DNA of 64,000 bases, from contig JALHMY010000002.1 in assembly GCA_022843805.1 (NCBI GenBank), positions 1 through 64,000 on the forward strand, read 5' to 3'. Positions 1-64,000 of the stretch are shown here, piece by piece (positions within the stretch are counted from its first letter, which is position 1; the number at the start of each line of letters is the position of its first letter). Source of the stretch: Fuerstiella sp. Lineage in GTDB: Bacteria; Planctomycetota; Planctomycetia; Planctomycetales; Planctomycetaceae. The notes below the pieces were generated by a model that was given only the letters and a program-made list of their open reading frames with translations, searched no databases and had not been told where the DNA came from. The position numbers were made by a program, and so were the translations under genes.

Positions 1-90
1 GTGAAACCCGTTCCGGGTTAAATCGCAATGTTTTCACTCAAAAAAATCCTTCACGGCGTTGCCCGTTGGGGCTTTTGTCGTTGATGATCT

Positions 91-150
91 ACGTTCCCAG
101 GGCGTTGCCCTGGGCTTTCGCCTTCCGGACCTTCGGCCCCGAGTTCTGAC
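91..150. repeat. GC-rich dispersed hairpin repeat
   Basis: An 8-bp perfect stem (CCCAGGGC at 96-103 and GCCCTGGG at 107-114) closes a 3-base GTT loop, and is followed by a CCGGACCTTCGGCCC-type stretch. Sequences of this style recur in planctomycete genomes and often create short spurious ORFs, as here on the plus strand at 59-544. I see no protein-like signal in the region. The dispersed-repeat label comes from recall of such genomes, because there is only one copy in this window. Confidence 0.45.
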
Positions 151-261
151 GTGCCGCTCATTTTTTATCACACAAAAGATGTGTGGTACGATGAGCCCTG
201 AAAGGCCGGGCGACCATCAAATGCCGCTCCGCGGCAATTCGCAGCCAATTCGCAAACCGGT

Positions 262-552
262 TTACGTGCTGCGGACTGGTTTCCCCCAAAGTTCGCTGCC
301 CCTGGTCTGTCCTGTTTTTCCTGCATCACCCACAGATGTGATGCCGAGAGCAGAATCCTGTGTAAAACGTGATTCGGTCGAGCCCAGCTGGACTAATCCA
401 TCGGGCGGAGAACTGATCGTATTCTTACTGCAGCCTGCACAGGAGCCGCAGGCACTGCCGGATGTGCGAGTCCGATATCGCAGGACTCTTTTCAGTAAAA
501 TGAAGGCCGCAAGTATCAGCATTGCGATGACAATAAGATTTTGAAAGTCCAT
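262..552 (-). CDS. FeoB-associated Cys-rich membrane protein
   Basis: A 96-residue protein that begins MDFQNLIVIAML. It has a single N-terminal membrane helix (about residues 4-20), then a basic stretch (KRVLRYR) and the cluster CGSCAGC, the hallmark of the small FeoB-associated proteins that accompany FeoB in many bacteria. The Cys cluster presumably faces the cytoplasm and may help FeoB gate or receive Fe2+; this role is inferred. I chose the internal ATG at 552 because the family starts directly before the helix; the frame is open upstream to 600. It lies 69 bp downstream of feoB on the same strand, as expected for the third gene of the operon. The tail after the Cys cluster (about 55 residues) is longer than usual and low in recognisable sequence, so the true end of the conserved part is near residue 40. 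Confidence 0.8.
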   Translation of the reverse strand: MDFQNLIVIAMLILAAFILLKRVLRYRTRTSGSACGSCAGCSKNTISSPPDGLVQLGSTESRFTQDSALGITSVGDAGKTGQTRGSELWGKPVRST

Positions 553-621
553 GATCGGATCCTCCAGACTCTCAGTAAAACCAAAGCCCTGCAGAGCCAA
601 AGCCGTCTTGGGCGACTGAGC

Positions 622-2880
622 CTACGACGAGAGCGTCGTCAGCTGCATGCCGATCTGATAAGCAAGAAATGCGCCAATCCACGCGAGTACCGTCATATAG
701 ACGAAGGAAAACAGCGGCCATCGCCAGGAATTCGTTTCACGGCGAATGATTACCAGGGTTGAGACGCATTGAGCACACAATGCAAAAAAGACCATGACGG
801 AAATGGAAACGGGCAGATTGAACAACGGTCGACCGTCCGGCCATGTTGCGCCGGCCAGTGCTCCGTGCAGCCCTTCGTTTTCTTCATCCACATCGCTGCC
901 AAGGCTAAAAATCGTGCCCAGCGTTGCCACGATCACTTCGCGCGCGGGAAATGAGGCGACAACGCCGATTCCAAGTCTCCAGTCCCAGCCGAGCGGTCGT
1001 ACCAGCGGTTCAATCAGATGGCCGGTGCGGCCCAGAATGCTGTTTTCAAGGAGCTTTGCATTTTCAGCATTGAGCTGTTCAGAAAGCTCGGCCGCTCGGA
1101 CACCATTTGCGTCCGTCTCAGCGGCGACGTCCAGTGATTCAATCTCGGTCATCAGTTCAAACCGACGTTCATGTGAGCCGGGAAAAGAACCGGCCGCCCA
1201 TACGATAATTGAAGTCGCAAAGATTAGTGTGCCGGCCTGCTGAACGAAGGCTTTGCCGCTGTCCCAGACTCGATGAGCGGTGACTCGAACCGAGGGCAGC
1301 CGATACTCGGGAAGTTCCATCAGAAAGGTGGATGGTTCACCCTTAAAAAAAGTTTTTCGGAGGACATAGGCCACCGGAATGGCGACCACCAGTCCCAGCA
1401 TGCTGATGCACAGCAGCACAATTGCGCGCAGCGGCAGCAGTCCATTCAGGTAGCTGATGTTCGGAACGAAAAGACCTGTCATCAGCAGATAAACGGGCAG
1501 GCGTGCCGAGCAGCTCATCAGGGGGGCGATCAGAATTGTTACGAACCGATCGCGACGATCTTCGATCACACGAGTTGCCATAATGCCCGGCACGGCACAG
1601 GCAAAAGATGACATCAGAGGCAGAAACGAACGGCCGCTCAGTCCCGCGAAGGCCATTACCCGGTCCATCATGAAAGCCGCTCTGGCCATGTAGCCACAGT
1701 CCTCAAGCACTGCAATGAACAGAAACAACAGGCTGATCTGTGGCAGGAAAACCAGAACTCCTCCAACACCCGCGATGACTCCCTCGGTCAGCAGACTGCG
1801 AAGCGGACCGGGTGAAAGAAGAGAAGCGACCTGGTCGGAAAGCCAGCCCATCGATCCGTCGATGCCGTCACTCAGCGGCGCCGAGAACCAGTTGATTGTG
1901 GAGAATACGAGCAGCATCACAGCGATGCAGATCAGCAGTCCAAGGAATCGATGTGTCAGAATTGCATCCAGGCGATCTGTCAGTGATCGCTGTGAAGCGG
2001 GCGAAGCGGTGATCACACGCTGCAGAATTTGCCCGATACGGCGATAGCGCAGCATCGACTCGGCCGCCGGGACCTCGAGCGATTTATCTGCCAGTCGCTT
2101 TCTCGCCGCATTCAATTGTTCCGCATAAGCCGTCGACGTTGCCTGAATGATTCGCTGCTCGACTGAACCGCCCGGGTCCAGCAGACTGCGGCTGATCAGA
2201 AACGGGCATCGCAGGAGCTGAGGGCAGTCGGCAAGAACAAGCCAGTCGGTCAGATTTGTAATCTCATCCTGCACAGGCTGTGTGAGGGTCATCACGACCG
2301 GAAACGAAAGGCCGGATGCTGATAATCGCTGAGAAGTCTGATATTGCTGCAGAACGGCGTCCTGCAATTCCTGAAACCCGGTTCGCTTCAGGGCGGCGGT
2401 CGTCACAACGGGAACACCGAGTTCCTCTGAGAGCGCTTCAATGCTGATCTTCAGCTGAGCTCTGAGTGCGGCATCCCACATATTCAGACAGACGACCGTC
2501 GGCAATCCGATTTCCTGAACCTGTGTCACAAGAAACAGATTCCGCTCCAGCGCGGTGGCATTGCAGATACAGATGACCACGTCGGGGCGGGGCTGCGAAC
2601 CGCAGCCGGTCAGAACATCGACCGTCACCATTTCATCCGGTGATCGGGGCGACAGACTATACGTTCCCGGCAGGTCAATCAGTTCGATCGGTGTTCCGGC
2701 CCAGTCTGCACGGCCTGTTTTTTGTTCAACAGTGACACCTGGGTAATTGCCTGTTCGGACTCGCATTCCGGCCAGAGCATTAAAAAGAGTGCTCTTACCA
2801 GTGTTCGGATTGCCGATCAAAGCCACCCTCAGCGGGCGAACACTGACGGGGGCGGTAGTACTGGATGACATCTGAGACAT
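622..2880 (-). CDS. feoB: Ferrous iron transport protein B (FeoB)
   Basis: A 752-residue inner-membrane Fe2+ transporter with an N-terminal G domain. The G1 motif GNPNTGKST lies near residue 23, the G3 motif DLPGTYS near 68 and the G4 motif NMWD near 133. A helical insertion/GDI-like segment follows to about residue 290. Two conserved gate blocks follow in the membrane part (PLMSSFACAVPG and PLMSCSARLPVY), with many hydrophobic helices. Length and domain order match full-length FeoB. It begins 28 bp after feoA and is followed by the Cys-rich partner, so the three form a feoA-feoB-partner operon. Near residues 590-620 there is a hydrophilic loop rich in Glu and Asp between membrane segments, as seen in some FeoBs. 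The gene appears intact. Confidence 0.97.
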   Translation of the reverse strand: MSQMSSSTTAPVSVRPLRVALIGNPNTGKSTLFNALAGMRVRTGNYPGVTVEQKTGRADWAGTPIELIDLPGTYSLSPRSPDEMVTVDVLTGCGSQPRPDVVICICNATALERNLFLVTQVQEIGLPTVVCLNMWDAALRAQLKISIEALSEELGVPVVTTAALKRTGFQELQDAVLQQYQTSQRLSASGLSFPVVMTLTQPVQDEITNLTDWLVLADCPQLLRCPFLISRSLLDPGGSVEQRIIQATSTAYAEQLNAARKRLADKSLEVPAAESMLRYRRIGQILQRVITASPASQRSLTDRLDAILTHRFLGLLICIAVMLLVFSTINWFSAPLSDGIDGSMGWLSDQVASLLSPGPLRSLLTEGVIAGVGGVLVFLPQISLLFLFIAVLEDCGYMARAAFMMDRVMAFAGLSGRSFLPLMSSFACAVPGIMATRVIEDRRDRFVTILIAPLMSCSARLPVYLLMTGLFVPNISYLNGLLPLRAIVLLCISMLGLVVAIPVAYVLRKTFFKGEPSTFLMELPEYRLPSVRVTAHRVWDSGKAFVQQAGTLIFATSIIVWAAGSFPGSHERRFELMTEIESLDVAAETDANGVRAAELSEQLNAENAKLLENSILGRTGHLIEPLVRPLGWDWRLGIGVVASFPAREVIVATLGTIFSLGSDVDEENEGLHGALAGATWPDGRPLFNLPVSISVMVFFALCAQCVSTLVIIRRETNSWRWPLFSFVYMTVLAWIGAFLAYQIGMQLTTLSS

Positions 2881-2908
2881 GGCGAGCCGTCATTCGAGGC
2901 AGCCGAAT

Positions 2909-3211
2909 TCAGCCAGCGACCAGTGCCAGCCGCGACGAATCGCGCATACTGTCGGGCAAATCCTGGCGGGAAAATTCGGTTTCTGCACAAACGGAAATAC
3001 ATGCGGCTTCGGCTGACCGCATTGAGATCACGGCACCTCGCACACGGTATTGCACCGGATCACCCAGTGGTGCTTTTCGCAGCACATTCACCGTGGCGCC
3101 CGGAACCATCCCCATTTCCATGAGTCGGGCGGCGAGCCGACCGATTCCGGCCACTGCCGTCACAATTCCGGATTCTCCTGGTTTCAGATCAGCGAGTCGT
3201 GTTGTTTGCAC
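2909..3211 (-). CDS. feoA: Ferrous iron transport protein A (FeoA)
   Basis: A 100-residue cytoplasmic SH3-like protein that supports FeoB. The conserved core is visible: LADLKPGESGIV at the start, then RLMEMGMVPGATVNV and the PLGDPVQYRVRG block. The core covers about residues 5-75, and the rest is a short extra tail. It is the first gene of the feo operon, 28 bp ahead of feoB on the minus strand. A palindrome resembling a Fur operator lies about 150 bp upstream. Confidence 0.94.
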   Translation of the reverse strand: MQTTRLADLKPGESGIVTAVAGIGRLAARLMEMGMVPGATVNVLRKAPLGDPVQYRVRGAVISMRSAEAACISVCAETEFSRQDLPDSMRDSSRLALVAG

Positions 3212-3358
3212 GTGTGTACCGCCCGCGAATGTGGAGTTTTAAAGTGAACTTACGCCTTGCCTGCCATCCCCGCCATCGGTCAACTGTTCGAGTGTTTACT
3301 TGCTGAATGCGACGGATTTCGCAGGTCAATCAGGCGAAGATTAAATCTCAACCCTAGA

Positions 3359-3375
3359 GTGAGACTCAATCTCAC
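3359..3375. promoter_or_regulatory. Fur-like palindrome upstream of feoAB
   Basis: GTGAGA-N5-TCTCAC is a perfect 6-bp dyad. Its core TGAGA-N5-TCTCA resembles Fur boxes of the TGAGAATNATTCTCA type. An AT-rich half-similar stretch (TTGAGATTTAATC on the minus strand) follows at about 3339-3352. It lies some 150 bp upstream of the feoA start, in the 320-bp gap between feoA and the preceding minus-strand gene. Iron-responsive repression is inferred from position and symmetry. No other gene is seen in 3212-3531. Confidence 0.45.
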
Positions 3376-3531
3376 TTCCGTTGCTAAATTCTAGTGATCA
3401 GATCGTCAAATGCACTACTCCCTTTACTTTGATTCGCCCAGAATTTCGGGAATTTCTGAATTCGGGACTGCATGTGGGCTGCTTGTTCCCTGGTGTCCGG
3501 CACCCGTGACAATTTCCGATCACGCCGGAAT

Positions 3532-5067
3532 TCATGCAGAGCCTGACGGGACGGAGGTAAGGATTTCCTGTACGGCTGTTCCGCTGACGTCTGTGAGTCG
3601 TCTTTCGAGTCCGTTGTAATAAAACGTAAGTCGTTCGTGATCCAGTCCCAGAATGTGCAGGATGGTCGCATGAAAGTCGTGGACATCGACGACATTTTCG
3701 ACAGCTTTGTGTCCGAATTCGTCTGTTGCACCCCAGGAAAATGGTGCTTTGACTCCGGCACCGGCCATCCAGCAGGTAAAACCTTCGGGATTGTGGTCTC
3801 GTCCGCTGGCCCCTTTTTGAAAGGTGGGCATTCGTCCAAATTCCGTACACCAGACGACGAGTGTGTCCTGCATCAGTCCCCTCTGTTTTAGATCGCGAAT
3901 CAGTGCGGCAGTGGGTTGATCGAGAACTGGTCCGTGAAGGTTGTATTGCTGTTCGATGGATTTATGTCCGTCCCAGTTGCTGACACCTTCGCCACCCGTC
4001 TGGTAGGCCCCGTTAAACAGCTGGACAAATCGCACGCCCTGCTCCATCAGTCTGCGAGCAAGGATACAATTGCGAGCATAGGCGGCTTTGAGTGTGTTTT
4101 GCGAATCGCTGGCTCCGTACATAGCCAGAGTCGACTCGGATTCTGTGGACAGGTCACTAACCTGCGGGATGCTGATTTGCATGCGTGCGGCGAGTTCATA
4201 GCTGGAGATTCTGGCGGCGAGCTCTGTATCTCCGGGGAATTGCTGCAGGTGGCGTTCGTTGAATCGCTGCAGGAATGAGCGGGTTGCTTTGTCCGAGTTT
4301 TCACTGATCGAATCGGGTCTTGCAAGGTTTCGAATGGGGAGGCTTGCATTGAAATCCGTGCCCTGAAAGGCGGCCGGAAGAAATCCTGAGCCCCAGTTGT
4401 TCACCGAATTCTGCGGAGTTCCCCGGGGATCCGGAATGGCGATATAGGACGGAAGATTTTCATTTTCGGTGCCCAGTGCATACGTCGACCATGCTCCAAT
4501 GCTGGGAAAACCGTCGAGAGTAAATCCGGTCGACATATAGTTTTCGCCTGGGCCGTGAGTATTCGTTTTTCCTTTAACTGAGTGCAGGAAGCAAAGATCA
4601 TCGGCGAGGTCACCGAGGTGTGGCACAAGATCGGAGATCATTTTGCCGCATTCGCCCCGCGGACGAAACTTCCACGGGCTGCGGGTCACATTCCCCTGTT
4701 CTCCCTGAAACGTAATCAGCTTATCGCCGCCTGGAAGTGGTTCACCGTGCCGCCGAATCAGCTCGGGTTTGTAGTCAAACGTGTCAAGGTGGCTGCAGGC
4801 ACCCGAGCAGAAGATGACAAGCACGCGTTTTGCCCTGGCGGGAAAATGAGCCTGGCGGGATGCAAACGGCCTCGCCGCCTGAATCTCCGGACGCAGCGGA
4901 GTCTTTTTGCTGACCGTGGCATCATGGGCCTGATCAGCTCGAAGTAATCCCTGTTGCCCAAGAATGGCTGCCAGAGCAATGCCGCTAAGTCCCGTTGCCG
5001 TATCTTCAAAGAATGCCCTGCGATTCAGCAAATGTCGTCCATAAAACACGGAAGGAGATTGAGTCAT
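3532..5067 (-). CDS. DUF1501 family secreted protein
   Basis: About 511 residues from the ATG at 5067; upstream codons in the frame look non-coding. The N-terminus has the planctomycete leader pattern [13 protein letters not shown] followed by a hydrophobic stretch, suggesting Tat-type export. The body matches the DUF1501 (sulfatase/alkaline-phosphatase-like) family: [17 protein letters not shown] near residue 90, [61 protein letters not shown] and [12 protein letters not shown] near the end. In planctomycetes these proteins are commonly encoded beside DUF1549/DUF1553 cytochrome-like proteins, but no such partner is present here. Their function is unproven; a periplasmic hydrolase role is inferred from the fold. 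Confidence 0.92.
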
Positions 5068-5269
5068 TTTGCTTGCATTCCGAAAACGAATGGTTTCTGC
5101 GGCAAACTGCAGGTTTCGGGTTCGTACCCTGAATGGCCGGCCGGGAGTCGGTCGGTACCGAAACAGCACGATTCAGGAACCACACAAGTTACGGCTGTCA
5201 GAGGGTGTTCGCAATGAAAGCCCGGACATTTGCGGCCACTAAGTCCGCGAGACTGATGATTCTGCAGAC

Positions 5270-5317
5270 CAGAAAAACAAAACCGGTTGACCGTGGCCAT
5301 CGCCCAGTCAACCGGTT
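5270..5317 (-). terminator. Rho-independent terminator after the S41 protease
   Basis: A perfect 11-bp stem (AACCGGTTGAC at 5281-5291 and GTCAACCGGTT at 5307-5317) encloses a 15-base loop. Read on the minus strand the stem is followed by TTTGTTTTTC. It lies in the 394-bp gap (5068-5461) downstream of the protease gene and upstream of the DUF1501 gene, so the two are probably transcribed separately. I see nothing else in that gap. Confidence 0.7.
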
Positions 5318-5461
5318 CTGTCGTTTTGATCCGAAGGCAGATCAGCACATCCTTTCGGCTGCATCTCTGGTTCTCCTCAGTGAGTATTCGGGACATGATC
5401 AGGAATCCGACCAGAACGAACCATCCTGGTTCATTCATGATCAGCCAGTTGAACGCTGTGA

Positions 5462-7549
5462 CTAACGTATCATGGTTCCTGATATGGCCGGGTCATTGAT
5501 ATTGCTGAGCGAGGAGCTTCGGGGACCCGCAGATGTCCCCGTTCGGCAGGTGCCGGCCGCTTTGGCCATTTCCTGCAGTCGAGGGCTGCCTGCAATCTGC
5601 AGGGCTCGTTCAAGAACCAGGTCTCCGTTCGCAACACCGTCCGCATCATTAACACTAACATCAGGAGTGACTCCTTCACCAGCCATCGGCCGACCGCTGG
5701 GTGAGTAGAATCGAGCAGTTGTCAGTCGCAGGTTCCCGGTTACGGCATTCAGAGGAAAATGTGTCTGCACGGTCCCTTTTCCATAAGATCGGGTTCCCAC
5801 AACCACACCTCGTCCGTTTTCCTGAACGGCTGCAGCAAAGATTTCGCTCGCACTTGCACTGTCTCCATCGATCAGGACCACCAGAGGCGTGGCCCAGGTT
5901 TTCTGTCGGGTAGCGGTCTCCTGCATGTTGTCTGAAGCCAGCCGTCCTTTCGTTGAAACAATCGTTCCGCAGGGCAAAAATCGGTCGCTGATTTCTACAC
6001 AGGTTGTCAGCAGACCGCCAGGATTTCCCCGCAGGTCGATAATGAGTGACTTCATTCCCTGACGGTGCAGATCTGCGAGAGCCTGATCCAGTTCTGCGGT
6101 TGAGTTCTGAGAAAACCGGCTGAGGCTCAGGTAGGCCACGTTCGTTCCTTCAAGCAGTCGAGTGTCATTCACTGTCCAGACTCGAACTTTTCGGCGAGTG
6201 AGTGCAAAGTCCCGCTCGCCCCGACCCTGACGGAAGATTCTGACTGTCATTGAACTGCCCGACGTACCCTTCATCAGATCCACACTGCTGGCCATTTTCA
6301 TGCCCGAAATGCTTCGTCCGTTGATCGCCACGATCACATCACCTGATTCCAGTCCTGCTTCCGCAGCTGGTCCGCCCCGCAGAGCCTTAACAACCAGTAG
6401 TCCATTAGCGTCCTCCTTCACTTCCACACCCACACCAACAATCTCTTCTTCCAGTGCAGCACTTTTTGCACCCGATGGCAGACTGGCACCAGGAACGCCC
6501 TGAGGGTCAGCAGGTTCCAGTCCGGAAAATTTGTCAAGAGTGTCCATGCTCGCGTTTGCAAACTCAAACGCAACCACACTGGGTGTCAGCCCGGAAACAC
6601 TCTGTGCCTGCTGCATGATGCTGACAACAACGTTTCGAGCATCCTGCGATGTGCGAACCTGAAGATTGCCGGCTGCTGCGCTCAGAGCATTTCTGAAACT
6701 GTCCGTGCGAAAAGAGTCGGTGGAGATGCCAAGGGCAGTTACAAAAGCCGGGTTATCCAGTGCAATCGCAAGATTTCTCAGGCCTCGACGAACTCGCAGG
6801 TCATAAGTTGATGGTTCCAGATGTCGTTCGTCAATCTTCTGAGAGACTTCGGCAAACAACTGAATTGCCTGATTCGCCGACATGGCTCTGACAGCCCTGA
6901 CATTCACAGGATTCTGATAGCGAATAGTAATCAGCTTGTTGATTGTTTCTGTTTCATCATCGACTCGTCCATTTGGCTGAGGTGCAGGAACGAACGGGTC
7001 ACGTCCATTCAGAGGCTCGTAGCGACCACCGTCTCTGCCAAAGTCCGAATTGGAACGGCTCGAATTGAACCGATCGAAATCAGTTGGCATGGCGTCCCAG
7101 CTGTTGTCACGGCTGTTCTGACCATTGTTGGATCTGTCCAACGGGATTCGGTATCGGGACTGAGGAGCAACATTGTCGTTGCGATCGTTCATTCCATCCG
7201 AGTTGTTGCGACGAAACGGATCGCGAAGCAGTGGTCGGTCGATCGGTGCGTACCGATCGTTTCCGCCAAAGCTTCCGCCTGATCGGTCGTAGGTCAGCTC
7301 GTTGTTCGTCCTCCAGTCCAGGCTTCCGCCACGAGGAATTGCAGGTGGCAGTTCCGGAAAATCCTGAGTGTCTGAACTGGAGACAGGTCGGACAGAGCTG
7401 CGTCCGGGAGTGTTCCAGCTGTTGTCGTATGCTGGTGTTCCCCAGTCGTCTGTATACTGGGCAAACGCCGGAGCGGCGACAGTAATCACGGCTGCCATTC
7501 TCAGGAAGGCTGCCAGAAACATCTTCATCATTCGGGTTCGGGCCATCAT
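5462..7549 (-). CDS. S41 family peptidase with PDZ domain (C-terminal processing protease)
   Basis: About 695 residues. A signal peptide (MMARTRMMKMFLAAFLRMAA... ending AFAQ) sends it to the periplasm. Residues 40-200 are Asn/Arg/Asp-rich and low in complexity, probably a flexible linker. A helical domain follows, then a PDZ domain near residues 350-430 (VGVEVKEDANGLLVV, GDVIVAINGRSISG). The S41 catalytic domain has LIIDLRGNPGG, the nucleophile region DSASASEIFAAA and the lysine region SYGKGTVQ, so the Ser-Lys dyad is intact. The end carries FYSPSGRPMAGEGVTPDV. Of the ATGs at 7555, 7549 and 7546 I prefer 7549, because AAGGAG then sits about 8 bases upstream. Substrates are unknown; tail-specific processing of secreted proteins is the family role. 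Confidence 0.93.
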   Translation of the reverse strand: MMARTRMMKMFLAAFLRMAAVITVAAPAFAQYTDDWGTPAYDNSWNTPGRSSVRPVSSSDTQDFPELPPAIPRGGSLDWRTNNELTYDRSGGSFGGNDRYAPIDRPLLRDPFRRNNSDGMNDRNDNVAPQSRYRIPLDRSNNGQNSRDNSWDAMPTDFDRFNSSRSNSDFGRDGGRYEPLNGRDPFVPAPQPNGRVDDETETINKLITIRYQNPVNVRAVRAMSANQAIQLFAEVSQKIDERHLEPSTYDLRVRRGLRNLAIALDNPAFVTALGISTDSFRTDSFRNALSAAAGNLQVRTSQDARNVVVSIMQQAQSVSGLTPSVVAFEFANASMDTLDKFSGLEPADPQGVPGASLPSGAKSAALEEEIVGVGVEVKEDANGLLVVKALRGGPAAEAGLESGDVIVAINGRSISGMKMASSVDLMKGTSGSSMTVRIFRQGRGERDFALTRRKVRVWTVNDTRLLEGTNVAYLSLSRFSQNSTAELDQALADLHRQGMKSLIIDLRGNPGGLLTTCVEISDRFLPCGTIVSTKGRLASDNMQETATRQKTWATPLVVLIDGDSASASEIFAAAVQENGRGVVVGTRSYGKGTVQTHFPLNAVTGNLRLTTARFYSPSGRPMAGEGVTPDVSVNDADGVANGDLVLERALQIAGSPRLQEMAKAAGTCRTGTSAGPRSSSLSNINDPAISGTMIR

Positions 7550-7662
7550 GTCCATCTCTCCTTGATTCTTATTCCCTCAGGAAAACTTTCAAAAACTGAC
7601 AACCTGCACAAAACTCTTCTGTAATTCAGAAACTTCATGTCTGAGACCGGGTGGCGAACCTG

Positions 7663-7905
7663 TTAAGCCACATGCGGGTACTGGTCTGACAAAACTCCTC
7701 CCGTCACAGCACCTGAAACTGTTGGAAACACACAGGAAGCTGGTTCCGGTTTTTCAGTCGCCAGAAGCTCGCCTCGCATCACCCGCATACCGGCCGGCGC
7801 TTCGATCCCTATCTTCACCTTGCCGTTTTTGATAAGTGTCACTCTGATAACAATGTCTTCACCGATTCTGATGGTTTCGTCTAATTTTCGAGTTAGAACG
7901 AGCAT
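7663..7905 (-). CDS. csrA: Carbon storage regulator CsrA
   Basis: An 80-residue RNA-binding post-transcriptional regulator. The family sequence is nearly canonical: MLVLTRKLDETIRIGEDI, then VKIGIEAPAGMRVMRGEL. CsrA dimers bind GGA motifs in mRNA leaders. A strong Shine-Dalgarno sequence (AGGAGGT) precedes the ATG. The protein has about 25 more residues at the C-terminus than the usual 55-61, and this tail is not conserved. No flagellar or fliW gene lies beside it, unlike in many genomes. Confidence 0.95.
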   Translation of the reverse strand: MLVLTRKLDETIRIGEDIVIRVTLIKNGKVKIGIEAPAGMRVMRGELLATEKPEPASCVFPTVSGAVTGGVLSDQYPHVA

Positions 7906-8511
7906 GGCTAAGTACCTCCTGCTTACCTGTCTTCACTGAGCGGTCATCCTGTCAACTTTGATCAGGATCTGTTGTTGTCAACGTGATTAGTACATAGCCA
8001 AAGGTGTGCCAATTGTGATCTGTCGGCGAAAGATTTTTTGTGAATGCTCTTAAAGCGTTTCGTGCATTGATATTATGTTGATTGTTTGTTCTTTCCATTT
8101 GAGGGTGCTGTGCGGGTCAGGTAGAGTTTGCATGGCAATGTTTGCAAAGCGGGGGTCGCGCGGGAGGTCTGGTATTGTCATTTCGACAAAGCGCGCAGCG
8201 AAACTGAATTCAGGTAAAGAAATCGCGAGCATCGGCCGAGGCGATCGCTTCCCGACAGACTGCGGCCGAAACTGCCGAAGAGAGATTCCACCAAACTGCG
8301 AAATGATGTTGCCGGCAACGTCCTGAGATCGCAGCTGATACGATCTCCTGAGGTTGAACCCGTCTTCTGACATCTGCGTGCTGCTTGTCGCGCTGGGTGA
8401 CATTGGTCAGAATTTGCTGATCGATCATTTCGATTCGGTGAATTTGTCCTGGAGATTGCGGACTGCACCTCGAAGTGAATTTTTCTCGCAGACCGCAAAG
8501 CAGCAATCATC
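7906..8511. other. 606-bp divergent intergenic region
   Basis: This lies between csrA (minus) and the ferritin-like/DUF362 gene (plus), so both promoters must be here. Short open frames exist on the minus strand (8050-8506), but they change frame and show no family pattern or ribosome binding site. They could be a decayed gene. I see no RNA gene or clear operator. Confidence 0.4.
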
Positions 8512-10374
8512 ATGGGTGCCGTTTACGATGAATTTCAACGCGAACTGGCGGCGATGCGAAAACGCTGTGGCGATGATGCTCGACGAGAACTGATTCAGCT
8601 GTTTCTGCTGGCACTGGAACGTGAAGAACTTGTCTCCATCGGGTATCGCGAATCATTGATGAAGGAGCGGATCGCGGCAATGCCGGTCGCGAATGACGTG
8701 AAAGAATTACTGCGGCACGCTCTCGTCTGGATCTGGAAGGACGAGGAGATGCACACGATCTACATTCGTGGAGCGATCCTGAAGCTTGGCGGATGGAAAT
8801 TGCGGACTCAGGCGTTTCTGACACAGGCGGCCGGAGGCGTTGGCGGCTGGGCGGGGTCGGTGATGCAGCACAGTCGCTGGAGTCGAGCGCCGTTTTCACG
8901 GCTGATAGCAACGTTAGTGACCGCGATTGGCGGGCTCGCTGGAAAAGTCCCGCGAGATGTGAAACAGCATCTGCAGACAGGACCATTTCGCAATTTCTGC
9001 ACCTTTAATATCGATGCGGAGCTGACAGCCGCGGTCTGCTGGTATCGCATCACTGAGCTTGCCGAGTCGCAGCCCGATCTGGACATGCAGCTGGCCAGAG
9101 ATTTTAGACGTGTGGCCGAAGACGAAGATCGCCACGGTAAACTGTTTGAGATCCTTGCAGGGGCACTCACAGACCGAGACACGCTTGCCGAAGGTATAAC
9201 AGCAGATTCACTGACTGAACAGATCCGTGAAGTTGGCGAAGAGTTCCTGCCGCGCGAACATCGCTGGATTTCCAACAGCCAAAATCCCATTGGCAGTGGT
9301 CAGCATGTATTGGTTCTGAGTGCGAAGCACAGTGACCGGAAGCGAGAGTTATTTCGGCGAGTGTTGCTGGAAGGCGGACTGCGAGAAGCTATTCAAGCTC
9401 GTGCGTCCGCCGTCGGTCGCCCAGTTGAACAAATGAAGATCGCCATCAAGCCCACATTCATGCTTGGATACCATCGCGGGGACCTGTCCCCGATAACGGA
9501 CCCTGAGCTGGTTGATGATCTGGCTGCCTGTTTGCGGGAGTTTGGATGTGCTGACATCGTGCTGGTCGAAGGTCGAAATATTTACGATCGATTTTTCCGG
9601 AACCGCAGCGTTCATCAGGTTGCTGAATACTTTGGCATTAACTCAGACAACTATCGCGTCGTGGATACCGAGGAAGATCAGGTGCTGCACCAGTACTCTC
9701 GAGGGATGGCACAGTACACAATTGCCAGGGCATGGCGAGATGCCGACTTTCGGATTTCGTTTCCGAAACTGCGAAGTCATCCGATCGAAATGGCGTTATT
9801 GACTGTCGGGAATATTGAGTGGGTCGGCGGCCGATGCGACGAATATCTTTTTCTGGAACGTCAGGCGGACCGTGCGACGGCCGTGATGATGCTGCTGAAT
9901 GACTTTCCTCCACACTTCGGAATTGTGGATGCCTTCGAGAATGTGCCGGATGGTCTGGTCGGCGTGATGGGCTGCCAGAAACCCATTCATCCGATGCGAT
10001 TCTACGCTGGTCCGGACGCGCTGGCTGTGGATACGATTGCGCTGCGGCACATAGGAGTGCAGCAGTTTGAGTCTTCCAGTCTGTTGCGGAGCACAGCTCA
10101 ATGGTTTGGCGGCAGCCGGAATGCGATTGAAGTGAAGGGCGAAGACTCTCCGATTGAGAACTGGCGAGGGCCATTTCACAACGAGCTGAGATCATTACTC
10201 AGCATCATGGCATATCCAGTGTATGTGATGGGAAGTGGTCGAGGGTCATTGTTTGTTCCTGAGATGGATTCGCAGGCTTTCCCCCCGCTTCGTCGTGAAG
10301 GACTGCTGTTAAGGATGACTCGTCGAGCGGTTCGCTGGTTGCTGGGCCTGCACCGGCCGGTTTCCGGATCATGA
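8512..10374 (+). CDS. Ferritin-like diiron domain fused to DUF362
   Basis: A 620-residue protein with two parts. Residues 20-250 form a helical domain with a diiron ligand pattern: E37/E39, the pair E78-x-x-H81 (EEMH), E170 (NIDAE) and E205-x-x-H208 (EDRH), the spacing of a four-helix ferritin-like bundle. Residues 265-560 match DUF362: IAIKPTFMLGY, ITDPELVDDLAACLREFG, ISFPKLRSHP with VGNIEWVGGR, and AGPDALAVDTIALRHIG. There is no CxxC ferredoxin cluster of the kind attached to some DUF362 proteins. The start codon follows a long divergent gap. It heads a tight operon: the CrtI-like gene starts 7 bp later and the hydrolase overlaps that by 1 bp. This suggests an O2-dependent or redox step on a small, possibly lipid or isoprenoid, substrate. 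That role is inference; I know of no assigned function for this fusion. Confidence 0.8.
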   Translation: MGAVYDEFQRELAAMRKRCGDDARRELIQLFLLALEREELVSIGYRESLMKERIAAMPVANDVKELLRHALVWIWKDEEMHTIYIRGAILKLGGWKLRTQAFLTQAAGGVGGWAGSVMQHSRWSRAPFSRLIATLVTAIGGLAGKVPRDVKQHLQTGPFRNFCTFNIDAELTAAVCWYRITELAESQPDLDMQLARDFRRVAEDEDRHGKLFEILAGALTDRDTLAEGITADSLTEQIREVGEEFLPREHRWISNSQNPIGSGQHVLVLSAKHSDRKRELFRRVLLEGGLREAIQARASAVGRPVEQMKIAIKPTFMLGYHRGDLSPITDPELVDDLAACLREFGCADIVLVEGRNIYDRFFRNRSVHQVAEYFGINSDNYRVVDTEEDQVLHQYSRGMAQYTIARAWRDADFRISFPKLRSHPIEMALLTVGNIEWVGGRCDEYLFLERQADRATAVMMLLNDFPPHFGIVDAFENVPDGLVGVMGCQKPIHPMRFYAGPDALAVDTIALRHIGVQQFESSSLLRSTAQWFGGSRNAIEVKGEDSPIENWRGPFHNELRSLLSIMAYPVYVMGSGRGSLFVPEMDSQAFPPLRREGLLLRMTRRAVRWLLGLHRPVSGS

Positions 10375-10381
10375 GGCACAA

Positions 10382-11812
10382 ATGACTCGAAACGTCGTCG
10401 TTATTGGAGCTGGTATTGGTGGGCTGAGTTCCGCTGTTCGCCTTGCCCGGAAAGGCTGTCAGGTAACAGTTCTGGAAGCACGCTCTGTTGCCGGAGGACT
10501 TGCGGGGGGATTTCAACTGGAAGGATTTCGATTTGACACGGGTCCCTACGTGCTGCTCGACAGGCCTGGTATCGAATGGGCGTTTCGGCAGCTCGAGATT
10601 GACCCGGAAACTCAGCTTTCACTGCAGCGCATTCCGGAAGTCTATCAGGTTGACGACGGTTCCGGCCACAATGTCGCGGTCTATGATTCCTTCGAGCAGA
10701 CGGCGTCTGAGTTTGAACAGCAGTGGCCGGGAACTCGAGAAAAATACGGCCAGTTCATCGACCGTTCGGCAGCAGTGTATCGACGTCTTCAGCCCATGCA
10801 GTGGAAGTCGCAGCCGGGAGTCATCGACGTTTTTCGAAATGGCGCATGGCGGGATGTGCCGTTTCTGCTGAGTTCCCTGGGATCTGTGCTGAAGGCATCG
10901 AAGCTGCCGGAAGCGATTGTTCAGGCTCTGGGAATCTGGACTCACGTGGCGGGACAACTGGCCGGAGCCGCCCCTGCTCCGCTGGCGCTGGTGACATCGG
11001 TGATTCATCATGTCGGCGCATGTTATCTGCGCGGTGGCATCGGGATGATTTCCGATGTCTTGATGAACGCCGCCACTGACGCTGGTGCAGAGTTTCGATT
11101 CGGCACTCCCGTTCGCCGAATTTGCTGCCGCAATGGAACTGTCATCGGCGTTGAAACTGACAAAGAGATGCTTTTGGCCGATGCAGTCATTTCCAATGCC
11201 GGTTTGGCCACCTATGCCGGACTGCTGGACGAGGCGGGACGAGCTGCACTAAGTCATCGGACGCAACGCTACTTTCAGAATTTGCCACTGCAATCTCCTG
11301 GTGTGTGTGCGTATCTTGCCGTCAAGGGCAGACCCGCTCCGCCATATCTGAGATTTCGACTGCGCGGGGAAGAAGACGGCTGCCGATTGCTGGTTACGCC
11401 AGGAGTTGTGGATCCCTCACTTGAGAACGAAGGCTGGTATCCGGCGAGGCTCATCGCTCCGATGGCCCATGCGCGAGCGGAATCGGGCGGCGAAGCCGGT
11501 CAGCGGGCGTTCCTGCATCGTGTTGTGGAACAAGAGCACTGGTGGCGAGATTGTTTCGATGATGTACGCGTGCTGGAGACTCGAATCCCGAGTGAATGGG
11601 GAAACAGGTTTCATCTGCACAACAATAGTATGAATCCGGTGATGACTTCGAAATTCATGCTGACCGGGCGTGTCGCTCATCGCAGTCCCTGGATTCGTCG
11701 TTTGTATTTGACTGGCAGTGCGACGCATCCCGGGCAGTGGGTGAGTTTTTGTTCGGTCAGTGGAGTTCTGGCGGCTGATTGTTTGCTGGCCGATGCGAAG
11801 GCGAGACGGTAA
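10382..11812 (+). CDS. CrtI/phytoene desaturase-like FAD oxidoreductase
   Basis: A 476-residue flavoprotein. The N-terminus has the dinucleotide-binding motif VIGAGIGGLSSAVRLARKG and the family follow-up VLEARSVAGGLAGGF, then FRFDTGPYVLLD. Near the end, LTGSATHPGQWVSFCSVSG is the second FAD-binding motif of phytoene desaturases and carotenoid isomerases. Several residue blocks in between (LRGGIGMISDVLMNAATDAGAEF, ISNAGLATYAGLL) also fit. Family members desaturate, saturate or isomerise polyenes. No phytoene synthase or other carotenoid gene lies in the window, so the substrate is unknown. It starts 7 bp after the ferritin-like/DUF362 gene and its TAA overlaps the ATG of the next gene (TAATG), so the three proteins are very likely made together. 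Confidence 0.9.
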   Translation: MTRNVVVIGAGIGGLSSAVRLARKGCQVTVLEARSVAGGLAGGFQLEGFRFDTGPYVLLDRPGIEWAFRQLEIDPETQLSLQRIPEVYQVDDGSGHNVAVYDSFEQTASEFEQQWPGTREKYGQFIDRSAAVYRRLQPMQWKSQPGVIDVFRNGAWRDVPFLLSSLGSVLKASKLPEAIVQALGIWTHVAGQLAGAAPAPLALVTSVIHHVGACYLRGGIGMISDVLMNAATDAGAEFRFGTPVRRICCRNGTVIGVETDKEMLLADAVISNAGLATYAGLLDEAGRAALSHRTQRYFQNLPLQSPGVCAYLAVKGRPAPPYLRFRLRGEEDGCRLLVTPGVVDPSLENEGWYPARLIAPMAHARAESGGEAGQRAFLHRVVEQEHWWRDCFDDVRVLETRIPSEWGNRFHLHNNSMNPVMTSKFMLTGRVAHRSPWIRRLYLTGSATHPGQWVSFCSVSGVLAADCLLADAKARR

Positions 11813-12666
11813 TGAACCACGTTCCTCTGCTGGCAACCCAACGACTGCACCTGAGCAACGGAAAGCATTTGCGCATATTTCGCAGTGGCAACGGGCCTCC
11901 CATTGTTCTGCTGCATGGTTATCCGGAGAACCTTCAGATCTGGAGTCAGGTTGCTCCACTGCTGGCGGACCATTTTGAGGTCATTGCATTTGATTGGCCT
12001 GGAATGGGATACAGTGACGAGTGGCCGGGAGGTACGACTCCACAATTGCTTGCCCGAAGACTGCTGCTGATACTTGATGAACTCAGGGTGTCGCGACCCA
12101 CGGTGCTGGGTCTGGATATGGGCGGCCAGCCTGCACTGGCATTCGCCGCGATGTATTCAGATCGTATTCAGAGACTCATCGTTATGAATTCGCTTGTCTT
12201 TGGCGATGAACAAACGTCGTGGGAAATCCGATGGTTGCGAAAGTTCGGCTTCAATCGCTTTGTATTGCGAACGCTGCCGGGCCTCATCTTTCGTCGCGCG
12301 GAACGCACTTTTTTGTCACGCGGTGAGCGACTGGATGCTCGACTGCGCAGCGACTTTTGGACAGCATTCCAAAAGTCGGCGGTTCGCAGATTTATCAGCA
12401 AAATGTGCGCAGGATATCAGGGAACGCTGAGTCAGCTCCCGGAGATGTACAGAACAATTCGTTGTCCCACACTGGTTCTGTGGGCGGAACATGACAAGCA
12501 TTTTCCCCTGATTCAGGCAAGGCGACTTCACGAGGCGATCAGAGGATCGAGGTTGAGTATTATTCGAGAGGCAACTCATTGGATGCCTCTGACGCATGCC
12601 ATGGTGCTGACTGACACTGTCAGGCGATTCGACGTTCAAATTCCTGTCGATGAAGCCAGCAGTTAA
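11812..12666 (+). CDS. Alpha/beta hydrolase with Asp nucleophile (haloalkane dehalogenase/epoxide hydrolase type)
   Basis: A 284-residue cytoplasmic enzyme. The oxyanion motif HGYPENLQIW lies at residues 35-44. The nucleophile elbow is GLDMGG with Asp102 rather than Ser, which places it with haloalkane dehalogenases and epoxide hydrolases instead of esterases. The acid is probably Asp228 (WAEHDKHFP) and the base His256 (EATHWMPL). A cap domain spans about residues 135-210. The start at 11812 overlaps the stop of the CrtI-like gene by one base (TAATG), indicating translational coupling. In this operon an epoxide or similar oxygenated intermediate made by the diiron/FAD proteins is a plausible substrate, but that is inference. 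Confidence 0.88.
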   Translation: MNHVPLLATQRLHLSNGKHLRIFRSGNGPPIVLLHGYPENLQIWSQVAPLLADHFEVIAFDWPGMGYSDEWPGGTTPQLLARRLLLILDELRVSRPTVLGLDMGGQPALAFAAMYSDRIQRLIVMNSLVFGDEQTSWEIRWLRKFGFNRFVLRTLPGLIFRRAERTFLSRGERLDARLRSDFWTAFQKSAVRRFISKMCAGYQGTLSQLPEMYRTIRCPTLVLWAEHDKHFPLIQARRLHEAIRGSRLSIIREATHWMPLTHAMVLTDTVRRFDVQIPVDEASS

Positions 12667-12860
12667 ATCCGCGTCTGGCGATGCAACCCCTGTTTGATTT
12701 GAGTAGTAAAGTCCAGCAGGATATCGGCTACCGTTTCATCGGCCAGGCTGTTATATTGCGCTGGCACTGCAGACAGGCATCATGTCATCATTTGGCCAGA
12801 TCGCAGCGACAGCAATCTTTTAGTACGCCTGGCGATGCGGTTCAGGGAAGAGAACTCGCC

Positions 12861-15800
12861 ATGAAGACAGCTTCGTTGCTGCTGACAATTATTGTGATTT
12901 TTCCGGGGATCAGCGTTTTGGCTGTTCAGCAGTCCGCTGGACAGGTTACTGCCGAAAAATTATCTTCGCCAGTTGTCCAGCCGCCAGTTGTCCAGCCACT
13001 CGGTACTGCTGCTCCGCCGGCTGATGTACCTGCCAGTCCTGCGCCCGCCAAACCTGCGGAGGCTGCGGGGACTGAGGCGGCGGGGGACAGTCCGATTCCG
13101 CTGACCGATCTGCTGGGGCAGCTGAAGCAGCGGTTGACAACCGCGGAGATGGAACAGGCCATCAGAGAGCAGCTTCTCGAACGGCTCAACGGCGTCACGA
13201 AGGAAATTGCTCAGGGAGAGGAGCATCGTACCAGTCAGGTGCAGCTGCGAACCCGGATGGAGGTTCTGGCGGAAGAAGCTGGAAAGCTGAGGAATCCGCC
13301 TGCTGCAGAGATGCCATCGATTGATGTGAGGGAGACTGATACCGCTCAGCTGGAAACGCAGCTGGCCACACTTCAGGTCAAACTGACCGAAGAACAGCAG
13401 CGACTTGCGGCCCTTCAGCAGCGGCTGAACGAGGGAGCATCAGCGAGGCAGACGCTGCAGACTCAGGCGGGGAAGCTGACATCAGATCTGGCAGCCCTGC
13501 CAACGGGGAACGGAACTCCCGATCTCGTAAATCCGCCCCCCGAACAGGCGGTTGCCGAACTGGAGCAGGCTGCTCGTCGGGTGCGACTTCGGGCCGAGCT
13601 GAATTTGCTGCAGACGCGGCTTTCGCTGTTTGATGCAGAGACGAGCCTCGGGCTGTTTCAGCTTCGTGTTACGGGAAAGGAGCGACTGGTTGCACAGCTG
13701 CAGAAGAATCTGACGGAGATTCGCGAAGAGCTGGAAACTCGACGCAAGGCAGAATCGGAAGCGAGGCTGCAGCAGGCGCAGAGGGATCAGCAGAAGATTA
13801 CCGATCCCGGCCTGAAAGATCTGGTTGCTCGAAGTACTGTCATTGCTGAAGCGAACAACAGTCTGGTTCAGGAGCAGATTCCTCGCTGGCAGAACGAGCT
13901 GAAACGCCGATCACAGCAGCTTAGTCGAATCCGTGATGAGGGGGACAAGCTTAAGTCGCGTATTGACCGTTTCGGTACATCCGGTGTTGTGGGAGTGGAG
14001 CTGCTGAGATACCACCAGAATCTGCCGTCACTTCTGGAACTGGAGAACCTGCTGGCAGGTATTGAAACCGAGCAGACTCGGCTGGAATTTGATCGGCTGG
14101 ATTATACCGAAGAGCTTACGGCAGCAGAGGTCGCACTGGAGAACTCGGCGACTGCATCTGCGGATGTTCAGAATCTCTGGAGCAGCAAGGCGGCAATTCT
14201 GCGTTCCATTATCGGAAACAACATGTCGCTCTTTTCCGTCCTGGCCGATTTGAACGCCGAATGTCGAACGATGCTGTCTGTGATTTCTTCATGGGAAGAC
14301 TATGTCAGCGTGCAGGCACTGTGGTTTCCCAGTCACACCTGGCCGGCACTCACCATGTCGTCGGATGCCGCACAGGAATGGCAACAGATCAGCGTCAGTC
14401 TCTGGAAGGAATGGAACGACCTGTATGTCTCACTGGATTATCGTTCATGGGGCATGCTGATACCCGATCTGCTGATCATGTTCGCACTGGTGGCGATGCA
14501 GAGACGTGCGAGGACAGCGATTACAGAGTGTTCCGAGAGGGCTGCACGGCGATCATGTGTGATGATGATGCCGACGCTGAAAGCTCTGCTGATGACCATG
14601 ATTGTCGCGGCCGTCTGGCCTCTGCTGTTTATTCTGCTTGGGACCACATTTCGTTTTATGTTTGCTCCCCGCACCGTGACGGCCGCTTTGTGCGGCGCGA
14701 TGATTGTCGGCGGCTTCTGGTTCATGCTGATCAATTTCTTCAGACAGATGCTGAGATCGGGCGGGCTGGCCGAGGCGCATTTCGGCTGGGATGAAGGTGT
14801 TTGTCGCTTTGCCCGCAGCTGGCTTCATCAGCTGATTTTACTGATGGCGTTTCCCGGTCTGGTTTACTGGTTCCTGCGATTCGTTCCCATGGAGGTTCCT
14901 GCTTCGCTGCGTCTGACGTTCATTCTGCTGATGCTGCTGATCGCCATTCAGATCGGTTTTCTCTGGCGACAGGGACGGTCAACATCCGGGCAGACCCGAT
15001 TAACTCGGCTGAGCTCGTACCGCAATTTTCGATGGTTGTGGATTACCGTCGCACTGCTGATACCGCTGAGCCTCGCCGGCCTTTCCTTTATTGGATATCA
15101 CTACACGGCAACAGTTCTGGCACGCAGGCTTGTCGCAACGGTCAGTGTGTCTTCACTGCTGGCGACGGTCCACGCGCTGCTGGAACGATGGCTCAAAGTG
15201 CGTCGCACCAGAGCCGCGCTGGAACTGGCTCGTGAACGTGCCGTTCAGCGAGAGAAGGCCATGGGGACGGAAGGCGAATCATCAGAAACCACGGATTCCA
15301 CCATTCCGCCCACCCCGCCTCCGGAAACAGACTTCGAAGTTCTGGGAGTGCAGGCCCACGCGCTGATACGCAATCTGCTGCTGATTGCATTCGGCAGTAT
15401 TCTGTGGGCAATCTGGTATGAGGTTTTGCCGGCACTGCGAGTGCTGTCCGAATATCAGCTGTGGCAGGTCGCTGACGAAGTGACGGCTGTCGCCACGAGC
15501 GAAGATAATGTTTCGGTGACTCAGACGCGAATTCAGCTTGTCTGGGTGACGTTTGGCGATTTGCTCTTTTCTGCCATCGCGGCAACCATCACATTTGTTG
15601 GAGTTCGGTTCCTTCCCGGGTTTATTGAGGTCATGCTTCTGAGCCGGGTTGCGTTTGATGCAGGCCTGCGTTATGCGATCATCACGGTCACACGTTACCT
15701 GCTGCTGCTGGCAGGCACAGTTCTGGTTTGTCAGTCTATTGGAATCCGCTGGGGTAATGTCCAGTGGCTGGCGGCTGGCTTGTCCGTCGGTCTGGGCTTT

Positions 15801-16340
15801 GGATTGCAGGAAGTTTTCGCCAACTTCATTTCCGGCCTGATCATTCTGTTCGAACGTCCCGTCAGAATCGGTGATATTGTGACGATCGATGGTGTGACGG
15901 GCGTGGTTTCCCGAATTCGCATTCGAGCAACGTCAATCACGGACTGGGATCGTCGGGAATATATTGTCCCCAATAAGGAATTTGTCACTGCAAAAGTTCT
16001 GAACTGGACACTGACCGATACCACGAATCGATTCGTGATGAACGTTGGGATCGGATACGGATCCGATACGGTGAAGGCGCGAGAGATCCTTCTGGCAGTG
16101 GCACAGTCACATCCAAACATTCTGAAGGACCCTGCCCCGGTGGCCAGCTTTGAGGGGTTTGGAGAAAGTTCGCTCCAGTTACTTTTGCGTGTGTATCTTC
16201 CGAATATGGATAATCGCCTGGCGACGATTTCTGACCTTCACACGGAGATTCTGCGACGGTTCAGTCAGGAGGGAATTGAATTGCCGTTTCCTCAGCGTTC
16301 ACTGCACATTGTGTCGGATGCTCGAAATCAATGTCGCTGA
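12861..16340 (+). CDS. MscS-type mechanosensitive channel with large periplasmic domain (MscK/MscM-like)
   Basis: About 1159 residues from the ATG at 12861, which has GGGAAGAG upstream and begins a signal peptide (MKTASLLLTIIVIFPG). The frame is open for 60 more codons upstream, but these look non-coding. A Pro/Ala-rich linker (residues 30-75) is followed by a long coiled-coil region to about residue 480, rich in Gln, Glu and Leu. About eight to eleven membrane helices follow. The C-terminal MscS module shows the pore/beta region GLGFGLQEVFANFISGLIIL, RPVRIGDIVTIDGVTGVV, YIVPNKEFVTAKVLNW and the cytoplasmic cage up to residue 1150. It would release solutes under osmotic downshock. Its 3' end overlaps the convergent trpD by 13 bp. 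Confidence 0.93.
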   Translation: MKTASLLLTIIVIFPGISVLAVQQSAGQVTAEKLSSPVVQPPVVQPLGTAAPPADVPASPAPAKPAEAAGTEAAGDSPIPLTDLLGQLKQRLTTAEMEQAIREQLLERLNGVTKEIAQGEEHRTSQVQLRTRMEVLAEEAGKLRNPPAAEMPSIDVRETDTAQLETQLATLQVKLTEEQQRLAALQQRLNEGASARQTLQTQAGKLTSDLAALPTGNGTPDLVNPPPEQAVAELEQAARRVRLRAELNLLQTRLSLFDAETSLGLFQLRVTGKERLVAQLQKNLTEIREELETRRKAESEARLQQAQRDQQKITDPGLKDLVARSTVIAEANNSLVQEQIPRWQNELKRRSQQLSRIRDEGDKLKSRIDRFGTSGVVGVELLRYHQNLPSLLELENLLAGIETEQTRLEFDRLDYTEELTAAEVALENSATASADVQNLWSSKAAILRSIIGNNMSLFSVLADLNAECRTMLSVISSWEDYVSVQALWFPSHTWPALTMSSDAAQEWQQISVSLWKEWNDLYVSLDYRSWGMLIPDLLIMFALVAMQRRARTAITECSERAARRSCVMMMPTLKALLMTMIVAAVWPLLFILLGTTFRFMFAPRTVTAALCGAMIVGGFWFMLINFFRQMLRSGGLAEAHFGWDEGVCRFARSWLHQLILLMAFPGLVYWFLRFVPMEVPASLRLTFILLMLLIAIQIGFLWRQGRSTSGQTRLTRLSSYRNFRWLWITVALLIPLSLAGLSFIGYHYTATVLARRLVATVSVSSLLATVHALLERWLKVRRTRAALELARERAVQREKAMGTEGESSETTDSTIPPTPPPETDFEVLGVQAHALIRNLLLIAFGSILWAIWYEVLPALRVLSEYQLWQVADEVTAVATSEDNVSVTQTRIQLVWVTFGDLLFSAIAATITFVGVRFLPGFIEVMLLSRVAFDAGLRYAIITVTRYLLLLAGTVLVCQSIGIRWGNVQWLAAGLSVGLGFGLQEVFANFISGLIILFERPVRIGDIVTIDGVTGVVSRIRIRATSITDWDRREYIVPNKEFVTAKVLNWTLTDTTNRFVMNVGIGYGSDTVKAREILLAVAQSHPNILKDPAPVASFEGFGESSLQLLLRVYLPNMDNRLATISDLHTEILRRFSQEGIELPFPQRSLHIVSDARNQCR

Positions 16341-17350
16341 GTCCACTGCACCAGCTGCTGCAGTTTTTCCGCTGCCTGGCCTGTGCGAATCACTTCCGTT
16401 GCCTTGTGGACGGCATCGCGGACATGGGAAAACTGATTACATGCGACGAGCGCCGCTGCGGTATTTGCAACCACCATAGAGGACGCAGATGACGGCACTC
16501 CGCTGAGGACCGATTGAATAACAGCCGCGCTTTCTGACGGGGACTTTACGGTCAGGTCAGAGACCGAGCATTCAGGCAACTCGAAATCATCTGCGTGCCA
16601 CTGATGCTCTGAAATCTGCCCTCTGGTCACGTCAAAAACCGTTGTGGTTCCCCACAGGCAAACTTCGTCAAGCTGATTGTTTCCACAGACGACGAGCGCT
16701 CGCTCACCTCCAAGCTGACTGATTGCGGATGCCAGCAGGCGAGCCCGTTCATTACTGGAGGCTCCAAGAAGCTGAAAATCGGCTGCGGCAGGATTTGTCA
16801 GCGGACCCAGTAGATTGAAGATCGTCGGAAAGCCCAGCTGTCGCCGCACCGGGGCTGCGTACTTCATCGCACCATGCACCATTGGTGCGAAGCAGAAGGC
16901 AATTCCTGTTTCTTCCAGACATCGGCCGGCAAGGTCCGGTGAAAGGCTAATGTTGACTCCCAGAGTTTCCAGAACATCAGCCGAGCCGCTGCTGCTGGAA
17001 ACGCTGCGATTTCCGTGTTTGGCAACGTTGACTCCGCACGCCGCCGCCACAATGGCCGTGGCCGTGCTGATGTTGAACGTGTGCAGGTGATCGCCGCCCG
17101 TGCCGCATGTGTCAAGGAGAGGAGAACGAGTCGTCAGAATCCGCGACGCCCGGGATCGCATCGCCCTGGCAGCTCCCGTCAGTTCCTCGGCAACAGGTCC
17201 CTTGGCAGCCATTGCCGTGAGAAATGCGGCAATATCCACCGGATCACAGGAGCCGTCCATAATGACACCAATGCACGTGCAGACTGATTCAGCTGTCAGG
17301 TTTTGCTGCTGAAGCAGCTGCTGGACGGGCAATCGAAGGCAGTCATGCAT
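16328..17350 (-). CDS. trpD: Anthranilate phosphoribosyltransferase (TrpD)
   Basis: About 340 residues. It transfers phosphoribosyl from PRPP to anthranilate in tryptophan synthesis. The phosphoribosyl-binding signature DTCGTGGDHLHTFNISTA, then VAKHGNR and FNLLGPLTNPA, are all present. Family length matches. The ATG at 17350 gives the usual short N-terminus before the helical domain (QQLLQQQNLTAESV); an ATG at 17368 is possible, and neither has a clear ribosome binding site. No other trp biosynthetic gene adjoins it. The 3' end overlaps the channel gene on the other strand by 13 bp. Confidence 0.95.
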   Translation of the reverse strand: MHDCLRLPVQQLLQQQNLTAESVCTCIGVIMDGSCDPVDIAAFLTAMAAKGPVAEELTGAARAMRSRASRILTTRSPLLDTCGTGGDHLHTFNISTATAIVAAACGVNVAKHGNRSVSSSSGSADVLETLGVNISLSPDLAGRCLEETGIAFCFAPMVHGAMKYAAPVRRQLGFPTIFNLLGPLTNPAAADFQLLGASSNERARLLASAISQLGGERALVVCGNNQLDEVCLWGTTTVFDVTRGQISEHQWHADDFELPECSVSDLTVKSPSESAAVIQSVLSGVPSSASSMVVANTAAALVACNQFSHVRDAVHKATEVIRTGQAAEKLQQLVQWTQRH

Positions 17351-17501
17351 GGCGACCGGACATTTCAAAAAAAACGTTCATTTGATAAGAAGCTGGACGG
17401 AATACAGTTTGCAGAGTAGCAGCCGGGCATGCGGTTTCGAACAATGGGAGTCCTCGTGGTTCGGCAACCCCTGAACTGAGAAACAGGTACACCAGATTAC
17501 C

Positions 17502-18257
17502 ATGACCAACGACAACTTTCTTCACACGGATGCCCCGGCCGAGATCGAAATTGCAGGTTCAGAGTCTCGCTGTTCCTATTTGCCCCGGCAGTCGGCCACC
17601 ATGGTGTACCGACTGGCCATACGACTGTCTGCCACACGATACGATGCTCTGCTTTCGCGAGGATGGAGACGATTTGGCCGCACACTGTTTCGTCCTGTCT
17701 GCTCCGGCTGCCAGGCTTGTCAGAGTCTGCGGGTGATTGTGCCGGAATTCCAGCCTTCAAAAAGCCATCGACGGACTCTGAGAAAGAATTCCGACGTTGA
17801 GGTGCTGATTCAGCGTCCCACTGTTACGGACGAACATCTGGAACTTTATAACAGCTACCATCTGGACATGCACTACCGTCGACAATGGCCTTTTCGCCGA
17901 ATTAATCACGACCAGTATTACGAGTCATTTCTGGACGGAAATTTTTCGTTTTCCCGCGAATTCCAGTACCGACAGAACGGACGGCTGATTGGGCTGGGCA
18001 TCGTGGATATCACGGATACTGCCATGTCGAGTATCTATTTTGTGCATGATCCCGAGTACCGGGACTCCGCTCTCGGCACATTTTCCGTTCTGTGTGAGCT
18101 GCAGGAAGGCATGCGATCGAATCGAAATCGGCTGTATATGGGGTACTACATCCAAGACTGCCCGTCAATGAATTACAAGAATCGCTATTTGCCGTATGAA
18201 ATCCTGCAGGAATATGTGTGCGACAGTCAGGAGCCGGACTGGCAGAGACACTCCTGA
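17502..18257 (+). CDS. bpt: Aspartate/glutamate leucyltransferase (Bpt, ATE family)
   Basis: A 251-residue aminoacyl-tRNA-protein transferase. The N-terminal Cys-rich block SRCSYLPRQ and PVCSGCQACQSLRV is the ATE_N signature, and the C-terminal half has SSIYFVHDPEYRDSALGTFS, LYMGYYIQDCPSMNYK and the PYEIL end of ATE_C. Bacterial members (Bpt) add Leu from Leu-tRNA to proteins with N-terminal Asp or Glu, directing them to ClpS/ClpAP. Length matches the family. It is monocistronic, convergent with the DMFase-like gene, with a hairpin between them. Confidence 0.93.
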   Translation: MTNDNFLHTDAPAEIEIAGSESRCSYLPRQSATMVYRLAIRLSATRYDALLSRGWRRFGRTLFRPVCSGCQACQSLRVIVPEFQPSKSHRRTLRKNSDVEVLIQRPTVTDEHLELYNSYHLDMHYRRQWPFRRINHDQYYESFLDGNFSFSREFQYRQNGRLIGLGIVDITDTAMSSIYFVHDPEYRDSALGTFSVLCELQEGMRSNRNRLYMGYYIQDCPSMNYKNRYLPYEILQEYVCDSQEPDWQRHS

Positions 18258-18369
18258 CGGCTCAGGACGTGTTGATACAACCCGTTGAGTCGCAAGTGTT
18301 TACGTCTCACGCTTTGCCGGTCGGTTTCGGTGGAGTAGTGCTCCGTCAGGATAAAGCGTTCGGGTTGGA

Positions 18370-18427
18370 GGTCGTGGATCTTGCTAAAGATCCCCTGGCT
18401 GCAGGACCTTTAGCAAGGTCCACGACC
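18370..18427. repeat. Long hairpin between convergent genes (possible bidirectional terminator)
   Basis: Two 20-base arms (18370-18389 and 18408-18427) pair with one mismatch around an 18-base loop; the arms read GGTCGTGGAYCTTGCTAAAG. No T-run follows directly. The position between the 3' ends of bpt and the DMFase-like gene suggests a termination or mRNA-end role. Its shape also fits a dispersed palindromic repeat. No further copy was seen in the window. Confidence 0.6.
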
Positions 18428-18519
18428 CGAAATTCAAAGCTGACAAAGCAGTCGTCTGCGTCTTCCTTTTCGCCGTGCCGGAAACACAACTACGAAAGTC
18501 GCGACTCGCGCGGGTTTTG

Positions 18520-20034
18520 TCAGGGGTTTGTGGTTTGGATGGCCCGTTTGAGCAGATTATGGGTGATTTGCTGAACTCGATCATCCGGTCCGTGTGGGCG
18601 ACTCCAGTGTGACCAGGGCAATGTATGTCCGGGTGGTGAACTGAGTGCCTGGCACCAGAAGATCGTGGACGCATTAAACACATAGTTGTTTTTAGGTCCC
18701 GGGTAAATGGTGGCAGTCCATTCCTGAGGATTAACACCGCCCTGCCATGCCGTTCCGCCTGCAACCACTTCCAGTCCTGGAATGTCGGCTGGCTGGCCGT
18801 GATATTCCCAGCCAATCAGACCGGGAATTGAATCGCCGTTTTTGACACCTGTTCCGGCAAAGATCCAGTGATCTGCTTTTGTAATAACCCAGTCGCCACC
18901 GCCGTTGACAGGTTCCACGTTGCGTGCGCCCATCAGAAGTCCTTCATCAGGCCCTCGATGTGGAAAAGGTCCGTTTTCTTTTTCACGCTGGACGGCATAG
19001 TCGTTCTCCGCTCCGTATGGACCGCCCCGGAACATAATTCGGTTGGGGCGTCCATCGTAACTTTCGCGGAAGGGGGTTACCCAGCAAACGCTGTTTCCGG
19101 ACAGAAACAGAAGGTTTACGCCGGCATCCCGAAGAGTCTGAACACTGTGAAACTGGCGCAGGTCCCAGTATTCATCATGACCAATACTGACAAAAGCCCT
19201 GCATTTCAGACCGCGATCCGGAGTTAAAAGGTCAGTGTTTGAACAGTAGGCGACGTCGTAGCCGTGTTGCTCCATCCAGTAAACCATCGGAAATTCATAC
19301 GGCAGGAATTCCCCGGAGCCCACGGTCAGCGGATCATTGACCACGCTGGAAAACTGTGCTTCGCGGCCATAAGGTCGATCGAAGCTGACGTCGGCCCACG
19401 GACCCTGATTGCCTTTTGGATGAGTGTACACCGAATATTTGTTTGGCCATGTATTATAGGCCTGCCATGTGTTGTCTGAACACTGGAACAGAATATCGGC
19501 CGGACGATCATCCTGAACAATGAAGATGACATAGCTTTGCCAGTATGATTCTTTTCCCTCAGGGATCGTTGTGAGGCGTCCGAGATAAACGCCGCTGAGC
19601 CAGTCTGACGGGATGGTTAGTGAAAGGCTGGGTTTCCAGCGACATTCCTGCAGATTTTTCTCCCCCAGTTCGGGCGTGGGCTGAGTCGTTCCCGGCAGGG
19701 AATCCACGGTTTTCATCAGCCGGGCTCCCCGACCGCCGTAATAGCCCATTCGAAAGAATTCTGCCTTAAAAGAACGAACCGGGTTGGTCGAAACCATAAT
19801 ATCCAGCGACTCACCGGCCCTGACGCTCTGTTTGGAGCAGTATCCTTCAATCCACGGAGAGCGGAAGCCATCGCCGTCAACTCGGACTCGTGTCAGTTGC
19901 CAGTCACGAGAGCCGGGCAGCTGGTTTTCCTTTTGCACCGGATTTACGGTTCCCTGTGCGATGGACTGGGGCGCGGCAAAGTGACCGGTAATCGCCATCA
20001 GAGCTGAAAGAATGCAGATCATGCCGCGCGACAT
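18520..20034 (-). CDS. N,N-dimethylformamidase beta-subunit-like secreted protein
   Basis: About 504 residues. I prefer the ATG at 20034, where GGAG lies about 10 bases upstream and a signal peptide starts (MSRGMICILSALMAITG ending at AQG); the frame is open to 20076 via a TTG. An N-terminal beta-sandwich-like part has RSFKAEFFRMGYYGGRGARL. The main domain shows FQCSDNTWQAYNTWPNKYS, the block VSIGHDEYWDLRQF and LLFLSGNSVCWVTPF, the pattern of the large (catalytic, Fe-binding) subunit domain of N,N-dimethylformamidase. The name reflects the family; actual activity on DMF is not implied. No small (alpha) subunit gene is beside it. A periplasmic amidohydrolase-type role is possible. Confidence 0.85.
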   Translation of the reverse strand: MSRGMICILSALMAITGHFAAPQSIAQGTVNPVQKENQLPGSRDWQLTRVRVDGDGFRSPWIEGYCSKQSVRAGESLDIMVSTNPVRSFKAEFFRMGYYGGRGARLMKTVDSLPGTTQPTPELGEKNLQECRWKPSLSLTIPSDWLSGVYLGRLTTIPEGKESYWQSYVIFIVQDDRPADILFQCSDNTWQAYNTWPNKYSVYTHPKGNQGPWADVSFDRPYGREAQFSSVVNDPLTVGSGEFLPYEFPMVYWMEQHGYDVAYCSNTDLLTPDRGLKCRAFVSIGHDEYWDLRQFHSVQTLRDAGVNLLFLSGNSVCWVTPFRESYDGRPNRIMFRGGPYGAENDYAVQREKENGPFPHRGPDEGLLMGARNVEPVNGGGDWVITKADHWIFAGTGVKNGDSIPGLIGWEYHGQPADIPGLEVVAGGTAWQGGVNPQEWTATIYPGPKNNYVFNASTIFWCQALSSPPGHTLPWSHWSRPHGPDDRVQQITHNLLKRAIQTTNP

Positions 20035-20344
20035 TAGGAGGGACTCCATCAGATGTGTTAGTCTCATCAATGGCAACTGTTTGAGAGTATGCCTGGATGC
20101 AGCAGGATGGTAACGAAGGGGGAAGGCAAAAGCCGATCTAACAGTCAGCCGCGATCAGCTGTTGCAATTGATCGCGGACTTTCTCGAAGGGCCGAAAGTG
20201 TACGTTTACAGGGAAACGTGTTCGAGACTTGTGCCGGGTGTTTCGTAACACTTTTGGAAAAAGCCGGGGAAACGCGTTTTTTCGACGCTGGTAACTTGAA
20301 ATTCTGTTCGTTGACCGATTTCGGGAATCACCTACACTCACGTT

Positions 20345-21250
20345 ATGAGTCGCCAACCTCTATCTACTCAGTTCGAAAATGTTCTCAAAGCTGCAGGTCA
20401 GCTCTCGGTAAGCACTCACGCTTCTGCCGTGCTTGTGCTGGCCGGTCATTCATTTGATTTCGTGGGAATTTCCTCGCTGCTTCAGGGCTGTCGGCTGATT
20501 GTTGCGGCGGACAAACTGGATGTTCAGGCCGCTGTCCGTGAAGACGGCGTGGTGCTTGTGCCAATTCTTCACGAGCCTCAGACCAGTCATCTGCAGGTCA
20601 CGCAGGTTCTGCTGGAAGCGATCGCAGACGAGCTGGTGCAGACGGGTGATGTGGTTGTCTGCGTCTATTCCCTGTATGAACGGGATGGCTGCGATACGTT
20701 AAGTCTGATCCGGCTCGCCGATCAGCTCTCCCGCCTGACATCCCGGGATTTGCAGCGTTTGGAAACGAAAGTTCCGCTGGAAACCCTGCGAATTGTTGTG
20801 GATCTGGCATGTGAAATCGGTCGGGAAGGACGAGAAGGAAAACCGGTTGGGACGCTGTTTGTCGTGGGAAATCATCGCAAGGTGATTCAGTTGTCCAGTG
20901 AACAGGTACATGATCCGTTTCGCGGTTATCCTCGTTCTGAGCGTTTGATTCGCAATCCGCGAGTCCGCGAGAGCATCAAGGAAATTGCTCAGATGGACGG
21001 CGCCTTTGTCATTTCCGCGGACGGAGTTGTTCAGGCTGCCGGCCGTCATTTGAGGGCGTCGGCCGACAATCTGACGCTTTCCAAGGGTCTTGGATCCCGC
21101 CACTGGGCGGCTGCGGAGATCTCCAAAGCAACGGGTGCCATTGCGATTGCGGTGTCTGAATCCACCGGAACGGTGCGAGTTTTTCAGGACGGTATGGTCG
21201 TGCTGCGAATTGAGCCCATGGAAGCGGCGATGAAATGGCATGAAGAATAA
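20345..21250 (+). CDS. Diadenylate cyclase, DacZ-like (PK_C-like + DAC domain)
   Basis: A 301-residue soluble protein. Residues 165-290 form a DAC (DisA_N) domain, with the catalytic motifs DGAFVIS at 218-224 and GSRHWAAAEIS at 250-260 (the RHxAA motif). It should make c-di-AMP from two ATP. Residues 20-130 (VLVLAGHSFDFVGISSLLQG, VVVCVYSL) look like the pyruvate-kinase C-terminal-type domain that precedes DAC in archaeal DacZ. There are no membrane helices (unlike CdaA) and no DisA-type helix-hairpin-helix DNA-binding part. It is monocistronic, and no phosphodiesterase lies nearby. Assignment of the DAC fold is firm; the N-terminal domain match is from pattern only. Confidence 0.85.
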   Translation: MSRQPLSTQFENVLKAAGQLSVSTHASAVLVLAGHSFDFVGISSLLQGCRLIVAADKLDVQAAVREDGVVLVPILHEPQTSHLQVTQVLLEAIADELVQTGDVVVCVYSLYERDGCDTLSLIRLADQLSRLTSRDLQRLETKVPLETLRIVVDLACEIGREGREGKPVGTLFVVGNHRKVIQLSSEQVHDPFRGYPRSERLIRNPRVRESIKEIAQMDGAFVISADGVVQAAGRHLRASADNLTLSKGLGSRHWAAAEISKATGAIAIAVSESTGTVRVFQDGMVVLRIEPMEAAMKWHEE

Positions 21251-21706
21251 CGTCCATTGTGCTCTGGCGGAACGCTGGGTGTAAGTCGCAGGCCCTGATC
21301 CCCGTCGTCTCAGCCAAAGAGATGGCAGACCGCCGTCGTTGCTGCTCCCGCTGTCGACGGAACCCGGCGGGAAGCGGCTCATTCGGTTTTTTAGGGTGGG
21401 CTTAGGTCGCCCGGCCGGATCAGCGCCTGGGTGGGATAAGGGTCAGAATCTCCCTTTTGGGCCGTTGTGTGAGCAGAGTTTAAGTATTCATCCCTGCAAA
21501 TCCCTGATGGGCATGTTGAATCGCTGGGTCTGATTTTCCCACGGATTTGGCTTCGCCAGCGTTTAGGCTTGTGTTTTTAGGGGTCCGGAAGCGTAGAATC
21601 CGGTGGAGGGCCTTTGAAAACTGTGTGAGCGCCAGTTTCATGCACTCAGGCCCGTTTCTGTGCTTCGGTGTGTTTATGCTTTGACTGTCATTCAGGATGC
21701 TGGTTT
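21251..21706. other. 456-bp intergenic region upstream of nrdR
   Basis: No convincing gene, RNA or terminator is visible. It contains GC-rich stretches (about 21340-21430) and must carry the nrdR promoter. The short plus-strand frame at 21339-21533 has no family pattern. Confidence 0.4.
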
Positions 21707-22171
21707 ATGCAATGCCCTTTCTGCCGACATGACGAATCAAAGGTCATCGATTCAAGAGACAGTGCGGATTTTTCGATTCGCCGCCGCCGGGAATGCCTCG
21801 CCTGTGAGCGGCGTTTTACCACATACGAAAGAATTGAAGAATCACCGGTCAAGGTCATCAAGAAAGACGGTTCTCGCGTCACTTTTGATCGTGAAAAGAT
21901 TCGTTTCGGGGTTGAAAAAGCCTGTTACAAGCGACCCGTCAGTATTGCTCAGATTGACAGTCTGGTGGGCAGCGTGGAAGCCGCCATCTATGAGGAAGGA
22001 GTGCGTGAAGTTCCTTCACGATGGATTGGCGAACTGGTGTTTAACGCACTGCGGGATCTGGATAAGGTGGCGTTTGTGCGATTTGCATCGGTTTATCGCG
22101 AATTTCAGGACGTACACGATTTTGTCGACGAACTGCAGCCGATCCTGGATGGTCGTCGTCGTGAATCCTGA
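21707..22171 (+). CDS. nrdR: Transcriptional repressor NrdR
   Basis: A 154-residue Zn- and ATP-cone protein that represses ribonucleotide reductase genes when dATP is high. The N-terminal zinc ribbon is complete (MQCPFC and [13 protein letters not shown]), and the ATP-cone follows ([16 protein letters not shown]). The ATG at 21707 is the canonical start (M-Q-C-P-F-C); an upstream in-frame ATG at 21668 would add 13 non-family residues. No nrd genes are in the window, so it acts in trans. Confidence 0.97.
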
Positions 22172-22303
22172 GATTGTTGCGTGACGTTATCTGTCAACGC
22201 CGCCCCAGCCCAGCCCAGCTCTGTGATCTTCTGATTCGATTGCTGAAGCCGACGGCCCTTGCCGATTACACCCTGATGAACACTCGAAAACTGTGGCACC
22301 CAC

Positions 22304-24817
22304 ATGCCGTTAACAGCCGGATCAACCGAGCAGGACGCTTTGCGCCCGGGCTTCTGTGAACTTTATTTGCCACAGCCGACTGCACCTTCGCTGCCGGTCG
22401 CCGTTTGTCTCACAATGGGTGCATGGCTGGCGGGCTGGACGTCGGTTCCTCCGCTGATCTGGCTGACTTTGTGTTGCATGGTCTGCCTGCTTCTGTGCGT
22501 TCAGCCGATCAGTTCTCCATTTGGCTCATGGACCCTTCTGGCGGGCAGTATTCTGGTTGGGGCGTTCGCATGGTCGAGTCGAATACTGACCACTGATGCC
22601 ACCGATGTGACTCGACTGCTGGATGCTGACGGGGCGACCTGTCGGGTTGCCGGAATTGTGGACAACATTCCGTCCCTGCGAGCTTCCAGGGAAACGGCAT
22701 GGCGATCCGAAGCGGCGGATTCGGCCATGCAGACTCTGTTTTATCTTGAAGTGACGCATCTGTTTTCAGGGGAGATTCCGCTGCGTGCATCGGGCCGACT
22801 GAGGGTACTGATTAGCGGAGACGCCATTTCCCGATTGTCATGGAAACAGCCGGTGCAGGTCATCGGTCGAATCGAAAGACGTTTCGTTGTCAGCAATCCG
22901 GGAGAATTTGACTACGGTGCCTTTCTGAAGAATCAATCCGTTTCCGGATTGCTTTTTGTAAGGCATCCCGACGCTGTAAAGACGCTTCGAAATATGCCGA
23001 TTTGGCATCCATGGACGGCGCTGAGCGAATTGCGACAGCAGGCCGTTCGATTAATCAGACAGAATCTCTCCGAAGAACTGCAGCCGCTCGCTGAAGCTCT
23101 GATGCTTGGAAACCGCGGGCATATGGATCCAGCCGTCGAGCGGGATTTTGTTGCCAGCGGGACAATGCATTTGTTGTCGATTTCCGGTTTACATGTCGGA
23201 ATTCTGTACCTGTTTCTGATTCGTATTCTCAATCTGCTCCTGACTGGCAGACGGACGGGAATGCTGCTGGGGCTGATGTTTTGCGTTGCCTATGCGCTGC
23301 TGACCGATTTGCGGGCAAGCGTGCTCCGATCGACGCTGTTTATCGTACTGACGGTCAGTGGGCAGCTCCTGCGGCGAAACCTGCGAATGTCAACTCTGAT
23401 TGGCAACACGGCGGTGATCCTTTTCCTCTGGGATCCGGCGGTTGTTTATGATCTTGGCGCATGGTTGTCTTTTCTGGCGGTCAGCGCACTGGCATGGGCG
23501 GGAACAGAAAACGGCGATGACAGGAATCATGAGCGACCGGCCGATGGGCTGACATGGGCCGATCGTCTGCGTGACCTGGTGTTGCAGTCACGGGCTTCGC
23601 TGAAGCTGCGGTATCGGCAGATGTTTGCCGTTACTGTGTTCTCAATGCCTCTCGTCGCCTCTCAGTTTCATGTGATTTCCGTCTCGGGCCTCGTCGCAAA
23701 CATTGTGCTGATTCCTCTAACGGGAATAACAATGATCAGCGGTTTCATTTTTCTGCTGATCGGACTTCTGATTCCCGCCTCCGCAGGATTCGCAGGAACT
23801 GGCTTCAATTATCTGCTGATGCTGATGAACAGGCTGGTGGCCGATGCCGGTAACCTCACGGCAGGCTCGCTGACGATTCCCGATACGCCATTTTGGTTTC
23901 TTGTTTTGTACTATGTACTGCTGACGGTGGCTGTTGCATCCGGAAACGCCCCCCTGCGTCGAAATGCATGGGTGATGCTGTCGATTCTTGTTCTGGCAGG
24001 ATTCTGGAATACGAATTCGCGAGTCTTCAGGGACGAGCTGATTTGTACGGTTCTGAACGTTGGTCACGGCAACGCCATTGTGGTGGAAACGCCCGACGGA
24101 CGAGTGCTGGTGTTTGACGCCGGAGCTCTGAACCGCGGTGAACGCACAGCCGATATTGTTTCCCGCTTCCTGTGGCATCAGGGACAGTCCCGGATCGACG
24201 CCCTGATTATTTCCCATGCGGATATGGATCATTACAACGCGGTCACCGGCCTGATTGATCGAATGCCGGTTGATCAGATCCTTACGAGCGCCGAGTTTGT
24301 CGGTTCGCAGGCAGCACCTGTTGTAAGGCTGCTTGAAACGCTGCGAAATCGACAGATGCCAATTCGTCTTTTGAATGGCGGAGACTGGTTTGAGGCAGGC
24401 CAGGCTGAAGTTCAGTTTCGCCAGGCTGTATCCCCGTCGGAAATGGATCTGGATGACAACGAACTGAGCATTGTTGGGATACTGGAGTTTGCCGGCCGCC
24501 GGATCGTTCTTCCAGGTGATCTCGAAAAGTCAGGTCAGGCGATGCTGCTGCCGGAAATGAAGTCGACCGACGTTCTGATCAGTCCGCATCACGGCAGTCG
24601 TGTTTCGAATACTCGGGATACAAGAGAAGCATTTGCACCCGAACTTGTGGTTGTCAGCTCAAGGTCTTCGGAGAATGATGACTATTTACAAAGAATATAT
24701 GGAGAAAAAGCAGAGATCCTGAACACCTGTCTGGATGGTGCGGTGTCCATAAGGATCAGAGCGGACGGTGTTTTGGGGTGGAAGGCCTGGCTGTGCCGGC
24801 CTGATTCTTTGGATTGA
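22304..24817 (+). CDS. comEC: ComEC/Rec2 DNA uptake channel protein
   Basis: An 837-residue inner-membrane protein for natural transformation. The N-terminal part holds membrane helices and an OB-like DUF4131 region (PVQVIGRIERRFVVSNPGEFDYGAFLKNQ). The competence domain shows the signature MHLLSISGLHVGILY near residue 290 and further helices to about 570. The C-terminal metallo-beta-lactamase domain has VGHGNAIVVETPDGRVLVFDAG, SHADMDHYNA and ISPHHGS, so its metal site is intact and could degrade the non-transported DNA strand. Length and order match full-length ComEC. No other com gene is nearby. Confidence 0.95.
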   Translation: MPLTAGSTEQDALRPGFCELYLPQPTAPSLPVAVCLTMGAWLAGWTSVPPLIWLTLCCMVCLLLCVQPISSPFGSWTLLAGSILVGAFAWSSRILTTDATDVTRLLDADGATCRVAGIVDNIPSLRASRETAWRSEAADSAMQTLFYLEVTHLFSGEIPLRASGRLRVLISGDAISRLSWKQPVQVIGRIERRFVVSNPGEFDYGAFLKNQSVSGLLFVRHPDAVKTLRNMPIWHPWTALSELRQQAVRLIRQNLSEELQPLAEALMLGNRGHMDPAVERDFVASGTMHLLSISGLHVGILYLFLIRILNLLLTGRRTGMLLGLMFCVAYALLTDLRASVLRSTLFIVLTVSGQLLRRNLRMSTLIGNTAVILFLWDPAVVYDLGAWLSFLAVSALAWAGTENGDDRNHERPADGLTWADRLRDLVLQSRASLKLRYRQMFAVTVFSMPLVASQFHVISVSGLVANIVLIPLTGITMISGFIFLLIGLLIPASAGFAGTGFNYLLMLMNRLVADAGNLTAGSLTIPDTPFWFLVLYYVLLTVAVASGNAPLRRNAWVMLSILVLAGFWNTNSRVFRDELICTVLNVGHGNAIVVETPDGRVLVFDAGALNRGERTADIVSRFLWHQGQSRIDALIISHADMDHYNAVTGLIDRMPVDQILTSAEFVGSQAAPVVRLLETLRNRQMPIRLLNGGDWFEAGQAEVQFRQAVSPSEMDLDDNELSIVGILEFAGRRIVLPGDLEKSGQAMLLPEMKSTDVLISPHHGSRVSNTRDTREAFAPELVVVSSRSSENDDYLQRIYGEKAEILNTCLDGAVSIRIRADGVLGWKAWLCRPDSLD

Positions 24818-25138
24818 AATTTTGGGGAATGTCTGAAACCATCCAGGAAATGGCGTTTCATGCCGAATGACGCACGCCCTGATACGCCGGGAAATTCTCA
24901 CTGGAAGAAGGGAAATTAAAACACGGCTGGAGACAAAAATGTTAAACTTGAGGTTCTGGACAGCAGTGGGCCGTAAACGACAGGCAGGAAAATCAGAGTC
25001 AGGATCGGCAACTGCAGAAGGCATTCAGAAACCATTCTGTTCCTGAATCTCTGCTCTTCGCGAATCGTCAGGAAAACTGGCGGATCGAAAGAGGCTGACT
25101 TTCGGGCGTTTCACCGAACAGCTTGCGCTGAGGTCGTT
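24818..25138. other. 321-bp intergenic region
   Basis: The gap between comEC and the kinase gene. No gene, RNA or clear terminator is visible. The kinase promoter is presumably here. Confidence 0.35.
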
Positions 25139-26551
25139 GTGTACTGTAAAGTGTGTAATCAAGTTTTCCCCGGATCATCTCTGCGCTGCCCTGGCTGCGG
25201 TGCTGAATCGCTTTCGCCGCAGTCGGTCGCCAACGACACAGTCGTGCTGGCGGCTGACTACTTTGCGCGCCATACACCGCTGCCTGACAATACTCCTGCA
25301 ACAGAGATCAGCATGGATTATGGGATGCTGGATGGGCAGCGAATCCATATCTATCAGTGTGAACGCTTGCTTGGTCGTGGAGGAATGGGCGCGGTTTATC
25401 TGGCAAAGAATCAGGAGCTGCATCGTTTCTGCGCACTAAAGATTCTGTCTCCCAGACGAATTTCCGATGACGTGGATTATATTGCCCGTTTTGAAAACGA
25501 AGGGCGTGCTGCTGCCGCACTTGTTCACGCGAATATTGTGACAACTCATGCAATCGGACGCTGGCAGGAGCATCATTTTCTGGAGATGGAGTTTGTCGCC
25601 GGGCGTTCTCTTCAGCATGAAATCGACACGGACGGCGAACTGGGGCCGATCCGCTCAACCGGGATGGCCGTAGGAATCGCCAATGGTCTGGCTGCTGCGC
25701 ATCGACTGGGCATTATTCATCGCGATCTGAAGCCGGATAATATTCTGGTGACTCCTGCCGGTGTGCCCAAAATCGTTGATTTTGGTTTGGCCAAACGAAT
25801 CCATTCTGATGATTTGCGTGTACCCAATCTGGCCGGAACTCCAATGTATATGGCGCCTGAGCTGTTTGAAGGGCAGCGGGCATCTCCGGCAAGTGATGTG
25901 TTTGCTCTGGGAGTTTGTTATTACCAGATGCTGACAGGCACTTACCCGTTCCGTGGAGAGTCGATCTCTGCTCTGATGAATGCCATTTTGTCGGGCGACT
26001 ATGTGAGCGTTCGACGCCTGAATCCCGATATTCCGCTGGATATGGCGGAATGCGTTTCCCTGATGCTGGCCTATGATCCTGCCGGGCGCCCCATGGACGG
26101 GGGGGCTGCGTCGCAGTTGCTGCAGGCAGTACTGGGGGCCGCTCGAGATCTGGATATTCTGGTCTACGAGGCTTTTCATGGTCTGACCTCGATTTCGTTT
26201 GTTCAGGAAGACGGAGGGCGATTTCGCGTCCAGCTGAAACTGTGTGATCAGCGAACTCAGACCGTCTACATCGAGAACAGTGATCATGATGCGGGTGACC
26301 GCCTGCTGATGATTTACAGCATTTGCTGTGAGGCTCGCCCCGACTTCTATGAGAATGCATTAAGGCTGAATGCCACGATCAACCATGGAGGCGTGTCTAT
26401 TCGCGATATCGACGGGCGCCCCTGTTTTGTGATGATCGATACGTATCCGCGTGCCACAGTGAATGGTGAAGAGATTCGTCGCAGTGTGCTGGAAATCGGC
26501 TCACATGCGGACCATGTGGAACAGTTGCTGACCGGAGGCGACGTCAACTGA
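25139..26551 (+). CDS. Ser/Thr protein kinase with zinc ribbon and YbjN-like C-terminal domain
   Basis: A 470-residue protein with a GTG start. Residues 3-20 form a zinc ribbon (CKVC...CPGC). The Hanks-type kinase domain (about 70-335) is complete: glycine loop GRGGMGAVY at 79-87, Lys101 (ALKIL), HRDLKPDN with Asp196, DFG at 214-216 and GTPMYMAPE. The last about 125 residues (from 345) do not resemble PASTA, TPR or membrane parts; NATINHGGVSIRDIDG and HADHVEQLL resemble the YbjN/type III chaperone-like fold. No membrane helix is present, so it is a soluble kinase, unlike most planctomycete kinases. The target is unknown. The C-terminal domain assignment is tentative. Confidence 0.9.
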   Translation: MYCKVCNQVFPGSSLRCPGCGAESLSPQSVANDTVVLAADYFARHTPLPDNTPATEISMDYGMLDGQRIHIYQCERLLGRGGMGAVYLAKNQELHRFCALKILSPRRISDDVDYIARFENEGRAAAALVHANIVTTHAIGRWQEHHFLEMEFVAGRSLQHEIDTDGELGPIRSTGMAVGIANGLAAAHRLGIIHRDLKPDNILVTPAGVPKIVDFGLAKRIHSDDLRVPNLAGTPMYMAPELFEGQRASPASDVFALGVCYYQMLTGTYPFRGESISALMNAILSGDYVSVRRLNPDIPLDMAECVSLMLAYDPAGRPMDGGAASQLLQAVLGAARDLDILVYEAFHGLTSISFVQEDGGRFRVQLKLCDQRTQTVYIENSDHDAGDRLLMIYSICCEARPDFYENALRLNATINHGGVSIRDIDGRPCFVMIDTYPRATVNGEEIRRSVLEIGSHADHVEQLLTGGDVN

Positions 26552-26606
26552 GCATCATGTTCAGCTGATCAGAAAGAGCCCCGCCGGGAACAGAAAGGCC
26601 AGCAAA

Positions 26607-26635
26607 AAACGCCCGACGTTTGATGTCGGGCGTTT
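26607..26635. terminator. Bidirectional terminator between kinase and FKBP genes
   Basis: A perfect 11-bp stem (AAACGCCCGAC at 26607-26617 and GTCGGGCGTTT at 26625-26635) encloses a 7-base loop. An A-run precedes it and a T-rich stretch follows, so it can act on both the plus-strand kinase and the minus-strand FKBP transcript. Confidence 0.8.
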
Positions 26636-26695
26636 CATTCTGTAAAGCAGTTTCTGAACACGATGTGATCGCGACGCTTATTATTGCGACGCTTG

Positions 26696-27406
26696 TTATT
26701 CAGTGACGTTAATCAGTTCAATATCGAAAATCAGCACGGAGTTTGGTCCGATTTCGCCGGGACCATTTGCACCATAGGCCAGTTCACTTGGGATAAACAG
26801 CCGATATTTTGAACCAACCTTCATCAGTTGAAGTGCTTCTGTCCAGCCTTTGATCACCTGCGTGACGCCAAAGGAAACGGGCTCCTCGGCTGCGGTGGGT
26901 GCGTCACCTTCGTAGGAACTGTCAAACTTCTTGCCATCGATCAGAGTTCCGCGGTAGTGGGTTGACACGGTGCTGGTCGCCTTTGGAACCGCTCCGGTGC
27001 CTTCCTTGATGACCATATACTGCAACCCTGACGGAGTCACCTTTACTCCGGGTTTTGCCTTGTTTTCTTCAAGAAACTTTTTGCCGGCTTCGAGGTTTTT
27101 TGTGCCTTTTTCCGCGACTTTCTTCTTCATAATGGCGTCAAACTCGCTGAACGCGGCCTGAATCTCTTCTTCAGAAAGAGCCGATTTCCCGCCACCCATT
27201 GCGGTTACCATGCCCTTCATGAAGAATTTTGGATCCAGTTCCAGACCCTGACGCTTCATATTCGTCCCGACCTGAATTCCCAGCTGATAGCTGACTTTGT
27301 CCAGCGTCGTTTCGAGTTTTGGCTCTTCCTGAGCGACTGTAGCTGGAGCATTCATCAAAAGACTTGCAAATAACAGAGCAGAGACATTCAGGCACGACAG
27401 ACGCAT
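26696..27406 (-). CDS. FKBP-type peptidyl-prolyl isomerase (Mip/FklB-like), exported
   Basis: A 236-residue protein with a signal peptide ending near AQE. The N-terminal dimerisation domain (KVSYQLGIQVGTNMKRQG and a long helix of KKKVAEKGTKNLEAGKKFLEE type) precedes the FKBP domain (GLQYMVIKEGTGAVPKATS, VSTHYRGTLIDGKKFDSSY, VIKGWTEALQLMKVGSKY, ELAYGANG, LIFDIELI). It catalyses prolyl cis-trans isomerisation in the periplasm and probably acts as a folding factor. Length matches Mip/FklB proteins. It is monocistronic, with the terminator at 26607-26635 downstream. Confidence 0.95.
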   Translation of the reverse strand: MRLSCLNVSALLFASLLMNAPATVAQEEPKLETTLDKVSYQLGIQVGTNMKRQGLELDPKFFMKGMVTAMGGGKSALSEEEIQAAFSEFDAIMKKKVAEKGTKNLEAGKKFLEENKAKPGVKVTPSGLQYMVIKEGTGAVPKATSTVSTHYRGTLIDGKKFDSSYEGDAPTAAEEPVSFGVTQVIKGWTEALQLMKVGSKYRLFIPSELAYGANGPGEIGPNSVLIFDIELINVTE

Positions 27407-27567
27407 TGGAGATGCACTTTCCCGTTCTTCAGAAGTAATCAGTAAAATCGACTCTTGCAGACAGCAGTCACTATGGCGAAATTTGTTGCCGTTGGAAACT
27501 GCTTAAGTCAAAGAATTGAACGGGCACAGCAAATTTTCCGGCAAGTCGTGCTGCTGACAGCCCTATT

Positions 27568-28791
27568 TCATTCCTGTTTATGGAAATCCAGCATTCCGAT
27601 CTCCTCCAGCTGTGCCTGCGATGGAAACTCACGCACCCGATAGCGTGGCGGATACAGTTCAGGAACTCGCTGGATCAGTGCGCCGGCGACCTCACGCACA
27701 TGGTTCCAGTATCCCATCCCGCCGAGTGACTCGGCGGTGGGCAACATTACCAGGTCCGTTTCCGGCAACAGGGCATCGACACCTTCTCCCCAAACGCAGT
27801 AGGACATGATTCGTTCTTCAGCTTTGCGACGAATTCCGGACCATGAGGCAATGAAGACATTCTCGCCTTCGTTTCTGTACAACTGCGTCAGCAATTCCTT
27901 CTGAGATTCGTACAGAGACCCAAGGTAATCGTTGCGAAGCTCCGCAAATCGTGAATACAGCGGGTGATTCTGAGGAGGCAGCCAGTCGACCCATTCATTG
28001 CCGCTGAGCCTCAGAGGGACTGGTGCCAGAGGACGTGGCTGACTGTGGACGATTTGTGCGGTCAGGTCCAGCATGATTTTCAGGCTTTCCGGATCGTCGC
28101 TGCCTGCGATGAACAGTGCATCTCGCTGAGGCACCATGGCGATATGATCGCCGGGCACATTGAGGGACTGGATTCGATCGGTCAGCAGCAGCCTTGCGGA
28201 ATCATAGTTGTCGCCGCACGCAGACATGTAGAACCCGTCACCGATTTTTCCCACCGACATTTCGATTTCCAGCAGGTTCTGAGTGGCATCCTCAAGAGCC
28301 TGGTAAATCGAGACGCCCCACCGATCAAGCTCCTCCATTGATACAGACCGCATGGCGGTGGGCAGATCATAAACAATGGATGAGTACAGATGGCTGCCGA
28401 CCGGGTACAGGGGAATATCGCATGGCTTTCCGGTACCCCGGATTCTTCGCTGAAGTTCGAGCTCTTCGAACGTAGAACGGTTCCAGATTTTTGGGCGAAG
28501 ATGGATGCGTGCTTCTTCGTACTGTTCCGAATTCTCTTCAGTCACATCAAAAAAAATTGATACCAGCATCCTGATGTGCTCAGGTCGCTGTTCGGGACGG
28601 AGCTGGCAATGTTCTTCATACATGTTGGCCAGGTTTGTCTGTCGATTTCCACTATGATCATGCAAACAGAATTCCCGAACGTTGTAGGTCAGCTTTACGG
28701 AAGAATCCTGCGAACTAATCGCCTGCATAAGCGACTGAGCAAACTCATCACGCGACGGCCGGTCAGCGGACTCCTGAGATTTCTCCATCAC
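27568..28791 (-). CDS. DUF1444/YtpQ-like protein
   Basis: A 407-residue soluble protein without signal or membrane segments. The sequence fits the general pattern of DUF1444 (YtpQ) proteins: an N-terminal helix-rich part, a central ARIHLRPKIWNRS region, YDLPTAMRSVSMEELDRWG, then HIAMVPQRDALFIAGSDDPES and a C-terminal helical part (GRLNVREF-like). The similarity is moderate and from pattern only. No catalytic motif stands out. It is divergent from pyrD. Function is unknown. Confidence 0.6.
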   Translation of the reverse strand: MMEKSQESADRPSRDEFAQSLMQAISSQDSSVKLTYNVREFCLHDHSGNRQTNLANMYEEHCQLRPEQRPEHIRMLVSIFFDVTEENSEQYEEARIHLRPKIWNRSTFEELELQRRIRGTGKPCDIPLYPVGSHLYSSIVYDLPTAMRSVSMEELDRWGVSIYQALEDATQNLLEIEMSVGKIGDGFYMSACGDNYDSARLLLTDRIQSLNVPGDHIAMVPQRDALFIAGSDDPESLKIMLDLTAQIVHSQPRPLAPVPLRLSGNEWVDWLPPQNHPLYSRFAELRNDYLGSLYESQKELLTQLYRNEGENVFIASWSGIRRKAEERIMSYCVWGEGVDALLPETDLVMLPTAESLGGMGYWNHVREVAGALIQRVPELYPPRYRVREFPSQAQLEEIGMLDFHKQE

Positions 28792-29028
28792 TTCAATTCT
28801 CCACGAATCCGTAATTTCTCTGAACGGGCTCCCTCATATCGGCTCATCTGAGCATCGTGAATTCTGCCGAAATTCTCTTTAAAGGGGAAACGAGGGTGTG
28901 TCCAAAACGAAACACGGTTCGTTTGCTGCAGGTCGCTGGACCGGCTGTTATGCTTCGAACTGAGCGGCTGTCGCTGAAGACAGCATTTCATCTCACAACT
29001 TCCGTCATGTTGCGTTCGGATCCCGGAA

Positions 29029-29943
29029 ATGCCTGATCTGGCTGTCAAATTGAATCGTCTTAGCCTGCAAAATCCAATTCTGGTCGCCTCCGGAACCTTT
29101 GGATATGCTCGGGAAATGGCCGCATTTGTTGACTTCAGGGCCATCGGAGGCATCATTCCGAAGACCGTTACGCCAGCCCCCCGACCCGGAAATCCGCCTC
29201 CTCGCACAGTCGAAACGGCCAGCGGTATGCTGAATTCCATTGGTCTGGACAACGACGGCTTCGACCAGTTCATGACTGACAAGCTGCCGTATCTGATCAG
29301 CCTGGGCACATCCATCATTGTTAATATTGCAGCAAAGACCAATGACGAATTCCGTCGAATGGCAGAACGACTCAATGACGCGGAAGGCGTTGCTGCCGTG
29401 GAACTGAATATCTCCTGTCCGAACGTTTCCGGTGGAGTGGATTTCGGGACGGATCCGTCCCTTGCAGCAACAGTTGTTGGTACGGTGCGGGAAGTATGTC
29501 GACTGCCCGTGATTGCCAAACTGACGCCCAACGTCACCAGTGTGGTGCCGATCGCTCGCGCAGTGGCGGATGCTGGTTGTGACGCTGTTTCACTGGTCAA
29601 TACATTTCAGGGTATGGCCATCAACTGGAAAAAGCAGCGTCCGGTCCTGGGAAATATTCTTGGAGGATTGAGTGGCCCGGCGATTAAACCGCTGGCTCTC
29701 AGGATTGTCTGGCAGGTTGCTCAGCAGGTTCAGGTGCCCATCATTGGGGTTGGCGGAATCCAGTCGATTGATGATGTGATGGAGTTTCTGATTGCTGGTG
29801 CAAGTGCAGTGCAGATCGGCACCGCCAATTTTTATAATCCGGGAATCGCCGGTCAGCTGGTGAGCGAGCTGGAAGCGGCACTGCAATTGTTGAATGCGGA
29901 CTCCGTAACGAGCATTGTTGGGTCTCTGAGGACAGGATCCTGA
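29029..29943 (+). CDS. pyrD: Dihydroorotate dehydrogenase, class 1 (PyrD)
   Basis: A 304-residue FMN enzyme that oxidises dihydroorotate to orotate in pyrimidine synthesis. [18 protein letters not shown], the flavin and substrate blocks GGIIPKTVT and NSIGLDNDG, the active-site ELNISCPN with the catalytic Cys typical of class 1 (not the Ser of class 2), [20 protein letters not shown] and [27 protein letters not shown] are all present. Class 1B enzymes need the electron-transfer subunit PyrK, but no pyrK is adjacent. Confidence 0.95.
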
Positions 29944-30136
29944 TACAGATTGCTTGCTTTACATCCGAAAAGTGTAAAGTTAAAAGCGTCTTTTTGGTTC
30001 AATACAGCATGATTCGTGGTGTGGAACTCCACCGTGACCTGTCAAACCGGTATTCAGCCGCGACGAAGCAGGAAGCGAGTCAGGGCAGTTTGCACATGCT
30101 GTTGATTTCCACATCTGTTACAGAATAAATCGGAAC

Positions 30137-31114
30137 ATGAAAGTCCTTTCGGGTATTCAGCCGACTGGCCGATTTCACTGGGGTAATTATTTCGGAGCCA
30201 TCCGACAATATATTGCTCTCCAGGGTAACGAGCAGTCCTTCTATTTTATCGCCGATCTGCATGCACTGACGACTCTTCGAAATCCGGCGGAACTGCGGCA
30301 GAACGTCAGTGATGCGGCCATGGATCTTCTGGCTCTGGGCCTTGAACCGGAGCGATCGACTCTCTTCCGACAATCCGATGTGCCGGAAGTGACGGAACTG
30401 ACATGGCTGCTGATGACCATCACGCAAATGCATCTGCTTGAGAAATGTCATGCTTACAAGGATAAAAAGGCGAACGGGATCGCTGCCGATGCAGGTCTGT
30501 TTACCTATCCGGTACTGATGGCTGCGGATATTCTGATCTATGACAGCGATACCGTCCCGGTCGGGGCTGACCAGATTCAGCACATCGAAGTCACTCGCGA
30601 TGTTGCTCAGCGCTTTAATTCGCTCTACGGTGAAACTCTGCTTCTGCCGAATGCGTTTGTGCTGGATGCTTCTGCAAAAGTGCCGGGTACTGATGGTGAT
30701 CGGAAAATGTCGAAGAGCTATAACAATACGATTCCGATCTTTGAATCACCGAAGCGACTGCGTAAACTCATAATGTCAACAAAAACAGATTCCAAATCGC
30801 TGGAGGACGAAAAAGATCCCGATACGTGTGCCGTGTTTTCCCTGTATCGGCTGTTTGCAACACTCGAACAGCAGCAGGAACTGGCTGCCAGATATCGGGC
30901 CGGAGGAATGGGTTACGGAGAAGCAAAGCAGGCGTTGTATGATGTTGCGATGAGTCACTTCGCGGACGCTTTTGATCGGCGACAGAAACTCGAAGCCTCT
31001 CCGGACATCGTGGAGGACGTCTTAAAGGAAGGTGCTCGTCGGGCTCGGGCAAGAGCTCAGGAAGTGGTGGAGAGAGTTCGGTCTGCGTGTGGTTTGCTGG
31101 CTCGCCCTGTGTAG
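30137..31114 (+). CDS. trpS: Tryptophanyl-tRNA synthetase (TrpS)
   Basis: A 325-residue class I aminoacyl-tRNA synthetase. The HIGH-type motif is GRFHWGNY within [18 protein letters not shown], and the KMSKS loop is present in [37 protein letters not shown] is the Trp-binding region. Length and order fit bacterial TrpS. It is a single-copy housekeeping gene preceded by a 193-bp gap that includes a small palindrome at 29957-29979. Confidence 0.97.
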
Positions 31115-31289
31115 CAGGAATGAGAATTAGAGCCTGATCGCCGAAAATGGCGATGTTGACATTCCGCCGTTGACAGAATCACGGTTAAATCAAATTATCC
31201 TTATAAATGGCGCTTTGACAGTGCAGAATTGAAACTGGGGTCGATTGAGGTTGGCTGCCGTCAGCGTTCTGGATTTCGGGGAATGAACT

Positions 31290-33005
31290 ATGGGGCTGGC
31301 CACTCGACAGCGATTGCTGGTGTTCGGACACGCGGACCCTCAAACCCGGGCTCTGCTGGACCAGGTCGGGGTTTCTCTGGACATCGTGTCGGCCAAACTG
31401 GCTTTCCAGACTGAAATTCCCTTCGATTTATTGTTGTTTGCCGGCGAGTCCGCAAAACATGCCGATCAGCTCCAGATGAGCGCTCTGGGATTTCTTAACT
31501 GTGTTACGGATGGTCTGCTTTTGCTGGATGAGCAGCAGCAGATTGTCTGGCACAACGATCCCTTTCGAATCATGACAGGGTCCGGATTTGCCTGGGTCGG
31601 CCGCACTCTTGCGGATTCCCTTGCCGGCGCTGATATCTCCCTTGTGGACCTGAAAACTCTGACATCGCCCGATCTTGCAGGGAATTCGGCACGTTTGACC
31701 GTGCGGATGGAAGGCAAAAAATGGCTGGGATTCCGGTCGATAAAGTGCAATTTACGCAGTGCTGATTCGGCTGCCGTCGGATTTCCAGGTTTTGCAGTCA
31801 CGGTTCGGGATGTGACGGCGGAAGTCCTTGAACGGCAAAAACTGGAGGCGATTTACCGAGCGGGGCTGGAGCTTGGCAACCTGACGCCGGAAGAAGTGAC
31901 GGGCATGGCGAATGAGGATCGCGTTGCCCTGCTGAAAGAGAATATTCTGCATTTCACTCAGGAGATTCTGGGCTACGAAACGTTCGAAATTCGTCTGATG
32001 ATGCCCGATACGCAGGAACTCGTACCGCTGCTGGAATTTGGTATGAATCCTGAAGCGGCCAATCGTCGTCTGTTTGCCCGACCATCGGACAACGGAGTCA
32101 CCGGCTTTGTCGCTCACAGTGGCAGCAGTTATCTCTGCAATGATACTCAGCTTGACAAGTTATATATTTGCGGTGCGGCAGATGCCCGCAGTTCCCTCAC
32201 TGTCCCGCTGATGCTGCGTGATACGGTGCTCGGCACTTTCAACGTTGAAAGTCCAGGAACAAAGTCGTTTGATCAGCAGGACCTGGAATTTCTGCAGCTG
32301 TTTGGTCGCGTCGTTGCCAATGCTTTGAACCAGCTTCAGCTGCTGGCTGCAGAAAAAGTGACCACCACCACTCAGAACTCGGAACGCATTCGCAGGGAAA
32401 TCTCACAGCCCACCGATGAAATCCTCCGGGATGCGACGTGGATTCTGGAGCGTTACATTGGCCACGATCCGGATGTCTGCGATCGGTTGCATCAGATTGT
32501 TGCTGCGACAAGAAAAATCAGCGGTCAGGTAGATTCCGTATCGCAAAATGATTCTCCGACACCGGGTCTGTCGGCCTCAGGAATTGTTCGCGCTCCACGG
32601 CCAATGCTGGTTAAGAAACGCATTCTGGTGGTGGATGGTGACATCGTGGCTCGTGATGATGCCCATTCTCTGCTGGGACAAATGGGATGCCGGGTGGAAG
32701 GAGTTCCAACCTGTGAAGATGCCTGTCTGATGGTTCGTTCTCACCATTATGATGTGGTGCTGACAGACATTCGCCTTCCCGACACCAACGGGTACGAGTG
32801 TTTTCGCAAGCTTCGGGCGATCAACAGTCATGTTCCCATCATCATGATGACGGGGTTTGGATACGATCCGACTCATTCCATTGTCAATGCCCGGAAGGAA
32901 GGCCTGAAGGCCGTACTCTATAAGCCATTTCGTCGAGGTCAGTTGCTGGATGAAGTTGAAAAAGCCGTGATCACTCCGCCTCCCACAGATCCCTCCGGCA
33001 CCTGA
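31290..33005 (+). CDS. PAS-GAF-response-regulator protein without kinase domain
   Basis: A 571-residue cytoplasmic signalling protein. Residues 55-175 look like a PAS domain (FLNCVTDGLLLLDEQQQIVWHNDPF, FAVTVRDVTAEV), 200-350 a GAF domain (SLTVPLMLRDTVLGTFNVES), followed by a linker and a C-terminal receiver domain from about 445 (RILVVDGDIVARDDA, phospho-acceptor in VVLTDIRLPDTNGYE, MMTGFG, LYKPF). Between GAF and REC there is a helical segment (IRREISQPTDEILRDATWIL) with no His box and no ATPase motif, so it is not a histidine kinase. No HTH or GGDEF output is present. The partner kinase is unknown. It is followed 32 bp later by the LecA-like protein gene. Confidence 0.87.
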   Translation: MGLATRQRLLVFGHADPQTRALLDQVGVSLDIVSAKLAFQTEIPFDLLLFAGESAKHADQLQMSALGFLNCVTDGLLLLDEQQQIVWHNDPFRIMTGSGFAWVGRTLADSLAGADISLVDLKTLTSPDLAGNSARLTVRMEGKKWLGFRSIKCNLRSADSAAVGFPGFAVTVRDVTAEVLERQKLEAIYRAGLELGNLTPEEVTGMANEDRVALLKENILHFTQEILGYETFEIRLMMPDTQELVPLLEFGMNPEAANRRLFARPSDNGVTGFVAHSGSSYLCNDTQLDKLYICGAADARSSLTVPLMLRDTVLGTFNVESPGTKSFDQQDLEFLQLFGRVVANALNQLQLLAAEKVTTTTQNSERIRREISQPTDEILRDATWILERYIGHDPDVCDRLHQIVAATRKISGQVDSVSQNDSPTPGLSASGIVRAPRPMLVKKRILVVDGDIVARDDAHSLLGQMGCRVEGVPTCEDACLMVRSHHYDVVLTDIRLPDTNGYECFRKLRAINSHVPIIMMTGFGYDPTHSIVNARKEGLKAVLYKPFRRGQLLDEVEKAVITPPPTDPSGT

Positions 33006-33037
33006 CGGAGGGCCGGACTGCAGAAACGAAATTTTCT

Positions 33038-33730
33038 ATGAGTCGTGTCTCAAAGAGTTCTTTCGGATTGTGTGGTGCAGTACTGGCCGCCGTGGCCTGC
33101 ATTGCAGCTGTCAGTGCTCAGAGCGCCAGAGAGCGTCGAGATCAGCCAACGGATAAACAACTGCTGCAGAGGGCAGATAAGGCTCAGGAAACCCTGCTGA
33201 AGGAGTTGGCGGAGGTTGCCGGTGAGTTTCAAAAACAGGGACTTCGGGAACAGTCTCTTGCGATCCTGGAAAGGATTGAAAAGATTGACCCTCAGGCTCC
33301 GGGCGTAAGAGAACGAATTGAACTTCTGCGTTCAGAGCTGATTACACAAAATGGAATGATGGTCGAAGTTGACACATCGAGAGGCTGGGGCAATGCATTG
33401 GCTGAGGTGGAAGCCGGCAAAACCATTCGAATTACGGCCGCTGGTGACTATCGCCTGAACCTCACTGCTACCGTTCCGCTAACCGGATTGCCGACCGCTG
33501 ATCCAGGACGGGATCACGTCAAAGAGGCGCCTTTCGGAGCACTGATCGGACTCATCGTTTCCGAGGGTCAGCCGGGAACACCGTTTCCTGTGAATGCTTC
33601 CCTGGACATGGTGCCAAAGAAAGGGGGCGTATTATTCCTTCGAGCGAATGTGCCGCTGAGCGCGAAATGTACGGGTACGATCAAAGTGCAGCTCAGCGGC
33701 GGCGTCCGTCCGATCCCCAAAGCCAGATAG
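33038..33730 (+). CDS. Secreted protein with possible LecA/PA-IL-like lectin domain
   Basis: A 230-residue protein with a signal peptide (cleavage near VSAQS). Residues 30-100 are a helical, coiled segment (LLQRADKAQETLLKELAEVA, LREQSLAILERIEKID). Residues 105-225 are beta-rich; the pattern GWGNALAEVEAGKTIRITAAG, then GALIGLIVSEGQPGTPFPVN and GTIKVQLSG resembles the PA-IL/LecA galactose-binding lectin fold (GALxxxIG...PVN and a final beta strand). This is a fold-level resemblance only; carbohydrate binding is inferred. It begins 32 bp after the PAS-GAF-REC gene and may be co-transcribed. Confidence 0.65.
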   Translation: MSRVSKSSFGLCGAVLAAVACIAAVSAQSARERRDQPTDKQLLQRADKAQETLLKELAEVAGEFQKQGLREQSLAILERIEKIDPQAPGVRERIELLRSELITQNGMMVEVDTSRGWGNALAEVEAGKTIRITAAGDYRLNLTATVPLTGLPTADPGRDHVKEAPFGALIGLIVSEGQPGTPFPVNASLDMVPKKGGVLFLRANVPLSAKCTGTIKVQLSGGVRPIPKAR

Positions 33731-33752
33731 TACTTATGTCCTGACACGCAGG

Positions 33753-33773
33753 CGAGTCTCTCCGAGACTCGCG
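33753..33773. repeat. Hairpin repeat with TCC loop (copy 1)
   Basis: GCGAGTCTC and GAGACTCGC pair perfectly (9 bp) around a 3-base TCC loop. The same hairpin occurs in opposite orientation at 37026-37046, and a related one at 36999-37019. Confidence 0.75.
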
Positions 33774-33934
33774 ATTAACCGCCCGCCCCGCCGTTGGTTC
33801 ATGAGCAGGAACAAATGACCGCTGAGCGGAAGGAACTGAAATCGACGCTGGGTTTTTCTCAGTAACGCTTTCGAAAATTCGAGGCCGTTCTTGCGGGCTT
33901 CGAAGCCTCGCCCTGTCATGCTGACCAAAGTAGT

Positions 33935-33953
33935 CATCACTCTCCGAGTGATG
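33935..33953. repeat. Hairpin repeat with TCC loop, variant stem
   Basis: CATCACTC and GAGTGATG pair perfectly around the same TCC loop as the GTCTC hairpins nearby. Only the stem sequence differs, which suggests one structural family with compensated stems. Confidence 0.65.
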
Positions 33954-34860
33954 CTCTGCGATTCACTGTCACCCCCGGCATCGACCTCCACGTTTGATAA
34001 AGTACAATCCCCGCAAAGGACCGACCGAAAGGCAAAGGCGGGAAAGGCAAAGGGTTCAGGTCCAATAGTGTTCGGCACGAATTTTGCGCCGCCTCACGCA
34101 TGGGACTCACATTTGTTTTGGCACGCTTTTTGCGCATCGCCCTGGCAGTGAATCTCTAACCTGCCAGAGTGACATTGCGAGCCGAACGTCGTGGCCCCGG
34201 ACCCGGAGCAACCTGATGCCGAACCTGCCAGCACTGTATCGTCAGCAGCATCCGCGGCGAATGCGGTACCGTCGAATGACGCACCCGGTCAGGCTCGCCG
34301 TGGGCTCAGGGCGAGTCCTGCGATTGAGCCTTCCGATATTCAGGGGCTGAAGTATTTTGATACGCTGAAACCGGTGTGATCAGCGATCAGATCGTGAAAT
34401 TCGGATCCTCCAAAGCGGACGCCTCACCCGATCACACGGTTCGCCGTGTCACTGTTTCCGCTTCGGAACACACGAGTCGCGGGAGTGCGCCACTGGCTCC
34501 AGTACCGGCCCCTCGTGCGACGGTAAGCTTCGTCTTGCCACAGATGTGCTGGACATTCGAAATGATCTGCCTCTCTATGTCGGGATGGGCGTCGCTCGAA
34601 GAACTGGAACGGCACATCGCAAAAATAAGATCTGCTGAAGAGTAAGGCACCCGCGCGCTCTGCACGCCGGGCCGTTCGATGCTGCGCGGTGCCTTAAGCC
34701 GCCTCTGCCCGATGTGGCTGAATCCTTGTCAGCAGTTTGCCAAATGCTGCCGATCCTCTCATAACTTACGCTGCCGTCAATCAACCGCAATCGCAGTGCC
34801 GTACACTATTGATTGGACCTGACCGCTTTTTCCCGCGGACGCTTTGCCGTAATGGACTTG

Positions 34861-35388
34861 TCAGCGATTGGTCAGTTCTTTCCACGACAGAAGACAAATC
34901 AGAAAAAACTGTCGATCGTCTGACAGTGGCAGTGTGGTAAAGGCCTCGATGTGTTGCGCGACCTGTCGAATCAGCGATAGTACTTCAGATCGCCTGAATC
35001 GTTCCGAAAGGTCATAGTCAGCCAGGTGACGTTTCTGCTGGAGCTCTTTGAACAAAGTGCTGATCTGCTTAATCTGATCGGGAATCAGATATTTCCCATC
35101 CGGATTCTTCGGCAACGATTTCACAACTGTATCCGGCAGTTGCGTGGCACTGAAACTGCCGCAGGCGGATTTCATCGTCGTGTGAACAAAGCCACGAGCA
35201 AGTGCGTGTCGAAACCCCTGCTGGTTGTGCTGAGTCCCCACAATCGCGCGACATGCCTGATCAACCAGAAAATGAAACAGGGCGTAATAGGCCGCCGACA
35301 CGGCTCGCCTCAGATTTGCCTGTTTTGGCGCTCCACGATCGTCGAGTTCCGCCAGTGACTTTGCCTGTTCGATCAAGTCCTGATGCAT
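34861..35388 (-). CDS. HEPN-like domain protein
   Basis: A 175-residue helical protein. The N-terminal half has the HEPN-type motif ANLRRAVSAAYYALFHFLVD, and a second conserved block ARGFVHTTMKSACGSF follows (R-x3-H then MK). C-terminal helices include HLADYDLSERFRRSEVLSL. No signal or membrane part is present. HEPN proteins are often RNases or toxins in two-gene systems; the exact R-x4-6-H motif of RNase HEPNs is not clear here, so activity is uncertain. It starts 3 bp after the stop of a 98-residue partner. A nearby restriction-gene remnant fits a defence-type region. Confidence 0.7.
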   Translation of the reverse strand: MHQDLIEQAKSLAELDDRGAPKQANLRRAVSAAYYALFHFLVDQACRAIVGTQHNQQGFRHALARGFVHTTMKSACGSFSATQLPDTVVKSLPKNPDGKYLIPDQIKQISTLFKELQQKRHLADYDLSERFRRSEVLSLIRQVAQHIEAFTTLPLSDDRQFFLICLLSWKELTNR

Positions 35389-35391
35389 CGA

Positions 35392-35688
35392 CTATGCGTC
35401 CTGTTCTTCCGTGGCAAGCTCGCTTGGCTTTGCGATGAAAATGTATGGGAACAGCTCGATACTATGCTGCTGCAGGCTGCGATGAATTTCGGCTTTCAGC
35501 AGTCCCACATTACTCCCATCGATCCGGTCCAGATCGGTCGCTTCGTCAATCACGACGGTAATCCGCAGGGACGCTTCACCGTCCATGTCAGTGTAGTTCT
35601 CGGGAATCAGTTCAATCACTTTGGGGCTCGCTGGAAGGTTCAGCCTTCCCAAATCGAGTGCTTCGTGGATTGCTTGAGCAACAGGCAT
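35392..35688 (-). CDS. Small protein paired with the HEPN-like gene
   Basis: 98 residues, unrecognised. A predicted alpha/beta protein (SLRITVVIDEATDL, LLKAEIHRSLQQHSIELFPYIFIA) with a helical N-terminus and an acidic C-terminus (ATEEQDA). It lacks the GSxxxG-DxD motif of MNT nucleotidyltransferases, the usual HEPN partners. The gene order (small gene first, 3-bp gap, then HEPN) resembles antitoxin-toxin operons. An antitoxin-like role is inferred from context only. Confidence 0.65.
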   Translation of the reverse strand: MPVAQAIHEALDLGRLNLPASPKVIELIPENYTDMDGEASLRITVVIDEATDLDRIDGSNVGLLKAEIHRSLQQHSIELFPYIFIAKPSELATEEQDA

Positions 35689-35795
35689 TGCGGTACTCCG
35701 ATGTGGTTCATAAGACGGCGATATTCTACGCGGATTCTATTTAGCGAATACCGTGAAACTGCAAATTCCCCGACTGAGGCGAAGGTTGAGCAGCC

Positions 35796-36206
35796 TCAGT
35801 CAATGTCCAGGCTCGGCAGGCTGTTAACAATTTTCATGGTTTCAAGCGAAACAGTTATCACCCGCTGCAATAACTCTAGCGGGTAGCGGGGGTTGTGAGT
35901 CCATTCGTTGGTGGTGCGGATGATGATGCGGTGCTTGAACGGCTTCTGTCCGGAGGCGGTGAAGAAGCTGTCGATGTCGCTTTTCTGAATGCGGTAGTCT
36001 TCGGCGTAGAACTTGCATTGGATGGCGTGGAATTCGCCAGTGCCTCGTGTGCGGGCGACGAGGTCAATGCCGGTGTCGGCTTTGCTGATTTTGAATTCGA
36101 CTGGTACGTCGGAGAGCATCCAGACGTCGCTGTAGAGGTCAGCGTAGGTGGGCTCATTGCGAAGATAGAAAATCAAATGAATGGGCAATTCTACTTTTCT
36201 CGTCAT
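35796..36206 (-). pseudogene. Type ISP restriction-modification remnant with internal deletion
   Basis: A 136-residue frame. Residues 18-100 match the N-terminal PDDEXK-type nuclease domain of long type ISP/helicase-like restriction enzymes (TGIDLVARTRGTGEF, the catalytic-type AIQCKFY, SDIDSFFTASGQKPF, IIRTTNEW). Residues 104-130 (NPRYPLELLQRVITVSLETM) match, as I recall them, the extreme C-terminus of the same proteins. The roughly 1,000 or more residues between (helicase and methyltransferase) are missing, so the frame looks like a precise internal deletion joining both ends near TNEWTHN. It may still be translated, but it cannot be a full enzyme. It sits beside the HEPN operon in an eroded accessory region. 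Confidence 0.6.
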
Positions 36207-36998
36207 TTTGGTCTGCTGTGAAGTCGAAGCCGTGATTCAAGTCCGAGCGTTTCAGCCGTTTTCGTCTGCCAGTGTGTATCGCCGAACGGAGTGCCGCAAG
36301 CAGGACTGTGATGCAGAGCCTTGAATTCAATTCTGTTTCCACCCGATTAACGTGGTGAGTCCATTGAGCGGGCTTGAGGGCCGGTCCGTTGTTCAGCAGG
36401 CCGATCGGACCCCTTCGAGTCGTTGGTTTCAGGCTGGCTCACCCACCGCCCTGACAACGCCAGACAAAAGTCTGTCAGCTGCATTTGCACTTTTTTTTGT
36501 GAGCTTCCCGCATCACATTCATGAACGCCGAGAGGTCATCATTCATGAAAGGCACCGCAAAATCCCCGCATCCGCCTCCGCGGGCAGAAACTGTCGATCA
36601 CCGGCCGGTTCACACCGGCCGCTCGCCGGTCCGTCATGCGAGGTTACGGCGTGTTGCCAAACCCTGGCTCTTCCGGCACAAGGCCGGGAGCGGCCACGTC
36701 GATGGATTATCGCTGACGCATGATGATGCGTTCGGTCAGACATCGGCGCTGGTGGATGCCCGTGGCAATCGGCACAGTTTTCGTACGACAGCAACTGAGC
36801 TTAGACCCGGCTGATCGATCCACTGAACTGAAGAACGACATCGGCTTACGACTGTAGAGGGCCAGCTGGGAATTATTTTTCAGGAATCTGAACGGGTGAC
36901 TGCTGGCCTTTTTTTATTGGACCATTTGTGGAGCACTGATTTTCTCCGCGAACTCCAGCGTTCCCGTGTCTTTCAGGTGACATACCTCAGCCACGTAG

Positions 36999-37046
36999 CG
37001 GCGTCTCTCCGAGACGCCGGGATTCGCGAGTCTCGGAGAGACTCGC
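36999..37046. repeat. Tandem pair of hairpin repeats (copy 2)
   Basis: Two hairpins lie side by side: CGGCGTCTC-TCC-GAGACGCCG at 36999-37019 and GCGAGTCTC-GGA-GAGACTCGC at 37026-37046. The second is the exact inverse-oriented copy of the hairpin at 33753-33773, and about 25 bases are shared between them. Confidence 0.75.
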
Positions 37047-37310
37047 CTATCGTGGGGGCGATCGGGCGGGTAAACCTTCGTTGCGGAAGACGTCATTAAG
37101 TGAACGAAGGGAGATGATCGCAGGTGAACCTGTTTGTATCTGCCCGGCGGCAGGAATGACATCGCTTAGTCGCTGGCCATCCAGGTTGTCCGGCAGATGA
37201 ATCACCACACCGTTGGGAAGTTCCACACGCAGGCTGCTGACCATCGTCTGAACATCATCGTTCTGGCGCCGGGATTTCCGTGAATCGACCGACCGTGTTT
37301 TCAGACGCTC
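37047..37310 (-). pseudogene. Possible IS66-type TnpA accessory fragment
   Basis: The frame reads SLRVELPNGVVIHLPDN then RLSDVIPAAG, resembling the C-terminal part of the small IS66-family accessory protein TnpA (VELPNG-V-hydrophobic-LP then LxxVI). It runs from the codon after a stop at 37311-37313; an ATG at 37244 starts the conserved part. No IS66 transposase, TnpB or inverted ends are nearby, so it would be a relic. The assignment is weak. Confidence 0.35.
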
Positions 37311-37474
37311 TCAACAAAACTCTTTTGGCGGGAGCTGGAAATCCGGCTGCGGACTTGAGCGGAACTCACCTGAAATGACACATTTTGGTTAGATTCGTTG
37401 TCTGAGATTACCGGTCGTACCGTTGCCGGACTGCCCGCTGTTCGCGCCTCTGAGAATCGCCGATAGAGGGAAGC

Positions 37475-37837
37475 ATGAACGGAATCGACCTCCAATTTGA
37501 TTGTTTGAGCGACGACTGCCTGAAAGTTCTGGCCAGCTATGCTGTTCGGGAACTGGCCGCCCGAGCGAGTAATCCGGATGGGGGCGGATGGCTGGACCGG
37601 ATTGATGAAGTTCCAGGCATCAGCACCACTTCGCTGACAACAGTTCATGGTTACCTGATTGCTCAGGGAATGCTCAAGTTCGAAATCACTGGTCGCAGTG
37701 TTGGATTGCAGTATCAGATCAGTACTGCCGGGCGAGATGCACTCAATCGCAAACCGGCAGAATCTGCCGATCGCACAGAAACCGAGGATGCCGAAATCCG
37801 GCATGAGGCTCCGTATTCTCGCCGCGGTGCAGCATAG
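37475..37837 (+). CDS. Small winged-helix-like protein
   Basis: 120 residues. Residues 36-95 have the helix-helix-wing pattern of winged-helix DNA-binding domains (GISTTSLTTVHGYLIAQGML, then VGLQYQISTAGRDAL, similar to the wing and last helix of MarR/PadR-like proteins). The C-terminus is charged and probably disordered. The neighbours are repeats and remnants, and it has no obvious operon partner. A regulator role is inferred. Confidence 0.5.
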   Translation: MNGIDLQFDCLSDDCLKVLASYAVRELAARASNPDGGGWLDRIDEVPGISTTSLTTVHGYLIAQGMLKFEITGRSVGLQYQISTAGRDALNRKPAESADRTETEDAEIRHEAPYSRRGAA

Positions 37838-37869
37838 TGCTCTGTCAGTACATCGTTTTGGTGTACGAT

Positions 37870-37911
37870 GGGCATTCCTGCCCGTCAAAATGCAGTCGGA
37901 CAGGAATGTCC
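37870..37911. repeat. Imperfect inverted repeat (dispersed planctomycete-type element)
   Basis: GGGCATTCCTGCCC at 37870-37883 and GGACAGGAATGTCC at 37898-37911 pair imperfectly around 14 bases. The reading frame across it encodes GQECPTYI, a peptide I recall from repeat-derived short ORFs in planctomycetes. It lies in the 432-bp gap (37838-38269) upstream of the SMP-30 gene, in which no gene is seen. Confidence 0.4.
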
Positions 37912-38269
37912 AACCTACATTTCAAGACTTGACAGAGCAGTAGCGGCAAAGATCACACAGACGCTATCTTCCGACGTATCAAAAGATGTGGCGCGATGTT
38001 GCCATCACCGCAGAGCCGCACAACAGACTCGGACTGCGGATTTTCTTCAGCGTGGCTTGCCTGACGCTGCGAATGCAGCGGAAATCACCGCACACTGGGC
38101 GCCATCAAAGACTGGTTTTCAACTCAGCGGCCCTGTTTTCTGCCCGCTTTTGCCGGAGCCAATTTTTCTGTGACGCGACGGACGCTCTTTTTTCGTGGAT
38201 TCGTTATGGTCCGTCGTGTCGGGAGTATGGCGAAAAATTTGAATAGCTTTTTGAGAAGGGCGAGCACCT

Positions 38270-39448
38270 GTGAGACAGTTCTCTTCGATCGAATCCGAAT
38301 CAGTAAAGGCTCAGGCGGGCAATGGCAGCTGCAGGACTGCGGCCAGTGGCAGTCAGCAGGGAGGTCGACGTGCATTTCTGACGACAGCAGCGGCGGGCGC
38401 CGCTTTTTTGACGACTGGTCTGCGGAGTCTCACTGCTGAAGACGAATATGGCCCGGATGCACCGCCCGTTCGTTATCCTGATCCTCGCCTGGTGACCCTC
38501 GACGACCGATTTGCAGCACTTAAACTGGGTAACACTCCGATTCAGCGTGTCTACCACAGCAAACAGATGCTGTGGGCTGAAGGGCCTGCATGGAATGCTG
38601 TGGGACGATACCTGATCTGGAGTGACATTCCGAACAATATTCAGCATCGCTGGCTTGAAGAGGATGGGCATGTCAGTGTTTTTCGAAATCCTGCCAACAA
38701 CAGTAATGGCAACACGTTCGACTTTCAGGGCCGACAGCTCAGTTTCGAACATCTGACTCGAAGTGTCGCCCGCTATGAGCACGATGGAACTCGGACTGTG
38801 CTGGCCAGCACCTATGGCGGAAAGTCTTTGAACGCTCCCAATGATGGAGTTGTCCATCCGAACGGAGATATCTGGTTTACTGATCCTGGCTACGGCGGGC
38901 TGATGGACTACGAAGGGGCACTTGCCAATACAGGTTCCGTCCAGCCATATCAGAAGGAAGCAATCTATCGGATTGAGGCGGCGACGGGAAAGGTGATCAA
39001 GGTTGCGGATGACATCGCCAAACCCAACGGGCTGTGTTTCTCTCCCGACTACAAAACTCTGTATGCGGCAGATACCGGAGCATCTCATTATAAGGATGCT
39101 CCCAAAGTGATCCGAATGTGGGATGTTGCCGAAGAGTCCAAACTCACCAACGGCCGGCTGTTTGCATCAATGGAGCTGGAGCTGGGCGGAAAGACGGTGG
39201 CAGGTTTCGCGGATGGTATTCGGGCTGATAAAGATGGGAACATATGGGCGAGTGCGGGCTGGGTTGGCCAGGGCTATGATGGAGTTCACATTTTCGCGCC
39301 GGATGGCAAGCGAATTGGCCAGATTCTATTGCCCGAAATCTGCAGCAACGTGTGCTTCGGCGGAACCAAAAGGAATCGGCTGTTCATGACGGCCAGCCAG
39401 TCAGTATACGCCGTGTATGTGAATACTCGGGGAGCTCACCTGACATAG
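38270..39448 (+). CDS. SMP-30/gluconolactonase family protein with Tat leader
   Basis: A 392-residue protein with a GTG start preceded by a purine-rich stretch. The N-terminus carries a twin-arginine-type leader (GRRAFLTTAAAGAAFLTTG), so it is probably exported folded. The six-bladed propeller shows the SMP-30 landmarks EGPAWNAVGRYLIWSDI, NAPNDGVVHPNGDIWFTDPGYG, KPNGLCFSPDYKTLYAAD, FADGIRADKDGNIWAS and CFGGTKRNRLFMTAS; the metal-binding Glu, Asn and Asp positions are present. Family members hydrolyse sugar lactones such as gluconolactone. Sugar oxidation in the periplasm is a plausible context; the substrate is unknown. Confidence 0.93.
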   Translation: MRQFSSIESESVKAQAGNGSCRTAASGSQQGGRRAFLTTAAAGAAFLTTGLRSLTAEDEYGPDAPPVRYPDPRLVTLDDRFAALKLGNTPIQRVYHSKQMLWAEGPAWNAVGRYLIWSDIPNNIQHRWLEEDGHVSVFRNPANNSNGNTFDFQGRQLSFEHLTRSVARYEHDGTRTVLASTYGGKSLNAPNDGVVHPNGDIWFTDPGYGGLMDYEGALANTGSVQPYQKEAIYRIEAATGKVIKVADDIAKPNGLCFSPDYKTLYAADTGASHYKDAPKVIRMWDVAEESKLTNGRLFASMELELGGKTVAGFADGIRADKDGNIWASAGWVGQGYDGVHIFAPDGKRIGQILLPEICSNVCFGGTKRNRLFMTASQSVYAVYVNTRGAHLT

Positions 39449-39483
39449 ATTCTGCGATGACTCGATCTTATCGCCGACAATAA

Positions 39484-39846
39484 CTGCCGCGTCCGCCCGG
39501 CATCCTGCCGGAGCTTCCGGATCTGGACCCGGGCGGAGTTGTGTTGAAGACGGCTGACGGCAACATCTATCATGCTGGCGATACAGGATTGTTTTACGAC
39601 ATGACGCTCATCGGTGAAGAGGGGATCCGCGTGGCGATCCTGCCAATCGGGGACAATTACACCATGGGGCCGGAAGACGCGATTCGGGCAACAAACCTGT
39701 CAAAGCCCGAGGTTGTCGTGCCAGTTCACTACAATACTTTCGCGTTGATTGAACAGGATGTGGAACTGTGGGCCGAGAAAACTCGAGCGTTAACGCAGGC
39801 CCGGCCCGTGGTGTTGGATCCGGGTGAGTGCTTTGAACTCATGTGA
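39484..39846 (+). pseudogene. N-terminally truncated UPF0173 metallo-beta-lactamase-fold hydrolase
   Basis: The last about 100 residues match the C-terminal half of UPF0173 metal-dependent hydrolases (about 230 residues): NIYHAGDTGLFYDM, VAILPIGDNYTMGPEDAI, PEVVVPVHYNTFALI. Upstream the frame continues only to a stop at 39481-39483 (the LPDLDPGGVV part still fits partly), and the N-terminal HxHxDH metal motif is absent. A GTG at 39541 could start translation, but the product would lack half of the active site. It follows the SMP-30 gene by about 90 bp. Confidence 0.7.
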
Positions 39847-40016
39847 AACAAGTTCCGGCAGAAGTCGACAAAACACCTTAGTACCGCTGGAAATTCAGGG
39901 CTCGGAAACTAGGATGCCAGGGCTGAGATAAGCAGGAATCAATCGGGGAATTTGGCCGGAATGTCGACCAGAATTTCATAATTTTCACCGTTCCTTAACG
40001 ATTTTCAATGTGAATC

Positions 40017-40838
40017 ATGGCTTCTGTTCCAACACGGATTGACGGACCTGTTGCTGTCATTGGTGACGTTCATGGCCAGACAGACAAGTTGCGAGAGATT
40101 ATTCGGCAGCTGGCCTCCGTTCCGAAAATCAATCAGCGATGGATCGTATTTATCGGCGACCTGGTGGATCGGGGGCCGGATCCGGCTGGTACAGTGCAGC
40201 TGTATTGCGATCTGGCAAAGCAGCATGGAAAGGTGACGTGGTTGTGTGGTAACCATGAGCTGGCCATGGCCTGTTCGCTCGGTCTGATTAAAACGCCCGA
40301 TTTCGTCGATTTTTCCGGTCGCTGGCTGGATCATTACGATTCCCATACGACATTTCAGTCGTATGGCGTGAAGCATCGGGACATGGAAGGACTTCGGGCC
40401 GCTTTGCCGGAGGAGCATATTCGGCTGTTGTCGGATTTGCCGTGGGGCATTGAGCACTCGGATTACCTCTTTGTGCATGCCGGTCTGGATCGCAATCTGC
40501 CGTTTGAGACGCAGGTTCGAATATTGCGTGAACGCGACTATTCGCTCAGTCATCCACCCTGGCTGTATTCCAAGGATTTTATTTTGACCGGTCCGCCGGC
40601 GGATTCTCCCGTCACTGTGGTGATGGGCCATGTCCCGATTCCCAAAGTGACGTTTGGTAATGGGCTGATTGCAACCGATACGACGGGCGGAGTGGGTGGA
40701 GATCTGAGCTGTGTTCTTCTCCCTGAGAACATTGTACTGACCTCCGGTGCACAGCAGAGCCAGACTCCGCAGTCTGGACGACGTGTGCCAGCGGCTGCCG
40801 GACCACCTGCTCGCAAGTCCTGGTGGAAGCCCTGGTAG
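40017..40838 (+). CDS. Metallophosphoesterase, PPP (calcineurin-like) type
   Basis: A 273-residue protein. All motifs of the PPP/ApaH-like metallophosphatases are visible: GDVHGQ near residue 17, GDLVDRGPD near 49, GNHEL near 78, then HAGLD near 156 and GHVPIP near 204. These bind two metal ions and phosphate. Possible roles are protein phosphatase or dinucleoside polyphosphatase, and the sequence does not decide between them. The C-terminal 30 residues are Pro/Ala-rich. It lies 249 bp upstream of the transketolase gene. Confidence 0.92.
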   Translation: MASVPTRIDGPVAVIGDVHGQTDKLREIIRQLASVPKINQRWIVFIGDLVDRGPDPAGTVQLYCDLAKQHGKVTWLCGNHELAMACSLGLIKTPDFVDFSGRWLDHYDSHTTFQSYGVKHRDMEGLRAALPEEHIRLLSDLPWGIEHSDYLFVHAGLDRNLPFETQVRILRERDYSLSHPPWLYSKDFILTGPPADSPVTVVMGHVPIPKVTFGNGLIATDTTGGVGGDLSCVLLPENIVLTSGAQQSQTPQSGRRVPAAAGPPARKSWWKPW

Positions 40839-41087
40839 CCAGTTTTTGTCTTTGCCGCTGTTTCTGGCATGTTTCCCTTCCTTCAGCTGGTCGGGAAAAG
40901 CCTGAACGAGGGGACATTGGTTTGCAATTCTGCTGCGGGCTCTCATACTTCCGCTGCTCTGAGCAGAAGCTGCTGGCTGAATTTTATCCGGCACCATCAG
41001 GAGATGGTGTATCACTCTGACTGTAATGTGTACATGGAGTGTGGAGCGAGTGCAGCGGATTGATGCATTTTCCGGAGAATTTTGACC

Positions 41088-43022
41088 ATGTCTGTAGTTG
41101 CTGAATTTCCTGTTCCAGTTTCTGAATTCAAATCCATTGCGCTCAATCCGGCGAACCCCGTTCTGACCGATGAGCAGCGGGGTGTGCTGGAGCAGAATAT
41201 TCGTTTTTGCCGTGATGCGATCGTCTTTTTTACAGCGGTTGCGGACGCGAAAGGTTTGGGGGGGCACACAGGCGGTCCTTATGACACTGTCCCCGAAGTC
41301 TGTGTTATGCATGCCTTCATGCAGCATGCAGCGAATGGCGGCACCCCGGACGTGCTTCCCATTTTTTTTGACGAAGCCGGACACCGCGTTGCGACACAGT
41401 ATCTGCTGGCGGTACTTGAAGGCGAACTTCCGGTTGAAAAACTCTATCACTATCGGGAGTACCTCTCACATCTGCCGGGGCATCCGGAGCGAGGTTTTAC
41501 GCCAGGCGTTAAATTCTCTTCAGGCCGTCTTGGGCATATGTGGCCATTCGTTAACGGCGTCGCGATTGCCAACCCAGGTAAAGTTGTCTTTATGCTGGGT
41601 TCAGACGGATCACAGATGGAAGGGAATGACGCCGAGGCAGCACGCCTGGCGGTTTCTCAGAACCTGAACGTCAAACTGCTGATTGATGATAATGACGTGA
41701 CCATTGCCGGGCATCCATCCGACTATCTTCCCGGTTTTGATGTGGCGAAGACACTTGCAGGGCATGGATTAAAAGTTGACATTGGCGAGGGCGAGGACCT
41801 GGGCCAGCTGTATGCTCGTATGTGTGCGGCTGTGACTTCGTCCGGTCCTGTTGCACTCATCAATCGGCGAAAGATGTGTGTTGGGATCAAGGGTCTGGAA
41901 GGCAGTGCCCATGGGCACGACGTGATCAAGGTATCGGTTGCGAAAGAGTATCTGGCGGCTCGGGGCCGAACTGCCGCAGTCGAGTTTCTTGACAGTGTCA
42001 AAAAGGGACCGAGTGGTCCCACATATCAGGGCAGCTGTACAAAGAGCAGCGGCAGAAACCGAGACCTGTTTGGTAAAATTCTGAACGACATCCTCGATGG
42101 AATCCCGGAAGCTCAGCGGATTGCCAGTGTGCGAGTCTTCGACAGTGACCTTGAGGGTTCCTGCGGTCTCAACCATGTGCGAGCCAAACATCCGGAAGTC
42201 TTTGTTCGGGCCGGGATCATGGAACGCGGCAATTTCAGTGCGGCGGCCGGATTTGGTTTCGAAGAAGGTAAACAGGGTGTTTTTGCGACGTTTTCCGCTT
42301 TCCTGGAGATGGTGGTTTCCGAAATCACCATGGCACGACTCAATCAGTCGAATGTTCTGGCACACTTTTCTCACGCCGGATGCGACGATATGGCTGACAA
42401 TACCTGCCATTTCGGGCTGAATAACATGTTCGCGGCTAATGGGTTACCGGACGAAGGTCGTGATCGAACACGGCTGTACTTCCCGGCGGATCAGCATCAG
42501 TTCAGAGCCTGTCTGAAGAGGATTTTTGGCGATCCTGGTTTGAGATTTATCTTCTCCACGCGATCTGCAGTTCCTGATCTGCTGACGGAATCCGGTGAGA
42601 GAATCTATGCGGATGATTTTCAGTTTGAGTCAGGAAAAGATGATGTGATTCGAGAAGGATCAGCGGGTTACATCGTAACGTTTGGCGAGACGGTTTACCG
42701 GGCGCTGGATGCTGTGATTCGGCTGAAAGCTGAGGGTATCAGCGTCGGACTGATCAACAAGTCGACTCTGAATGTCTATGACGAATCCATGATGAAGAAG
42801 CTTGCGGCGGCGCCGGCAGTTCTGGTTGCCGAGTCATTGAACGTCAGCACGGGACTTGGATCTCGCTTCGGCAGCGAACTGCTCAAACGAGGCTTTCGCG
42901 GACGATACAATCATATTGGAACGAATCGTGAAGGATCGGGCGGCCTGTGGCAGCAGATGGGCCATCAGGGCATCGATTCTGACGGAATTATGGACTCAGT
43001 TAAGAGCCTGCTGAAGTCGTAA
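41088..43022 (+). CDS. tkt: Transketolase
   Basis: A 644-residue thiamin-diphosphate enzyme of the pentose phosphate pathway, in one chain. The N-terminal domain has GGHTGGPYDTVPEV and GSDGSQMEGNDAEAAR (ThDP/Mg-binding GDG region in variant GSDG form), the pyrimidine-binding domain GIMERGNFSAAAGFGFEEG, and the C-terminal domain VLVAESLNVSTGLGS. The ATG at 41088 has GGAGA about 9 bases upstream. The substrate-binding sequence departs somewhat from canonical Tkt (N-terminal IRFCRDAIVFFTAVADAKGLGGHTGG), so a transketolase-like enzyme for another sugar phosphate cannot be excluded. A GH15-like gene follows 30 bp later, probably in one operon. Confidence 0.85.
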   Translation: MSVVAEFPVPVSEFKSIALNPANPVLTDEQRGVLEQNIRFCRDAIVFFTAVADAKGLGGHTGGPYDTVPEVCVMHAFMQHAANGGTPDVLPIFFDEAGHRVATQYLLAVLEGELPVEKLYHYREYLSHLPGHPERGFTPGVKFSSGRLGHMWPFVNGVAIANPGKVVFMLGSDGSQMEGNDAEAARLAVSQNLNVKLLIDDNDVTIAGHPSDYLPGFDVAKTLAGHGLKVDIGEGEDLGQLYARMCAAVTSSGPVALINRRKMCVGIKGLEGSAHGHDVIKVSVAKEYLAARGRTAAVEFLDSVKKGPSGPTYQGSCTKSSGRNRDLFGKILNDILDGIPEAQRIASVRVFDSDLEGSCGLNHVRAKHPEVFVRAGIMERGNFSAAAGFGFEEGKQGVFATFSAFLEMVVSEITMARLNQSNVLAHFSHAGCDDMADNTCHFGLNNMFAANGLPDEGRDRTRLYFPADQHQFRACLKRIFGDPGLRFIFSTRSAVPDLLTESGERIYADDFQFESGKDDVIREGSAGYIVTFGETVYRALDAVIRLKAEGISVGLINKSTLNVYDESMMKKLAAAPAVLVAESLNVSTGLGSRFGSELLKRGFRGRYNHIGTNREGSGGLWQQMGHQGIDSDGIMDSVKSLLKS

Positions 43023-43052
43023 GCTGAAGGTTATTATCGGTTGGAGAACAGG

Positions 43053-44366
43053 ATGTCTCGCCAGTATGATCGGGTCTCTCCGGAGTCCTGGGTTGACGAA
43101 ACCAGTACGGCAGAAGATCTGCGCGGTCTGATGCGTTTCCTTACCGAGCGTGGAACGTTTCAGTTTCCATCGCTGTCAAACGGTCTGTTCTCCGCTTCAG
43201 CCGGAGGCAGTGAGGATATTACGGTTACCGGATATCACAGCATCTGGCTTCGTGACAATATGCACATTGCCTGGGCTCACTGGATGGTGCTGAATGATGC
43301 GGCACCTGCAAGGCGATGCGTGCAGACGCTGTTTGATTTTTATGTGAGGCATCAGCATCGGTTCACGCAGATTATTGAAGGAAAAGCAGACTTCAATGAA
43401 CCGATGAATCGCCCGCACGTTCGCTTTAGCGGCGAAAACCTGTCTGAGCTTCCTGAGAAATGGTCTCATGCTCAGAATGATGCGCTGGGGTATTTTCTGT
43501 GGCTGGTCAGTCGGCTGATGCTGCATCAGCAGCTGGTGCTCACACCAGCCCAGTGGGAGATTGTTGCCGATCTGATTCACTTCTGGAGAGTGATCAGATT
43601 CTGGCAGGATGAAGACAGCGGGCACTGGGAAGAGAGCCGAAAGGTTTCTGCATCCAGTATTGGTGTGGCCACCGCCGGGCTGACATTGCTGCGCAGGCTG
43701 ATGGACCGAAGCCACGTGCAGCAACACCTCAGCGGTGTTCGGCATCCCGTAACGGCCTCGGATGTGCAGGAGCTGATTGAACGAGGGCAGCAGGCTTTAA
43801 GTGAAATCCTGCCTTTTGAGTGTATCCAGACGGATCCTGCAAAGGGACGCAGGTATGACGCTGCTCTGCTGTTTCTGATTTACCCTCTGAATGTTGTTGA
43901 TCGTTCAGTGGCCGAAATGATCCTCAGCAATGTTCGCGGAAACCTGCAGGGCCCTTTCGGCATTCGGCGATATCCGGGAGATTCCTACTGGTGTGCCGAC
44001 TATAAGAAATTGCTGGACGCCAGTACTCGAACGGCCGATTTCAGCGACAACATGGAGGCGCGTGACGCTCTGCTGAAGCCTGGGATGGAGGCACAGTGGT
44101 GCATCTTTGATCCGATCATTTCGTGTATGTATGGTGTGTGGTATTTGCAGGAATATGCGGAGTCGGACCGTCGGCAGCAGATTGTTCATCTGCGACGATC
44201 ACTTTCCCAGCTGACATCCGTCGGCAGTCGTTTTGGGGCGTATCGCTGTCCGGAATCGTATTATTGTGAGTCCGGACAATGGACACCGAACGACATTACC
44301 CCCCTGCTCTGGACGCAGGCCAATCTCTGGCAGGCGCTGAAGCTGATGGAACGCACTCTCCTGTAG
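43053..44366 (+). CDS. Glycoside hydrolase family 15-like protein
   Basis: About 437 residues, cytoplasmic. Fits the (alpha/alpha)6 fold of GH15/phosphorylase-kinase-alpha-like proteins: GYHSIWLRDNMHIAWAH near residue 65, HAQNDALGYFLWLV near 145, DEDSGHWEESRKVSASSIGVA near 190 with the catalytic-type Glu, then YPGDSYWCADYKK and QWTPNDITPLLWTQANLWQALKLM at the end. Such enzymes release glucose from alpha-glucans or act regulatorily. The ATG at 43053 has GGAG upstream. It follows transketolase by 30 bp, linking it to sugar metabolism. Exact activity is uncertain. Confidence 0.85.
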   Translation: MSRQYDRVSPESWVDETSTAEDLRGLMRFLTERGTFQFPSLSNGLFSASAGGSEDITVTGYHSIWLRDNMHIAWAHWMVLNDAAPARRCVQTLFDFYVRHQHRFTQIIEGKADFNEPMNRPHVRFSGENLSELPEKWSHAQNDALGYFLWLVSRLMLHQQLVLTPAQWEIVADLIHFWRVIRFWQDEDSGHWEESRKVSASSIGVATAGLTLLRRLMDRSHVQQHLSGVRHPVTASDVQELIERGQQALSEILPFECIQTDPAKGRRYDAALLFLIYPLNVVDRSVAEMILSNVRGNLQGPFGIRRYPGDSYWCADYKKLLDASTRTADFSDNMEARDALLKPGMEAQWCIFDPIISCMYGVWYLQEYAESDRRQQIVHLRRSLSQLTSVGSRFGAYRCPESYYCESGQWTPNDITPLLWTQANLWQALKLMERTLL

Positions 44367-44434
44367 AGAGACTGGCTGCAATAGTTGCTTCTGACTGGAT
44401 GCTGCCAGAACGATCCCAGGCCGGATTTCGGTTG

Positions 44435-44742
44435 GGCGAGCGGCAAGATTGTTTTTACCGGAAGGGGCTCCTGCAGAGCTTTTTTTATCGGGAGGGCGAG
44501 GCTCCCGCCGAGCCGAGCTTTCACGGCTCACCAGGAGCTTCGCCCTCCCGTCTGCTTTTCACGGCTCAGCAGGAGCTTCGCCCTCCCGTCTGCTTTTTTC
44601 GGCTCAGCAGGAGCTTCGCCCTCCCGTCTGCTTTTCACGGCTCAGCAGGAGCTTCGCCCTCCCGTCTGCTTTTCACGGCTCAGCAGGAGCTTCGCCCTCC
44701 CGGCGGCCGTGGTGATTGGTATATTTTCAAGTGCCGGTCGCC
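44435..44742 (+). mobile_element. MITE-like repeat element, copy 1
   Basis: A 308-bp non-coding element bounded by GGCGAGCGGCAA at the left and the degenerate inverse GCCGGTCGCC at the right. It contains one or two units reading GGGAGGGCGAGGCTCCCGCC followed by five direct 38-bp units in the opposite sense, so the whole can fold into a long hairpin. A second copy in opposite orientation lies at 60400-60639 with the same ends and flanking motifs (AATTGT near the left end, ATTGGTAT near the right end). No transposase is present. Its right end touches the stop codon (44743) of the P-type ATPase gene. Confidence 0.75.
44524..44702. repeat. Five tandem 38-bp units inside the MITE-like element
   Basis: Units start at 44524, 44562, 44600, 44638 and 44676; each reads CGGCTCAGCAGGAGCTTCGC then CCTCCCGTCTGCTTTTCA with few changes. 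The period is exactly 38. There are no unique spacers, so it is not a CRISPR array. All three plus frames read through it and give repetitive false peptides. Confidence 0.9.
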
Positions 44743-47418
44743 TTACCGGGCCTGAGCCTGTTTGATCAGCTTCCATGTTTCCAGTCCAAGGAAAGGGATT
44801 GCAGCTAGTCCCACTGACAATGCCAGAGTTCCTGCGGAAAGCGGTGTTGTGTGGAAGAATCGGTTGAGGGGTTCCACATAGATCAGCAGCAGCTGAAGAA
44901 CCATTCCTGTGACAACGGCCCATGCGATCCGATAGTTGCTCCAGATGCCCAGTTGCCACAGAGTTCGCCCGTGCGAGCGGATCGCGAGCACATAGAACAG
45001 CTGACTGAAGGCAACGCTGGTGAAAACGGCGGTTCTGGCGGTTAACAGCGTACTGTCGTGGGAAGACCTGTCATAGAGCAGGAGAAATAAGCCGAGTCCC
45101 AGCAGTCCCATGAGAGTGCCAACGCCGAGTACCATCCATGCGAGACCGTCGCCGAAGACTCCTGATTCGCGTCCTCGAGGCTCATGCTGCATGATATCTT
45201 TTTCGGCATCTTCGAATCCGAGGGCCAGTGCGGGAAGGCCATCGGTGACAAGATTGATCCAAAGAATCTGGACAGGCAGCAGCGGAATGGGAAGACCTCC
45301 CAGAACAGCGAGAAACAGGATGATGATCTCTCCTGCGTTTGCTGTGAGCAGATAGGCAATGAACTTGCGGATATTGTCGTAGACAACCCTGCCCTCTTCA
45401 ACCGCAGCCACGATTGTTGCAAAGTTGTCATCTGCCAGAATCATGTCGGCGGATTCACGGGCTACATCGGTTCCCGTGATTCCCATTGCGACGCCGATGT
45501 CCGCCTGTTTCAGGGCAGGTCCGTCGTTGACTCCGTCTCCTGTCATGGCCACGATGGCGCCATCGGCCTGAAAGGCACGCACGATTCTCAGTTTATGTTC
45601 GGGAGTCACACGTGCGAAAACTGAGATACGGCGCCATGCTGTTCTCAGGTCCTCATCCGACATTTCATCCAGTTGTCGCCCGGTGATCGCTTCGCCCTCT
45701 GTCTGAAGGAGGCCTGTTGAGTCAGCGATGGAGCGAGCTGTGCTGATATGATCTCCGGTAATCATCAGCGTGCGGATCCCGGCAGTCTGACATTTGGCAA
45801 TCGCTGCAGCCGCCTCTGGCCGGACGGGATCTTCGATCGTAATCAATCCCAGAAGAACGAGTGCCTTTTCAGACTCGTCATCATTGATAGGAGAGTTGGA
45901 CTCGCGGTAGCGAGCGGCAACTGCCAGAACACGATGACCCTGATTCGCCATTGCTTCGGCTTCGTTTGTCCAGTGAGCCCGATCAAAGGCAGTCTGGCTG
46001 GTTTCGAGTAGAAGTGAGCCCGGCTGAAGAAAGCCCAGGGCCGTACAGTGTTCGAGAATTCGTTCGGCTGCTCCTTTGACAAGAACAACGAATTTTCCGC
46101 CCTCGCTTCGATGCAGCGTACTCATTCGTTTTCGCTCGGAAGAGAATGGCCGTTCCTGCAGTTTAGGCCATCGTTCCCGAAGCCGCCGGATATCGATCTG
46201 CCGGGACTGACCGGCCTTAAGCAATGCTGTTTCCGTGGCGGAGCCCACCGGAGTTCCGTCTCCGTCCACTCCTGCATTGTTGCACAGTGATGCTGCGGTC
46301 AGCAGACCCGATTCGGCTGCGTCACGATTGTTGTCCTGTTCGGGAATGGTCGGAACGAGCCCGGCGACCGTCATGGTGTTCTGTGTCAGTGTACCTGTTT
46401 TGTCCGAGCAGATGACACCAACAGAACCCAGGGTCTCGACTGCGGACAATTTTCGTACAATCGCATTTCGTCGCGCCATCCGTTGCGAACCAAGTGCCAG
46501 CACCACGGTCACGATTGCTGGAAGTCCTTCAGGAATGGCGGCAACCGCCAGAGAAATTGCCATCAGCAGCATTTCAGAAAACAGCCGCTGATTCCAGTTG
46601 ACGGACGGCTCCCTCAAAATACCTGTCACAAAAATCGCGACGCATACGAACAGTACAACAATCGCCAGCTGGCCACTTAGCCGCGAGAGCCTTTTCTGCA
46701 GAGGAGTGGGTCCTTCATCAGCCCTGGAAATCATTCCGGCAATCCGCCCCAGTTCCGTATGCTGCCCTGTGTCAGTCACAAGTCCTGTCAGGTGTCCGCG
46801 AGTGATTGCTGTGCCGCAATAGACCATGCAGTGGCGGTCTGCCAGAGGCGTTTCGTTATTCGCTGCCTTTGTGTTTTTTTCGGCCGGATGAGATTCTCCG
46901 GTCAGAGGTGATTCATCAGCCTCCGAATCTGTCGCCTCCACAATGCGGGCGTCCGCAGGTACTGAATCACCGGCTTTCAGACGAATCAGATCACCGGGCA
47001 CCAGCTCTTCCGCCGGAACCGATGCAATGTGTCCACTACGAATCACCTCCGCCACCGGCTGGGACATCTTTCGCAGTGCTTCAACGGCTTTTTCAGCTTT
47101 CCATTCCTGAAAAAAACCAATTGTGGCGTTTGCCAGAACAATGAGTCCTATCAGGATACTGTCTGTCAGATCCCCGATCACCGCACTGAGCACTGCGGCG
47201 ACCCCAAGCATTGCCACCATCCAGTCTTTAAACTGCGAAAGTATCAGAGACAGCATTGAAGGGCCGGTGTGAACGGGCAGCTTGTTAAGCCCGTGCTGTT
47301 CGCGCCTCTTAAGCACTTCGGCTTCCGAAATCCCCGAACGAAGATCGGAATGCAGAGCTTTTGCCAGCTCCTGAGGTGACTGAGACCATGGATTGTTCGC
47401 TGGCTCACTGTCTGACAT
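44743..47418 (-). CDS. P-type (P2) cation-transporting ATPase, Ca2+ type
   Basis: About 891 residues. An N-terminal cation ATPase domain ([20 protein letters not shown]) precedes membrane helices; the family signature [15 protein letters not shown], the phosphorylation site [13 protein letters not shown], the KGAAERIL nucleotide-binding region and [21 protein letters not shown] are intact, with six C-terminal helices at the end. It resembles SERCA/PMR1-type bacterial Ca2+ exporters. The ATG at 47418 has AAGGAA upstream, and the open frame further upstream is non-coding. A damaged exchanger gene of the Ca2+/Na+ type lies directly upstream on the same strand, suggesting a former Ca2+ export pair. 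The stop codon borders the MITE-like element. Confidence 0.94.
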
Positions 47419-47488
47419 GATGTGTTCCTTCTTTCGGTCAGAGATCAGGCGTTGTTCTGGCTTTTGCCTGACATCAGCCTGACGCTGC

Positions 47489-47951
47489 TCAATTGTTGTA
47501 AACAAGGAACAGCGAAAACAGTACCAGAAGCACAATCAGTGCCGCGTCGGGTTCCACAACCCACCAGCGTTTCTCTGCCCGATAAAGAAGACTGGCGGCT
47601 GTGGCACACGTAGTGATGATCACGCATGTCGTCGTAATGGCATGGGTGTCGGATACTATTGAAAGCACCGGGAGTGCGGGAGAAAAGATCCAGAATCGCC
47701 AGAATCAGAAGGTTAATCAGCGAACTTCCCAGCACATCGCCGGCCGTGAGATCGGCGGCATCCATTCTCACGGCATTGAATCCAATGGAGAATTCCGGCA
47801 GGCTTGTGGCTCCGGCAAGAAGTACAAGTCCCGTTACACTTCCTCCAAGTCCGGTCTGTTCGGAAAGGCGATCAGCAAACTTCGTGAGGAACAGCGAAGC
47901 AATTACGATAACGGCAGCAAGGGCCAGGAAAGTCAGAATCAGACCACTCAT
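47489..47951 (-). pseudogene. Frameshifted half-size Ca2+/Na+ exchanger (CaCA family)
   Basis: Residues 1-92 from the ATG at 47951 match the first half of CaCA exchangers: membrane helices, the signature GLVLLAGATSLPEFSIGFNA and GDVLGSSLINLLILAILDL. After SRTP the frame becomes non-hydrophobic, while the next frame continues SIVSDTHAITTTCVI and two helices ending SLFLVYNN at 47489. One extra base in the GGG run at 47670-47672 would explain this. The restored product (about 154 residues) holds only one of the two usual repeats. It is therefore frameshifted and either truncated or a natural half-size exchanger. The next gene, a Ca2+-type ATPase, begins 70 bp downstream. A sequencing error is possible. 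Confidence 0.75.
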
Positions 47952-48017
47952 TGGGTTAACTTTCGTCCAGTGCTCAAAGGTGACAGGGTTTCCGGGTCGT
48001 TCGCCCTGATCCGACAC

Positions 48018-48662
48018 TCAAAACGGCGCTGAGCACGACTTGCTGGCCGACTCTGCTGAAAGTTGACGGTATTCAGGGCTCACCGCATTCAGGGCTCAAA
48101 GCCGGTCGGAGTCTACAGGATAAGAACCAGAAGTGTCAGACAGACGTGCTGCGGGAGAACAAAACTGCACACCTGAATTGCGACAGACGGTCGGCGTCTG
48201 GCAGGACTGACTGTTTCGGGATGTCCAGCTGGTGTGAGGGGTTCCCGGCGTTTTCCTGTTGCCCAGCTGCCGAAAAGGCAAATTCTTCAGGTTCTTTCTG
48301 TACATCATTTGGTCATCGAGAACTGTCGAATATGCTGGAATTTCGTTGAATTGCAGAGCAAAGGGGAAGGCTTACGGAATTTCTCAGACCAGAATCGACC
48401 GTGTGTCCAAACTGATCATTGTTGTGGGCACTGCATGGCGTTATTCTTTACCATGAATTTACCCGCCCCGTTTTGGCGGCTCACAGTGCAACGTTTGAGT
48501 CTGTGGAATGCGAAGGGCCAGGAGAATCCACAAGGCCCGAGGACGATTCCTCAGAAACAAAATGAACACAAGTCCCACCATCAGGGCATTGGTGAGCCGA
48601 ATGAACGGAACTCTGCCTGCCGCCCGCAAATGAACACGGAATCGACCCTCTCAAGGTCTGTC
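48018..48662. other. 645-bp intergenic region
   Basis: The divergent gap between the exchanger remnant and the alcohol dehydrogenase gene. The plus frame of the dehydrogenase is open from 48234, but its translation upstream of 48663 shows no family pattern. I see no RNA or terminator. Confidence 0.35.
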
Positions 48663-49895
48663 ATGTCTATGCCTACAGCGACTCCCAGGGAAACAACTCA
48701 TACGGCCGATCCCGGACTTTCAGCCGCCACGGAGCTAAGTTCGTTTGACTATCAGCCTCGCACGCGGCTGGTTTTTGGTCGCGGGACTTTTTTGAATCTG
48801 GGTCAAATCGCGAAAGAACTTGGCGGAACCCGCGTCCTTCTTGTGACCGACCCCGGACTGCGAAGTGCTGGTCACAGTGATACTGCGATACGAGTCCTGA
48901 GAAATGCGGGACTTCATGTCAGCGTATTCGACAACGTATCTCCCAACCCAACGACCGATGACGTTGATCGTTGTGTTGCATTTGCGGTCCCTGAAAAAGT
49001 GGATCTGCTGATCGGTCTGGGAGGTGGCAGCAGTATGGACTGCTGTAAAGGGGCTAACTTCCTGTTGTCGAACGGTGGTCGAATGAGCGATTATCGGGGA
49101 GTTGGGCGGGCATCGAAGCCAATGCTGCCGATGATCGCTGTTCCCACAACTTCGGGAACCGGCAGCGAAGCTCAGTCCTTTGCCGTAATTGCTGATTCAG
49201 CCACGCATATGAAGATGGCGTGTGGTGATCCGAAAGCGGCATGCAAAGTGGCAATCCTGGATCCGGAACTGACCGTGACGATGCCTGTTTCGGTGACAGC
49301 TGCCACCGGTATTGATGCAATGACTCACGCCATTGAGAGCTATGTGACGACGAAGAGAAACGCAGTTTCTCAGATGTTTGCGCGGCAGGCATGGGCTTTG
49401 CTGTCGCAGGCGTTTCCCATTGTGCTTCGCGAGCCCGCGAATGTCGATGCGCGGGGAAGAATGCAGCTGGGTGCTTTTCTTTCCGGTGCAGCAATCGAAA
49501 GCAGTATGCTGGGGGCAGCACATGCCGCCGCGAATCCTTTGAGCGCTCATTTTGATACCGTACATGGTTTCGCTGTGGGACTTATGCTGCCTCATGTAAT
49601 TCGCTGGAACTCCGTGGTTGTGGCCGACCTCTATCATGAACTTGCGATTACAGCCGGATGGAGTGATGCGTCCAGCGGCAGTGGCACGGGGGCTGATTTG
49701 TTATGTGAAGGATTCACAGAATTGCTTCGACAGGCCGATATGCCCGTTTCTCTTACACAGACGATCGATGAAGTGATTGACGATAATTTGCTGCAGAAGC
49801 TGTCCGCGGAAGCTGCTCAGCAGTGGACGGGGACGTTTAATCCGCGAAGAATGGATGCAGCGGCGTTCCTGGAACTGTACCGAAATGCTCTGTGA
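48663..49895 (+). CDS. Iron-containing alcohol dehydrogenase
   Basis: About 410 residues of the group III (Fe-dependent) dehydrogenases. The NAD-binding part has GRGTFLNLGQIAKELGG and VDLLIGLGGGSSMDCCKG (GGGS motif), then PTTSGTGSEAQSFAVI. The metal ligands lie in ATGIDAMTHAIESYV and AAHAAANPLSAHFDTVHG with the terminal His residues intact. The family reduces aldehydes or oxidises alcohols. I chose the ATG at 48663 with AAGG about 9 bases before; ATGs upstream in the frame add non-family residues. The PQQ-propeller protein gene follows by 102 bp. Confidence 0.93.
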   Translation: MSMPTATPRETTHTADPGLSAATELSSFDYQPRTRLVFGRGTFLNLGQIAKELGGTRVLLVTDPGLRSAGHSDTAIRVLRNAGLHVSVFDNVSPNPTTDDVDRCVAFAVPEKVDLLIGLGGGSSMDCCKGANFLLSNGGRMSDYRGVGRASKPMLPMIAVPTTSGTGSEAQSFAVIADSATHMKMACGDPKAACKVAILDPELTVTMPVSVTAATGIDAMTHAIESYVTTKRNAVSQMFARQAWALLSQAFPIVLREPANVDARGRMQLGAFLSGAAIESSMLGAAHAAANPLSAHFDTVHGFAVGLMLPHVIRWNSVVVADLYHELAITAGWSDASSGSGTGADLLCEGFTELLRQADMPVSLTQTIDEVIDDNLLQKLSAEAAQQWTGTFNPRRMDAAAFLELYRNAL

Positions 49896-49997
49896 GCGTC
49901 CGCAGGCCGGGTTTGATGAACTTACAGCCCGAAATTGCCCGGACAGTTTGATCCAGTGTGGATTGAAATACAGTGTGAATTGAAATGAGGTCAACCG

Positions 49998-51203
49998 ATG
50001 AAGCAATCTGACTCCGGTTTCCGTCGTCGCGATGTACTGGTGGCTGCCGCGGGACTTATCGTTCCCGCTTCTGCCGGTTCGTGGCTGATGTCAGCTTTGC
50101 AGGCGGATGAAAAGTCATCTGCAACGTCACTCGCTGCAGGAACTGCCAGCTGGCCGTCGTTTCGAGGCACTCCCGATCAGCGAGGCGTTTCGAAGAGCCC
50201 GTTGTCACAGAATCCGCAGCTGAAGTGGGAACTGGCCAGCAAAGACGGCTGGATCAGCACAGCCGCCATTGTGGGAAATCATGTTTATGCTCCGGCATTG
50301 GAAGGACAGGTTTATTGTCTGGATCGGGAGACTGGCCGCGAGATCTGGAAATATCGCTCGATCGAAGATCCTGATCCAAAGAAGTTCGCACCAGGCTTTA
50401 AGGCAGCACCCCTGATCACCGCGGATGCCGTTTACGTGGGCGATGAAGATGGAGTTCTGCATGCGCTCGATCGAACCACTGGAAAGCTGCAGTGGAAGTT
50501 TGCTACGGGAGCAGAAATCGCCGGCTGTGTTGCTCAGTTTGAAGATCGGCTGCTGCTGGCCTCACACGATTCATTTCTTTACTGTCTGTCAAAAGATGGC
50601 AGCGAAGTCTGGAAGTTTCAGACGAACGATCGAGTCAACTGCTCTCCGGCTCTGGCTGAGCATTTTACGTTTCTTGCCGGCTGTGATGAACACCTGCGGG
50701 TGATCGATGTGAAGACCGGGGCCGAAACCCGCGACGTTCCGCTTGGCTCGTTCCTGATTGCATCACCGGCAATCGTCAGTGATTTCCTGTACGTAGGTAC
50801 TCATACAGGCGAAATCATCTGCATGAACTGGAAAACGGGTGAGATTGTCTGGCGTTACAAAGGCGAGCGGGAAATGCCCTGCCATGCTTCGGCTGCTGTA
50901 ACTGATGAACTGGTGCTGGTGGGCTTTCATGACAAGCACCTGCATGCTGTGGATCGGCTGACCGGCATGGGACGCTGGACTTTTGCAACTCGTGCCAGAA
51001 TCGAAAGCTCGGCCGTTGTTGTCGACAAGCGTGTATTCTTTGGATCGGGCGACGGAAACATCTACGGAGTTTCCATTGTTGACGGGACTGAAGTCTGGAA
51101 ATTTAACAGTGGCAAATCGATCAATGCGGGCGTGGCTGTGGGAGAAGGCTGTCTGGTTGTCGGTGAAGACAGTCAGAACGGTCGCCTTCGATGTTTTGCC
51201 TGA
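49998..51203 (+). CDS. PQQ-binding-like beta-propeller protein with Tat leader
   Basis: 401 residues. A twin-arginine leader (RRRDVLVAAAGLIVPASAG) directs export. Seven or eight PQQ-like blades follow, for example GNHVYAPALEGQVYCLDRET, AVYVGDEDGVLHALDRTTG, FLYVGTHTGEIICMNWKTG and RVFFGSGDGNIYGVS, each ending in the G-x-x-W-K/R type strand. The Trp docking motif is complete in most blades. There are no cytochrome or PQQ-ligand residues of true dehydrogenases, so it is more likely a structural or binding propeller of the WD40-like group. It may share a transcript with the radical SAM gene 61 bp downstream. Confidence 0.9.
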   Translation: MKQSDSGFRRRDVLVAAAGLIVPASAGSWLMSALQADEKSSATSLAAGTASWPSFRGTPDQRGVSKSPLSQNPQLKWELASKDGWISTAAIVGNHVYAPALEGQVYCLDRETGREIWKYRSIEDPDPKKFAPGFKAAPLITADAVYVGDEDGVLHALDRTTGKLQWKFATGAEIAGCVAQFEDRLLLASHDSFLYCLSKDGSEVWKFQTNDRVNCSPALAEHFTFLAGCDEHLRVIDVKTGAETRDVPLGSFLIASPAIVSDFLYVGTHTGEIICMNWKTGEIVWRYKGEREMPCHASAAVTDELVLVGFHDKHLHAVDRLTGMGRWTFATRARIESSAVVVDKRVFFGSGDGNIYGVSIVDGTEVWKFNSGKSINAGVAVGEGCLVVGEDSQNGRLRCFA

Positions 51204-51264
51204 TCGAAAAATCGAGTCGGCCCAATCTGAAGTATCGTGATTAACAGGAAGGAAGTCGCAATTC

Positions 51265-52584
51265 ATGTCGACCACCGAAACTTCTCAGGCGACTGAGGTT
51301 GGCAGTTACTTTATTTCCAACTACCCGCCGTTTTCCCAGTGGAAAACCGACAATGTGCCTGACGCTATTGCGGCCCTGGATTTACCGATCGATCAAATTC
51401 GGAAAGAGCCTCTGGGACTCTATATCCACATCCCGTTCTGCCGCAAACGCTGCAAATTCTGCTATTTCCGTGTTTATACAAACCAGAATGCCAAGGCCAT
51501 TGAGGACTACGTTCAGGCGCTGATTCATGAGATTGAACTGGTAAGTCAGCGGTCAGCCGTCGAAGGACGAGATCTGCTCTTTGTCTACTTTGGTGGTGGG
51601 ACGCCTTCGTATCTTAGTTCTCGCCAGCTGCGTTCGCTGCGAGAACGAATGAGTGAACATATTACGTGGGAAAACGCGAAGGAGGTCACTTTCGAATGTG
51701 AGCCGGGAACGCTGAGTCTGGAAAAACTTCAGACACTGAAGGATATTGGCATTACCCGAATTTCGCTGGGCGTCGAAAACTTTGACGACAAAATCCTGGA
51801 AGAAAACGGTCGTGCTCATCTGTCGCCGGAAGTTTTTCGAGCCTACGACTGGATTCGAGAGGTGGGCTTTCCTCAGGTTAATATTGATCTGATTGCCGGC
51901 ATGATTGGTGAAACGGACGAAAACTGGCAGACCTGTATTGAAAAAGCTCTCGCCATGCAGCCGGACAACATCACCATCTACCAGATGGAACTGCCGTTCA
52001 ACACTGTTATCTCCAAAGAAATGAAGGAACTGGGAATACAGTCACCGGTTGCTGACTGGCCGACGAAACGACGCTGGGTCAGCGAGGCGATGGATCAGCT
52101 ATTGGAGGCCGGGTTCCACATTTCCAGTGGCAACGAGCTGATCCGAAACCCGGAAACCGATCATTTTGTTTACCGCGACAATGTCTGGCGAGGATGTGAC
52201 CTGATTGCAACAGGAGTATCCTCGTTCGGTCATTTTCAGGGTGTTCATTATCAGAACCTCGACAAAATCGAAGACTATATGGAAACGGTTGGCCGCGGTG
52301 AGCTTCCGGTGAACCGTGCTCTGCGACCTACCGATCATCAGCTGCTGATTCGCGAATTTGTGCTGCTGATGAAGGAAGGTCATGTCGATACTGCCCGAAT
52401 CAGTAAAAAATACTCAGTCAGCGTTCTGAAGGAATTTGCCGTTCCGCTGCAGAATCAGCAAAATGCAGGGTATTTGACTGTCGAAGGCGATCAGATTCGA
52501 CTGACTCGCAAGGGGCTGTTGCAGGTTGACAGTTTGCTGCCGGAATACTTCGAAACACAGCATAGGGCCGTGCGTTACACATAA
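51265..52584 (+). CDS. HemN/HemW-like radical SAM protein
   Basis: 439 residues. The radical SAM cluster motif is in [15 protein letters not shown] (C-x3-C-x2-C) near residue 60, followed by [16 protein letters not shown], the FECEPGTLS block and [17 protein letters not shown], the order of coproporphyrinogen III oxidase-like enzymes. A C-terminal HemN-type winged domain ([20 protein letters not shown]) is present. The residues after the third Cys (YFRVYTNQN) differ from HemN and HemW (usually YCDF), so the substrate may differ from coproporphyrinogen or heme. A chorismate-lyase-like gene follows by 98 bp, which may hint at a shared pathway. Confidence 0.87.
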
Positions 52585-52682
52585 GAAAAGGTTTTCGAGA
52601 CGCCTTCAGGCAACGCCTGCATTGCAGCGACAGGGGATTCCCTGCCGGGTGTTTCGGATGCCTTTATTGATAGGATCGACAG

Positions 52683-53234
52683 GTGAACCCGATTATTGAG
52701 CTTCAGGAACTGGTCAGTTTGTTTCCCGAGCCTGATGGAGTGCCACTTTACGAAGCTGCCGAACATGTTGCCCGGGAAGCCACGCCGGAGCCATATCATC
52801 GGATGCTGGTTCATGAGCATCATATGACGGTCACAATGGAGGCATTTCATGACTGTTCTGTGGATGTTCAGGTCGTTGATTCCCGCTTTGAAAACGATCT
52901 GTATCTGCGAAAAATCCTGCTGAAAAAAAGTGGCACCGAGGATGTTGTTCAGTTCGGCATCGTGCGATTCAATTTTGATTACGTCACGGGCGCCGTAAAG
53001 TCCGAAATTCTTGCTCAGAAAACTCCGCTGGGACGTGTGCTGATTCAGCATAACGTACTGCGACATATCGATCTGGGGGCCATCATTCGATTCACTGCGG
53101 CCGAAGGGCTGTGCCGCTATCTTCCCATGACGCCCGGTCAGAAAACTTACGGCCGCATGGCAACAATCTTTTGCAACGGTGCGCCCGCTGTCGACCTGCT
53201 CGAAATTTCATCGCCACTCGGCACAGGACGGTAA
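52683..53234 (+). CDS. Chorismate lyase-fold protein
   Basis: 183 residues from a GTG start. The central and C-terminal parts fit the UbiC/UTRA-type fold: a run of beta strands ([18 protein letters not shown]), then the conserved block [17 protein letters not shown], similar to the PLG-x-x-L segment of chorismate lyases, and [20 protein letters not shown] at the end. In UbiC proteins the equivalent regions bind 4-hydroxybenzoate. Catalytic Arg and Glu of UbiC cannot be placed with certainty. It is probably co-transcribed with the radical SAM gene. Function is unproven. Confidence 0.6.
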
Positions 53235-53262
53235 GCTTCACTCTGCCCAGGAAGAGAACCAC

Positions 53263-54708
53263 TCAGGTAAGCCCTGGAATTGGTTCACCGTGGTAGACAT
53301 GATGGGGCCGACCAAATTCATCCTGCCATGATAATGTCTGCGGCAACCCCAGCGACTGATAGATCGTGGCTGCAAAGTTTTCCGGACGCTGTGGGTCTGC
53401 CGTGGCGTAGGCAGCAATCGCATCGGATTCACCAATGACGCGGCCACCCTTTATTCCGCCACCGGCAAGCCAGATGCTTTGCAGAGCACCCCAGTGATCG
53501 CGCCCCGGCAGCTTATAGTGGCTGGGGAGCAGTGACACCTTTGGAGTGCGTCCAAATTCCCCGGCCATGATGATCAGAGTGTTTTCCAGCATTCCGGAAC
53601 TCTCCAGATCATCCAGCAATGCTGACAGTGCGCGGTCTGTTGGCGGAAACAGATTGTCCTTCAAATGTGGAAACGCATTTCCATGAGTGTCCCAGGTTTC
53701 ATTATTTCCAAGGTTGACCTGAACAAGATTTACGCCCGCTTCCACCAGCCTGCGGGCCATCAGTAAAGACCATCCAAATGAATTTCGGCCGTAGCGATCC
53801 TGGACGGCTGAATCAGCCCGGGTCACATCGAGCGCTTCACGAACCGACGGATCAACCAGCAGAGAAATAGCTCCCTGCCGATAGCGATCGAAGTTTGCCG
53901 TCTGCTGAGCGTCTTCCAGGCTGCGGCACTGTCGTTCCAGCTCCCCCAGCAGTGAAACACGCTGATCCAGCTGCCTGCGTGTCAGCCCGTGAGGCAGATT
54001 CAGGCTGGGGGCCTCGAAATTGCGAGCGTCCGGATTCCCTCGATCCTGATGGTCAAATTCATGTGACGGATACGCTCCGTAAGATGTCGAATGGAATGGC
54101 GACGCTTCGACAAACCATGGATTTCGATTGGCTCCCATGATCCCCGCAAACTGGCCGGGAATAATTCGTCCGGAATAATGCACCAGCTGTTCGGGAATGA
54201 CGGCGGCCGGCGGGAGGTTGTTACGGGGTGTTGTGACCGCTCCGGCAACCGCTGCAATGCTGGGCCAGTCATTTGGTCGAGGCTGCCCGGGACTGAATCC
54301 GGGAGGCAGGTCGCCTCGACCCGTCAGCATCATGTGGTGACCGCCGGAATGATCGTTTGTGGAATGTGTCAGTGATCTGCAGATCGACCACATTTCACTG
54401 CGAACCGCGAGGCCCGGAAGATGCTCGCAAATCTGCAAACCGGGCGTGGAAGTGGAAATGGGACGAAACTCGCCGCGGATCTCAGCAGGCGCATTGGGCT
54501 TCATGTCAAAGCTGTCATGCTGCGCGAGGCCGCCGGAAAGAAAAATGTAAATGCAGGATCGGGGAGCGGATATTGAACCTGAAGATGCCATCGCCCTGAG
54601 CCCGGCGAGGTGATTCATTCCAAGACCAAGCAGCCCAATGCCTCCCGCCTGTAATGCGGCACGGCGAGCAATGGCAGGATGCCGAAAATGATTGTTTTGA
54701 AGACCCAT
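53263..54708 (-). CDS. DUF1501 family secreted protein (second copy)
   Basis: About 481 residues. The leader (AIARRAALQAGGIGLLGLG) is of the Tat type. Family motifs: IYIFLSGGLAQHDSFDMKP, STNDHSGGHHMMLTG, GVNLVQVNLGNNETWDTHG, GEFGRTPKVS and LPGRDHWGALQSIWLAGGGIKGG, LPQTLSWQDEFGRPHHVYHGEPI at the end. The ATG at 54708 precedes the leader directly. It is more distant from the DUF1501 protein at 3532-5067 than sibling copies would be, belonging to the HDSFDMKP type. No DUF1549/DUF1553 partner adjoins it. Confidence 0.92.
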   Translation of the reverse strand: MGLQNNHFRHPAIARRAALQAGGIGLLGLGMNHLAGLRAMASSGSISAPRSCIYIFLSGGLAQHDSFDMKPNAPAEIRGEFRPISTSTPGLQICEHLPGLAVRSEMWSICRSLTHSTNDHSGGHHMMLTGRGDLPPGFSPGQPRPNDWPSIAAVAGAVTTPRNNLPPAAVIPEQLVHYSGRIIPGQFAGIMGANRNPWFVEASPFHSTSYGAYPSHEFDHQDRGNPDARNFEAPSLNLPHGLTRRQLDQRVSLLGELERQCRSLEDAQQTANFDRYRQGAISLLVDPSVREALDVTRADSAVQDRYGRNSFGWSLLMARRLVEAGVNLVQVNLGNNETWDTHGNAFPHLKDNLFPPTDRALSALLDDLESSGMLENTLIIMAGEFGRTPKVSLLPSHYKLPGRDHWGALQSIWLAGGGIKGGRVIGESDAIAAYATADPQRPENFAATIYQSLGLPQTLSWQDEFGRPHHVYHGEPIPGLT

Positions 54709-54812
54709 CTCAGAAATCTCCGCTAAGTAGAAAGCCGCTGGAGCATCTGGAATCATACCGCCTGGTCAGGGACAGAGAAAGAAGTGTCGCAGAATTGGAA
54801 AAATGGCGGGAG

Positions 54813-54834
54813 CCGGCGTGCCTGGACACGCCGG
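54813..54834 (-). terminator. Hairpin downstream of ilvD
   Basis: CCGGCGTG and CACGCCGG form a perfect 8-bp stem with a 6-base loop, 36 bp after the ilvD stop. On the minus strand a T-rich tract (ATTTTTCC) follows after 8 bases, so the fit to a classic terminator is moderate. Confidence 0.5.
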
Positions 54835-54869
54835 GTTTCAGAATTCCTGTCCTGCAGACCGCCTTGTGC

Positions 54870-56549
54870 CTATTCGTCGGTAACACAGCCTTCTGACGCT
54901 GACTTCACCAGTCGAACATACTTGTACAAAGTTCCTTTTGTGGCCTTGAACGGCGGGGCCACCCAGGCAGATGCCCTGGCTTTCAACTGATCTGCGGTGA
55001 TGCCGACGTTGATTTCATTGGCTTCCGCGTCAATCGTGATCTGATCACCGTTCTGCAATAGTGCAATTGGACCACCAACCTGCGCTTCCGGTGTGATATG
55101 TCCAACAATGAAGCCATGTGAACCGCCGCTGAAACGGCCGTCTGTCAGCAGCGCCACATCCGTTCCGAGGCCAGCTCCCATAATGGCGGAGGTGGGAGTC
55201 AGCATTTCCGGCATGCCGGGGCCGCCCTTCGGGCCTTCATAACGAATGACAACCACGTCACCCTTTTTGATCTCGCCGTTTTCCAGCCCCTTCAGCATCA
55301 GCTCTTCTGAATCGTAACAGCGAGCCGTACCTGTAAACTTCAGTCCTTCCTTTCCGGTAATTTTAGCAACTGCCCCTTCAGGACTCACATTGCCTCGCAT
55401 GATCCGAATATGGCCGGTTGCCTTGATCGGCTTTTCCACCGGATGAATAATATCCTGTCCGGCAGGAAGGCCTGGCAGATCAGCCAGGTTTTCGGCCATT
55501 GTCTTACCGGTGACCGTCAGACAGCGTCCGTCAATCAGTCCTTTTTCCAGCAGGTATTTCAGCACAGCCGGAGTGCCGCCAACCGTCTGAACATCCTCCA
55601 TCACGTACTTGCCGCTGGGCTTCAGGTCGGCGATATAAGGGATAAGGTCGCTGACCTTCTGAAAGTCGTCGATTGTCAGAGGTACCCCAACCGAATGAGC
55701 CATTGCAATCAAATGCAGCACGGCGTTTGTGGAACCGCCGAGTGCCATGATGATAACCATTGCATTTTCGAAGGCCGCCCGAGTCATAATGTCCGATGGC
55801 TTGATATCCTTTTCCAGCAGGTGACGGATTGCTGCTCCCGCTCGGAAACATTCATCCAGCTTGGCAGGGTCTTCTGCCGGGATGGAAGAACTGTACGGGA
55901 GACTCATTCCGAGTGCTTCGATGCATGAGGCCATGGTGTTGGCGGTGTACATCCCTCCGCATGCTCCTGCACCCGGGCAGCTGCGCCGCACAATTTCCTG
56001 ACGCTGTTCGTCAGTAATTTTCTTTCCGAGATATTCGCCGTAGGACTGAAAAGCCGACACAATGTCAAGCTTTTCGCCTTTAACTCCACAACCTGCCCGG
56101 ATCGTTCCCCCATAAACCATCAGTGACGGGCGGTTCAGTCTGCCCATGGCTATCAGGCAACCGGGCATGTTCTTGTCACAGCCAGGCAGTGAGATATTCG
56201 CGTCATACCATTGAGCCGCCATGACGGTTTCGATGGAATCCGCGATCAGATCGCGGGACTGCAGAGAATAGGACATTCCGTCGGTGCCCATGGAAATCCC
56301 ATCGCTGACACCAATCGTATTGAAACGCATGCCCACCATGCCGGCCGCCTGAACGCCTTCCCGGACTCGAGCCGCCAGATCCAGCAGATGCATATTGCAG
56401 GTATTGCCTTCGTACCAGACGCTGGCGATTCCGACCTGAGGCTTATCCATGTCGGCGCGCGTCATGCCAGTGCCATACAGCATGGCCTGGGAAGCGCCCT
56501 GAGAAGCGGGTTGAGTAATTCGGCTACTGTACTTATTCAGTTGTGGCAT
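54870..56549 (-). CDS. ilvD: Dihydroxy-acid dehydratase (IlvD)
   Basis: 559 residues. It dehydrates 2,3-dihydroxy acids in valine, leucine and isoleucine synthesis, using an Fe-S cluster. The cluster-binding Cys motifs CDKNMPGC near residue 125 and [16 protein letters not shown] near 193, [12 protein letters not shown], and the C-terminal [12 protein letters not shown] and [17 protein letters not shown] blocks are intact. Length matches the family. It is monocistronic; no other ilv gene lies in the window. Confidence 0.97.
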
Positions 56550-57090
56550 GGCCTGATCTGCGATGAGATGACGAGGAACGAAAAAAGGAGAATTCCGCGA
56601 ATTCCCTGGACCAGAAAGAGTGAATAGTAGCAGGCGGTCTGACGTTTCTCGACCGTTTTCGACATCCGACTCCCGCGCTCTCCTGAAATCCTGAACACAC
56701 CCCGAAAAAAGCGGTGATCAGTCCGGATCGCTGGAGTACTTTGCTGTATGACAACACCCATGGGGCGGTTTATTTGGCTTGCGATCTGATTCCGGACTGG
56801 GAATGCCGCGGTGAGCCTTTCCCACAATACAGTGGAGCGTTATATCTACTCGTATTCTTCGCAATTCCAGGCGATCTGCCAGGAACTGTTTTTAAACGTC
56901 GGAAAAAACGGAACTGAATTGCAACGTTTTCCGAAAAGCGTGAAACCGCGATGTTTCATGCTGGTCGTATCACGCTGGTCGTTTTCCGGGATCGCCGTAT
57001 TCCTCCTGGTCGTCTGGCGATCGTGTTTATCCGTCCGCCGGTCTCCGGCAACGAAGTGCTCATTTCCAATACCATTTTTGTGTTTTCCCG
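56550..57090. other. 541-bp divergent intergenic region
   Basis: The gap between ilvD (minus) and rnd (plus). No gene, RNA or leader-peptide attenuator is evident; the short frames do not match families. Both promoters lie here. Confidence 0.4.
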
Positions 57091-58278
57091 ATGCAGTCCT
57101 CAGTTATCACGTTTCAGGAAGATTTCCTTGAGCTTTGCCAGCACATCCGCGAATGTGGTCTGGTTGCGTTTGATACGGAGTTTGTATCAGACGCCGGATA
57201 TCGGTCTGAACTTGGACTGCTGCAGTTTGCGACCCGCGAACGCTGTGTGGCTGTTGACCCGCTTGAAGTGCCAAGCATTGCCACATGGTGGGAGATTATG
57301 GCGGATGAAGATACGACGGTTGTTGTCCATGGCGGACAGGCGGAAATCCGTTTCTGCGTGCAGCTGAGCGGCCGGGCACCAAAAAAACTGGTGGATATTC
57401 AGGTTGCCGAAGGACTTCGCGGCAGAAGTTACCCCCTTTCATACTCCGCCATTGTGGAACGAGTGCTGGGCAAACGAGTCGAAAGCAGTCAAACACGCAC
57501 CGACTGGCTTCGTCGTCCTCTGTCACCGGAACAGATCGAATATGCGCTTGAGGACGTTTCTCATGTTCTGCAGGTCTGGGACACTCAGCGCCGCTGGCTG
57601 GAAAAACATGGGCGACTGAGCTGGGCCGAGGCGGAGTTTGATCGCCTGATCAGGGAAATCCAGAATGAGGAACGCGTTGCTCCATGGGAGCGATTGACGG
57701 GTATTCATAAGTTACCGAGAAGGGATCTGGCTGCTGCTCAGCGTCTCGCTCAATGGCGGGAAGAAGAGGCCGCATTCCGCAACCGGCCGCCTCGACGTAT
57801 CCTCCGTGACGATCTGCTGATCGATCTGGCCAAACGTCGTCCCCGAACTCTGCAGCAGGCCCTCGCGACTCGCGATCTCAACCGCCCGGAATACCGCAAA
57901 CGTATTGAAGACATGCTGGCGGTGATTGAAGAAGTGAATCGGTTGCCTGAAGAGAATCTTCCCCGGCGTATCAAGAGCCGTCGGGAAGAAGCGTCGTCGG
58001 ACGAGCAGGTCATTTCAAAACTGCTGGCCCTCGCGCTCGCCAATCGATGTGCGGAACTGGAGATTGCTCAAAGTCTGGTAGGTACCAACAGGGATTTAAC
58101 CGAACTGGTGCGAGCGATCCGTGGCCGGGAAGAAGATGCAGATACAAAGCTGCTGAGCGGCTGGAGGGGCGAAGTCTGTGGCGAACTGCTGAGAAAGGTT
58201 CTGGAGGGACGCATCAGTTTCCGAGTATCTCCTGATAATGCTTCCACGCCGCTTGTGTTTGAAGAATACCCGGGCTGA
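57091..58278 (+). CDS. rnd: Ribonuclease D (DEDD exonuclease with HRDC domain)
   Basis: 395 residues. The Exo I motif is LVAFDTEFVSDAGYRSELGLLQFA, Exo II VVVHGGQAEIRFC and Exo III YALEDVSHVLQVWD, in the order of 3'-5' exoribonucleases that trim tRNA and other RNAs. A first HRDC-type domain is at about residues 200-280 (LPRRDLAAAQRLAQWREEEA and RRPRTLQQA). The Exo II segment has Glu where Asp is common, which also occurs in RNase D-like proteins. A strong terminator follows at 58327-58355. Confidence 0.92.
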   Translation: MQSSVITFQEDFLELCQHIRECGLVAFDTEFVSDAGYRSELGLLQFATRERCVAVDPLEVPSIATWWEIMADEDTTVVVHGGQAEIRFCVQLSGRAPKKLVDIQVAEGLRGRSYPLSYSAIVERVLGKRVESSQTRTDWLRRPLSPEQIEYALEDVSHVLQVWDTQRRWLEKHGRLSWAEAEFDRLIREIQNEERVAPWERLTGIHKLPRRDLAAAQRLAQWREEEAAFRNRPPRRILRDDLLIDLAKRRPRTLQQALATRDLNRPEYRKRIEDMLAVIEEVNRLPEENLPRRIKSRREEASSDEQVISKLLALALANRCAELEIAQSLVGTNRDLTELVRAIRGREEDADTKLLSGWRGEVCGELLRKVLEGRISFRVSPDNASTPLVFEEYPG

Positions 58279-58326
58279 TTTTCCCGTCCGCTTCCGCTGC
58301 TTCGCGGCAGGCCATCGAAACAAAAA

Positions 58327-58355
58327 AAGCCCGGCTGTTACTGACAGCCGGGCTT
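58327..58355. terminator. Rho-independent terminator between rnd and the coiled-coil gene
   Basis: A perfect 12-bp stem (AAGCCCGGCTGT and ACAGCCGGGCTT) with a 5-base loop. A run of seven A residues precedes it (T-run on the minus strand), making it a strong terminator for the minus-strand coiled-coil gene and, less clearly, for rnd. Confidence 0.85.
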
Positions 58356-58410
58356 CATGTGTTTCATCATTCTGAGGGATCAGTCGGTCAGAACTGATCT
58401 CTGAACTGGC

Positions 58411-59934
58411 CTACTTGCTATACAGGCCGCTCACCGATCCCATAGAAGGAGCGTTGACCTTCTTGCGACTGGAAAATGCTCCGGAAATTGCGGCCGAGCT
58501 TTGACGGGAACCCAGTCCGGCTCCCACTGAAGTGCTTTTAGCACCATTAACCAGTCGACCTGGAAATGGTTCCGTTGGCGACCACGCCAGTCGTTTCTTC
58601 GAATACCCGATGTACTCAAGGAAGCTGGAAAGACTGATGACATAGACGCCGTTCGATTCAGCGGCAGTTCGCATCTTATCAGCGTTCTGCTGAATCTTGC
58701 GGTAAATCGCCTGAAGTTCCGGATTTTCAGACTGAGCTTCCGCACCCGTGTCACCAATCACCAGGAAGCGAGTCTTCTCTGTAATTTTAGTTTTCAGAGC
58801 ATCTGCACCAAGGGGCTGTCCATCTTCATCCACCAATTCTCCCAGGGCATTTGTTCGCACAGCGACCTTTGCCCGAGTTCCCCGCACGATCTGCAGAAAT
58901 TCATCAGTGTCATCCCCTGGATTTCCATCAAAATCCATCAGACCAGCAACTGCAATCTCCAGCTTCTGACCGGACGTAAACAGAGGTGAGTAAATTGGAT
59001 CCTGTGCGGCGATTGGACGATTCTGATCCTGGAAGACAATTCGAGCTTCTGACTGATGAGGTCCCATCAGGGCGACAATCTCGATCCGGCCTTTGACGTC
59101 TTCAGTATTTCTCCGTCCGACTCCGTTGTTGTTCTTCGTGTAGACGGAAAACGTTGTGCCAACCTGCAGTTCATCACGAATGCCTAAATCGACGTAGCAG
59201 GCCAGGCGGTTTTGATCGACAAATGTGATTGCCCCATCCGGTCGGTCAAAGCTCAGGTCTTCCTGTTCAAACAACTTTTGTCGCAGTACGACGATGGCAT
59301 TTCGCTTCTGAGCGATTTCATCATTCAGGTCAGCGATATTTCGTTCTGCCTGAGTTTTGAAAGTATTGTACTGTTCCTGCAGAGTGTTTCGTTCTGCTCG
59401 AAGCTCGTCGATTTCCTTGCGTCTCGCATCAAGCTCCTCGCTGTGCTGAGTTTCCTTCTGTCGCAATGCGGCTTCGGCATCCGACGCAGCCTTTTGATGA
59501 GAAGCGATCGCTGCATCCTTTTTCTGGATGGTTTCCTGAAGCTCTCGAGTCTTATCTTCCAGCTGTTTCTTGCGATCATTCGATGCAAAGTTATGAATGT
59601 CCCGGTCGATGGAGGTCTTGTCGAGCGCCGGGGCCAGAGCCAGATCTGTGGCTGTGCCATTCGCCGCAATCTTCGCAATGTTTGTATTGACAGTGGTCAC
59701 AATATCCGTGACTTCACCGGCAACACCGATTCGGTTCTTTAACGTATCCAGATCCTGAACGGCTTCCCGCAGTTTGCCTGCGCTCTCCGTTGCCTCCGTG
59801 GACTTCGTGTTCAGCTGAGTTGTCAGCTCTGAATTGTGGGTCACGGTTAAATACGTAAACACGCCCAGTACTACTGACAGCAGTACAAAGCATGATAGAG
59901 TAATAACCATTCCCGTGTTGTTCTGAGCAGCCAT
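58411..59934 (-). CDS. Membrane-anchored coiled-coil protein, conserved in planctomycete style
   Basis: 507 residues, no named family recognised. A single N-terminal membrane helix (residues 10-31, ITLSCFVLLSVVLGVFTYLT) is followed by a long coiled coil (about 35-245, rich in Glu, Gln, Arg and Lys). A beta-rich domain follows near 255-330 (GAITFVDQNRLACYVDLGI, VGTTFSVYTKNN, KGRIEIVALMGPHQSEARI), resembling a small SH3/OB-like barrel. Then comes a segment (EKTRFLVIGDTG) similar in outline to a BRCT-like fold, and a Ser/Gly-rich tail. Anchoring in the inner membrane with a periplasmic coiled coil is likely. Role unknown; a spacer or envelope scaffold is possible. Confidence 0.7.
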   Translation of the reverse strand: MAAQNNTGMVITLSCFVLLSVVLGVFTYLTVTHNSELTTQLNTKSTEATESAGKLREAVQDLDTLKNRIGVAGEVTDIVTTVNTNIAKIAANGTATDLALAPALDKTSIDRDIHNFASNDRKKQLEDKTRELQETIQKKDAAIASHQKAASDAEAALRQKETQHSEELDARRKEIDELRAERNTLQEQYNTFKTQAERNIADLNDEIAQKRNAIVVLRQKLFEQEDLSFDRPDGAITFVDQNRLACYVDLGIRDELQVGTTFSVYTKNNNGVGRRNTEDVKGRIEIVALMGPHQSEARIVFQDQNRPIAAQDPIYSPLFTSGQKLEIAVAGLMDFDGNPGDDTDEFLQIVRGTRAKVAVRTNALGELVDEDGQPLGADALKTKITEKTRFLVIGDTGAEAQSENPELQAIYRKIQQNADKMRTAAESNGVYVISLSSFLEYIGYSKKRLAWSPTEPFPGRLVNGAKSTSVGAGLGSRQSSAAISGAFSSRKKVNAPSMGSVSGLYSK

Positions 59935-60851
59935 TCAATGTGCTCCCAATGCTGACCGGCAGCAAGACTTCCGAAAGTGCAGGAATCCAGTATTTTTAAC
60001 GCAACGTCCAGTCCGCTCATCATTCAACGGCTGCAAACTGCTGATTGTCTTCATCAGCTGATTGTCTTCAACAGAGTCAGCACAACCTTGAATCAGAGAG
60101 ACCATCTCTGAAGATTACCGGTGGAACAGGGTGAGTCAAGAATTTCCTGACATTTGCCCGATTCTGTTGTCGATCCGCGAAACAGCTGAAGTTGCGAGTT
60201 CCCTTCAAATATCGCTTTGCAGGTGTCGCAACATCCAATCCGGCAATTCCAGCCGGACACTCTGCGACAGAAACTCATAATGTTTCTCAAGTTGCAATTG
60301 TACCGGTCTGCTGGAATATAAGCAGCTGTTTTCCGCTCGAATACGCATGGTCAAACCGCAGTCCCAATGTCGGCGACCCGCCCTGCGGGCCTTTGCAAAG
60401 GCGAGCGGCAGTTGAAAACATACCAATTACCGCGGCCGATGGGAGGGCGAAGCTCCTGCTGAGCCGAAAAAAACCGCTGGGAGGGCGAAGCTCCTGCTGA
60501 GCCGAAAAAAGCGCCTGGGAGGGCGAAGCTCCCGCTGAGCCGAAAAAATCTCGGCTCGGCGGGAGCCTCGCCCTCCCGGGAAAAATCTCGGCTCGGCGGG
60601 ACACTCGCCCTCCCGGCAAATACAATTTTGCCGCTCGCCTAAACGCTCCGATCGTGATCCAGCGTCCTCTCGTCTGGCTGACTGTCAAATTGGCAGTCCG
60701 GCGGATTTTGCCGATCGGCGGCATCTTTTCAATTCCAGCCACTTTTGCTTCCCCTGCGCCCGCTCACCTCGCCTTGTGACCGGCTTCCAAACCAAAATAC
60801 ACTGGATGGTGGTGCAATCGGAAGTCAGAGACAGGAGCGTATCCACTCGTC
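59935..60851. other. 917-bp intergenic region with MITE-like copy
   Basis: No gene is supported here. The MITE-like element occupies 60400-60639; the remaining sequence (59935-60399 and 60640-60851) shows only short frames without patterns. The promoters of the coiled-coil gene (minus) and of the lipoprotein gene (plus) must lie here. Confidence 0.5.
60400..60639 (-). mobile_element. MITE-like repeat element, copy 2 (inverted)
   Basis: A 240-bp element in opposite orientation to the one at 44435-44742. Both ends carry GGCGAGCGGCA in inverse orientation (60400-60410 and, as GCCGCTCGCC, 60630-60639). Three units reading GGGAGGGCGAAGCTCCTGCT and two in the opposite sense give a large dyad. No duplicated target site is evident. 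The homology to copy 1 covers the ends and the units but the number of units differs, as expected for unit loss or gain. Confidence 0.75.
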
Positions 60852-62684
60852 ATGATCCAGGTGTTGCCAAAACCGGAACAATTTTCATCTGCTGCACGAA
60901 GAGGATTCGTCGTGGTAGTTGTCATTTGCGCCTCGTTAAGCACACTTGCCGGATGTGCCAGTGATACTCGTTTGCTAAACATGACGTCCGATAGATCAGC
61001 TCAGTCCCTTTCCGTGAGATCGTCGGCAACAGCTTCAATCGGTGCTGAAGACCGTTCACCAGTCATTCGACTGCAGGACAGTGGACCGGGAGGTGGGTGG
61101 TCGGGTCTTTCAAATGAACCGCATCTCATTCCCCAGGAAAAACAGCTGAATCCTGGGATGCAACGCGCATCGTATCCAGTTTCCCCCGACGACAATTCCA
61201 GTCAGCTGGGCGGCTATGGGCAACTCACATCATCGCCAGGCGGGATGGCTCGTCCGAACCGGAATTCAGGTGCGAAGATACGGCTGAAGAGGCCCACTGT
61301 TGAATTTTCGGGAGACCGGGATCGCAGTGACCCACTGGTGCTACCCGGACGCAATCAGAACGCCTCTGCGTCTGACAATCGCGGTGCAGTGGATTCGCAC
61401 GCAAAGAAATCGGATGAGGGCCGAAGCGTCAGACCGTTTTCTTCGTCTGAACCGCATGTCGGTTCCGATCCAGATCTCAACATGCACGAATTGATCTCTG
61501 AGACTCACAGCGCCCCCGCCGAGCCCGGGGACGCTGAGAACTCCGGAACGGAGCCGCTAATAACAGAGAGCGCCACGATGATTCCGGCAGCTGAAGAACA
61601 GAATTCCGGAAACGAGGACCCTGTATCTGCGAATGATGAGACGGAAGGAAATGACACTGGCTCGGCGGTGACTAAAGGTGCAGGCGGCGAAGCCGGTTCC
61701 AATGGTCTTCCTGGATCCGGCACGGCCGATCGGGAACCCACCATGCTGGATCGATTGCGCGTGCTGTATACGCCTCGTCGCGAAGAGAACCCGGGTGAAG
61801 CAATTCGTAAACAGTTCCGAAGGCTGCCCAGTCCCTGGGGCCTGCTGCGCGAGAGAGAAGCTGAACCGACGGTGATTCCTGAACAATCGGCAGATGCATC
61901 TCCATTTCCCGGAGTTCAGGGGCCGCCCTCTGAACCTGGCGCCGTGTCGCCGTCTTCAGAGATGTCATCCGGGTTATCTACTGTGATTCAGCAGCTGGAG
62001 CAGACGCTGAATTCATGGCCGAGGGATTCTGAAGGATATCCGACAGATCCGGATGAATGGAGACGTCGACAAACTGATCTGCGACTTCTGTATCTGGTTG
62101 CCGATCGATCCAGTGACGCGGTGAGTGCGATTGAATCGTTACCTCCCGAGGAGCAGGAATTCTGGCAGTCTCTGATGCTGGCAATGACTTATTATCGCAG
62201 TACGCCTCAATCCGGAAGTTCACGTGAAGAACTGATGGCTTCAACCGGCGATCAGCTGAAAGCGGCTGGACGACATGCATCGACATTGTCAGTGCTGTCG
62301 ATCCGTCGAGTGGCGTTCTGCAGTGCCATTAACAGCTTCGGAAATATCGATGGTTTTCCGTCGGCCGATTTTAATCCGGGACAGCCCGTGCTGATCTATG
62401 CGGAAATCGAGAACTTCCGTGCGGAGCGAACGGCTGAAGGCACGTGGCGATCCGACTTTTCAGCGGATCTGCACATCTGTCGCAACGATGAAACAGTGCC
62501 GATCGAATCCATTCGCATCGGTGAAATCATTGATGAGTCGACGACTCCGAGAATGGACTACTTTCAGAGTTACGAACTGACCATTCCTCAACTTGCCAAA
62601 GGCCATTATACAGCCAGAATCAGCCTTCGAGACAAAAACAGTCTGCAACGGGCATCGGCCGCTTTGGAATTCAACATTCGCTGA
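60852..62684 (+). CDS. Large lipoprotein of unknown function
   Basis: 610 residues. The signal peptide (VVVVICASLSTLAGC) has a lipobox with Cys35, so the protein is lipid-anchored at the outer or inner membrane. Residues 60-330 are long, low in complexity and rich in Ser, Gly, Asn, Glu and Pro, probably disordered. A helical domain lies near 380-480 (LSTVIQQLEQTLNSWPRDSEG, RRRQTDLRLLYLV). The C-terminal 110 residues (QPVLIYAEIENFRAE to the end) form a beta-sandwich-like domain, with FQSYELTIPQLAKGHYTARISL at the end. I do not recognise the family; the sequence style is that of planctomycete surface proteins. It is isolated in its transcript. Confidence 0.75.
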   Translation: MIQVLPKPEQFSSAARRGFVVVVVICASLSTLAGCASDTRLLNMTSDRSAQSLSVRSSATASIGAEDRSPVIRLQDSGPGGGWSGLSNEPHLIPQEKQLNPGMQRASYPVSPDDNSSQLGGYGQLTSSPGGMARPNRNSGAKIRLKRPTVEFSGDRDRSDPLVLPGRNQNASASDNRGAVDSHAKKSDEGRSVRPFSSSEPHVGSDPDLNMHELISETHSAPAEPGDAENSGTEPLITESATMIPAAEEQNSGNEDPVSANDETEGNDTGSAVTKGAGGEAGSNGLPGSGTADREPTMLDRLRVLYTPRREENPGEAIRKQFRRLPSPWGLLREREAEPTVIPEQSADASPFPGVQGPPSEPGAVSPSSEMSSGLSTVIQQLEQTLNSWPRDSEGYPTDPDEWRRRQTDLRLLYLVADRSSDAVSAIESLPPEEQEFWQSLMLAMTYYRSTPQSGSSREELMASTGDQLKAAGRHASTLSVLSIRRVAFCSAINSFGNIDGFPSADFNPGQPVLIYAEIENFRAERTAEGTWRSDFSADLHICRNDETVPIESIRIGEIIDESTTPRMDYFQSYELTIPQLAKGHYTARISLRDKNSLQRASAALEFNIR

Positions 62685-62772
62685 TGGCTCATGCCGCTTA
62701 CATGACATGGCCTGAGCTGCGTCCGGAGACGCGACTCAGGCTCGTTTCATCGATATCGTCTGAAAAGCCAGC

Positions 62773-63153
62773 TCACAGTTGCAGCGTGCCGGGTTCGCCG
62801 AAGGTTCGCCATTCCATCTGTGAAGGCTCGGCGACTTTACGGTAGCCAAGGCTTGTAACTACTTCCAGCACCTCACTCCAGGTCGGAAATGGACGACCGC
62901 TCTTGCGTTTGTAATCGTCCATGGCCTTCATGAATTCGATTTCACCGGTTGAGTAATCACGTTCGCAGGTCGTTGGATCAATCTGGCGGCGTCGATCCTG
63001 ACGGCGTCGATCCGCGATTTCGCGGCGATCCTCAATGCTCATCACCGGGTCAGTGGTTGTTTCCTCAGCATCCTTCCGGGGGGCAACCGACGTCTGACGG
63101 CGTTTGATGGAGCGACGATCAGTGACAAGAACATCGGAGTCAAATTCCGACAT
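62773..63153 (-). CDS. Small basic protein, paralogue 1
   Basis: 126 residues from the ATG at 63153, with AAGGG upstream. The N-terminal half is rich in Asp-Arg-Arg repeats ([27 protein letters not shown]) and probably disordered. The C-terminus ([19 protein letters not shown], then [13 protein letters not shown]) is a compact helical module. It is shared with the 87-residue protein at 63507-63770. No known family. The modules resemble small planctomycete proteins of unknown function. Confidence 0.65.
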
Positions 63154-63506
63154 GGAGTATACCCTTCTCGCGTTTGAGGGAAAAAAACGGAGCTCTATTT
63201 CGTGACGGGCAGCGGAACAATGCTGCTCAGTCGTGCTTTGAAGTACCATCGATTCAGTAAAGCTGACTCTGGAAGTCTCTGCTGAGCTGCGGGTGCTTCA
63301 ATATTGCACGTGAAATGCGGGTTGAGGAAAATAAGGGGGTTTGAGCGACCTGTTCCATAAAAGAAACATTAGTGGTCGTGGAAGAAAACCGATTAAATCG
63401 ATTGTAGTGGCGGGCCGCACGCCTCCGGTCACAATTTTCCGGAAACTGACTCATGCTTGTGTCGGGAAAAACACGAGGATGCCCGTTTCCAAGGGGAAAC
63501 AGACTG
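63154..63506. other. 353-bp intergenic region
   Basis: The gap between the two small paralogous genes. No gene or RNA is evident; the upstream region of the 62773-63153 gene lies here. Confidence 0.3.
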
Positions 63507-63770
63507 CTATCGATTTTCGACGTTCTGACGAACATAACCGAGCGAAATCATCACATCGAAGAGTTCTTCAAAGGTAATGAATCGGCGTCGATGATGGATC
63601 TTGTAGTCATCCACGGCGTTGGCGAGTTCGGCAACTTCGGGACGGGCTGACCGATTTCCATCACGGAACTGTCGGCGTTCCATCTGGCTGCTTAGTACAC
63701 CTGGTTCACCTCGCCGTCGTTCCTGAAACACTGGCATTGACTCCGTCGCCTCCGCAACTGACTGATTCAT
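63507..63770 (-). CDS. Small basic protein, paralogue 2
   Basis: 87 residues. The C-terminal module ELANAVDDYKIHHRRRFITF then LFDVMISLGYVRQ aligns with the module of the neighbouring 126-residue protein (DDYK, then F-x-T and SLGY), so the two are duplicates. Its N-terminal half is shorter and has fewer DRR repeats (RRRGEPGVLSSQMERRQFRD). Unknown function. The start is the first ATG of the frame. The last 230 bases of the window (63771-64000) hold nothing that I recognise. Confidence 0.6.
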   Translation of the reverse strand: MNQSVAEATESMPVFQERRRGEPGVLSSQMERRQFRDGNRSARPEVAELANAVDDYKIHHRRRFITFEELFDVMISLGYVRQNVENR

Positions 63771-64000
63771 AAATCACTTCTCATTCTGTTTTGAGGATCT
63801 GGTTGCTGATGTGTTTTCCACACGAGCACAGTCTGGCCTGTGAACACATTCAATCCTGAACTGTTGGTTTGGATTACAGATGCCGCAAACAACTTTCGTT
63901 CATGCGGGATGAATTCCGGCTTCACAAAAATAGCCCGACGTCGCCTGAATCGATTTTCCCGCGCGTGATGATTTTTCGGGTATCGCTTTCCCGTATTAAT

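What the first reader, a model, noticed from the sequence alone, without database searches (positions are those of the whole stretch)
8512..9300. Two E-x-x-H motifs with full diiron ligand spacing next to DUF362
E37/E39, E78-H81, E170 and E205-H208 are spaced as in ferritin-like oxidases. DUF362 proteins usually carry ferredoxin clusters or stand alone, so a catalytic diiron partner would redefine the family role.
Basis: partly seen in the sequence, partly recalled or inferred. Interest (0 to 1): 0.55.

Follow-up and report, generated by a model that had tools for sequence, protein, structure and literature searches.

The report
Diiron-DUF362 fusion enzyme with conserved operon
One planctomycete gene joins a predicted two-iron, oxygen-activating four-helix domain to a LarA-like domain of unknown function (DUF362), and in most of its relatives it travels with the same two other enzyme genes, which points to an undescribed oxidative pathway that can be tested.

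Summary
The diiron domain is not beside DUF362; it is residues 1-256 of the same 620-aa ORF (8512-10374). And E37 is really R37; the helix-A ligand is most likely E38. The ligand set E38, E78/H81, E170, E205/H208 is kept in all 20 relatives I could read (helix A/B ligands in 19; one is cut by a contig end), from Planctomycetota, Acidobacteria and one Chitinophagaceae MAG. Sequence matches to ferritin-like Pfam families are sub-threshold, but AlphaFold models resemble bacterioferritin and alternative oxidase (Z 12-13.7), one ligand set per helix. The DUF362 half resembles the lactate-racemase (LarA) fold (Z about 10) and has no invariant cysteine.

New: in 16 of 20 loci the gene lies next to a CrtI-like FAD oxidoreductase and an alpha/beta-hydrolase with an invariant Asp nucleophile (a seventeenth contig ends after CrtI). 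No other neighbour recurs across phyla. I read it as an O2-activating diiron oxygenase fused to a LarA-like domain, in a three-enzyme oxidative module for a lipophilic substrate. The diiron domain is well supported; reaction and substrate are inference. It does not redefine DUF362 as a whole: three stand-alone relatives lack the diiron domain.

The parts
8512..10374 (+). 620-aa fusion protein: N-terminal ferritin-like diiron domain plus C-terminal DUF362 (LarA-like) domain
   Evidence: single ORF; same fusion in all full-length relatives
8512..9279 (+). ferritin-like four-helix diiron domain, residues 1-256
   Evidence: model pLDDT 74.5, Z up to 12.6 to bacterioferritin and 12.5 to alternative oxidase
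8623..8625 (+). E38, most likely helix-A iron ligand (E36 also invariant)
   Evidence: invariant; aligned with the bacterioferritin/rubrerythrin consensus Glu, and Y45 with its Tyr at +7
8743..8754 (+). E78-x-x-H81, helix-B ligands
   Evidence: invariant; aligned with consensus ExxH
9019..9021 (+). E170, helix-C ligand
9124..9135 (+). E205-x-x-H208, helix-D ligands
9439..10044 (+). DUF362 (PF04015) core, LarA-superfamily fold
   Evidence: PF04015 E 2e-11; Z about 10 to malate and lactate racemases
10382..11812 (+). CrtI/phytoene-desaturase-like FAD oxidoreductase, 476 aa, 7 bp downstream
   Evidence: PF01593 2.6e-20; TIGR02734 164 bits (below its cut-off of 238); conserved neighbour
11812..12666 (+). 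alpha/beta-hydrolase, 284 aa, start overlaps the stop of the CrtI-like gene by one base; Asp nucleophile (DMG) and HGYP motif

Best explanation
The protein is a two-domain enzyme. Its N-terminal ferritin-like bundle holds a carboxylate-bridged diiron centre (E38, E78, H81, E170, E205, H208) that activates O2. Its C-terminal DUF362 domain has the lactate-racemase-type fold and supplies a second site that binds substrate or a cofactor. It works with the CrtI-like FAD oxidoreductase and the Asp-nucleophile hydrolase on one lipophilic, probably unsaturated (isoprenoid- or polyene-like) substrate: the diiron site inserts oxygen, the hydrolase opens an epoxide or ester-type intermediate, and the FAD enzyme desaturates or isomerises. 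Shown by computation: fold resemblance, ligand invariance, fusion, and the conserved gene trio. Inferred: iron occupancy, O2 activation, the order of steps, the substrate class, and what the DUF362 domain does.
For: Ligands invariant in all 20 readable relatives from three phyla. Models: helices 23-43, 61-92, 159-185 and 192-218 each carry a ligand set; fold matches Z 12.6 bacterioferritin, 12.5 AOX, 13.7 bacterioferritin with the full-length model. Sub-threshold Pfam hits include three ferritin-like families (that label recalled for DUF455 and FA_desaturase_2): rubrerythrin 4 of 11 members (best 0.0015), DUF455 3 of 11, FA_desaturase_2 2 of 11 (best 0.00042), beside five unrelated families at 0.017 or weaker; rubrerythrin 0.0041 over residues 169-223 in L006. 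The DUF362 half matches LarA-superfamily structures, Z 10.6 to 9.2, the only family over residues 270-516 at Z 9 or more; Pfam puts DUF362 and DUF2088/LarA in one clan (PMC11770544, passages). Gene trio: CrtI-like partner at 17 of 20 loci, hydrolase at 16 of 20, no other neighbour recurring across phyla; in L018 the two partners are on the opposite strand but still adjacent. The hydrolase has an invariant Asp at the nucleophile elbow, 13 of 13 rows.
Against: No sequence profile reaches a curated ferritin-like cut-off. Foldseek E-values are not significant (best ferritin-like 0.13, though probability 1.00), and Z under about 13 can be a generic effect for helical bundles (note). hhalign probabilities are 0.1 to 5.9%. 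Full-length model pLDDT is 62.5 and residues 106-145 are mostly below 50. Three of 20 loci lack the partners nearby, and two of those three genomes have no CrtI-like match at E <= 1e-20, the third only a 28%-identical one, so the fusion protein can apparently act without them. No electron donor is conserved next to it.
Confidence: 0.5

Rival explanations
1. The N-terminal domain is a ferritin/rubrerythrin-like peroxidase, iron-storage or stress domain rather than an oxygenase, and DUF362 is its client or redox partner.
For: Best fold matches are bacterioferritin and Dps; best sequence traces are to rubrerythrin.
Against: Fixed fusion and linkage to a CrtI-like FAD enzyme and a hydrolase indicate metabolism; a stretch of about 65 residues between helices B and C is unlike a cage-forming ferritin (helix ends; the comparison is inference).
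Confidence: 0.2
2. AOX/PTOX-like role: the diiron domain is a membrane-peripheral oxidase that reoxidises an electron carrier reduced by the CrtI-like desaturase.
For: AOX gives the longest structural alignments, 188 residues over model residues 1-252, Z 12.5; the partner is desaturase-like. The PTOX/phytoene desaturase link is recalled.
Against: No PF01786 match in any of 11 members; CrtI-type enzymes commonly need no separate oxidase (recalled); the DUF362 half is unexplained.
Confidence: 0.12
3. The four-helix domain is structural or membrane-anchoring, and the conserved acids and histidines bind another metal or none.
For: Iron binding cannot be shown by these tools; the middle of the domain is modelled with low confidence.
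Against: Invariance of one complete diiron ligand set among 23 Glu and 6 His.
Confidence: 0.08
4. The two ExxH motifs are a chance pattern.
For: 9% of shuffles give two or more ExxH motifs.
Against: Cross-phylum invariance in all readable relatives.
Confidence: 0.02

Closest known systems
Bacterioferritin / rubrerythrin (ferritin-like superfamily)
   Same: Four-helix bundle with E, ExxH, E, ExxH ligands and a Tyr seven residues after the helix-A Glu; Z up to 13.7
   Different: No curated profile match; long stretch between helices B and C; fused to DUF362; metabolic gene context
Alternative oxidase (AOX)
   Same: Structural alignment over the whole domain, Z 12.5, 188 residues; a similar helix-B ExMH motif (recalled for AOX)
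   Different: No PF01786 match; fusion with DUF362
DUF362 (PF04015) and the lactate racemase superfamily (LarA, DUF2088)
   Same: PF04015 match above cut-off; LarA-like fold Z about 10; K419 and H423 kept in stand-alone relatives too
   Different: No invariant Cys, so no family-wide ferredoxin cluster; the position before H423 where I place the cofactor-tethering Lys of LarA (recalled) is R, K or E here
CrtI family (TIGR02734) with epoxide-hydrolase/dehalogenase-type alpha/beta-hydrolases
   Same: The two linked genes belong to these broad superfamilies
   Different: Below the TIGR02734 cut-off (164 vs 238 bits); no paper found that joins these with a diiron-DUF362 protein

Membership tests
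Ferritin-like diiron-carboxylate proteins | One Glu and one ExxH in each half of a four-helix bundle | tested here: met
   Helix placement; invariance; ligand register against bacterioferritin/rubrerythrin consensus
Ferritin-like diiron-carboxylate proteins | Sequence-profile match above a curated cut-off | tested here: not met
   Rubrerythrin 13 bits vs cut-off 22.8; best members E 0.00042-0.0041, rubrerythrin 17.9 bits in L006
Ferritin-like diiron-carboxylate proteins | Fold similarity | tested here: met
   Z 12.6 and 13.7; caveat that helical bundles below about 13 can be generic, and Foldseek E-values were not significant
Ferritin-like diiron-carboxylate proteins | Bound diiron site | not testable with these tools
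   Needs metal analysis or a structure
Alternative oxidase | PF01786 match | tested here: not met
   No AOX hit in 11 members at E <= 10
Alternative oxidase | Quinol oxidase activity | not testable with these tools
   Needs an assay
DUF362 (PF04015) | PF04015 match above gathering score | tested here: met
   44.8 bits vs 24
LarA superfamily enzyme | LarA-type fold | tested here: met
   Z 10.6 to 9.2 over residues 270-516; the model has low confidence in much of this half
LarA superfamily enzyme | Cofactor-tethering Lys and catalytic His pair | tested here: inconclusive
   H423 invariant; position 406 is R, K or E; the correspondence is a motif reading with recalled LarA residues, and hhalign gave no reliable alignment
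CrtI-type phytoene desaturase (neighbour gene) | TIGR02734 score above cut-off | tested here: not met
   164.3 vs 238.1 bits

The most novel reading that the evidence does not exclude
A new class of oxygenase in which a diiron bundle and a LarA-fold domain, possibly with its own metal or nucleotide cofactor, act in tandem on one lipophilic substrate, forming with a CrtI-like flavoenzyme and an Asp-hydrolase an undescribed lipid or isoprenoid pathway shared by three phyla; this would give a first defined chemistry for a DUF362 domain.
Probability: 0.25. Interest if true: 0.75.

Novelty: new variant of a known kind. Interest (0 to 1): 0.5.

Why it matters
DUF362 is widespread and has no assigned function; the papers whose passages I read name it only as unknown, iron-sulfur-associated, or an outgroup of LarA. 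A conserved fusion to a predicted diiron domain plus two recognisable partner enzymes gives a concrete three-gene module that can be expressed and assayed, and so a route to the chemistry of at least one DUF362 branch.

Tried and rejected
Chance motif: rejected by conservation. Ferredoxin-type DUF362: no invariant Cys in the DUF362 half. Anti-phage system: no PADLOC hit for the fusion or the hydrolase; the CrtI-like protein hits only a desaturase-named model over 44 residues. Plasmid carriage: no match in 72,556 plasmid records. Stand-alone copies of the N-terminal domain: none in 392 planctomycete genomes apart from one weak E 8e-4 match with four stops inside, none in 148 genomes of the Chitinophagaceae phylum, and one weak E 0.006 match in 397 same-class genomes, in whose fetched region the trio queries found nothing (L058). 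PDB sequence searches with the N-terminal sequence or profile gave only insignificant or unrelated chains. hhalign of the DUF362 half against LarA-like proteins of the same genome gave no usable alignment; two templates (L041, L044) were wrong reading frames, corrected. My Python listing of template columns was off-register; only the consensus letters printed by hhalign were used. AOX searched in 59 relatives: nothing, but no control rang either, so this is uninformative. PMC10892978 was listed for DUF362 only because the term matched DUF3623. Literature: searches found no paper that joins DUF362 with a ferritin-like or diiron domain; of the 276 papers counted only the best 15 were listed, and the library covers open-licence PMC papers only.

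Full report
What is there. The ORF at 8512-10374 (+) encodes 620 aa. PF04015 (DUF362) matches residues 310-511 at E 2e-11. The feature is therefore one fusion protein and not two neighbours.

Is it more than chance. Two ExxH motifs occur by chance in 9% of shuffles of this domain, so the motifs alone prove little. The test is conservation. I found relatives with genome contigs (10 loci), with 392 planctomycete genomes (7 matches including the window itself and one weak match with stops), with 297 genomes of the Acidobacteria phylum (5 matches, 3 of them full-length, one of these already held), with 395 genomes of the Chitinophagaceae phylum (2 matches, 1 full-length and already held), and with 397 same-class genomes (7 matches, of which three lie on contigs of the same length as loci already held, one is the window and one is weak). 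After removing duplicates there are 20 fused proteins including the window. One (L008/L034) is cut by a contig end and lacks helices A and B. E36, E38, E78 and H81 are kept in 19 of 19 that cover them; E170, E205 and H208 in 20 of 20. In the 17-row alignment 5 of 23 Glu and 2 of 6 His are invariant, and they are the proposed ligands plus E36; background invariance is 37 of 257.

Fold. The N-terminal model (pLDDT 74.5, low in residues 106-145) has long helices 23-43, 61-92, 159-185 and 192-218, each carrying one ligand set. VIA-align gives bacterioferritin Z 12.6 and AOX Z 12.5 over 188 residues, and the 50 listed rows are dominated by ferritin-superfamily proteins. With the full-length model bacterioferritin reaches 13.7, and unrelated helical proteins appear only from Z 9.3 down. 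Plain Foldseek E-values are not significant, and designed helical bundles rank among the top rows there. By sequence, traces of rubrerythrin (4 of 11 members), DUF455 (3 of 11) and FA_desaturase_2 (2 of 11) appear below cut-off, along with five unrelated families. A profile alignment with 12 rubrerythrin/bacterioferritin-like proteins from related genomes places E38, Y45, E78, H81, E170, E205 and H208 on the consensus E, y, E, H, E, e, h, but only as the second alignment, at 0.6% probability. I take E38 as the helix-A ligand for that reason and because of the Tyr at +7, a bacterioferritin feature that I recall. E36 is not excluded.

The other half. The DUF362 region of the full model matches malate and lactate racemases of the LarA superfamily at Z 10.6 to 9.2, in line with the shared Pfam clan reported in PMC11770544 (passages read). 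Twenty positions, among them K313, K419, H423, D480, G481, G484 and D507, are shared with three stand-alone DUF362 proteins. No Cys in this half is invariant, so a ferredoxin cluster is not a feature of this branch. Whether it binds the nickel-pincer cofactor cannot be said; the tethering Lys of LarA, as I recall it and place it by motif, is not conserved here.

Context. A CrtI-like FAD oxidoreductase follows after 7 bp and an alpha/beta-hydrolase overlaps the end of that gene by one base (coordinates; hydrolase start set at the ATG at 11812, as aligned). The CrtI-like gene is found at 17 of 20 loci and the hydrolase at 16 of 20, counting contig-edge fragments; no other neighbour recurs across phyla. 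At three loci (L032, L036, L057) neither partner is near; two of those genomes (G044, G403) have no CrtI-like match at E <= 1e-20, and the third only a 28%-identical one. Three same-genus genomes searched have no close copy of the CrtI-like partner, and the two of them listed lack the fusion gene, so the module is accessory. The hydrolase keeps an Asp at the nucleophile elbow (DMG) and an HGYP motif in 13 of 13 rows; its acid position varies. Asp nucleophiles are typical of epoxide hydrolases and dehalogenases (recalled); the best PDB sequence match is an enol-lactonase, with epoxide hydrolases and fluoroacetate dehalogenase further down.

How it probably works. The diiron domain would activate O2 and oxidise a lipophilic substrate; the hydrolase would open the oxygenated intermediate; the CrtI-like enzyme would desaturate or isomerise. 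The DUF362 half would bind the substrate or a second cofactor. The fold and ligand set are well supported; the chemistry, substrate class and order are inference. A ferritin-like storage or peroxidase role and an AOX-like electron-sink role remain open.

Verdict. The claim that it redefines DUF362 is too wide: it applies to one branch. No held paper was found that describes the fusion (listings, plus passages of three papers).

Noticed in passing
window 8998-9000 and 9037-9039 (residues C163 and C176): Two invariant cysteines flank E170 on helix C (at -7 and +6), possibly facing the metal site; one is cut from no row that covers it.
   Followed up: no
L037:7336-8928: A 530-aa stand-alone DUF362 relative with a hydrophobic N-terminal part, next to a hydrophobic 291-aa protein, in a genome of the Acidobacteria phylum.
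   Followed up: partly
L038:6978-9854: A 958-aa protein with a DUF362 C-terminal part behind a long unidentified N-terminal region.
   Followed up: no
L018:3757-7836: In the Chitinophagaceae MAG the trio is kept but divergent: the fusion on +, CrtI-like and hydrolase genes on -.
   Followed up: yes
L044 (G000:C16:11408-11878) and L040-L042: The window's genome has one further PF04015 match, in a 429-aa frame with DUF2088-like motifs, and three Lar_N (PF09861) matches.
   Followed up: partly
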